A stretch of DNA of 35,582 bases from a virus. Where the stretch lies: the IMG/VR virus record IMGVR_UViG_3300024507_000280, positions 1-35,582 of that record, one strand, 5' to 3'. The position numbers and the translations under genes were made by a program. Shown here piece by piece: positions 1 to 35,582 of the stretch. A model generated the notes under the pieces. The model did not search any database and had not been told where the DNA came from. It worked only from the letters and a program-made list of their open reading frames with translations. Within the stretch, counting starts at the first letter, position 1. Every line of letters starts with the position of its first letter.

Positions 1-8115
<8,115 letters not shown>

Positions 8116-8120
8116 TTATT

Positions 8121-8444
8121 TTATACTCCGAAACTTGACCCGCAACCGCAAGTAGTAGTTGCGTTAGGATTCTTTATTGTAAATTGAGAGCCCATTAGCT
8201 CTTCTTTATAATCTATTTCTGCACCTTGCAGATACTGCATACTCATGCTGTCTACTAGCACTTTAAACTCGTCCAAAGGGATTTCAAAATCGTCTTCGTT
8301 TACTTCTTCATCAAACGTAAAACCATAGCTAAAACCGCTGCATCCGCCGCCTTGTACAAAAGTACGCAGAGCTAGTTTAGGATTGCCTTCTTCATAGAGT
8401 AAATCCTTAATTTTTTCTTTTGCTGACTGGGAAATAGTAATCAT
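8121..8444 (-). CDS. A-type iron-sulfur cluster carrier (IscA/ErpA/HesB family)
   Basis: A 107-aa protein of normal family length. Three conserved cysteines are present: one in [11 protein letters not shown] and two in the C-terminal [10 protein letters not shown]. Together they form the cluster or iron site of A-type carriers, which pass Fe-S clusters to apoenzymes. An upstream ATG exists at 8471, but the ATG at 8444 is preceded by GAGGG at the right distance and begins with the family-typical [12 protein letters not shown], so I use it. A late-type element (GATAAATAC) sits just upstream and the giant structural gene starts 5 bases after its stop. This places an Fe-S factor in a late, virion-type transcription unit. 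The fold assignment is firm; whether it serves host metabolism, phage radical SAM enzymes or the virion is unknown. Confidence 0.92.
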
Positions 8445-8460
8445 GATTGCCCTCGATATG

Positions 8461-8469
8461 GTATTTATC
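8461..8469 (-). promoter_or_regulatory. Late-type promoter element GATAAATAC
   Basis: On the minus strand this reads GATAAATAC, one base from the T4 late consensus TATAAATA. It lies about 17 bases before the Fe-S carrier start at 8444. The same sequence precedes the structural gene at 14082, supporting a shared late signal. Confidence 0.55.
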
Positions 8470-8503
8470 AAAAGGATTTTATAACCTTAATGTAAATACA
8501 ATT

Positions 8504-8791
8504 ATGTACTTAGGACAAGAATACGCACAACAATGCCATTATCGCAAGAGCAAGTATGGTACTATGCATGCCTATATGCGTAAAAAAACTGTGCTGATAT
8601 TTCAGTGCGATTGTTGCAGCGGCATGTTTAAGCGCGACAAGGGCAACATGGATCCTAAACGCTTAAACAATAACGTCTATCATGTTTGCGGTGACTGCGA
8701 TGCTAAAAAGTTTGCCCAGAGTAAAGGCGTAGAAGCGAGAAAAGTTTGGGATATGCCTGTCAGTAGTCTTAAGACGATAGACCAACTCTAG
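8504..8791 (+). CDS. Small zinc-finger-like phage protein
   Basis: A 95-aa protein if started at the ATG at 8504; the frame is open further upstream to 8447, but that start would lie against the divergent Fe-S carrier gene. Two Cys pairs, CDCC and CGDC, about 30 residues apart, flank the segment FKRDKGNMDPKRLNNNVYHV and probably bind one zinc. The pattern resembles small conserved unknowns of T4-like phages. An internal start (MHAYMRKKTV) would keep the whole finger. No clear Shine-Dalgarno sequence is visible, so the start is uncertain. The 3' end overlaps the convergent SOD gene by 23 bases. Nucleic-acid binding is a guess from the finger only. Confidence 0.7.
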   Translation: MYLGQEYAQQCHYRKSKYGTMHAYMRKKTVLIFQCDCCSGMFKRDKGNMDPKRLNNNVYHVCGDCDAKKFAQSKGVEARKVWDMPVSSLKTIDQL

Positions 8792-9326
8792 AACTAATAA
8801 CGTTCCAGTTAACGATTTTCCACTGATTGTTTAGGTAACCCTTTTTATCAGCTTGATAATCTAATGCCCAGGCATGTTCCCACCAGTCAATTAAGAATAC
8901 AATATCCATCTTAATTTCGTGATTTTTAATGGTTTTAATTTCACCATTACGAGCTAGATACACCCAGCCGCTGCCTTGAATAGACATAGCAGTTTTTTCA
9001 AATTCTTTCTTAAAATTATCAAAGTCTTTAAAATGTTTAGCAATAAACTCGCCCGCAGACCCATCTGGCTTGTTAGTGCCTTTTGGTGCTTGAAATTGTG
9101 TAAAATATAAGTCATGCAAGAATGCGCCAGCTTCGTTAAAATCTGGATCGCCTTCACCTGAATTATATCGATCTACATAGGCTTTGTAAAGTTTACCGTA
9201 ATGATAGTCCAGCGACTGTTTACTTAGGCTACGCCCGAGTTCAGTTTTTCCGTAAGGTAGCGGAGTTTGCGTTAAGGTCTTAGTTGTTTTGCCTTCGTTT
9301 AAAACATATTTGATAAAATTATACAT
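8769..9326 (-). CDS. Fe/Mn superoxide dismutase with putative capsid-targeting N-terminus
   Basis: A 185-aa Fe/Mn-type SOD. All four metal ligands are visible: His42 (LDYHYGKLY), His71 (FLHDLYF), Asp147 and His151 (DWWEHAWALDYQ). The family reaction is dismutation of superoxide to peroxide and oxygen. The N-terminus is unusual. MYNFIKYVLNE followed by Gly precedes the SOD fold and resembles the capsid-targeting peptides of T4 internal proteins (for example MKTYQEFIAE), which are cut by the prohead protease after a (L/I)xE motif before Ala/Gly. LNE-G fits that rule. If so, the enzyme would be packed in the head and delivered with the DNA; this is inference. The gene is followed convergently by the zinc-finger gene and preceded by a structured gene-free stretch. 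Iron versus manganese use cannot be told. Confidence 0.93.
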   Translation of the reverse strand: MYNFIKYVLNEGKTTKTLTQTPLPYGKTELGRSLSKQSLDYHYGKLYKAYVDRYNSGEGDPDFNEAGAFLHDLYFTQFQAPKGTNKPDGSAGEFIAKHFKDFDNFKKEFEKTAMSIQGSGWVYLARNGEIKTIKNHEIKMDIVFLIDWWEHAWALDYQADKKGYLNNQWKIVNWNVISSRVGLSS

Positions 9327-9341
9327 GGTTTAATATTTACC

Positions 9342-9349
9342 TATAAATA
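9342..9349 (+). promoter_or_regulatory. Late-type promoter TATAAATA facing a gene-free stretch
   Basis: A perfect T4 late consensus TATAAATA on the plus strand. There is no plus-strand gene within 1 kb. The expected start point, about 6 bases after the element, falls at 9354-9356, exactly where the folded region at 9353-9456 begins. It could be chance in an AT-rich genome. Confidence 0.45.
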
Positions 9350-9352
9350 TTC

Positions 9353-9462
9353 AGTCAAGTGGTCAACAGGGCATCCAAGGATCCTCAAGCTACTTTTTTC
9401 CCTGTTTCTGGGTAGCACAGCCAACGTGAGCACGAGGTAAATTGGCACTTGTCACTATATTT
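9353..9462 (+). ncRNA. Candidate structured RNA with pseudoknot (function unknown)
   Basis: Gene-free stretch between the SOD start and the glycosyltransferase-like stop. Pairings visible on the plus strand: outer stem CAAGTG (9356-9361) with CACTTG (9446-9451), extended by AGT with ACT across a 2-base bulge; AACAGGG (9365-9371) with CCCTGTT (9400-9406); CCAA (9421-9424) with TTGG (9442-9445); and GCTAC (9389-9393), inside the second hairpin's loop, with GTAGC (9412-9416), an H-type pseudoknot. A late-type TATAAATA directly precedes it and a T-run (9460-9464) follows the closing stem. On the minus strand the same pairs would form a leader about 30 bases upstream of the SOD start, so it could instead be a regulator of SOD. 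It is not a tRNA and matches no riboswitch I recognise. Confidence 0.45.
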
Positions 9463-10402
9463 TTATATCTACGTATTCTTCACGATACTTGTCAAAGTGA
9501 CTATCGTATAATCCCAAATTTCTTATTTTTATTTTAAGCAATTGATATTGTTCGTCTGTCATATCTCCCCAGGCTCTATGATTTATAGATACCCAGGCTT
9601 GATGGGGTATTTTTCCTATGCTGTCGATGAACTTAGCAAATTCTAAACTAAAATTCTTGTTATCTCTTAAAAAGTGGCCAGCCCAGCTAGGAGCCTCGTA
9701 GTGGAATTTATCAAAACCCCCTTGCTTTTCTGCCCAAAGATAGTAAAGGGTAAATTCACTTTTGATTCTAGATGCTGTCCTAAACCACGACGAAAATTCA
9801 CCCAGAGTAGATTTTGTTTTTAGCAGTGAACAAACTAGCTCTGTATTAAAAAATAACGGAGTGCAAATGTTTAAAGTCTTTTCGTTGGGTTTAACATTTT
9901 GGAGATTTAGAATATTAGAATAGTCTTCCCATATAGACATAGGCATATTAAAAATGGCCGGCCTGTAGGGCAACTTGCCGTCTATGATTGGGTACATGGA
10001 TGTACCCCATGCATTTGTTAAAAAATTTTGACTGTCTAATAAAAAGTAACCAACAGCTTGAATTTTTTCAGCTATCGCTAATTTGAGTATTTGTTGTGTT
10101 TCCCAACCTACTGCCCAAGGATTTTTATCACTAGGTATCCATGTATTCCAATCATTTATAAATTGATCTCTGTATAAAACTGTTACATTAAATCGATCGT
10201 ATTCTTTAGATATGTGCTCAAAGTGTGCATTCCAGTGATCGAGCTTTTCCTTGGGTTCGTTTACAACAATATATAAATCTGTTTTAGCATAATCTTTGGG
10301 CAACCAAGTGTTGTAGTAAGTTTTCATACTTTCAGCCTGCAAACATAACATTGGCAGGTCTCGTATACAAGTTACAACGACTATTGGTAAATTTTTATGC
10401 AT
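9455..10402 (-). CDS. Putative glycosyltransferase-like protein (DUF6492-like)
   Basis: A 315-aa soluble protein. It opens with a short beta strand (LPIVVVTCIRDLPMLCLQAE) followed by a strand ending YIVVNEP, as in nucleotide-sugar-dependent transferases of the DUF6492 type. Further on, FLLDSQNFL sits where such folds carry their D-x-D-like metal site, but a true DxD is absent, so the active site is uncertain. The rest is rich in aromatic residues. The start ATG at 10402 has no good ribosome site; the divergent basic-protein gene begins 55 bases away. A role in modifying phage DNA or host surface sugars is possible. The family link rests on pattern memory only. Confidence 0.6.
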   Translation of the reverse strand: MHKNLPIVVVTCIRDLPMLCLQAESMKTYYNTWLPKDYAKTDLYIVVNEPKEKLDHWNAHFEHISKEYDRFNVTVLYRDQFINDWNTWIPSDKNPWAVGWETQQILKLAIAEKIQAVGYFLLDSQNFLTNAWGTSMYPIIDGKLPYRPAIFNMPMSIWEDYSNILNLQNVKPNEKTLNICTPLFFNTELVCSLLKTKSTLGEFSSWFRTASRIKSEFTLYYLWAEKQGGFDKFHYEAPSWAGHFLRDNKNFSLEFAKFIDSIGKIPHQAWVSINHRAWGDMTDEQYQLLKIKIRNLGLYDSHFDKYREEYVDIKI

Positions 10403-10427
10403 ATTTTAATATAGTAGCATATATAAT

Positions 10428-10435
10428 TATAAATA
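10428..10435 (+). promoter_or_regulatory. Late-type promoter TATAAATA before the basic protein gene
   Basis: A perfect TATAAATA 22 bases before the ATG at 10458, followed by an AAGGAG ribosome site. It is oriented with the only isolated plus-strand gene in this region, suggesting a separate late transcript. Confidence 0.6.
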
Positions 10436-10457
10436 AATCACAAGGAGAAAATCAATC

Positions 10458-10685
10458 ATGATTGGATTTTTTAAAAAACTATTTGGCAGTAAAACAGCAG
10501 AAGCAACACAACCAGAAGCAGCACCGTACAAGGTTGAAACGCCTGTGGTTGCAGAACCAGCACCGGTTGCTGAACAAGCATCACAAGCTATGGTGGAGTC
10601 AGTAGCACCTGCTAAAAAGCCTCGTGCAAAGAAACCTGCAGCAGCCAAAAAGCCACGCAAGCCAAAACAACCAAAACAATCTTAA
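10458..10685 (+). CDS. Small histone-H1-tail-like basic protein
   Basis: A 75-aa protein with an N-terminal amphipathic, membrane-friendly stretch (MIGFFKKLFGSK), an acidic Ala/Pro/Glu middle, and a C-terminal tail of about 24 residues made almost only of Lys, Pro, Ala and Arg (KKPRAKK repeats). The tail resembles histone H1 or bacterial HC-type DNA-compacting tails. It has a strong AAGGAG site and a late-type promoter. A late basic protein could compact DNA, ride in the capsid or act at the membrane; the sequence does not decide. The low-complexity Ala/Pro sequence means similarity searches would be weak. Confidence 0.8.
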   Translation: MIGFFKKLFGSKTAEATQPEAAPYKVETPVVAEPAPVAEQASQAMVESVAPAKKPRAKKPAAAKKPRKPKQPKQS

Positions 10686-10930
10686 TCGAATCTTTTAAGT
10701 TTTTCTAGGTACTGATTGAATTCAATCAGTATCTTTTCTTTTTGCTTGCCGATATCGTCGGATACAGCCTGCTGATCCAACTCTTCGAGTCGCTCTCGAA
10801 GAGTTTCAATACGATGAATTAATTGTTCTCTAGATAAGTTTGAGCCTGATTGTACAGTTCCATGCTGGCGAGGTTTTTGCCCTTGCTTTCGCACATGATG
10901 TCGAATTGGTTTAGAAAATTTATTGCCCAT
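10682..10930 (-). CDS. Small coiled-coil protein overlapping the uvdE 3' end
   Basis: An 82-aa frame whose N-terminal third is basic (FSKPIRHHVRKQGQKPRQHG) and whose C-terminal half is a charged heptad-like helix (LIHRIETLRERLEELDQQAV). It overlaps the last 112 bases of uvdE in another frame. No better start lies in the non-overlapping part, and without it 137 bases would be empty. No clear ribosome site is visible. It is plausible as an overlapping gene, but part or all could be a shadow. Confidence 0.5.
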   Translation of the reverse strand: MGNKFSKPIRHHVRKQGQKPRQHGTVQSGSNLSREQLIHRIETLRERLEELDQQAVSDDIGKQKEKILIEFNQYLEKLKRFD

Positions 10931-11847
10931 TCGTTAGTTTTGTAATTCCAGTAAAAATCTGAATGTGCTCTTAGTTTTTGTTTTTTGTATCCAGATTCTA
11001 AGAGCAGTTTGTAATCTGGCATAGTGTTTGGGCAATGCCCAACAAGTATATCTTCTCGAGATACGGAGTAATGCATAGTAGGACGAACGCCGCGCCAACT
11101 ATCAACAACCTTCTTGATTCTGTCCTCAGTAGGATCAATGTATTCTCCTTCTCTGATCCAATGATGATGTATATCAAGCACAATAGGGACAAGATCAGAA
11201 ATAGTAAGGCAGTCATCTAAACCCCAAGAATTTTCTTCATTCTCGATAGTAATGCAATTACGTGCTTCAGGACTAAGTCGTTTGTAAGCACTTCTAATGC
11301 CGTCTGGGCCTTGTTTGCCTGAGATATGTACATTAATCTTAAAGTCTTGAAATTTCTTACCGTAGCCCATGTATCGAGCCATGTCGGTATGATATTCAAA
11401 TTCTTCTATAGATCGTTGAACAATGCCTTCGTTAACACTAGCAAGAACAACAAACTGGCCAGGATGCATAGAAACACGGGTACCGCTTGCACGAGCACTA
11501 TCACCGATAAGGCTAAAATTGCGCTCAAGATAGCTGACAACGTCAGACTTACGCCAAAAATAACTCCAGCTAGGCTCGGTATAAGCAGGAAGAATGTCGC
11601 TACTAAGGCGAACCATCCTAAGATTTTCATCAAGACCTCCTACACGGTCTACAAGATTTTTTGTAGCCGTAATGTTTCGAACCATCAGGTCCCACAAGCG
11701 TTGTTCGGCAACGTCTTTGCTTTGTTTATTTAACCAAGTTATGGTTGTTGTGCCAGTGTTATACTGACTTGCATCGGCATCTTTTTTGATGCCATCTACT
11801 TGATCGGCGTGATCGATCCATTTACACGCAAAGCCTATTTTGCCCAT
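10819..11847 (-). CDS. uvdE: UV damage endonuclease UvdE
   Basis: A 342-aa protein when started at the ATG at 11847. UvdE is a TIM-barrel, metal-dependent endonuclease that nicks 5' of UV photoproducts, starting alternative excision repair. Recognisable blocks: GKIGFACKW at the N-terminus, LRMVRLSSDILP, SMHPGQFVVLAS, NVHISGKQGPD, ITIENEENSWGL, VLDIHHHW, and a C-terminal segment with HSDFYWNYK; His, Glu and Asp residues in these blocks are the metal ligands. An upstream extension is open to 11925, but TAATG at 11847 couples the start to the upstream small gene. It is found in many T4-like cyanophages in place of T4 DenV. It lies with queD under the sigma70-type promoter at 12598-12625, suggesting early expression. 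Confidence 0.93.
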   Translation of the reverse strand: MGKIGFACKWIDHADQVDGIKKDADASQYNTGTTTITWLNKQSKDVAEQRLWDLMVRNITATKNLVDRVGGLDENLRMVRLSSDILPAYTEPSWSYFWRKSDVVSYLERNFSLIGDSARASGTRVSMHPGQFVVLASVNEGIVQRSIEEFEYHTDMARYMGYGKKFQDFKINVHISGKQGPDGIRSAYKRLSPEARNCITIENEENSWGLDDCLTISDLVPIVLDIHHHWIREGEYIDPTEDRIKKVVDSWRGVRPTMHYSVSREDILVGHCPNTMPDYKLLLESGYKKQKLRAHSDFYWNYKTNEWAINFLNQFDIMCESKGKNLASMELYNQAQTYLENN

Positions 11848-11996
11848 TACCAATGCCTTATAACGCCTGCAATTATGAAAAAGTTTGTGATAATGTATAT
11901 TAACACAATTAACGTACGAATGCAAGCGATTCGGTCCGCCTCGGCGTCCGAACTGCCTGCTTTTTCGCCTAGAGCTTTAGCCCAAATGCGCCACAT
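11847..11996 (-). CDS. Small single-span membrane protein
   Basis: A 49-aa protein starting MWRIWAKALGEKAG, with one hydrophobic helix near the C-terminus (LIVLIYIITNFFIIAGVI). I chose the ATG at 11996 because the queD stop ends one base before it (TAA-A-ATG); a longer frame to 12044 would lie inside queD. Its stop overlaps the uvdE start (TAATG), showing translational coupling. Small proteins with this MWR-WAKALGEKAG opening recur in T4-like marine phages. Function unknown. Confidence 0.8.
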   Translation of the reverse strand: MWRIWAKALGEKAGSSDAEADRIACIRTLIVLIYIITNFFIIAGVIRHW

Positions 11997-11997
11997 T

Positions 11998-12525
11998 TTA
12001 TCCTTCGTAGATTGCTGAGTTGGCTCCATGTTCGAACACTTCAACAGATTTAACTCTCACACTTGGATTGATTGGATAACGCATATTACCATTTGCTAAC
12101 AGCTCTGCCATTTTGTCATATGCCATTTTAGCAAACATTTCGCAACCTACAGCAGGTACAATGCGTAAATCGCAAACACCTTGTCTGCGATATGGTTCTA
12201 CTTGCACACGCTCCGCATTGCCATCGTGTTCTGGATTTGAACTCCAGCCACTCATTTCTTTAAAACGATCCAGCATAGGGTCATCTTCTGCAATTACCAA
12301 AGTATGGTCAAACATATAGTCTGCCCACTCTTTGAATACCTTTAGTCCACCAAAGTCCATACACCAATTTTTGTCATCTAGTGTATCACATTCAAATATG
12401 AGTTTGATACCAATTGAATATCCGTGTAGTGTTGAGCAGTGACTATGTGTGGCACGCCATTGTCTAAAACAGCATGATAAGCCGCGATCGTTTCCGTAAG
12501 TTTTTGTTGAATAGAATTTTGCCAT
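11998..12525 (-). CDS. queD: 6-pyruvoyl-tetrahydropterin synthase family / QueD-like
   Basis: A 175-aa PTPS-family protein. QueD turns dihydroneopterin triphosphate into 6-carboxytetrahydropterin, a step to preQ0/queuosine; phages use such 7-deazaguanines for DNA modification or tRNA. The segment SHCSTLHGYSIGIKLIFE holds the catalytic Cys30 and zinc His34. The usual HGH is HGY here, replacing one zinc ligand, a variation I associate with phage members. MDFGGLKVFKEWADYMFDHTL is the family's next block, and EVFEHGANSA carries the late Glu/His. The start has a perfect GGAG site. No queC, queE or folE is in the window, so the pathway would need host or distant phage genes. A sigma70-type promoter and a leader hairpin precede it. 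Confidence 0.9.
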   Translation of the reverse strand: MAKFYSTKTYGNDRGLSCCFRQWRATHSHCSTLHGYSIGIKLIFECDTLDDKNWCMDFGGLKVFKEWADYMFDHTLVIAEDDPMLDRFKEMSGWSSNPEHDGNAERVQVEPYRRQGVCDLRIVPAVGCEMFAKMAYDKMAELLANGNMRYPINPSVRVKSVEVFEHGANSAIYEG

Positions 12526-12566
12526 TGTTATCTCCTTTAGATTAGCAATGGCGGCAGAATTTATAT

Positions 12567-12590
12567 TGCGGGATGACGCCTAAGGCCGCA
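12567..12590 (-). promoter_or_regulatory. Leader hairpin at the 5' end of the queD transcript
   Basis: Directly after the predicted start (about 12591) the transcript reads TGCGG, a 14-base loop, then CCGCA and an A/T-rich tail. A 5-bp hairpin with an A-rich tail ahead of a queuosine-pathway gene recalls preQ1-I riboswitch architecture, but the loop does not match the consensus I know. It may merely stabilise the RNA. No similar hairpin is seen in the ligase leader. Confidence 0.3.
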
Positions 12591-12597
12591 TAATGTA

Positions 12598-12625
12598 ATT
12601 ATACAGTTTTGTATTATAGAGTCAA
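12598..12625 (-). promoter_or_regulatory. Sigma70-type promoter for queD-uvdE operon
   Basis: Minus strand TTGACT, 16-base spacer, TATAAT. It is placed between the structural gene end and queD, with a leader of about 65 bases. Confidence 0.75.
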
Positions 12626-12627
12626 CA

Positions 12628-14082
12628 TTATTGGCGACTAATTGTGCCAAATGGTAACCATTGTCCTGGAGCGCCGCCGTCAATACAAACCCAACCAATA
12701 TAGTTGTCTACAGTTGGATTGGAATTCCAGCAGATATCTCCTTTGCTGAATGAACCGCTATTTGGCGCACTCGTACCAGTTACAAATTTTTTGTTTGCAA
12801 ATTGAATATTTCCACTAACAGCAAAATCAACACCCTCTGGTGGCGTATTGATTCCTACAGTCATTTGACCGAATACTTTAACTGGTTTTCTATTGTCTTG
12901 TTTATCGCCAATAGCAATTTCGTTTCGATCTGCGTAAAATGTTTCTTGTCCTAATACTTCGAGTACAATTTTTTGATTTGATGCTAAACGACTGTTTGTG
13001 ATAGTAAATTCATTTCCGTCATTAAACAAAATGTTTTTAGCATTAATAACAGAACGTGTAGCATTGATTCTTTCAAAGAAAGTTGCTTCGCCTTCTACAT
13101 TTAATTCTTCTAAAGTTCCTAATTTAGAAATGTTTGATTGTGTAACAGAGCTTCCTAGTCCTTTTGATGAAAGTAATGAAACACCATTAATCATGTAACT
13201 TTGATCTTCTGCTAAGTCGATTGATTCAGTACTCCATAATCTATCTGGGCCAGCCATCATGATAAACTGACGCATATTACCAGTTCCGGTCCAAATAAGT
13301 CCTTGACCGTAGATTGCTCTATCTCTGCTGGTTTTAAATTCTAAAGGTTGATATCTGTCAATTCTGTTATCAGCAACAACAGTATCAACAGTTAGAGTTC
13401 CGTAGATTCTAACATCAGCATTTTTAGTTGATTCGTTTCCAAACACAACTTGCCCGTTACTCTTTATAGCAATTCTTGGTAAGTTATCAGTTACTAGTTC
13501 TAGATCGTGATTAGTATAAGTTCCTATTTGTGCTAGGTTGTCTCTAGGAGAACTGACTATTACTTCTACGTTGTTATCAACAACACTTAAAACGCCGTTA
13601 GGGTTGTCTGTGTTTAGACCTAAACGTCCAAAAGAACTATTGAAATGTGCAAAATCTCCAACAGTTGCATCGCCTGTAACTGTAAGTTTACGCAATGAAC
13701 CTAATTCTTTTAAGTTACTTCTTGTAATTGAGCCGCCAAGACTTTCTTTGTCAATAACAGGTATATTGTCGATTCGATATGATTTATTTGCTGCAAGGTC
13801 AATATCAGCATCAGTCCATAATCTTGCACCCGAACGATATGCCAGCTGAACTGATCCTGTTGGCCATGTCCAGTGTAAACCCTTGCTGAATAGTTCTGTT
13901 TCTGATTCAACCGTCCAGTTAATATTTTCAAAAACAATATCAATTGGTGGCTGATCTTGGTCCAGCACTTTTAACGAGTTTACAGTAAGTGTACCTTCAA
14001 CACTTACATCACCCTGTACTTTTTCTACAGAGAGTGTTTTAATAATGATTTTGTCGTCTTGGATCGTAAAAATTTGGCTCAT
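12628..14082 (-). CDS. Virion structural protein with internal duplication
   Basis: A 484-aa protein. It starts MSQIFTIQDDKIIIKTLSVE and contains short beta repeats (GTLTVNSLKV, GTLTVDTV). Two copies of a module are seen: near residues 87-145 (ARLWTDADIDLAANKSYRID, then SLGGSITRSNLKELGSLRKL) and residues 282-345 (DRLWSTESIDLAEDQSYMIN, then GLGSSVTQSNISKLGTLEEL), each followed by a beta stretch. The C-terminus (GTSAPNSGSFSKGDICWNSN and GWVCIDGGAPGQW) is the type found at the tips of phage tail or fibre proteins. The likely role is a tail fibre or baseplate-associated part. A late-type element precedes it. It ends just before the queD promoter, so structural and early genes are interleaved. Confidence 0.82.
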   Translation of the reverse strand: MSQIFTIQDDKIIIKTLSVEKVQGDVSVEGTLTVNSLKVLDQDQPPIDIVFENINWTVESETELFSKGLHWTWPTGSVQLAYRSGARLWTDADIDLAANKSYRIDNIPVIDKESLGGSITRSNLKELGSLRKLTVTGDATVGDFAHFNSSFGRLGLNTDNPNGVLSVVDNNVEVIVSSPRDNLAQIGTYTNHDLELVTDNLPRIAIKSNGQVVFGNESTKNADVRIYGTLTVDTVVADNRIDRYQPLEFKTSRDRAIYGQGLIWTGTGNMRQFIMMAGPDRLWSTESIDLAEDQSYMINGVSLLSSKGLGSSVTQSNISKLGTLEELNVEGEATFFERINATRSVINAKNILFNDGNEFTITNSRLASNQKIVLEVLGQETFYADRNEIAIGDKQDNRKPVKVFGQMTVGINTPPEGVDFAVSGNIQFANKKFVTGTSAPNSGSFSKGDICWNSNPTVDNYIGWVCIDGGAPGQWLPFGTISRQ

Positions 14083-14100
14083 AATAAAGTCTCTTGTCCT

Positions 14101-14109
14101 GTATTTATC
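14101..14109 (-). promoter_or_regulatory. Late-type promoter element GATAAATAC
   Basis: Same 9-base sequence and spacing (18 bases from the ATG) as before the Fe-S carrier gene; it precedes a structural gene. Confidence 0.6.
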
Positions 14110-14131
14110 TTAGACTAAGAGTATCCTACAG

Positions 14132-14162
14132 CCAAAAAAAAGCCCAGTTAACCTGGGCTTTA
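14132..14162 (-). terminator. Intrinsic terminator
   Basis: Minus strand: AGCCCAG, 5-base loop GTTAA, CTGGGCT, then a run of T. A 7-bp GC-rich stem (14141-14147 with 14153-14159) and a T-run of about eight make it the clearest terminator in the window. It ends the 397-aa gene's transcript before the late structural gene. Confidence 0.88.
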
Positions 14163-14165
14163 ATC

Positions 14166-15359
14166 TTATGCTACTTTGAGTAGCACAGTTTCTTCGTTAA
14201 TGCGTCCGTTCATTTTAGTGTCTGTAGCATTAATTTCGTCTAAGAATTTACGCAACTGTACTTTACCTGCAGCTTTAAATTCTTTGAGCTTTTCTTCAGG
14301 CTTACGAATAGTTTTTTGTATGCTAGTATGCTCGTTGAATCCTGTAATTGTAGTGCCTTTAACACCGAGTTCCATGTATTCGTTGGCAACATATTTGCCA
14401 AGTTTACGTGTTTTAGTGTTAAACACCCACAATTCTTTGCTACCAATAATGTCTGCTGGATTGATAGATACCAGCTTCAAAGGCTCGTCAGTCTTCTTGA
14501 ACTTGAGTTTAGCAACAATTTTATCTTTAGGAACAACTTTAGCCTTACGTGGCTTACGATTAACTTTGGCTTCTTGCCCAAGCATATCACACGCACTCAT
14601 AATTTCTTGATAGAATGCAATCAAATTTTTAATTTGTTTGCGACTGCGATGGCTGTAACCTTCGCGCAACTGTTCGTCGGCGTTACCACTAGCAAGTTCT
14701 TCAAGTTCTGCCAAGTCACGGCTGTAAAAACTTTTAATAATACGTGCATGGGCAGCTTTGGCTTCTTTACCTTTGAGTAAGTTCAAAACTTTAAATGCTT
14801 TAGGATCAAAATTTTCTGGATCTGTTTGAAAACTTTCAATAGCGTCTTCAATTTCTTCAGTCATTTTGTAAGCAGATTCACGTACACGATCTTGGATCGA
14901 TGGGGTAAACACCGCAGGTTTTTCAACTTTGGTTTCTGCTTCTTCGTCAATGTCGTCTTTACCTTCACGAATCACTTCGTTAATGCGTTCGCGCAACCAA
15001 GCGGCTGTATCGCGCCCATTGTTAAAATCTGCACGAACAGCAGGCATACCGCGAAGCAGACAACTTGCGATTGCACCCATAGTTCCGCCACAACGATTAT
15101 CTTTGGTTTTCTTAAATGATTGGATGTCGTCTTTGGTGCAACCAATACTAGTCATCCATTTGATAACAGCAGGCTTCAAATCTTTACTGCTAAATTCCAA
15201 ACGGTAGTAGTCCATAGCATTACGGAATTTTTTATTAAACTCGTCAGCAGATAGACTCTCAGCATCGTCCCAAGTTGGACTATGATCTTTGGGTGCTTTG
15301 GTACGATGTGCAATCACTTGCTTTTTGGTTACACGAGTTTTGGTTGCAGCTTTAGCCAA
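14166..15359 (-). CDS. Conserved phage protein of unknown function (397 aa)
   Basis: A soluble, Lys-rich protein (KAATKTRVTKKQVIAHRTKA at the start). The start is probably TTG at 15359: AGGAG lies 6 bases before it, while the open frame's earlier TTG at 15383 has no site. The N-terminal half is helical and acidic around residues 140-160; the middle (KVNRKPRKAKVVPKDKI) is very basic, and a C-terminal beta section (LKLVSINPADIIGSKELWVF) follows. A DNA- or RNA-binding role would suit the charge pattern, but no named domain is visible. It forms a single-gene unit with a perfect sigma70-type promoter and a strong terminator, so it is likely an abundant early product. Confidence 0.8.
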   Translation of the reverse strand: MAKAATKTRVTKKQVIAHRTKAPKDHSPTWDDAESLSADEFNKKFRNAMDYYRLEFSSKDLKPAVIKWMTSIGCTKDDIQSFKKTKDNRCGGTMGAIASCLLRGMPAVRADFNNGRDTAAWLRERINEVIREGKDDIDEEAETKVEKPAVFTPSIQDRVRESAYKMTEEIEDAIESFQTDPENFDPKAFKVLNLLKGKEAKAAHARIIKSFYSRDLAELEELASGNADEQLREGYSHRSRKQIKNLIAFYQEIMSACDMLGQEAKVNRKPRKAKVVPKDKIVAKLKFKKTDEPLKLVSINPADIIGSKELWVFNTKTRKLGKYVANEYMELGVKGTTITGFNEHTSIQKTIRKPEEKLKEFKAAGKVQLRKFLDEINATDTKMNGRINEETVLLKVA

Positions 15360-15390
15360 TTTATGCTCCTGGTTAATTAACAATACAAGT

Positions 15391-15419
15391 ATTATAGCAC
15401 CGAAATGTACTTATGTCAA
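15391..15419 (-). promoter_or_regulatory. Consensus sigma70-type promoter
   Basis: Minus strand TTGACA, 17-base spacer, TATAAT: a perfect match to both hexamers. The -35 overlaps the end region of the upstream radical SAM gene; the leader to the TTG start is about 25 bases. Confidence 0.88.
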
Positions 15420-16781
15420 GCTCTTGCATTCAGCATACAGCTCCGCTAATTCTGGAAATGTGTCCAAAAAATTGGTATTTCTGCGTTTATCGTGCTCATC
15501 AAAAAACAAAGCAAAATCTTTTAGATAATTGGCTTCTCGTTGCTCACCAAACAAGTATTGGATTCGCTCCAATTTAGAAACTTCCCAACCGTGGAATCCT
15601 TTACCATCACAGTAATTTGACTCCATAAATTTTATTTGTTTTGCTATTTGAGCCTTGTATTCTAACGGAAGTATTCTAACACTCATCCATTTTGGATTAT
15701 CCAAATAAGGAATGTCTAAATTGATTGAACGATCCGGGTCGTAGTGTTTTAATTTCATTAACAATACATCTTTTAAAAATTCTGTGTATGAAGTAACAGA
15801 AAGAGCATTGTAAGTTGACATTATACTAAAGTTTGCTTTCGGCACTTCGCTTAAGAATCTATGACAATTGTCTAGCCATGTGTCGTAGTTCATGCCGTTT
15901 CTGATATATTCAGCTTTTGCGCCATACGCTTCGGCACTTGTAAACAACGTAAATCTTTTAACAGCATTTGTTTCTTGAATGATTTTAATCTTGTCAAGAA
16001 ATTTATCAAATAGTTTGTCAGGTAAAACACAATTACTGTTAATAGCAAGTTCTAAATTAGGGTTAGGGTTTTCAATAATATAGTCAAGAACTTTAAAGGT
16101 ATCTTTACTCATTAAAGGCTCACCACCTGTGATACGGAATGTATGAAGTGTTGGATAAATTTCCGGCCACCATTTCCAAAATGCTTCAACATATGGATTA
16201 TGTTCCTTGATAGGAATAGGCATTTTACCTTGATGCTTAGTGTGTTCTAAATTATTGTATTGAAGTGTAGTAGGATACCCACCAAATTTTTCAATTTCTT
16301 CCATCCACTTGCTAGAAATGTGTGGACTACAATAGGCACACTTAAAGTTACAAGCATGACTAAAACTAACTTCAAGATAAGTTGGCTTTATGTTATGTTC
16401 CCAGCCTGCTTCCATCACATCAAAATAACGAGACTTGCCTGCCCATTCGTCTGTGCTTTTATAGATCCTATCACTAAAGATATCTGAATCGGTTGGCGCA
16501 GAGTCTTCAACTTGCCAGCAAAAATGACACTCTTCTGGTCTACTACCAGTCATCATCATTTTACGTTGTTCTTTTTTAAACTTTGTATTGTGTAAAGCAC
16601 TAGGATCCTCTAAAATTTCTTCTAAAGGAATTTGATGTGTATTTGGATGATGGCAACTATGTGTATGTCCGTTTTGCAAATGCAAAGTGACTTGAAGCCA
16701 CTTTGCAAGACACATACCAGGACCGGTTCGATCTAATATTGTTTTAGCTTTTCGAAGCCAAATGATTCTTTCATCTTTCAT
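15411..16781 (-). CDS. Radical SAM protein (twitch-type)
   Basis: A 456-aa protein. The radical SAM motif CNFKCAYC (Cys144, Cys148, Cys151) binds the catalytic 4Fe-4S cluster, and RITGGEPLM is the SAM-binding GGE motif. Upstream of the barrel, Cys24, Cys43, Cys85 and Cys88 with CHHP- and CHFCW-type surroundings resemble the auxiliary cluster segment of twitch-domain radical SAM proteins. The substrate is unknown. The ATG at 16781 is chosen because it forms an ATGA overlap with the previous gene; the open frame extends only to a TTG two codons earlier. Proteins of this kind recur in T4-like marine phages. Confidence 0.88.
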   Translation of the reverse strand: MKDERIIWLRKAKTILDRTGPGMCLAKWLQVTLHLQNGHTHSCHHPNTHQIPLEEILEDPSALHNTKFKKEQRKMMMTGSRPEECHFCWQVEDSAPTDSDIFSDRIYKSTDEWAGKSRYFDVMEAGWEHNIKPTYLEVSFSHACNFKCAYCSPHISSKWMEEIEKFGGYPTTLQYNNLEHTKHQGKMPIPIKEHNPYVEAFWKWWPEIYPTLHTFRITGGEPLMSKDTFKVLDYIIENPNPNLELAINSNCVLPDKLFDKFLDKIKIIQETNAVKRFTLFTSAEAYGAKAEYIRNGMNYDTWLDNCHRFLSEVPKANFSIMSTYNALSVTSYTEFLKDVLLMKLKHYDPDRSINLDIPYLDNPKWMSVRILPLEYKAQIAKQIKFMESNYCDGKGFHGWEVSKLERIQYLFGEQREANYLKDFALFFDEHDKRRNTNFLDTFPELAELYAECKSLT

Positions 16782-17611
16782 GTCCAAAGACTCTCGCGAA
16801 TCTTGATAAGACGAATCATCATTTCTTCCTCTTCCTTAGTATATGCTTCTTCAATTTCTCGAAGTTTTTTATGTGCTTCATCGCTCATCTTTTTAAGTTC
16901 AGGGGTCTTATCGGCGCTACCAAAACTTAAACGACCACCGTTGGCCGCACGACTTGCTTCACAGTAAGCACTCCAACCACTGGCATCGTACGCATCAGGG
17001 CGATTGCGATATGTCACAGTCCACCAAGTATAAAGCTCGATAATTTCTTTGGCGGCCTTGGCTTGATAAGTTGGTTCAGCTAGATGTTTTTCACCTTCGT
17101 CAAGGAACTCTTCGTTGGTTAATGTAGTAGCCCAGCGTAGATATTCAAGCCCAGCTTCTGGGCAACGCCATGTACGCCAACGCAACCAACCTTTACGGTA
17201 CCATGGAACATTGAACTTAGTCTTAGCTTCATCACTCCAAATGCAGTGATGCCACGCTTGTTCTATTTCAACAAAATCCACAAGCTCGTTGAACAAACAA
17301 GGAAGAAAGCGATTGCTAACGTCGCTCCAATTACCAGGTTTAATGTCTCGAGGATGTGCGGTAAGACGATGGCTGTGACTAACCCAGCGATTATTAATAT
17401 AATAGCGTATGTCATTTAGACGATCCGGAATGTAATAAACAAATTTTTGAAGATAGTCGAGTCCTTCTTCGGCAATCCACCAACGAATAGGATGTGCGGC
17501 TTTTGCACGATCTTCCCAGTCGTTCCATTCTTCACTGGTGCCGCACTTGAGCTTTGGTGTGCCACGCAACCAATCCGCAAACGGTCCGATTGTCCAATAA
17601 TGACTACGCAT
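16778..17611 (-). CDS. Trp-rich conserved unknown coupled to radical SAM gene
   Basis: A 277-aa protein with 19 Trp (about 7%), many Tyr and His, and a charged C-terminal helix (EEAYTKEEEEMMIRLIKIRE). No signal peptide or membrane span is seen. It ends in an ATGA overlap with the radical SAM gene and starts 2 bases after the BI-1-like gene's stop. Coupling makes it a candidate partner or substrate protein of the radical SAM enzyme; Trp/Tyr-rich proteins are possible radical targets, but this is speculation. Family not recognised. Confidence 0.8.
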   Translation of the reverse strand: MRSHYWTIGPFADWLRGTPKLKCGTSEEWNDWEDRAKAAHPIRWWIAEEGLDYLQKFVYYIPDRLNDIRYYINNRWVSHSHRLTAHPRDIKPGNWSDVSNRFLPCLFNELVDFVEIEQAWHHCIWSDEAKTKFNVPWYRKGWLRWRTWRCPEAGLEYLRWATTLTNEEFLDEGEKHLAEPTYQAKAAKEIIELYTWWTVTYRNRPDAYDASGWSAYCEASRAANGGRLSFGSADKTPELKKMSDEAHKKLREIEEAYTKEEEEMMIRLIKIRESLWT

Positions 17612-17613
17612 TT

Positions 17614-18312
17614 TTAATCCTTTTTATCACCAAACAACTGCAATAGACTTAAGAAAATATTGATAAAATCTAGGTACAGAGTCAATGCACCGGTCACTTC
17701 TGCGGCAGGGCTCGAATCAGTACTAACAATTTCTCGAATTTGTTGTGTATCATAAGCAGTTAGGCCCATGAAGATCACAATAGCTAACGCACTAATTACC
17801 ATTTGCATAACTGTGCTACCAATAAAAATATTGATAAGACTAGCAATAACAATGGCAATCAAGCCAACAAACATAAATTTACCTAGGCTATCTAGATCCT
17901 TTTTGGTAAAGTAACCATAGAAGCTCATAGTACCAAACAATACTGCTGCGCCCATAAATGCACTAACAATACTGTGCATAGTATAAACAGCAAAGATAAC
18001 AGCAAAGCTCAAGCCCATCAAAGCCGCAAAACCTGCTAGAAGTGCAATAGCAATTTCTTTTGGCGGGTTAGCGTTAAGGGCAATAGTAACTCCAAAGACT
18101 GCTAATAGCGGTGCAAAGATCACCACATAGTGCATAATACCTGTGAAGAAAAATTTCACAAGCTCGGGACTAGTTCCTACAAAGAAACTGACCATCATGC
18201 TGACTAAAGTAGCAAGTCCCATGTAGCCATAAACACGGCCCATAGCTTGATTTACTTCGCCAGCGGTGCGATAGTTAATAATACCATCGCTTGCATAGTT
18301 ATGTCCAAACAT
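17614..18312 (-). CDS. Bax inhibitor-1 / YccA-type membrane protein
   Basis: A 232-aa protein with about seven hydrophobic segments and the conserved C-terminal DTQQIREIV, as in the BI-1/YccA/YbhL family (usual length 220-240 aa). The family includes calcium-leak channels and, in E. coli, YccA, a substrate and inhibitor of the membrane protease FtsH. The acidic pair expected in the last helices is visible around FMGLTAYDTQQ. It starts MFGHNYASDGIINYRTAGEV, with AAGGAG seven bases before the ATG. The phage also encodes an SPFH/HflC-like lipoprotein and ClpP, which fits control of host membrane proteolysis. Confidence 0.9.
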   Translation of the reverse strand: MFGHNYASDGIINYRTAGEVNQAMGRVYGYMGLATLVSMMVSFFVGTSPELVKFFFTGIMHYVVIFAPLLAVFGVTIALNANPPKEIAIALLAGFAALMGLSFAVIFAVYTMHSIVSAFMGAAVLFGTMSFYGYFTKKDLDSLGKFMFVGLIAIVIASLINIFIGSTVMQMVISALAIVIFMGLTAYDTQQIREIVSTDSSPAAEVTGALTLYLDFINIFLSLLQLFGDKKD

Positions 18313-18315
18313 AGT

Positions 18316-18687
18316 TTACTCCTTAGTTAAAAACTTATTTAATTCGGGCGGTGTCCAGCCCACGGGTTTTAAGACTTTACCATCTTCACGTTTACGAACT
18401 TTGCCAGTTTCTTTATCAATCTTAGCAAAGTTAGTTCGCATGACTTCTTTCCACGCACCCTCAGCATCTGCACCCATGCTGTGTAGTGCGCCAATAGTCA
18501 CAACTAGTATGTCTGTTAGTGCGTCTACAATTTCTACGCTATCGCATTTGGCAATGGCTTCGTCTAGTTCTTTCTTTTCTTCTTCAATCAACTTAATGTA
18601 CAAATTAAATTGATCGACACTCCAATTATCTACAACCTGATCACAAGCCCTCATAAACTTTTCTTGATCACGAAATGGATTAGTCAT
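18316..18687 (-). CDS. MazG-like nucleotide pyrophosphohydrolase
   Basis: A 123-aa all-alpha NTP-PPase. The metal motif is EEEKKELDEA (around residues 35-43), with the second half EIVDALTDILV (residues 52-62) giving the ExxE...ExxD pattern. The C-terminal tail KVLKPVGWTPPELN is typical of phage MazG-like proteins. These enzymes hydrolyse non-canonical or alarmone-type nucleotides. The ATG at 18687 has AAGGA upstream; the frame is open to 18756, inside the neighbour. It lies 3 bases from the BI-1-like gene. Confidence 0.88.
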   Translation of the reverse strand: MTNPFRDQEKFMRACDQVVDNWSVDQFNLYIKLIEEEKKELDEAIAKCDSVEIVDALTDILVVTIGALHSMGADAEGAWKEVMRTNFAKIDKETGKVRKREDGKVLKPVGWTPPELNKFLTKE

Positions 18688-18697
18688 ACATTTTTCC

Positions 18698-18943
18698 TTA
18701 TATTGTATTGTTAATTTCCGGTTCTTTACCTTCTGTACAGGGAATCGGCCTGCCATAAAAATCTAGCATGAGCGTCCCCCAAATTCTACCGTTGTCTTCG
18801 AACTCTACAAAGATCCTTCCATAGGCACAGAATGTTCTTGTTTCAGTTACGGGCTTTGGCTCTCTGACAACATTTACAGCTAATCCAAGCAACAAGGATA
18901 TGCAAACGGTCCAGACAACCAATGCCCAATGAAAAAATTTCAC
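18698..18943 (-). CDS. Small N-terminally anchored membrane protein
   Basis: An 81-aa protein started by GTG that overlaps the previous stop (GTGA). One hydrophobic helix (HWALVVWTVCISLLLGLAVN) is followed by an approximately 55-aa beta-like tail with two Cys (TFCAYGRIFVEF, GRPIPCTEG) that could form a disulfide outside the membrane. No family recognised. Confidence 0.75.
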   Translation of the reverse strand: MKFFHWALVVWTVCISLLLGLAVNVVREPKPVTETRTFCAYGRIFVEFEDNGRIWGTLMLDFYGRPIPCTEGKEPEINNTI

Positions 18944-19188
18944 TTTAGTGCTTCCATAGTCTGCCGCTTGGCTTCTTCCTTAACTTCTTCTTTGTGGATT
19001 GTTTGTAATCCACGAAACATTTCTTCAACAACATGTATAATAGCGGCCTTACCGTCATCTGTCAAGTGACTGTATTCTGGACTTACACTACTTTCGTGCC
19101 AAACACGTTGATTTTTTGCTAACTCAAGCATTGCACCATACAACATATCCTTGTGCATACTGCGACGAATATCAAATCTTTTCGCCAT
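18940..19188 (-). CDS. Small conserved helical protein (82 aa)
   Basis: Starts MAKRFDIRRSMHKDMLYGAM; the ATG at 19188 has GAGG upstream. The same frame is open to 19389 but that part lies inside the ligase gene. The protein is largely helical with a charged C-terminal coil (IHKEEVKEEAKRQTMEALK). It overlaps the ligase 3' end by 17 bases and the next GTG start by 4. Function unknown. Confidence 0.78.
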   Translation of the reverse strand: MAKRFDIRRSMHKDMLYGAMLELAKNQRVWHESSVSPEYSHLTDDGKAAIIHVVEEMFRGLQTIHKEEVKEEAKRQTMEALK

Positions 19189-20494
19189 TGTCAAACCCTC
19201 TAAAATGTAAGAAGCGCGGAAACCGTAGAGAATAACTTCCATCCTGGTTTTGTGTGATAGCGTCAGCACGGACTTCCACAATTTGACCAATAAGGGTTTC
19301 ACGAGACTCCCAATAATTATCACGATCGGAATCACTAAAACCAGAACCGACGTTAACTCGAATTGACTTTCCATCATCCTCACCTTCACAAACTAAGGCA
19401 CCCAATTTACCTACGTTACGACCTGTGCCTTCTTCAACAGCCGTAACAGCTAACGATACTTCAATAAACGGTTTTAGTTTAAGCCAGCTGGCAGTTCTTT
19501 TGCATTCATAAGGCGCATTAGGGTCCTTAATCATGATGCCTTCATAGCCGCCTTCTATTGCCTTTTGATTAATTTTTCTATATTGTTTGCGGCCTGCACT
19601 AGTATCGAGATCAACTTCTTCGTGATCTAAACAAGTAACATTGGGCAAGTCTGCTTGATGTTTTTCTACCCAAGCCTTGACATAGGCACTACGAGTTGTT
19701 TGATCTTTGTCCCACCGACCTTCTTGAAACTTGTCAAAAGGACATAAATCAAATAAATGCAGAACAGCATCGTCTGCAGCAACATCACTCTTGCGATGCA
19801 CTTGTTTCATAAGGTCTTGAAAACTACTAGACATAACTTCGCCGTCTAACACTAGATCGTACTTAGGAGGGTCTTTCTTTACAACGGAACTGATTTGTTC
19901 TTTAATTTTCTCAAAGTTAACTAGCTCTTTACCATTGCGACTGAATTGATCCACACGGCCATCAGTATGGACGATAGTAATAACGCGAACGCCATCGAGT
20001 TTGACTTCGATAAGTTTTTTTCCAGTAACTTTGGATTCATGATTAGCACTATCATGAGCAAGCTGGCAACTAAAAACAGGAACTGCATATTGAGGCCACT
20101 TCTTTTCTACAACTTTGTTAATGGTCTTTTCGCTTGTACCACAGCGAAGATCCTTGATAAGAATACGGCGGTACCAACCATTCCATTCTGATTTAGTAGA
20201 TTGCTTTATGGCTTCAGCAACGGCATCACGGGCATCGTTGCCGGTGAGGTGACGATCACGTAAACTGATAGCAAGACTAATAAAATTGTTCCAATCAAGC
20301 CCAAGGCCGTCTTCATCTTTCTTCTCCGGTATTTGTTTAAGTCCAAAAGTTATCATCGAATCCAGAGCAAGACGACAGCCTTCAAAAAATTGATTGTTGC
20401 CTGCTTCTGCTTGTGCAAGAATAATTGCTTCTTTGTTCAAACGGCTAGGATGATCTTCGAGAGAAGAAATGACAAACTGGCAAGGATCGCTCAC
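19172..20494 (-). CDS. ATP-dependent DNA ligase
   Basis: A 440-aa ligase comparable in length to T4 gp30. Motif I is EVKLDGVRV with the adenylated Lys165. Later motifs: YDLVLDGEVMSSSFQDLM (III region), GGYEGIMIKDPNAPYE (IV) and SWLKLKP (V), followed by an OB-fold part (VGKLGALVCEGEDDG). It seals nicks in phage replication and repair, working downstream of enzymes such as UvdE. The start is probably GTG at 20494, with GGAG 6 bases before it; the frame's TTG at 20506 overlaps that GGAG. A perfect sigma70-type promoter lies just upstream. Confidence 0.93.
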   Translation of the reverse strand: MSDPCQFVISSLEDHPSRLNKEAIILAQAEAGNNQFFEGCRLALDSMITFGLKQIPEKKDEDGLGLDWNNFISLAISLRDRHLTGNDARDAVAEAIKQSTKSEWNGWYRRILIKDLRCGTSEKTINKVVEKKWPQYAVPVFSCQLAHDSANHESKVTGKKLIEVKLDGVRVITIVHTDGRVDQFSRNGKELVNFEKIKEQISSVVKKDPPKYDLVLDGEVMSSSFQDLMKQVHRKSDVAADDAVLHLFDLCPFDKFQEGRWDKDQTTRSAYVKAWVEKHQADLPNVTCLDHEEVDLDTSAGRKQYRKINQKAIEGGYEGIMIKDPNAPYECKRTASWLKLKPFIEVSLAVTAVEEGTGRNVGKLGALVCEGEDDGKSIRVNVGSGFSDSDRDNYWESRETLIGQIVEVRADAITQNQDGSYSLRFPRFLHFRGFDNGEKI

Positions 20495-20525
20495 AATGAA
20501 CTCCAATAGTTAACTTGATGTAACT

Positions 20526-20554
20526 ATTATACAGTCTATATATCAGTATGTCAA
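20526..20554 (-). promoter_or_regulatory. Consensus sigma70-type promoter for the ligase operon
   Basis: Minus strand TTGACA, 17 bases, TATAAT. It overlaps the 3' end of the upstream metallopeptidase gene. The operon likely runs through ligase, the 82-aa protein, the membrane protein, MazG-like, BI-1-like, Trp-rich and radical SAM genes. Confidence 0.88.
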
Positions 20555-21271
20555 GTGATTATTAGTACGAAATGGCTTGCCTGCATAAGCGTATTCTAAT
20601 TGGCGCATAATTTTTAGCTTCATTTGTCGTACTTTTGGGTGATCGTGGTTATTATTAAAAGCGGCTAGGAATCGTTGCCACATGGTTTTTCTTTTACGAT
20701 TGGGTTGATTTTTATCAAGATATTCTGCGATTCCTTTTGGATCCCAACCAAACATGTCAATCATATCGCAGGCTAAGTTAAAGGCGTGTGCGCCCATCTC
20801 GTCTCTATCTCCATAATATTCCTGTTGTTTGCGATCTTTGGCGTACTGAGCTGTACTTTGATACATAGGAATTGGTTTAAAGTTACGAGCACGGAACTGT
20901 CGTGTGTGTATAATTTCATGCAACATAATATCCGAAAAAACTACACAAATTCGTTGCCAACGATATAGTGATAGTTTCATAGATTCAATGTCTGGAGGAA
21001 ATGCTAGTTGAACTTCGATAAAACGACTATAGCCTTTGCGGTCATAGTCTGAATGGTACATGCCTCCTATCCAAATTTCGTTACCTTTTGCTTCTTTAAA
21101 ACGTTCGCTAGTAACACGAATTGGAAGATGTTTTTTAAGATGTTTGCTAATTTTGCTAGAGATTTCGTCAATAGCTACCCGTCTGCCTACAAACTCGCTT
21201 TTAAGTTTGTAAAGCATTGAGTACAGCGTTTCGCGGTCCAGTAAAGACCAGTTGAATGCCTTGCGGGCCAT
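20543..21271 (-). CDS. Putative zinc metallopeptidase (HEIIH)
   Basis: A 242-aa protein with MLHEIIHTRQ (His118, Glu119, His122), a zincin-type HExxH, and a later acidic cluster (GDRDEMGAHAFNLA) that probably gives the third zinc ligand. The C-terminal half is basic. It shares its layout (HExxH about residue 110-120, then a basic stretch, then an acidic-A-x-A helix) with the protein at 29441-30106, suggesting distant paralogues. A clean late-type promoter precedes it, unlike most neighbours, so it may act in assembly or lysis. Substrate unknown. Confidence 0.75.
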   Translation of the reverse strand: MARKAFNWSLLDRETLYSMLYKLKSEFVGRRVAIDEISSKISKHLKKHLPIRVTSERFKEAKGNEIWIGGMYHSDYDRKGYSRFIEVQLAFPPDIESMKLSLYRWQRICVVFSDIMLHEIIHTRQFRARNFKPIPMYQSTAQYAKDRKQQEYYGDRDEMGAHAFNLACDMIDMFGWDPKGIAEYLDKNQPNRKRKTMWQRFLAAFNNNHDHPKVRQMKLKIMRQLEYAYAGKPFRTNNHLTY

Positions 21272-21290
21272 AGCACACTCCTACACAGTT

Positions 21291-21299
21291 GTATTTATA
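21291..21299 (-). promoter_or_regulatory. Late-type promoter TATAAATAC
   Basis: Perfect TATAAATA on the minus strand, 19 bases before the metallopeptidase ATG, in the 59-base gap after clpP. Confidence 0.7.
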
Positions 21300-21330
21300 G
21301 TGTACTACGGCTACCAATTATATACGCACT

Positions 21331-21921
21331 TTATGGGCGTTTTGTAACAATTTCGTCAACCAAGCCAAAATCAACAGCTTCTTGGGCACTCATAAAGTTG
21401 TCTCGTTCCATAGCTGCATAAAATTCGTCAAAAGTTTTACCCTTTGAATTATGATTAACATAAATCTGGGTAAGATTTTGCTTCATTTTTAGGATCTCTT
21501 TTACTTGGATTTCCATGTCTGTTGCTTGCCCGCCAGCACCACCGCTAGGTTGGTGAATCATGTGACGTGCATTTGGAAGCATTTTACGTTTGCCAGGAGC
21601 ACCTGCTTGGGCTAGTAGACTGCCCATACTGCAAGCCTGTCCCATTACAATAGTCGCAACGTCCGGACGAATAAACTGCATAGTATCGTAGATTGCCATA
21701 CCAGCGGTAACAACACCGCCAGGACTATTGATGAAAAAACTAATATCTTCATTGCCTTGACTCTCCAAAAATAAGAGCTGTGCTACGATAAGACTAGCAC
21801 TATGCTCGTTAACATCCGTGTCTAGCATAACGATACGGTCTTTTAATAGACGACTATAAATGTCGTAACTGCGTTCTCCACGAGCTTCTTGCTCAATTAC
21901 CATTGGTACCAAATGTGGCAT
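21331..21921 (-). CDS. clpP: ATP-dependent Clp protease proteolytic subunit ClpP
   Basis: A 196-aa ClpP of normal length. The catalytic triad is complete: Ser98 in GQACSMGS, His123 in MIHQPSGG, Asp174 in [27 protein letters not shown] is the conserved oligomer/active-site block. It forms a tetradecameric chamber that needs a ClpX/ClpA partner; none is seen here, so it probably pairs with host ATPases. The start overlaps the stop of a tiny Cys-rich gene (TAATG). It could retarget host proteolysis or process phage structural proteins. Confidence 0.96.
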
Positions 21922-22097
21922 TACTCTTCTCCAAAAATATAAGCGGCCATTTTGCGCTCAGTTGTAGCTTCATCTTTCATAGCGCATTCAAAACAGATAT
22001 TTTCATCGTTTGGACCGTAAGGTCTGCACTCATCTACTTTTCCGCACATTTCGCAAACTTCATCAGGTTGCTGTGCAATAAATCCTCGACCGCTCAT
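21921..22097 (-). CDS. Tiny zinc-ribbon-like protein
   Basis: A 58-aa protein with [10 protein letters not shown] and CFECAMKDE, two Cys pairs about 20 residues apart forming a likely zinc knuckle. It starts inside the 3' end of the upstream membrane gene and its stop overlaps the clpP start (TAATG), so translation is coupled to clpP. It could be an adaptor for ClpP, by position only. Confidence 0.75.
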
Positions 22098-22579
22098 TCT
22101 TCAATACCTTCATACTCTGCAAGTTGTTTGCGGAAAACTTCTAGTTGTTCCATTAGGTTAACAAGTCCGTCGTGATTCATAGTGATAGCACTATATCCCA
22201 TTTTGAATTCTAGTCGATTCTCGCTAGTCATACCTAGTGTGTAATAAGTTACAGCAGGCTTTTTAGGTTCGGGTGGAAGATAACCACCACCATCACCTCC
22301 GCCGTACTCTGTAGTTTCCTTTTGTTCAGGAAATGGAATTACATTACTGGGTTTCTTTTTAATCCAATTTAACATTTTTCTATCCCATTCTACATCCATG
22401 TTAAGCCAACGTCCAACAGGTGGACACCAAAAAGGCATTGCTAATACTATAAGCCACACTAGTTGAATAAGCTCTGGTCTAATGTCTTTGTAGTATAACG
22501 CAACAGGCAAGCCAATACCTAGATAAATGGCGCCTGTCCAAAACATCCAGTAGCCGCCTGTGCGTTCAAATAACTTCAT
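22094..22579 (-). CDS. Two-span membrane protein of unknown function
   Basis: A 161-aa protein starting MKLFERTGGYWMFWTGAIYL, three bases after the SPFH stop. Two hydrophobic segments (WMFWTGAIYLGIGLPVAL and LIQLVWLIVLAMPFW) are followed by a soluble part with a Gly-rich linker (GGGDGGG) and a C-terminal helix. The architecture suggests a membrane anchor with a cytoplasmic domain; adjacency to the SPFH gene suggests a shared complex. Confidence 0.75.
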   Translation of the reverse strand: MKLFERTGGYWMFWTGAIYLGIGLPVALYYKDIRPELIQLVWLIVLAMPFWCPPVGRWLNMDVEWDRKMLNWIKKKPSNVIPFPEQKETTEYGGGDGGGYLPPEPKKPAVTYYTLGMTSENRLEFKMGYSAITMNHDGLVNLMEQLEVFRKQLAEYEGIEE

Positions 22580-22580
22580 G

Positions 22581-23378
22581 TTACTTGCCAATCACCACTT
22601 GACCTTTAAAGTCGTAGGGCACAACAACAGTATTGACTTTACCGTTCTTGATACCTTCGGCAATGTCTGCCTGTGCCTTAGCCTGCATGTATGCAATACT
22701 TTGGGCACCTTGGTTGGCTAGAGCTTGCATACGACGAGCTTCTGCTTCGGCAGTCTTTACTTCAACTTCTTTCTGCTTGAACTCGTTCTTGGCACGAACA
22801 AGAGCATTAGCAGATTCAACAACAGAGTCTGCTGGCACAATGTTACGAATTAACACTTGGCTAACAGTAATAGCACCGTCCAATTTCTCATCTACTAGAG
22901 TCTTTTGGATTTGTTCGCGAATAGCCTGCTCCATCGGCTGACGATTATCAGCCATATCCAATGCTTCGTACTTTCGTGCTTCTTTATAGATAGCATTACG
23001 AGCGGCATTGTAAATGTAATTAAACATCAAATATGTGTCGCCGTCGTGCTTGATGTGGAAGGCTTTTGACTTGCTATTGTAAAGTTCAGCAACTTGGCTT
23101 TGGTTCAAGTTATAGATAACAATAGCATCAAAGTCTTTCATGGTGCTGTTATCTTTGGCAATAGGAGTCATGTCGTCAAGTTTGACGTTAACATCTTTGA
23201 CTGGGAATGTAAGAACATCACCAATAATAACTTGGTTAAAACTACCGGGTAGTAGCTCTTCATTTTTAACTTGCTTGTCAAAGCCAACCCGCAAGCCAAC
23301 TTCACCAGTTTCGATACGAGTACAGCCTGTAGCAAGAACTGCGGCGGCAATAAGACCAAGGGTTGCGATACGTTTCAT
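22581..23378 (-). CDS. SPFH/Band-7 (prohibitin/HflC-like) lipoprotein
   Basis: A 265-aa protein. The N-terminus is a lipoprotein signal ending in a lipobox-like LATGC (Cys19). The SPFH domain follows (EVGLRVGFDKQVKNEELLPG to about residue 190), then a long Ala/Glu/Lys helix (EFKQKEVEVKTAEAEARRMQ) typical of the coiled-coil that assembles SPFH cages. Bacterial HflK/HflC of this class wrap and regulate FtsH. A lipid anchor rather than a transmembrane helix is a feature of several phage versions. AAGGA precedes the ATG. A sigma70-type promoter lies inside the previous small gene. Confidence 0.92.
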   Translation of the reverse strand: MKRIATLGLIAAAVLATGCTRIETGEVGLRVGFDKQVKNEELLPGSFNQVIIGDVLTFPVKDVNVKLDDMTPIAKDNSTMKDFDAIVIYNLNQSQVAELYNSKSKAFHIKHDGDTYLMFNYIYNAARNAIYKEARKYEALDMADNRQPMEQAIREQIQKTLVDEKLDGAITVSQVLIRNIVPADSVVESANALVRAKNEFKQKEVEVKTAEAEARRMQALANQGAQSIAYMQAKAQADIAEGIKNGKVNTVVVPYDFKGQVVIGK

Positions 23379-23390
23379 GTTTGTGTGTCC

Positions 23391-23567
23391 TTAAAATAAA
23401 ATAACGATTGTTGTCATCACTGCTACTGCTAACAGTGAAACAATTATACTATAGCCAAGTGTCTTTGTCAAAGACCATTTTTCCTTTCCACTTAATGCTC
23501 GCCAGCTGACAATACTAAAATGGATTAGAACCGCAAAGACTATGAATACTAACCAAAGTCTAATCAT
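23391..23567 (-). CDS. Small two-span membrane protein
   Basis: A 58-aa protein, MIRLWLVFIVFAVLIHFSIV plus a second hydrophobic helix near the C-terminus (YSIIVSLLAVAVMTTIVILF), joined by a basic turn (RALSGKEKW). The start overlaps the preceding stop (ATGA). The gene carries the -35 and -10 of the promoter for the SPFH gene inside its coding sequence. Function unknown. Confidence 0.75.
   Translation of the reverse strand: MIRLWLVFIVFAVLIHFSIVSWRALSGKEKWSLTKTLGYSIIVSLLAVAVMTTIVILF
23443..23471 (-). promoter_or_regulatory. Sigma70-type promoter inside a small gene
   Basis: Minus strand TTGACA, 17 bases, TATAAT. It would start a transcript about 60 bases before the SPFH gene. Confidence 0.82.
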
Positions 23568-23698
23568 GGATTTTCCTTTTTTACTTCTTCTTTTTTACGT
23601 TCTATAGGAGGAGGAAAGTATGGCTCTATTACATAGTGGTTGGCACTCCACCAACCAAATGCTGTAACAAAGCCATAAAAGAATATCTCAAGGACCAT
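23564..23698 (-). CDS. Tiny membrane-anchored protein (44 aa)
   Basis: MVLEIFFYGFVTAFGWWSAN starts a short hydrophobic helix, followed by a Pro-rich turn (EPYFPPPIE) and a Lys/Glu tail. The start overlaps the lipoprotein stop (TAATG) and the stop overlaps the next start (ATGA), which supports real translation despite its size. Confidence 0.65.
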   Translation of the reverse strand: MVLEIFFYGFVTAFGWWSANHYVIEPYFPPPIERKKEEVKKENP

Positions 23699-24252
23699 TA
23701 TTGATCCAATTCTTTAAATGCCTCCGGAGCACGTTTGATAGCCATTTCTTGAAGTTTGTGCTGTTCTTTAGCACGTTTCAAGATGTTAGCATCGCCTGTA
23801 GGGAGAGCTACTAGAACATAGGTACGGAACCATTTACCTTCCGGTACTCGTTTAATTTCTTTAAGTTCAACGCCAGTAAGGTCAACTTTGTCGCAAGAGC
23901 TACGACTTACCATTTCATTAATGCTAGTGGCAGAGTTTTCGCCTTCTGAACGATAGACCTTGTTACGCATACTCATTGTACCGCCAGCAGTCATACAGAT
24001 TTTTCTGTAGGCATCGTCTTTAGCCAGCAAGTCTGCATAACTAAAGTCTGTGCTACGGCCTGTGCCTGCTTCATATACGGCACTGGTGCTGGACGGAACT
24101 TCATACATCCACTTTGGAGCCTTATCAATAGCACGTTCAACCAATTTTTCTTGGCGTTCACGTTCCATGTCAGCTCGTTTGCCGTAAGGATCAGTTGTAC
24201 CGCAAGCAGCCAATACAGCAACAATCGGCAATAAGGTAAGTATTTTTTTCAT
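23698..24252 (-). CDS. Lipoprotein, LPP20-like
   Basis: A 184-aa protein. The signal MKKILTLLPIVAVLAACGTT carries the lipobox LAAC (Cys17). The mature part (KAPKWMYEVPSSTSAVYEAG, then a KICMTAGG helix and a FRTYVLVALPTGD strand) follows the pattern of LPP20-type outer-membrane lipoproteins, with two Cys that may pair. The start overlaps the entericidin-like stop (TAATG). It is likely exported and lipidated in the host envelope; a role in superinfection exclusion or envelope stabilisation is conjecture. Confidence 0.8.
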   Translation of the reverse strand: MKKILTLLPIVAVLAACGTTDPYGKRADMERERQEKLVERAIDKAPKWMYEVPSSTSAVYEAGTGRSTDFSYADLLAKDDAYRKICMTAGGTMSMRNKVYRSEGENSATSINEMVSRSSCDKVDLTGVELKEIKRVPEGKWFRTYVLVALPTGDANILKRAKEQHKLQEMAIKRAPEAFKELDQ

Positions 24253-24374
24253 TATTTTCCACTCATCTTTTCTTTAGTCCATTCAGCGGACGATTTGATA
24301 TCCTGACCAACACCTGCTACTGTAGAGCAAGCGGTCAGGGCCAGTGCTACCATTAATGCAAATACTACTTTCAT
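24252..24374 (-). CDS. Entericidin-like small lipoprotein
   Basis: A 40-aa protein, MKVVFALMVALALTACSTVA, with lipobox LTAC and then GVGQDIKSSAEWTKEKMSGK. Length, lipobox and the GVGxDI motif match the entericidin EcnA/EcnB family, chromosomal small lipoproteins linked to lysis in enterobacteria. GGAG precedes the ATG; both ends overlap neighbours (ATGA and TAATG). In a phage it could aid lysis or protect the envelope. The small size limits certainty. Confidence 0.72.
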   Translation of the reverse strand: MKVVFALMVALALTACSTVAGVGQDIKSSAEWTKEKMSGK

Positions 24375-24499
24375 TTTGCCATCTCCTGACTCTGTGTTTT
24401 AACTGTGTCTACACCTTTGTCTAGCATACGAGCAATGCCGGAAAACCCAACAGTAGCTAGTACCAATCCAAAGATAGTGCCTGCGATAAATGCCTTCAT
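24371..24499 (-). CDS. Tiny membrane protein (42 aa)
   Basis: MKAFIAGTIFGLVLATVGFS is a single hydrophobic helix, followed by a polar tail (GIARMLDKGVDTVKTQSQEM). It is the first gene behind the promoter at 24535-24563 and ends in an ATGA overlap with the entericidin-like gene. Several phages encode similar single-span proteins; function unknown. Confidence 0.65.
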   Translation of the reverse strand: MKAFIAGTIFGLVLATVGFSGIARMLDKGVDTVKTQSQEMAK

Positions 24500-24534
24500 A
24501 AAGTTTGCCTCAATATGTTGTTAAACATGAGTAT

Positions 24535-24563
24535 ATTATATGTGAACTCAAGTCAAATGTCAA
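24535..24563 (-). promoter_or_regulatory. Sigma70-type promoter for the small lipoprotein cluster
   Basis: Minus strand TTGACA, 17 bases, TATAAT, just after the stop of the exported Cys-rich protein. Leader about 30 bases. Confidence 0.85.
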
Positions 24564-24564
24564 G

Positions 24565-25089
24565 TCACCATTTGTCCACAACTGTCCAAAGTTCATCATT
24601 TTTGCATATGACTCCTTTGGAAAACTGTAAACGTCCATTGTTATAGCGTTCACTAAAGTATCGACATTTGGTTCCTTTGAACATAAAGTAACCTTTTTTG
24701 GCTACAGTACCAAATTCTGTTTCCAAACCTTCGTCACCAATTCTCAAAGGACGATTTCGTTGTGCGCTTTCGCTACACACTAACATAGTTTCGGACTGGT
24801 ACTTGCCGCCTAGTCGCATGTTCAATTCACTCAAACCATATTCAATGGCTTTTTGGCAACTAATCTCTGGATCTCCGTAGTCTTCGTGTGTCCAATTTAC
24901 ATTATGTTTTTCACCGTCGATTATAATGCTAAACTTAACTTGACACTTTTGGTTACTTTTGATTTTAACCAAATCGTCAATATTGCCCATTTTGCGATCA
25001 GCAGTAACTTTACTAACCTGACGCACTTGGCAGTCTTCAGCTAGTACTGTTTGACTAATCAATGCCAAAAGAATGAGAAGTTTTTTCAT
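24565..25089 (-). CDS. Exported Cys-rich protein of unknown function
   Basis: A 174-aa protein. MKKLLILLALISQTVLAEDC is a signal peptide with cleavage expected after VLA. The mature part has six Cys, an even number that suits disulfides in the periplasm. The ATG at 25089 overlaps the preceding stop (ATGA), so the three extra residues of the open frame are ignored. No family recognised. Confidence 0.78.
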   Translation of the reverse strand: MKKLLILLALISQTVLAEDCQVRQVSKVTADRKMGNIDDLVKIKSNQKCQVKFSIIIDGEKHNVNWTHEDYGDPEISCQKAIEYGLSELNMRLGGKYQSETMLVCSESAQRNRPLRIGDEGLETEFGTVAKKGYFMFKGTKCRYFSERYNNGRLQFSKGVICKNDELWTVVDKW

Positions 25090-25340
25090 TGTTCGCAATT
25101 ATAAACAAACCACCACATGTGTTCTTTGAGCAAGGCATTATATTGCCTGTCTATGGCAGATAATTGATCAGGGTCTTCGTTGAAGTTTTTTATTTGCTGA
25201 ATTCGTTTAAGCTCTTTAAACTGCTCATTCTTTTGTTTGCAAGAAAGTTGCCAGTTTAAAAGTTGTTCGTAAGTGGGCACAGGTGCGCTGTTACTGCACC
25301 CTGCCACTGTTGCAATCAACAAAGTGATTAAAAGTCTCAT
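25086..25340 (-). CDS. Small lipoprotein (84 aa)
   Basis: MRLLITLLIATVAGCSNSAP has a clear lipobox VAGC (Cys15). The mature part is helical and Lys/Gln-rich, with two more Cys (QLSCKQKNEQF, FVYNCEQ). It resembles Rz1-like or accessory lipoproteins only in size and anchoring. Both ends show ATGA overlaps. Confidence 0.75.
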   Translation of the reverse strand: MRLLITLLIATVAGCSNSAPVPTYEQLLNWQLSCKQKNEQFKELKRIQQIKNFNEDPDQLSAIDRQYNALLKEHMWWFVYNCEQ

Positions 25341-25783
25341 TGAGCTTTGTCATTGAGTTCTACGTTAGACAACGCTGCAATAGTTTGGAATTTATCCCAA
25401 GCCATTTTTGCAGCAGGATTATTTTCTAGCTCGTCGTTCGGCAATACTGCTTCTAGCCAAATATAAGGCATACGTCGAGGATGGGCACCAAACTGGCGAG
25501 GTTGGTGGAATTTACCTTGTTCCCAAAGTTCAATACTGACACTACGGAAACGGTCTTCGTCTTCGTCTTTGTATTTGCCCCATTCAGGAAGACTGCCGCT
25601 GAACAATCCACGCATAGAGTGGGTATCGTTGCCACCGCCGTATCCTTGCCAAATACTCTGCCACTGTTTGTCATCTCGTGGGTCAAAATCGGTTCTGGCT
25701 ATAATAATCAAAACATCATCGATGTCAACTACGCCTTCGACAATATCTCGAACGCAACGGCTGTAACTAAGACCAATTTTCAC
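25337..25783 (-). CDS. Conserved phage protein of unknown function (148 aa)
   Basis: Soluble, with MKIGLSYSRCVRDIVEGVVD at the start, then a hydrophobic strand VLIIIARTDFDPRDD and a Gly-rich loop (WQGYGGGNDTHSM). The later RQFGAHPRRMPYIWLEAVLP is a striking conserved-looking segment. No family recognised. It sits between the SH3-like and lipoprotein genes with 4-base overlaps. Confidence 0.72.
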   Translation of the reverse strand: MKIGLSYSRCVRDIVEGVVDIDDVLIIIARTDFDPRDDKQWQSIWQGYGGGNDTHSMRGLFSGSLPEWGKYKDEDEDRFRSVSIELWEQGKFHQPRQFGAHPRRMPYIWLEAVLPNDELENNPAAKMAWDKFQTIAALSNVELNDKAQ

Positions 25784-26103
25784 TTTATTTCCAATCTTAC
25801 TTGTTTAATTGAATCCCATCGGAAACTCTTCCAATGTTTGTTTTCCAAATCATACACAGGGCAAACATCTTCATTTACCTTGCGCTCTTTCTTTTCTTTA
25901 GGAAAGTCTATTGGATTGTCTGTGTTAGTATAGTGTTTTTCTTCGGTTAAGTCAACTGGAACGAGTGACGGATTGGTTGTACACTCCATCACACGTTCAG
26001 TACCGTCCTTTTTGGTAAAAATAACAGTCACAGGACCAAAAGCCAAATGAGATTTCAACCATTTTTTAAATAGTTTAAATTCTTTTTCACTCAGCGTTGA
26101 CAT
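25780..26103 (-). CDS. SH3-barrel fold phage protein (DUF2693-like)
   Basis: A 107-aa protein. GPVTVIFTKKDGTERVMECT and, at the end, VYDLENKHWKSFRWDSIKQV match the two halves of the small SH3-barrel family DUF2693, common in T4-like phages and of unknown role. The middle is a charged linker (PKEKKERKVNED). Its start overlaps the upstream coiled-coil gene by 17 bases. Confidence 0.8.
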   Translation of the reverse strand: MSTLSEKEFKLFKKWLKSHLAFGPVTVIFTKKDGTERVMECTTNPSLVPVDLTEEKHYTNTDNPIDFPKEKKERKVNEDVCPVYDLENKHWKSFRWDSIKQVRLEIK

Positions 26104-26257
26104 TTCCTGCTTCCAGTTCTTCTACACGATGACGCAAACGAATAATTTCTTGCTCTAGTCCTTCGATATGAGCCGCGACTTTATCCATAAATTCAGCTGT
26201 GTTGTTGCCTGTAGTTCGCAACATGTCAACAACTGTTAGCTTTTTTTCCTCTGCCAT
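26087..26257 (-). CDS. Small coiled-coil protein (56 aa)
   Basis: MAEEKKLTVVDMLRTTGNNT followed by a heptad helix (HIEGLEQEIIRLRHRVEELE). The start has GGAGG upstream and directly follows the phosphoesterase stop (TAAATG). Probably oligomeric; function unknown. Confidence 0.75.
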   Translation of the reverse strand: MAEEKKLTVVDMLRTTGNNTAEFMDKVAAHIEGLEQEIIRLRHRVEELEAGNVNAE

Positions 26258-27109
26258 TTAAACCTCCAATAAAATATTAGGATTCCATCCTGTGTCTTCA
26301 CTATAGCCATCGCTATGATAACCACGTGGGTTGCAAACAATGCGAGTTTCGCCAATCATGTAATCAAAACAGTGATGGGTGTGTCCGTGTGTCCACAGTT
26401 TGATCTGTGGCCGATCCAAAATAAACTCGCTCAAGTCGCTGTGGTAAGCACCGTTCATAATAGTTTCTGACTTATACGATTCATGTACACTTTGGAAACT
26501 AGGACTATGGTGTCCAACTACAACAAACTTTTCATCATGACGTTCTGCTACTACAGTTTTGATGTAGTCAAGCATATGACGATGACGAAAAACAGTATCA
26601 ATGGGCTTAAGGTTAGTGTAACCTTCGGTTTCCTTTTTAATGATACGGAAGTCGTTCATCATGTCACGCACCGCATGAAGTGTCAGCGGATCGCCTTTGT
26701 TCATGTCAGTCCACAACGTTCCACCGATGAATGTTACATCGTCGATAGTCTTAGTACCTGCTTCTAAGAAGTAGACATTAGGAAATTTAGCACATTCGTC
26801 TTCTAGGACTTTAAGTGTACGATTCCACTTGCCATGATAAAATTCGTGATTTCCGGCCACATAAATGGTATGTGGAAACTGGAATGAACAACGCTTCAAA
26901 AAATCACGAAACGTTTGGACACGCTTTTGCTTACGGCCTAGTTCTGCGAACGAACCGTATTCGTAGATGCTAGGAACAACAGGATGGTCGTAGAGATCCT
27001 CGGCGATCATAATGTCACCGCTAAGGATCAAAACGTCATAGTCATTGTCGTTTTGTATATTGATGTCACTGAACTCAAGATGGAGATCACTGACTAATTT
27101 GATACGCAT
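26258..27109 (-). CDS. Calcineurin-like metallophosphoesterase
   Basis: A 283-aa protein with the full metal motif set: SDLHLEF (DxH), LSGDI (GD), AGNHEFY (GNHE), GHHSPS (GH) and THGHTHHCFD (GHTH). The two-metal site hydrolyses phosphodiesters or monoesters; substrates cannot be told. Related proteins occur in many T4-like phages. GAGGAC and a TAAATG junction link it to the upstream gene. Confidence 0.92.
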   Translation of the reverse strand: MRIKLVSDLHLEFSDINIQNDNDYDVLILSGDIMIAEDLYDHPVVPSIYEYGSFAELGRKQKRVQTFRDFLKRCSFQFPHTIYVAGNHEFYHGKWNRTLKVLEDECAKFPNVYFLEAGTKTIDDVTFIGGTLWTDMNKGDPLTLHAVRDMMNDFRIIKKETEGYTNLKPIDTVFRHRHMLDYIKTVVAERHDEKFVVVGHHSPSFQSVHESYKSETIMNGAYHSDLSEFILDRPQIKLWTHGHTHHCFDYMIGETRIVCNPRGYHSDGYSEDTGWNPNILLEV

Positions 27110-27673
27110 TTAGTCCTCTGTTTCTATAAATGCCTGAGCGTCTTCTTTTGTTATACGTCCGGCTTTAACTTCCTCTAAAACATGACGCAATGCTTCTTCA
27201 ACGAATTCGTTAAAGGTCATATCACGATCATGTGCCATTTTCATGTATTTTAACAGATCTTCATCCGAAAAGTCAACCGGAACTTGTACACGGGTGTCAT
27301 AGTCCTCGCCCGCTTTAATAGCTAGGCATTTTTGGATAAAGTCGTCGTCTACATCCAAATCTACATATTCAACATCATCCCATGCTTCATTTAAATTCAC
27401 GCCTCGAGACTTTGCTTCTTTGTCGTGCTTCTTTTTGTATTCTGGATTAATAATGCGATATGCACGATCGTTAGTGTAGTCGCAAACTTCTACTTCATAT
27501 ACCCGTTGACTCTTAGTGCTAAACACAATATTGAAGCTGTAGCCGCCAGGACCGTTAACACCGTTCCAGCTACTCAGCTGATAGCTGTTTGAACCATAGC
27601 AACTCCAACCATAATCACCACCTTCAGTGATTTTATAGTCAACTAATTCCATCCATTCTTTCATTGTAATCAT
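27110..27673 (-). CDS. Conserved phage protein with RHH-like C-terminal part
   Basis: A 187-aa protein. The N-terminal part (GGDYGWSCYGSNSYQLSSWN and PGGYSFNIVFST) looks beta-rich; an acidic linker follows (DVEYVDLDVDDDF). The C-terminal VPVDFSDEDLLKYMKMAHDR and MTFNEFVEEALRHVLEE resemble a ribbon-helix-helix-type motif, a DNA-binding fold of small repressors and antitoxins. A second Met lies three codons in. A gene regulator is possible but unproven. Confidence 0.75.
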   Translation of the reverse strand: MITMKEWMELVDYKITEGGDYGWSCYGSNSYQLSSWNGVNGPGGYSFNIVFSTKSQRVYEVEVCDYTNDRAYRIINPEYKKKHDKEAKSRGVNLNEAWDDVEYVDLDVDDDFIQKCLAIKAGEDYDTRVQVPVDFSDEDLLKYMKMAHDRDMTFNEFVEEALRHVLEEVKAGRITKEDAQAFIETED

Positions 27674-27843
27674 TTGTAAACCTTTGTATCAAAAATGATT
27701 AATGCACCTATGATAAGAAATAAAATTCCAGTCATAGTGTGACCAACACTAACATCAGCAAGTCCAGTAAGGACGTTTAAAACACCAATTGTATAGCCAA
27801 TTGGTTTGCGGTATCTATCAAATAATTCTACAAATTTGTTCAT
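27670..27843 (-). CDS. Small two-span membrane protein (57 aa)
   Basis: MNKFVELFDRYRKPIGYTIG then a Gly-containing hydrophobic pair of helices ending FDTKVYK. ATGA overlaps at both ends with the zinc-finger-type gene upstream and the RHH-like gene downstream support it as a gene. Function unknown. Confidence 0.72.
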   Translation of the reverse strand: MNKFVELFDRYRKPIGYTIGVLNVLTGLADVSVGHTMTGILFLIIGALIIFDTKVYK

Positions 27844-28475
27844 TGTTCATATCCTTGTTTAAGTATTGCACGTTCTTGTTCCCATTCAGCCATTTGTTTA
27901 GCTCGTTCTTGTTCACGCTTGTCTAAGCATGGTTGGCACATTGTTCGAACCCACCCATTATCACTGCTACGTTCGGCAGTATTACCACATGATTCGCATG
28001 TACACCCACTCATGCTTTCGGCCATACGCACCATACCGTCAATGACATCATCACCGCCAGTGTAGTAAAACCGTAGTGTGCCAAACTTTTCTTTAACTTG
28101 ATCCAGCGTTACTTGAGGAATTTCTGGAGGAACTTCTTGTAACGGTTGAGTCATAAACTCTTCTGCACGTTGTTTAATGTAGTCTGCACTAATGCCTTTG
28201 TTAGCATATTCTTCGGCCATCAAGTCTGCAAACAATTCGGCATTACCTGATTGCCCCGCTTCACGGATTTTGTTGAATCTAATAACAACTTCACGCTGAC
28301 GGTTCCGCCAATCGATATGATGCTGTATATTACCCATGAGGTTATTAATGATGTTAAACCAACCATCACCGCAATCAAAACCCCAGCACATACAAGTTTC
28401 TGTCATGGGCTTATTACGATTAACCATCATCTTGGGATAGTTTTTACACAGTTGTTCGTCTAGTTCTTGTCTCAT
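27840..28475 (-). CDS. Conserved phage protein with C-terminal zinc finger
   Basis: A 211-aa protein. The C-terminal half is the recurrent phage block VTLDQVKEKFGTLRFYYTGG, then MAESMSGCTCESCGN and MCQPCLDKREQ, giving four Cys for one zinc. The N-terminal part holds CMCWGFDCGDGWFNII. Widely seen in phages of many hosts, no known function. The finger suggests nucleic-acid contact. Confidence 0.8.
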   Translation of the reverse strand: MRQELDEQLCKNYPKMMVNRNKPMTETCMCWGFDCGDGWFNIINNLMGNIQHHIDWRNRQREVVIRFNKIREAGQSGNAELFADLMAEEYANKGISADYIKQRAEEFMTQPLQEVPPEIPQVTLDQVKEKFGTLRFYYTGGDDVIDGMVRMAESMSGCTCESCGNTAERSSDNGWVRTMCQPCLDKREQERAKQMAEWEQERAILKQGYEQ

Positions 28476-28723
28476 TGTTCCTCCGGAACTTCTACGAAAT
28501 CTTTAATAATTAGATCTAATGCTTCAATCCTACGGATATTACCTGCTACATCTTCTGGATGAAGCCAATAACCCGTAGGATTACTTTCAGTTTTAGGATT
28601 CTTTTTCCATTTTTTCAATTCGCTTTTCAAATACGCTCTGTAGTCTCTAAGGTTAAGAGCAGTAATTCGATCAGCAGTTTCACCATCGATCCATTGATGC
28701 GGTTTATGTTTAGACTTGCTCAT
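28472..28723 (-). CDS. Small conserved unknown (83 aa)
   Basis: Basic N-terminus (MSKSKHKPHQWIDGETADRI), a Lys-rich helix and a C-terminal acidic end. The segment HPEDVAGNIRRIEALDLIIK forms a helix. Stop and start overlap with both neighbours by 4 bases. No family recognised. Confidence 0.7.
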   Translation of the reverse strand: MSKSKHKPHQWIDGETADRITALNLRDYRAYLKSELKKWKKNPKTESNPTGYWLHPEDVAGNIRRIEALDLIIKDFVEVPEEQ

Positions 28724-29406
28724 TGCGCTACCTTTACATAATTAAGCCTAGTTACATCATTTTCATGTTTCCAATGTTTATGATAACCTTTTACTTTGGC
28801 TTTGACAATGACTGCTGGACCAATTTCAAGATTAGTCTTACTGACCCAAGCGGCCATTTTGTTGTTAATTATAGCATCAATATTAAATCCTTCAAAGTTT
28901 TTTGACTTAACTGATGAAATAATTTCTGCATCCAAATCTTTAATCCAAGTGTCTATGTCTGCCAAATGGCCTTCATCGACACTCTTTGCAGCTTTTTTAA
29001 CTTTGGTTTGTGCAACATCTCGAATCTGAACACTAGGCAAACAGGCAACATAACCAAATTGATTTTGCTTTACAGTTTCACCATTCAAAATGGTATTCAC
29101 ATTGGTTTGGAAATCGTTTTCGCCTTCGATAGCTCCAAACATGAATTTTCGAAAATGCTTTTTGACATCCTCTGCCCTAGTAATATCCTCTTCGGTTATT
29201 TTAAGTGGCATAGGTGCATCCTTAGGATCAGCAGTCCAGATTGCAGGATCCAGGGTGCAGAGCATGAGAAGTTTATTTGAGTGTTTGGTAAACAGAAACT
29301 TACCGTCTTCTGCCCAAATATTTTCATTTTCTTTGATATATGCGCCATTAATCCGTTGAGCTGCACAAGCCAGCTCAAGAACTTGTTGGGTTGGGTACTC
29401 TTTCAT
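28720..29406 (-). CDS. Conserved phage protein of unknown function (228 aa)
   Basis: Starts MKEYPTQQVLELACAAQRIN. The ATG at 29406 is chosen because the promoter at 29438-29466 lies upstream; the frame is open to 29466, but that start would lie before the promoter. A mixed alpha/beta protein without signal or spans, with a basic C-terminus (KAKVKGYHKHWKHENDVTRL). First gene of an early-type unit. No domain recognised. Confidence 0.75.
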   Translation of the reverse strand: MKEYPTQQVLELACAAQRINGAYIKENENIWAEDGKFLFTKHSNKLLMLCTLDPAIWTADPKDAPMPLKITEEDITRAEDVKKHFRKFMFGAIEGENDFQTNVNTILNGETVKQNQFGYVACLPSVQIRDVAQTKVKKAAKSVDEGHLADIDTWIKDLDAEIISSVKSKNFEGFNIDAIINNKMAAWVSKTNLEIGPAVIVKAKVKGYHKHWKHENDVTRLNYVKVAQ

Positions 29407-29437
29407 GTCGCTCTCTGGGTGAGTTAATATACTGTGT

Positions 29438-29466
29438 ATTTTACATGAAAATGAAGTCAGTGTCAA
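29438..29466 (-). promoter_or_regulatory. Sigma70-type promoter
   Basis: Minus strand TTGACA, 17 bases, TAAAAT. It overlaps the 3' end of the second metallopeptidase gene and starts transcription about 25 bases before the ATG at 29406. Confidence 0.78.
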
Positions 29467-30106
29467 CCTTCTTTAGTCGTACATAGACCTTTTTGATTAG
29501 CTGTTTTATAACAGGATCATTTTGGTTTGGGAATTCACCTTTATACATGCCCAAACAAGGACTGGCATATTGGTTATGAAATCTCAGCCTGCTTAGTGTT
29601 TCTACATTGTGCAGATAGCGGAGTGCTCGTGTCTTGCCTAAACTACGGCAAAGTTCTATTGCAATAGAAATAGAGTAAGCATCTATTTCTTCAGGATCTG
29701 CCAAATACTCTTTGTGTTCAGGACCTCGTTCAACACCTAATTTAAATTTACGTTTTCGATATTGCCTTTGGTGCCGCAATTCATGAACAACAGTATCGAA
29801 AATCTGTATTAGTAATTCTGTAGAATGTTTTGGGAACCAAACGTGATCTTTTGGAAAGTTATGAGTAATAACTAGTTCGATACAAACATCACCTTCTTCA
29901 TCATCTACTGGGTCGTAGTATCCGTTGGCATAAAACACTTCGGATAATAAATTCTTGTCTCGACGAGTTTTAACTTTAAGTTCAATATCGTTGAGTCTGA
30001 ATTCTTTTCGAACTTGGTTGAGCAACTTTTGGAAACTTAGGCCTGATTTTGTGCTAGATCTTATTGAATTGCATATAGCACAAATAGTTTCCATTACGCT
30101 GTTCAT
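29441..30106 (-). CDS. Putative zinc metallopeptidase (HELRH)
   Basis: A 221-aa protein with VVHELRHQRQ (His108, Glu109, His112) and a downstream LADPEEIDAYSISIAIEL helix that likely supplies the third ligand. It has the same order of elements as the protein at 20543-21271. The N-terminal part has three Cys. It sits after infA in the operon with a 2-base gap. Substrate unknown. Confidence 0.75.
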   Translation of the reverse strand: MNSVMETICAICNSIRSSTKSGLSFQKLLNQVRKEFRLNDIELKVKTRRDKNLLSEVFYANGYYDPVDDEEGDVCIELVITHNFPKDHVWFPKHSTELLIQIFDTVVHELRHQRQYRKRKFKLGVERGPEHKEYLADPEEIDAYSISIAIELCRSLGKTRALRYLHNVETLSRLRFHNQYASPCLGMYKGEFPNQNDPVIKQLIKKVYVRLKKVDTDFIFM

Positions 30107-30108
30107 AG

Positions 30109-30327
30109 TTACAACCTATAAGTTACCCTACCTTTTGTTAAATCATAAGGGCTAACTTCAATTTTAACCGAGTCCCCTAAAATGATTCTTATCTTGTGTT
30201 GCTTTAATTTTCCGCCCATATAACAAAGTAAAGTATTAGGCATGTTATCTACCTTAACTCTAAACATGTTTCCGGGTAGTACTTCGTCAACTTGTCCAAC
30301 TAGTTCAATAATATCGTCTTTTGCCAT
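30109..30327 (-). CDS. infA: Translation initiation factor IF-1
   Basis: A 72-aa protein, exactly bacterial IF-1 length: MAKDDIIELVGQVDEVLPGN, then MFRVKVDN, GGKLKQHKIRIILGDSVKIE and SPYDLTKGRVTYRL. This is the S1/OB fold with the conserved G(K/G)xRxxxIRIxxGD and SPYDLxKGR blocks. IF-1 binds the ribosomal A site during initiation. Phage-encoded copies are rare in my knowledge. It overlaps the AbrB-like gene (TAATG) and may bias initiation towards phage mRNAs, by inference. Confidence 0.95.
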   Translation of the reverse strand: MAKDDIIELVGQVDEVLPGNMFRVKVDNMPNTLLCYMGGKLKQHKIRIILGDSVKIEVSPYDLTKGRVTYRL

Positions 30328-30506
30328 TATACTTTGGTGACGACGATTTTACCGTCTTCAACTTTAATATCCAATGTGTCTCCTTCTTTCCAGCCTGTAA
30401 GTTCTAAAACTTCATCTGGAAATTTCATCATAACATTATCAGGATCTCCAGGAATTTCCTGAAAAATATCCTCTGCTGTAAAAATAAATTTTTCGTTTTG
30501 TTCCAT
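30327..30506 (-). CDS. AbrB/MazE/SpoVT-type small DNA-binding protein
   Basis: A 59-aa protein: after a short N-terminal part, KFPDEVLELTGWKEGDTLDI and KVEDGKIVVTKV give the swapped-hairpin AbrB pattern (P-x-E-x-L-x-x-L-x-x-GWKEGD). Such small proteins are phage transcription regulators or antitoxin-like. It precedes infA with a TAATG overlap and could control the operon. A late-type GTTAAATAC lies six bases before its ATG. Confidence 0.82.
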   Translation of the reverse strand: MEQNEKFIFTAEDIFQEIPGDPDNVMMKFPDEVLELTGWKEGDTLDIKVEDGKIVVTKV

Positions 30507-30511
30507 AGGTT

Positions 30512-30520
30512 GTATTTAAC
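30512..30520 (-). promoter_or_regulatory. Weak late-type element GTTAAATAC
   Basis: One or two bases off the late consensus and only five bases from the AbrB-like ATG, so the expected start point would be at or inside the codon. More likely fortuitous, or a leaderless start. Confidence 0.2.
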
Positions 30521-30526
30521 TATAAA

Positions 30527-30922
30527 TTAGTTGTCTTCGTATGGTACTGGAAACCAACCTAGTCTGTCAAGATCTGTGGCAATCTCATCTGTAATAGTTC
30601 CTTCTGGTACGTATTTCTTTGCGGCCATATAACGATCGCCTTCTTCCAGATCATAAGTAGCAAGTCCGCCCATGCCACTACAATACCAATCCATATAGTC
30701 GCCACCTTGGTTTCTAAGACGTGCTACAATGCCGCCGGCGCCGCGCCAACTGGCATGCCATAAATCTTTATCTCGGTCTTGTCTAATAGCAGGCCACAAT
30801 TCTTTTGGGCACCATTGCATATTACACCATGCCGCATATAAATTTTGAGCATAGTCGTCCCGAGACCGAATCTTGTTTAAGATTTCGGCGTCTCGATAAA
30901 TGTCTTCAACTAAATCCCTCAA
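30527..30922 (-). CDS. Conserved phage protein of unknown function (131 aa)
   Basis: Rich in Trp and Asp: YAAWCNMQWCPKELWPAIRQ, WHASWRGAGGIVARLRNQGG and DYMDWYCSGMGGLATYDLEE. The compact shape and absence of signal suggest a small cytoplasmic protein. The start overlaps the secreted protein's stop (ATGA). No family recognised. Confidence 0.75.
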   Translation of the reverse strand: MRDLVEDIYRDAEILNKIRSRDDYAQNLYAAWCNMQWCPKELWPAIRQDRDKDLWHASWRGAGGIVARLRNQGGDYMDWYCSGMGGLATYDLEEGDRYMAAKKYVPEGTITDEIATDLDRLGWFPVPYEDN

Positions 30923-31233
30923 TGGTATGCACCTCTAAAACAATGCAGAACTTCGTGTCCTAAATTATGAATACTTGCCATTTTTGGAGTGTAAATTACA
31001 CATTCTTTGCCCTCCCAAAATGAACAGGCTTGAACATCAAAACGCCATACTTTACCACCGCGTTTTTTATTTTCGGCAGCACATGCCGCATTGACGTCTT
31101 TGACTACAACCCATTTTAGATGAACTTGTGATACTTCATTTTGAGTTACGTCAAATTTTGAATCTGGATCTTGCCAGTTCCATGCCCAAGCGGTATTAGC
31201 AATAAGTAGTAAACCAAAAAGTGCCTTTTTCAT
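30919..31233 (-). CDS. Exported HExxH protein (putative zinc protease)
   Basis: A 104-aa protein. MKKALFGLLLIANTAWA is a signal peptide cut before WNW. Near the end, GHEVLHCFRGAYH gives a HExxH zincin motif with an additional His nine residues later, the order of small bacterial metalloproteases of unknown substrate. Four mature Cys may form disulfides. GAGG precedes the ATG. It shares a transcript with the tRNA-like gene upstream. A role on the cell wall or envelope is inferred. Confidence 0.78.
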   Translation of the reverse strand: MKKALFGLLLIANTAWAWNWQDPDSKFDVTQNEVSQVHLKWVVVKDVNAACAAENKKRGGKVWRFDVQACSFWEGKECVIYTPKMASIHNLGHEVLHCFRGAYH

Positions 31234-31257
31234 CTGTGCCTCTGTGTGTTGTTAATA

Positions 31258-31370
31258 TGGTGTAGACGGTAGGATTCGAACCTACAAAGCCGTCATATTG
31301 ACTAGGCCCAGGCCCCCTGTGGCCGTTCGTTACACCACAGGGGAGGTCTACCAATTCCACTCACGTCTAC
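31258..31370 (-). tRNA. tRNA-Leu-like gene with atypical anticodon arm
   Basis: A 113-base RNA. Acceptor GTAGACG pairs with CGTCTAC, followed by A and encoded CCA. The T arm is GTAGG-TTCGAAT-CCTAC. The D arm GTGGAATTGGTAGAC is the bacterial tRNA-Leu form, and a variable-arm hairpin (GTCA-ATA-TGAC) follows. Instead of a 5-bp stem and 7-base loop, the anticodon region is a 9-bp perfect hairpin, CCCCTGTGG/CCACAGGGG (31335-31343 with 31314-31322), with a 12-base loop TGTAACGAACGG. The gene is about 25 bases longer than usual. No standard anticodon can be assigned; the loop contains TAA and GTA. It may be a degenerate tRNA, one with an intron-like insert, or a tRNA mimic. Confidence 0.72.
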
Positions 31371-31376
31371 TTGCAT

Positions 31377-31405
31377 AGTATATATTCAATTCTGGGCAAA
31401 GTCAA
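31377..31405 (-). promoter_or_regulatory. Sigma70-type promoter for the tRNA-like gene
   Basis: Minus strand TTGACT, 17 bases, TATACT. The predicted start (about 31370) coincides with the first base of the tRNA-like RNA. It diverges from the plus-strand cassette. Confidence 0.75.
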
Positions 31406-31446
31406 GTTATTTTGGTACCCGTATAAACTACAGTTAAATATCAGTA

Positions 31447-32415
31447 ATGAATTTTAACCAAATACCTTTTGAAAATATTGTTCGTTTTGGACAGAGAACT
31501 ATGTTGGACCGACCACTATTTTCTGTGAGTTGGATACTCGGACGTTTTTGTAATTATAATTGCAGCTACTGTTGGCCTTATGCACGAAGTGATAGTGTTG
31601 ACCATCGAACACTGGAAGTCTACACTTCTGTAGTTGATGAAATAAAACGACAAGCAAGAGCTAATGGTTTTAACGAATTTCACTGGAGTTTTAGTGGCGG
31701 AGAGCCAACTGCTTATAAAAATCTTTTGGATCTAGTACAGCACTTGGACGAAAAAGAAAGTTCGTACCAAAGTATCCATATGACTACTAATTTAAGTCCA
31801 GGAAGCAAATGGTGGAAAACTTGGTGTGATAAAACAGGACTGTTACAACGTAGAAGTATAACTGCCAGCTTCCACGACGAGTTCGCTAAAGAACAAGAGT
31901 TTGGCGATAAGTGTTTACAGTTACAATACGAACTAGTTCATGTTACTATTAACCAAGTAATGGTTCCTGAAAAGTTTTATGAACTGTATGAGCGTATGGA
32001 ACGTTTCCATAAACGTGGAATTAATGTAACTCTTAAACCACAAAGTGATCCAACTGCTAGTCATATAGTAGACGGATATACCGATGACATGATTAAACTA
32101 ATGCAAGAAGGATTCCCACAAAAGTCGCAAGGAGAAGAAGTTTATCAAATTCGCCTAAATGACGGAGTGAAAGACTACTACTTTGACCAAGCAGAAAGAT
32201 TTAATGCTTTTGGATTTAATAAATTTCAAAATTGGACTTGCAATAGTGGTTATCAAAGTGTTATAATTAGAGGTAACGAAGTTAAGCGTAGTTACAGTTG
32301 CCATGACGAACCGTTAGGTACACTAGAACACTTTGAATTATTTAAGGAACCTAGACGCTGTATTACACCTACTTGTGTAAGCTCAGCGGATAGTAAAATA
32401 CCAAAATGCAAATAG
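31447..32415 (+). CDS. Radical SAM protein with C-terminal Cys cluster
   Basis: A 322-aa protein. CNYNCSYC (Cys35, Cys39, Cys42) binds the catalytic cluster and SFSGGEPTAY is the SAM-contacting GGE motif. The last 60 residues hold five Cys (NWTC, SYSCHD, RRCITPTC, PKC), an auxiliary-cluster-like end as in SPASM/twitch enzymes. First gene of a plus-strand unit that overlaps the next by 10 bases. Substrate unknown; close relatives modify peptides, RNA or sugars. Confidence 0.88.
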   Translation: MNFNQIPFENIVRFGQRTMLDRPLFSVSWILGRFCNYNCSYCWPYARSDSVDHRTLEVYTSVVDEIKRQARANGFNEFHWSFSGGEPTAYKNLLDLVQHLDEKESSYQSIHMTTNLSPGSKWWKTWCDKTGLLQRRSITASFHDEFAKEQEFGDKCLQLQYELVHVTINQVMVPEKFYELYERMERFHKRGINVTLKPQSDPTASHIVDGYTDDMIKLMQEGFPQKSQGEEVYQIRLNDGVKDYYFDQAERFNAFGFNKFQNWTCNSGYQSVIIRGNEVKRSYSCHDEPLGTLEHFELFKEPRRCITPTCVSSADSKIPKCK

Positions 32416-33023
32416 ACTTAGAACATTTACACTACTGGATGTGTGCCATTCGTGAAAGCAAAGATCCTATGCGTACTCTTGATGCTTTCTGGCAAGGGCA
32501 GTTAAAAAGTAAAGACTGGTTAATTGAAAACTTGGTCTATTACATCTACCCAGAACGTAACAAGGAATTAGACTTTCCAGTAAGTGTTGACATACACGGA
32601 GGTTGGGTAGGAGTTTTAGCCAGTATGTTGTTTCAATCTGATCTTCCTATCAGCAACATTCGTAGCGTTGATATAGATCCTAACTGCGAGTCTGTTGCTA
32701 CGATGATGAACAAAAAAGAAGAAATAGAAGGACGTTTTAGAGCAGTAACAGCTGATATGTGTACACTACGCAGTGATGCTGATATTATTATCAATACCAG
32801 TTGCGAACACATTACACAAGATCAATATGATCTGTGGCTCAGTGGACATCCTCACAACAGTTTACTAGTTCTCCAGAGCAATAATTACAACATTCCGGAG
32901 CACGTTAGAATTGCCAACGACTTAGAAGAATTCAAACAACAATGTCATGTCAAAGTGTTATGGGCAAGAGAACTAGTTTTACCTTTATACACAAGGTTTA
33001 TGATTATAGGTCAAAATGTATAA
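32406..33023 (+). CDS. SAM-dependent methyltransferase-like protein
   Basis: A 205-aa protein with a Rossmann-type pattern: DIHGGWVGVLASML (glycine-rich SAM loop), IRSVDIDPNCES (acidic residue binding ribose), VTADMCTL and INTSCEHI (motif IV region). This is a class I methyltransferase fold, though some loops are non-standard. It is sandwiched between two radical SAM genes with overlaps of 10 and 8 bases, so it probably works on the same substrate. Confidence 0.75.
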   Translation: MQIDLEHLHYWMCAIRESKDPMRTLDAFWQGQLKSKDWLIENLVYYIYPERNKELDFPVSVDIHGGWVGVLASMLFQSDLPISNIRSVDIDPNCESVATMMNKKEEIEGRFRAVTADMCTLRSDADIIINTSCEHITQDQYDLWLSGHPHNSLLVLQSNNYNIPEHVRIANDLEEFKQQCHVKVLWARELVLPLYTRFMIIGQNV

Positions 33024-33987
33024 TTTAAACCAAATCAAAACAGTTCATTTGGAAGTAACTAGCCGATGCCAGGCTACTTGTCCTATGTGTGCAAGGAATA
33101 TTCAAGGGTTAGATAATCCTTGGTTAGAATTAGATGAAATTACTCTTGATCAATTCAAACAATGGTTTCCTGTTGATTTTATAAAACAGTTAGATAGATT
33201 GTATATGTGTGGTAACTTAGGTGATCCTATTGTTGCAAAAGACACACTGAAGATTTTTCAATACTTAAGAGAAACAAATCCAACTATTTCTTTAAGCATG
33301 AATACAAACGGCTCTGCAAAGAGTTGGCATTTCTGGAAAGGACTTGCTGGATTAAAAGTACATGTTCGATTTGGTATTGATGGGTTAATTGATACTCATA
33401 GTTTATATCGCATTGGTACAGACTGGGTAAAAATTATAGACAATGCTAGACTGTTTATTAATGCAGGAGGTGAAGCAACTTGGGATATGCTGGTATTTGA
33501 ACATAACGAGCACCAGGTAGAAATTTGTAGAGAATTAAGTGAACAGTTAGGTTTTAAAAACTTTGTATCTAAAAATACATCTCGTTTTAGAGAGGACAAG
33601 TTGCAGGTGCTAAACAAAGATGGCACAACTAGTCATGTATTATTTCCTTCTATTAAAAGCAAAAAAATATCTAAGTTACTTGGAACAGACGAACCTGCAG
33701 AAATTTCCTGTAAAGTTTTGAATGAGAAAAGCATATACATTAATGCTAAAGGACAAGTGATTCCTTGTTGCTGGCTTGATTATAATGCTATGTTGCCTAT
33801 ACACCCATCTCGAGTAGACATGTTGGATAAAGGTATTAAGTTTGAAACTTTAAAAGAAAAAACACTAGATGAAATTTTCGGTGAAAAAACATTTACCACT
33901 ATTAGAGATAGCTGGGGTACTAGTCCAGTCCGCGAATGTAGTAGACAATGCGGAAAAATTGATAAATTCAATGAGCAGTTCAATTAG
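33016..33987 (+). CDS. Radical SAM / SPASM protein
   Basis: A 323-aa protein. CQATCPMC (Cys18, Cys22, Cys25) starts the barrel. LYMCGNLGDPIVAKD replaces the canonical GGEP with a GNLGDP form, as in SPASM enzymes of the phage type. The C-terminal Cys set (ISCKVLN, VIPCCWLD, RECSRQCGK) fits SPASM auxiliary clusters. SPASM enzymes usually modify peptides or proteins. The gene is followed by the cold-shock/oxygenase fusion after a 5-base gap. Confidence 0.88.
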   Translation: MYNLNQIKTVHLEVTSRCQATCPMCARNIQGLDNPWLELDEITLDQFKQWFPVDFIKQLDRLYMCGNLGDPIVAKDTLKIFQYLRETNPTISLSMNTNGSAKSWHFWKGLAGLKVHVRFGIDGLIDTHSLYRIGTDWVKIIDNARLFINAGGEATWDMLVFEHNEHQVEICRELSEQLGFKNFVSKNTSRFREDKLQVLNKDGTTSHVLFPSIKSKKISKLLGTDEPAEISCKVLNEKSIYINAKGQVIPCCWLDYNAMLPIHPSRVDMLDKGIKFETLKEKTLDEIFGEKTFTTIRDSWGTSPVRECSRQCGKIDKFNEQFN

Positions 33988-33992
33988 GATAA

Positions 33993-34826
33993 ATGATGGA
34001 AACCGGAATAGTAAAATGGTACAATGATGCTAAAAAGTATGGCTTCATTACTGCCGACAAAGATAATGCAAACATCTACGCAGAACGATGGGATATTAAA
34101 AATGATCCGCAAACTATGTTTGAATTGCAACGTGTAGAATTTGACAGGATTGAAACTGATACAGGTCTGAAAGCAATCAACATTAACGTTATTCAACTTG
34201 AAGAACATAAGATGCTAGAGCTTCCTCGTATTAGTGTTTTTGATAACTTATTAACTGCTGAGTTTTGTCAACGTTTAATAGAAAAACATTCTCAAGCAGG
34301 AATGAACCCTAACAGCGGTTATCAAAGCCGTGTTGAATCCTATGCACAAGTTACAGAAGAAGTAGAGGATCGGGGAATTAGTTTAGGAGTTGATCCTTAC
34401 GATTACGATGTATTGGCAACAGCTATTGTGCAAGCCGCACGAATTCCTTATAGTCACATAGAAGCCATCGATGTATACAATTACGAAACAGGACAGTTTC
34501 TTGCATACCATCATGATTACCCTTATGATCCAAGACAGATTAATTATTACAAGTACGGCGGTGACAGAGTAGGAACTGGAATATTCTATCTAAATGACAA
34601 TTTCAAAGGCGGCGAAACTTACTTTCCTAAACACAACGTAACTGTAAAACCAAAGACTGGCTCTTTCTTGTATTTTCAACAATGTTATGATGAAGCAACA
34701 AATTGGTCAACTATTCATGAAAGTACAAAAATAACTTCAGGCACTAAATGGATTGCCAGTTGCTTTTTTAGTGACAGACCTCGAGTAGGCTGGAGTCCAA
34801 GAGACCATTTGTATGATAATAAGTGA
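33993..34826 (+). CDS. Cold-shock domain fused to 2OG-Fe(II) prolyl-4-hydroxylase-type oxygenase
   Basis: A 277-aa two-domain protein. Residues 2-68 are a cold-shock domain: METGIVKWYNDAKKYGFITA carries the GIVKW start and RNP1-like KKYGFI, while RNP2 is degenerate (IYAERWDI). Residues 75-265 are a dioxygenase of the P4H type: LAYHHDYPYD supplies the HxD iron ligands, GGETYFPKHNVTVKPKTGSF is the core, and STIHESTKITSGTKW supplies the distal His and the 2OG-binding Lys. A nucleic-acid-binding domain on a hydroxylase suggests an RNA-, ribosome- or DNA-associated substrate. A second ATG follows directly at 33996. Confidence 0.9.
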   Translation: MMETGIVKWYNDAKKYGFITADKDNANIYAERWDIKNDPQTMFELQRVEFDRIETDTGLKAININVIQLEEHKMLELPRISVFDNLLTAEFCQRLIEKHSQAGMNPNSGYQSRVESYAQVTEEVEDRGISLGVDPYDYDVLATAIVQAARIPYSHIEAIDVYNYETGQFLAYHHDYPYDPRQINYYKYGGDRVGTGIFYLNDNFKGGETYFPKHNVTVKPKTGSFLYFQQCYDEATNWSTIHESTKITSGTKWIASCFFSDRPRVGWSPRDHLYDNK

Positions 34827-35499
34827 TTGGAAACCTTTTTACAAATATGACAATGACGGTACTCCTAATTGCATGTCGCAACAAACATATGAGCCGTTAA
34901 TAAGTCCTGACGGAAAAACATTCTGCGCCAACTACGATTGGCAAAACAAATATCAACGTATGTGGCAACCCAATCGTGTTGGTTACACAGACGAAGTTGT
35001 TGATTATTTTTTCTTTAAAGAAATAGAATATGCACAAAAGTTTAGTAATCGTTCATGGGCTCCTGAAATAGTTGATATAGACCGTGTGAGTAAACGAATA
35101 TTTTATAAATGGTACGGACCAACTTGTAACGAAATACTCTATACAGGCAACGCACTTCCAAGCGATTGGAAACAACAAATTCGCAACATTATGATAGATG
35201 CATACTCTAGTGGAGTTTACAAACTTACTATGTATCCTCATTGTCATTTTTATGACAGTGATGGCAGGATGCATGCCATAGATATGTACGGATGCGTAGA
35301 GGTCGATGATCCTTTTATTGAAGCCAAATACATGGATGGAATTATACATAGTACAGCTCAATTTAGATTAGATGAAACGGGTGATTTAGTTAACGGTAAG
35401 TATAATTTAGAAACTATGTTTAAGCAATCACTTGGCGTACATGTTAAATGGGGCAAAGAAGATATGCGTTTTATATATGAGGAAATGTTCAATGCCTAA
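34813..35499 (+). CDS. Putative protein-kinase-like-fold protein
   Basis: A 228-aa protein. Late in the sequence, PHCHFYDSDGRMHAIDMYGC mimics the kinase catalytic loop plus DFG strand (HxxNxxxxDDGxxxxIDxxG), and upstream FFFKEIEYAQKFSNRSWAPE and IFYKWYGPTCNEIL look like an N-lobe helix and hinge. Classical Lys/Asp residues are partly missing, so it may be a pseudokinase or an aminoglycoside-kinase-like enzyme. It overlaps the oxygenase gene by 14 bases and the next gene by 8. The assignment is tentative. Confidence 0.65.
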   Translation: MIISDWKPFYKYDNDGTPNCMSQQTYEPLISPDGKTFCANYDWQNKYQRMWQPNRVGYTDEVVDYFFFKEIEYAQKFSNRSWAPEIVDIDRVSKRIFYKWYGPTCNEILYTGNALPSDWKQQIRNIMIDAYSSGVYKLTMYPHCHFYDSDGRMHAIDMYGCVEVDDPFIEAKYMDGIIHSTAQFRLDETGDLVNGKYNLETMFKQSLGVHVKWGKEDMRFIYEEMFNA

Positions 35500-35582
35500 A
35501 AGAGTTGGATCTACACTAGGATTAATTGACTGGGAAAAAGTTATAGCAGACATACAACCTCATGCCGGAGACTTTAATAGTG
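35492..35582 (+). CDS. Start of a further cassette gene (cut by the window)
   Basis: ATG at 35492 with GAGGA upstream; 30 codons are visible, MPKRVGSTLGLIDWEKVIAD and so on. It overlaps the kinase-like gene's stop by 8 bases, so it belongs to the same unit. Too short to classify. Confidence 0.65.
   Translation, partial: MPKRVGSTLGLIDWEKVIADIQPHAGDFNS

Follow-up and report, generated by a model that had tools for sequence, protein, structure and literature searches.

Why would a phage superoxide dismutase (SOD) carry a short conserved peptide in front of its enzyme fold? The question is raised by a gene in a 35,582-nucleotide stretch of viral DNA (IMG/VR record IMGVR_UViG_3300024507_000280, hereafter referred to as the window). 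A first-pass annotation of the letters took the start of the product for a T4-type capsid-targeting peptide ending in a prohead-protease site and proposed that the enzyme is packaged in the head and injected with the genome. Here, the gene, its viral and cellular relatives and its surroundings were analyzed computationally. The results suggest that the virions probably contain the SOD, which may be delivered together with the DNA.

A superoxide dismutase gene with an N-terminal extension

The features of the locus are collected in Table 1. The SOD ORF has a sole in-frame start, and the start codon is fixed because a stop codon lies two codons upstream. The N-terminal sequence of the product is MYNFIKYVLNEGKTTKTLTQTPLPYGKTEL. 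The minus-strand segment 9288-9326, ATGTATAATTTTATCAAATATGTTTTAAACGAAGGCAAA, translates as MYNFIKYVLNEGK, which confirmed the annotated eleven residues and the following Gly ahead of the SOD fold; the Pfam match spans residues 21-180 and covers both Fe/Mn SOD domains (Sod_Fe_C, 5e-23; Sod_Fe_N, 1e-6). The extent of the peptide had to be corrected: the tag, MYNFIKYVLNEG, occupies codons 1-11, with a predicted prohead-protease cut E11/G12 (here and below a slash marks the cut) and Gly12 as the new N-terminus.

All four metal ligands (three His and one Asp: H42, H71, D147 and H151) are present and are invariant across 23 aligned viral homologues. Residues Y50, W121, H136 and E150 are also present. 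The closest solved structures found by a PDB sequence search are Bacteroides and Porphyromonas SODs, and the best Foldseek hits of an AlphaFold2 model of the window protein were all SODs. A search of PHROGs with the protein returned no matching family. By its sequence, the window gene is an Fe/Mn SOD with a complete active site.

Table 1. Features of the SOD locus and other genes of the window (positions in the window)
Feature	Position	Strand	Basis
Fe/Mn SOD ORF, 185 aa	8769..9326	-	Pfam, ligands, PDB sequence matches, fold matches
Capsid-targeting-like propeptide MYNFIKYVLNE, codons 1-11	9294..9326	-	sequence, conservation, disordered in AlphaFold2 model
Late-promoter-like TAAATA, 7 nt before SOD ATG	9334..9339	-	sequence; enrichment at virion genes
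Divergent TATAAATA element, back to back with SOD promoter element	9342..9349	+	sequence
IscA-type Fe-S assembly protein (PF01521), downstream of SOD	8121..8444 (start could be 8471)	-	Pfam
Conserved 95-aa gene	8504..8791	+	
Radical-SAM gene	15411..16787		
Radical-SAM gene	31447..32415		

The IscA-type neighbour is found in the same order relative to the SOD gene in five long SOD-bearing contigs, with 80-87% identity. The 95-aa gene is convergent with the SOD gene and overlaps its 3′ end; it has no Pfam match, and a TAAATA lies 5 nt upstream of it. The window also contains at least two radical-SAM genes as well as genes for ClpP, MazG-like and UvdE proteins.

Conservation of the front peptide

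In the AlphaFold2 model, residues 1-15 have pLDDT below 50 and are disordered, which places the conserved front peptide outside the SOD fold of the model. A single match to the processing pattern, [LIVMF]-x-E followed by a small or polar residue, is weak evidence because such matches arise by chance at a rate of about 7-10% (~7% for internal Met windows, ~9.5% for other gene starts); a stricter F4-type pattern is met by chance in ~0.2% of internal Met windows. IMG/VR yielded 186 close relatives of the SOD, and a broader search gave at least 560. Forty-nine unique close relatives were compared. All of them have Phe at residue 4, and 48 have Tyr, His or Trp at residue 7. In all 49 the peptide ends in [LIMVF]-x-E, and the next residue is Gly, Asn or Asp. 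The Glu stands at position 10, 11 or 12, its place varying because the spacer has indels of 1-2 residues.

More divergent viral SODs were grouped into 22 clusters at 75% identity. In 20 of them the peptide ends in [LIVMF]-x-E before G, A, S, D, N, Q or T (binomial probability ~1e-18 if clusters are treated as independent, which they are not fully). The body and the length of the peptide differ from cluster to cluster and the [LIVMF]xE end is retained, as in MEFKFIQKFIIE/G, MDLRQTINLIE/A, MDNEIKKFLTILE/G, MQEDIRKHLELLE/A, MYDIVEKISE/S and MNNLRDLITLIE/D; no such site is present in the L290 SOD. The annotated (L/I)xE site before Ala or Gly, seen as LNE/G in the window, is matched by a [LIVMF]xE end in 49/49 close relatives and 20/22 clusters. 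Judged from these alignments, the conservation of the peptide is much more than chance would give.

In the close relatives pN/pS is 0.144 for the front peptide and 0.196 for the SOD part; purifying selection acts on the peptide no less strongly than on the enzyme. Cellular SODs, the best of which is 46% identical, start at the LPY motif or a few residues before it, or have secretion-type leaders. The annotation had named cellular SODs with the same N-terminus as grounds for dropping its reading; none of those examined carries the peptide.

Fit to the T4 targeting rule and a prohead protease in relatives

The first 10 residues of T4 IPIII are enough for packaging; residues 4 and 7 of the T4 peptides serve targeting, residues 8 and 10 processing, and gp21 cuts after L/I-x-E (PMC9026906). 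IPIII begins with MKTYQEFIAE/A and IPI with MKTFKEF. The window SOD fits this rule with F4, Y7 and L-N-E/G.

A gp21-like protease, which the annotation had proposed to look for in the same genome, was not found in the window, which is a 35-kb fragment. It was found in relatives: each of the three longest SOD contigs (356, 161 and 161 kb) encodes an S77 prohead protease of the gp21 type together with a gp23 capsid protein, and the S77 protease is also present in phages PA5oct and Vibrio 2.275.O. The window is syntenic with the long SOD contigs, best with the genome G001 (31 of 51 predicted genes match, mean identity 60%). The gp23 proteins of the long contigs read TRKYL[LM]E/SP where T4 has FLTE/A.

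A late-promoter-like element at the start codon

Of 135 viral SOD loci, 123 have the hexamer TAAATA, which resembles the core of the T4 late promoter, ending 4-7 nt ahead of the start codon. In a set made of five long contigs and the window, TAAATA was found no more than ~34 nt upstream of 46/100 homologues of virion proteins detected by mass spectrometry (MS) in PA5oct, compared to 122/848 other genes (P=2.5e-12; ~2e-10 without the SODs). The window SOD has a promoter-like element of the virion-gene class at its start codon and is predicted to be expressed late. By analogy with T4, transcription would begin at the AUG or right beside it, giving a nearly leaderless mRNA. When late promoter and targeting-like start were required jointly, over all genes, the association was not significant (P=0.08).

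Many SOD relatives are preceded by a TTTATA..TAAATA pair. In G001, a back-to-back pair of the same kind separates two divergent neck genes (38071-38112). This pair and that of the window (9334-9349) look like bidirectional late promoters.

SOD-SGNH fusions and other proteins with similar N-termini

At five loci (L012 4822-5835, L029 126-1136, L234, L235 and L236) the SOD ORF runs on in frame into an SGNH/GDSL-like domain with the motifs VVVGDSIALG, SAGTND and LHPTSY; the Pfam assignment of this domain is weak (GDSL_2, E=0.002, below the cut-off of the family). A second [IV]-x-E site is located exactly between the two domains, the junctions reading FTKVISE/SK, TKHIVNE/DK, IQTIVKE/DK and FQTIVKE/DK. 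The arrangement suggests an in-frame fusion of two capsid cargoes that the protease could separate. In G001 a stand-alone SGNH-like/LysM/lysozyme-like protein starts with MRFTEFKLVLKE/NKQ; its relatives were sought in cultured phages and none was found.

The annotation had also suggested a search of the same genome for other proteins with the motif. Unrelated G001 proteins start with MRATEFITE/G, MKVKEILTE/G, MRAKEFLILE/A, MRVIDILSE/A and MKSFTQYLVE/S, the last having a PA5oct homologue flagged as structural by MS. The targeting pattern is strongly enriched in G001 (13/408 vs 5/1780, P ~1e-6), this pattern having been written after G001 was viewed, as some of the enrichment patterns were. In the same test only G003 was enriched among the other genomes (P=0.006). 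Enrichment is modest in Vibrio 2.275.O (P=0.02) and in PA5oct, where MS and non-MS genes differ with P=0.08 if liberal starts are taken for the non-MS genes and P=0.02 if first ATGs are taken.

Several of the G001 starts come from a cluster of short genes (C1 316895-335350) whose otherwise unrelated products begin almost identically, with MRAKEF(L/I)..E, MRATEFITE/G or MKVKEILTE/G. One product has an apparent peptidoglycan-binding segment, and the SGNH-LysM-lysozyme-like protein is encoded in the same cluster, which is a candidate set of capsid cargo. A different arrangement was observed at G002 C1 104142-105902 and in its G001 and G005 orthologues, which contain a repeated (F/L)L(Q/R)(I/V)V(K/Q/S)EAE(L/I)NQP; each copy fits the prohead-protease motif, and the product is perhaps an internal head protein cut at many sites.

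SOD orthologues of cultured phages

A comparison of gp23 placed Phosso, Vibrio 2.275.O and the PA5oct group, all jumbo phages of the T4 superfamily, nearest among cultured phages. The Pseudomonas jumbo phages of the PA5oct group (the gene is named sodB in Callisto and MIJ3) encode an orthologous SOD with 37-41% identity. In PA5oct itself the protein (EST35_0261) begins with MNDSIKKYISIAE/AASSVKK; this peptide, ending in IAE/AA, is unlike that of the window SOD in sequence, and no TAAATA was found at the start of the gene. The gene is annotated as hypothetical, and its GenBank record bears the note ESI-MS/MS, as do 93 CDS of PA5oct in all. The omics study of this phage reportedly counted 93 virion-associated proteins. 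The list also includes ribonucleotide reductase, thymidylate synthase (ThyA), FtsH, ClpP and DNA ligase, likely carry-over enzymes, so the flag on the SOD is supportive and no proof of packaging. The literature examined contained no discussion of SOD packaging in this group.

In Vibrio phage 2.275.O the N-terminal peptide of the SOD is absent, and a search of IMG/VR for relatives of this SOD found none. The C-terminus of the protein (L140 2968-3537) reads KMLDE/SVNIRHLINFISK, and that of a 411-aa protein of the same phage encoded near a structural gene (W01 235552-236787) reads DLHE/SLNSAFSKFLGK. Both tails take the form LxE/S...F(I/L)xK. They may represent a packaging tag placed at the C-terminus, which is conceivable because T4 Alt is processed at both ends (PMC9026906).

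Proposed mechanism and alternatives

In the proposal that we consider likely as a whole, the SOD precursor would be made late in infection from the promoter abutting its start codon. Its first 11 residues would act as a T4-type capsid targeting sequence and bring the enzyme into the prohead core, where a gp21-like S77 protease would cut after Glu11, leaving SOD from Gly12 onwards in the head with the DNA. After DNA packaging, the enzyme would probably be ejected with the genome, as the T4 internal proteins are (PMC9391042), and would clear superoxide from the newly infected cell, perhaps guarding against the early oxidative burst that the annotation suggested. Action inside the particle is the alternative. 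The capsid-targeting reading of the annotation is well supported by the conservation of a peptide whose body has turned over and by gp21 and gp23 genes in syntenic relatives; the late-promoter element, the site at the fusion junction and the MS flag in PA5oct add to it.

The main rival to packaging is a plain cytoplasmic role. The SOD would then be an ordinary auxiliary metabolic enzyme acting at a late stage of infection, for instance as protection for the Fe-S enzymes of the phage, and the peptide a quirk of the lineage, perhaps a translation-start or solubility feature. The conserved IscA-type neighbour and the radical-SAM genes of the window agree with such a role, as do the cytoplasmic enzymes in the PA5oct MS list and the Vibrio 2.275.O SOD that does without the peptide. 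However, the peptide is left unexplained: its [LIVMF]xE end persists as the body changes, it is under purifying selection, it matches the T4 targeting positions 4 and 7, and the same kind of site recurs at the SOD-SGNH junction. We regard a purely cytoplasmic role as unlikely for these reasons. It is very improbable that the peptide directs the SOD elsewhere, for instance to the inner membrane or to a replication compartment, and matches at E/G by coincidence. Its hydrophobic character and its weak helicity in the AlphaFold2 model would suit such a signal, but the strictly small or polar residue after the Glu and the class of the promoter fit head assembly better.

Once packaged by its tag, the SOD could also act within the extracellular particle, shielding packaged DNA or head proteins from superoxide in sunlit water. 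All evidence for packaging applies equally here, and our confidence in this reading overlaps with that in the preferred one, since it is a sub-case of packaging. The T4 precedent for proteins bearing such tags is ejection, which counts against action confined to the particle, a real but less likely alternative. Packaging followed by ejection is the reading that we prefer.

A wider generalization is possible, although we lean slightly against it: a widespread clade of T4-like jumbo phages, represented by several hundred IMG/VR contigs, would load SOD, or an SOD-SGNH polyprotein cut into two cargoes, by means of exchangeable peptides and eject them as an antioxidant and cell-entry kit for the first minutes of infection.

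If the preferred reading is true, phages deliver an antioxidant enzyme with their genome, implying that superoxide is a limiting factor when infection of free-living bacteria is only minutes old. It would also suggest that the T4 capsid-targeting tag is a general system for enzyme cargo in environmental jumbo phages. The [LIVMF]-x-E tag combined with the late-promoter element offers a route to predicting other cargo, and the cultured orthologues of the PA5oct group make SOD packaging testable now.

Comparison with known systems

The annotation presented a virion-borne SOD as new. This is not wholly so because chlorovirus PBCV-1 provides a precedent: its Cu/Zn SOD (A245R) is late, packaged in the virion and proposed to lower superoxide during infection (PMC7019647). 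Both are viral SODs, with late expression and virion packaging established for PBCV-1 and predicted for the phage. The PBCV-1 protein, however, is a Cu/Zn enzyme of a eukaryotic algal virus for which no T4-type tag is reported, whereas the window encodes an Fe/Mn SOD of a T4-like phage. No phage SOD is described as virion cargo in the literature searched. Tagged internal proteins of the T4 type and the virion SOD of PBCV-1 were thus known already, and what would be new is the use of the T4 tag for an antioxidant enzyme. Among solved structures, the closest in both sequence and fold, the Fe and cambialistic SODs of Bacteroides and Porphyromonas (8avl, 1qnn), are ~30-35% identical to the phage SOD and are without an N-terminal propeptide.

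The closest parallel to the predicted processing is with T4 IPI, IPII, IPIII and Alt. Like them, the SOD has a short N-terminal peptide with an aromatic residue 4, an aromatic residue (or His) at position 7 and an (L/I)-x-E cut site before a small residue, as well as a late-type promoter element; a gp21-type protease and gp23 are common to T4 and the SOD-bearing phage group. The tags differ at residue 2, which is Tyr in the SOD and Lys in T4, and in the place of the Glu, at position 10-12 in the SOD peptides compared to 10 in T4. The cargo differs as well, being small anti-restriction or basic proteins in T4, whereas the putative cargo here is a metabolic antioxidant enzyme of cellular ancestry.

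Follow-up and report, generated by a model that had tools for sequence, protein, structure and literature searches.

A near-invariant radical SAM/methyltransferase gene pair at the left end of a hypervariable enzyme island in large T4-like phages

The DNA analysed here (the window) is the IMG/VR record IMGVR_UViG_3300024507_000280, 35,582 nt long, which comes from a large uncultured freshwater bacterial virus. Its right end (31447-35582, plus strand) holds five complete genes, A to E, followed by a sixth, F, which breaks off after 30 codons at the right end of the contig. Gene A (31447..32415) encodes a radical SAM enzyme with auxiliary cysteines, gene B (32406..33023) a protein with a predicted class I SAM methyltransferase fold, gene C (33016..33987) a radical SAM/SPASM protein, gene D (33993..34826) a fusion of a cold-shock domain with a prolyl-4-hydroxylase-type 2-oxoglutarate (2OG) oxygenase, gene E (34813..35499) a protein with a predicted protein-kinase-like fold, and gene F (35492..35582) the beginning of a 2OG-oxygenase-like (AspH-like) protein. 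A and B overlap by 10 nt, B and C by 8 nt and D and E by 14 nt, C and D are separated by 5 nt. From position 31240 down to 8.8 kb the genes are almost entirely on the minus strand and face the A-F block; they encode, among others, DNA ligase, ClpP, an SPFH protein, a QueD-like protein and tail-fibre-like proteins, and a third radical SAM gene of the window lies on the minus strand at 15411-16787. An earlier interpretation made from this DNA alone (the sequence-only reading) had described a strand switch followed by a plus-strand block of modification enzymes whose genes overlap or nearly touch, and this description was correct. Between the two gene groups, at 31258..31370 on the minus strand, there is a conserved tRNA-like RNA. 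Comparison with related records, described below, shows that a hypervariable radical SAM island of large T4-like (gp23-bearing) phages begins, at its left end, with this block.

The Radical_SAM domain of A was recognized with 46.7 bits (E=5e-12; the Pfam cut-off is 29.5 bits). The CxxxCxxC motif (C35, C39, C42) is invariant and an SGGEP motif is present. Four C-terminal cysteines (C265, C285, C305 and C310) are also invariant in the alignment of the relatives, which suggests that A likely carries one auxiliary Fe-S cluster. In an example comparison the nucleotide changes in A were distributed 32/19/110 over the three codon positions, i.e. A is under purifying selection; this dominance of third-position changes and the ordered recurrence of the genes in 97 distinct loci show that the genes are not chance reading frames. 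In a search with family models no characterised radical SAM family fitted A beyond the N-terminal core, and neither A nor C reached the cut-off of any known tRNA- or DNA-modifying family or of any curated RiPP maturase. Identification of A as a prokaryotic viperin was rejected, the match (36.8 bits, whole-protein cut-off 180 bits) was confined to the N-terminal core, and the corresponding pVip match of PADLOC was limited to residues 27-105. PADLOC found no defence system that fitted the block beyond generic domains. A T4-late-promoter motif upstream of A was not conserved across the loci of the relatives. B did not match any Pfam family. Its predicted structure (pLDDT 92.6) matched methyltransferases in the PDB, starting from 4.6e-10 and with TM scores (by query) up to 0.68, and this confident model of a Rossmann-like fold would make B a class I SAM methyltransferase, in agreement with the methyltransferase postulated before. 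The motifs VDIHGGWVG, IDIDP and INTSCEHI are conserved in the B family.

C, the variable second radical SAM protein of the island, passed the Pfam cut-off for Radical_SAM (8.5e-7, 29.7 bits, cut-off 29.5) and that for SPASM (1e-6, 29.3 bits, cut-off 21.5). Its radical SAM motif is invariant and its C-terminal SPASM cysteines are conserved, thus A and C are indeed, as proposed earlier, two radical SAM proteins with C-terminal auxiliary cysteines. Identity between C proteins of different loci is about 35-88%, and the C profile gave weak matches in the PDB, cytosylglucuronate decarboxylase among them. The cold-shock/hydroxylase fusion was also confirmed: D contains a CSD (3.7e-12) and a 2OG-FeII_Oxy_3 domain (1.3e-10) in Pfam, its profile matched the Bacillus anthracis prolyl 4-hydroxylase (P4H; PDB 5hv0) with 3.8e-28 and 101.8 bits, and the HxD motif (H173, D175), H242 and K252 are conserved, i.e. 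the active site is intact. The N-terminal cold-shock domain is present in most, not all, relatives. E had no Pfam family match and no sequence match in the PDB. The kinase-like fold ascribed to it was borne out by the predicted structure (pLDDT 91.8), which resembles Ark1, WbdD, Rio2 and protein kinases (~1e-4, TM ~0.44); judging from the alignment, however, E is unlikely to work as an ordinary kinase, because the position of the catalytic Asp of the HxD motif is occupied by Thr, Ser or Ala in the family, while the DFG-like Asp157 is kept (the register of the motifs was read by eye). Complete copies of F were found in contigs identical over the block (e.g. L003:7849-8445); the HxD...H and R of 2OG oxygenases are conserved in the F family, and F has a weak match to beta-hydroxylases.

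The RNA at the border has a 7-bp acceptor stem, a T arm, an encoded CCA end and a long extra arm, but a variable hairpin, in its shortest form closed by a UUCG or CUUG tetraloop, replaces the anticodon arm. A sigma70-like promoter lies directly upstream. In 76 distinct sequences 99.2% of the cells of the alignment can pair, and 8 of the 16 pairs have changed on both sides, acceptor and T stems included; this is far above slid controls, in an alignment that was fitted to the model. ARAGORN called no tRNA in the window, and its anticodon calls in the relatives were inconsistent. The only Rfam match was to tmRNA (15.3 bits, gathering score 47). The RNA has neither the 7-nt anticodon loop and consistent anticodon of a tRNA nor a tmRNA score that reaches this level, and reading it as an intron-containing tRNA also failed, since the calls were inconsistent and one relative has the UUCG tetraloop alone. 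Most records searched had a single match of the model with at least 100 bits; all other matches were at or below 46 bits and were taken to be ordinary tRNAs. Among 80 loci found with the RNA, A was present in 68, at a distance of 98-163 nt in 67. The RNA cannot easily be an obligate partner of A: about ten RNA loci have no adjacent A (two of the nine such records tested hold an A of 71-72% identity elsewhere), and about twenty A loci have no border RNA. As both occur alone, we treat the RNA as a backbone element at the border of the island, and give a functional link between the two a low probability.

Among 244 viral stretches matched by A the 80 best were retained, and B matched at least 588; the sets kept are biased towards close relatives, because exact peptide patterns were used in the search and the hits were ranked by similarity. 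Every close relative is known from a metagenome contig, not from a cultured phage. In each of the 94 distinct loci with both genes (97 distinct A sequences), B came after A on the same strand, and the pairing was also recovered with B as the query. B was present in all 47 loci that extend 6 kb or more to the right of A, whereas a C-type radical SAM gene was present in 40, a twitch-type radical SAM gene (T1) in 35, E in 14 and D in 10. Of 89 A-B pairs, 48 had the two genes side by side and 41 had sequence inserted between them. Mean pairwise identity was 83% for A and 75% for B, 51% for D and 49% for E. D, E and F also keep an order when present: F follows 24 of the 36 copies of E and D precedes 22; the remaining copies run into a contig end or have other neighbours. 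The pairing of A and B is strong, not absolute, as two records have an A of 71-72% identity without B. Since A and B stay together in fixed order while their neighbours vary, the pair constitutes a near-invariant core, and C and the ordered D-E-F(-G) genes are exchangeable cassettes. The six genes therefore do not form the one system that the sequence-only reading had suggested. The conserved gene order that it had proposed to look for does exist; independent scattering of the genes in related phages, which it had named as evidence against its proposal, was found for the cassettes, not for A and B.

The sequence-only reading had suggested that the block be extended to the right, where a precursor peptide might lie. 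Contigs identical over the block do continue the island, which there includes another F-like gene, a 60-aa gene and five additional radical SAM genes. Clustering of small ORFs in 89 loci did not reveal any conserved precursor peptide beside A or B, and the 60-aa gene was found only with the D-E-F-G cassette (11 loci), it encodes no cysteine and is missing from most A-B loci. Gene turnover is strong to the right of A. In 11 other records the number of radical SAM genes was between 2 and 19, with 19 in a record of 281 kb and 13 in one of 71 kb, and the lowest number was in a record that ends just past B. F-like oxygenases occur in tandem. Among the cassette genes there are NAD epimerases, a class III aminotransferase, a DHQ-synthase-like cyclase, RuBisCO-like and APS-kinase-like proteins and Asp/Arg hydroxylases, and, assigned by reading, SGNH-like, amidinotransferase-like and desaturase-like proteins. 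The islands consist of several clustered radical SAM genes that are swapped between related phages, and they can be classified as exchangeable radical SAM modules of the CP220 type. The 281-kb record encodes a T4-type gp23 that is 67-72% identical to those of PA5oct-like phages, Vibrio phage 2.275.O and Phosso. Of these relatives PAC2 (PA5oct-like) and Vibrio phage 2.275.O had no radical SAM match and Phosso had four, so presence of the island varies within a jumbo T4-like lineage, which probably acquired it.

What could such an island do? The constancy of A and B in about a hundred related viruses points, as far as sequences can tell, to one shared chemical target. In the interpretation that we favour, with a probability of about 0.4, the island enzymes tailor one small polar substrate stepwise, such as a sugar, an amino sugar or an amino-acid-derived group, either free or on the surface of the cell or virion. 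A would activate a C-H bond of this substrate, B would methylate it, oxygenases of the D/F type would hydroxylate it, and other cassettes (epimerase, aminotransferase, amidinotransferase-like, sulfate-activating) would attach further groups. The varied product might help the infected cell or the virion to evade competitors or defences. Content, folds, order, conservation and modularity of the genes are observed; one shared, small substrate and the benefit of its product are inferred. Several observations favour this interpretation. The cassettes encode mostly small-molecule tailoring enzymes, and of the two bacterial contigs with B homologues one has the gene near glycosyltransferase-like genes (Mesorhizobium), the other near radical SAM genes and an aminotransferase-like gene. 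The pairing of A and B is near-universal, both are better conserved than D and E, and they remain together despite inserts. The long records have up to 19 radical SAM genes as opposed to none in two gp23-related cultured phages. The lack of a precursor peptide by A and B, the weak match of C to cytosylglucuronate decarboxylase and the amidinotransferase and nucleotide-sugar-transferase-like genes that accompany the radical SAM genes of phage CP220 are in line with a small substrate. A glycan would have to be argued from these other gene types, as Glycos_transf_2 was not found in the islands of the 12 records searched. Three observations speak against this interpretation: D is clearly a P4H, a family acting on peptidyl proline, its cold-shock domain suggests nucleic acid binding, and two records have A without B.

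The first of these objections leads to protein modification. A protein of the host translation apparatus or envelope, or a virion protein, would be hydroxylated by D and F, methylated by B and radically altered by A and C. Radical SAM enzymes with auxiliary clusters often have peptide substrates, and A and C are probably of this type. The intact P4H-type active site of D, which is the reason why we give this explanation some weight, and the weak resemblance of F to beta-hydroxylases are also in its favour. We nevertheless consider it unlikely, although the most probable of the alternatives: the core has no conserved target gene alongside and the adjoining cassettes encode small-molecule enzymes. 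Collagen-like tail fibres as a P4H target were rejected, as collagen-like repeats were absent from the window and the fetched phage loci (a single run was seen in one bacterial contig).

Rather less probable is that there is no single pathway, and a recombination hot spot by the tRNA-like gene simply gathers unrelated auxiliary enzymes. Such a hot spot would explain the strong turnover to the right of A and the existence of cultured phages, K566 and Phosso, which carry groups of radical SAM genes without the core. It would not explain why A and B stay together through turnover and insertions, or why the same types of enzyme recur and amplify, as the radical SAM proteins and the tandem F-like oxygenases do.

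Modification of nucleic acid, either of phage DNA (a hypermodified base) or of RNA, possibly the adjoining tRNA-like RNA, ranks below the hot spot and is quite improbable. It would account for the cold-shock domain of D, for the QueD-like protein encoded in the window, for the weak matches to QueC/PP-loop proteins in the islands, and for the position of the RNA close to A in 67 of the 80 RNA-first loci. However, the RNA and A each occur without the other, neither A nor C reaches the cut-off of a known family that modifies tRNA or DNA, and a thymidylate-synthase-type route to hypermodified DNA has no support, as PF00303 was found in only one of 12 records, which are fragments. PF12851 (Tet_JBP) had no matches in the records, in a search whose controls were equally silent.

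RiPP maturation with a so far unrecognised precursor is more doubtful still. The island has the usual types of RiPP tailoring enzyme (radical SAM/SPASM and twitch-type proteins, a methyltransferase, oxygenases), and the conserved 60-aa gene after the D-E-F-G cassette could be regarded as a candidate; the absence of cysteine from its product, its absence from most A-B loci, the negative small-ORF search around A and B and the failure to reach any curated maturase cut-off speak against it. Very improbable, finally, is a single system in which the anticodon-less tRNA-like RNA, charged by a host synthetase, carries an amino acid that A, B and the cassettes tailor: such a line is compatible with the short and constant distance between RNA and A in most loci, whereas their occasional separation argues against it.

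It is instructive to compare the island, for which we prefer the tailoring of a small polar substrate, with phage radical SAM modules described previously. Such modules have been reported since 2010 and are still unexplained. As described by Timms et al., the Campylobacter phages CP220 and CPt10 have 11-12 radical SAM genes per genome and swap modules of five radical SAM genes with an amidinotransferase, which were left unexplained (PMC2853527). Like the phages studied here they are virulent distant relatives of T4 in which a radical SAM block is exchanged between relatives; in CP220 the five radical SAM genes are accompanied by amidinotransferase and nucleotide-sugar-transferase-like genes. 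Unlike our phages, the Campylobacter phages have no close A (the best match is 22.6%, in CP21) and no B homologue, and the accessible description mentions neither a conserved A-B core nor a D-E-F cassette (PMC2853527). In the whole collection of cultured phages the CP21 protein was the only match of A, and B and E had none. Pelagimyophages, which gained radical SAM cassettes in a hypervariable region (PMC7029224), and a T4-like genome from Tara with 12 radical SAM genes (PMC5332604) are similar in being aquatic T4-like phages; in the portions of the two papers available these genes are unexplained, and neither an invariant core nor a gene order nor partner genes are named. The gp23 of the 281-kb record is nearer to that of the jumbo phages PA5oct, Vibrio 2.275.O and Phosso than to the pelagimyophage/Tara type. 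The cultured Vibrio phage K566 and Sinorhizobium phage Phosso are also large and have clustered, partly unannotated radical SAM genes (six and four matches, respectively), but no B homologue. As for single proteins, D shares its catalytic domain and the conserved iron and 2OG ligands with the B. anthracis P4H, and differs from it by the N-terminal cold-shock domain that most relatives have.

The literature searched on phage radical SAM modules does not, in the text available, describe the A-B core. Exchangeable radical SAM modules of phages were already known, and the fixed A-B core with its cassettes is the addition made here. Abundant aquatic phages carry much unexplored enzymology, and the comparison has also revealed, next to the island, a structured RNA absent from Rfam. 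What distinguishes this island from the modules known earlier is that a fixed radical SAM/methyltransferase pair persists amid a dozen swapped enzymes, a core of two genes that can be expressed and assayed.

To the left of A, the radical SAM gene of the island core, the minus strand of the window encodes a conserved tRNA-like RNA (31258-31370), which has a CCA end, a covarying acceptor stem and, in place of the anticodon arm, a hairpin. A sigma70-like promoter (TTGAC...TATAAT-like) lies immediately upstream of this RNA, and its 3' signature is present in at least 120 viral stretches. The blastn comparison with cultured phages gave no match longer than 30 nt, and in Rfam nothing was found above the cut-off. 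Three other loci (L068, L070 and L072) have a variant island, in which the genes immediately upstream (left) of A encode RuBisCO-like, DHQ-synthase-like cyclase, SDR-like and kinase-like proteins.

After the exchangeable D-E-F-G cassette there is a 60-aa gene, located at 8956-9138 in L003, a contig which is identical to the window over the gene block and runs further right, and present also in relatives, 11 loci having it in this position. Its product carries the conserved motif MEIQRQNVVLSN and ends with DTPA at the C-terminus.

Two families of the cassette were found in other arrangements. The cold-shock domain, which in D is joined to a prolyl-4-hydroxylase-type 2OG oxygenase, occurs in another fusion in L077 (12517-13251, equivalent to L287 4701-5435); the partner reads as a glutathione-peroxidase-like domain replacing the hydroxylase, which in these loci is encoded by a gene of its own, apart from the cold-shock domain. 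The five closely spaced F-like (2OG-oxygenase-like) genes in a single island of L290 (13843-17488) suggest that this gene was amplified there.

Radical SAM genes were detected also outside the island. The third such gene of the window (15411-16787, minus strand) is situated within the minus-strand block, near tail-fibre-like genes, and has relatives in other loci. The 281-kb record L286 contains, distant from its A-B island, a second cluster of five radical SAM genes (142-161 kb), which also holds SGNH-like proteins and a 769-aa protein with a domain common to cluster 53. A relative of cluster 53 is encoded, together with twitch-type radical SAMs and an aminotransferase-like gene, by L089, a contig of a Bdellovibrionales MAG, which carries a homologue (39%) of the methyltransferase-fold protein B. 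L089 is either a mis-binned phage contig or a bacterial counterpart of the island.
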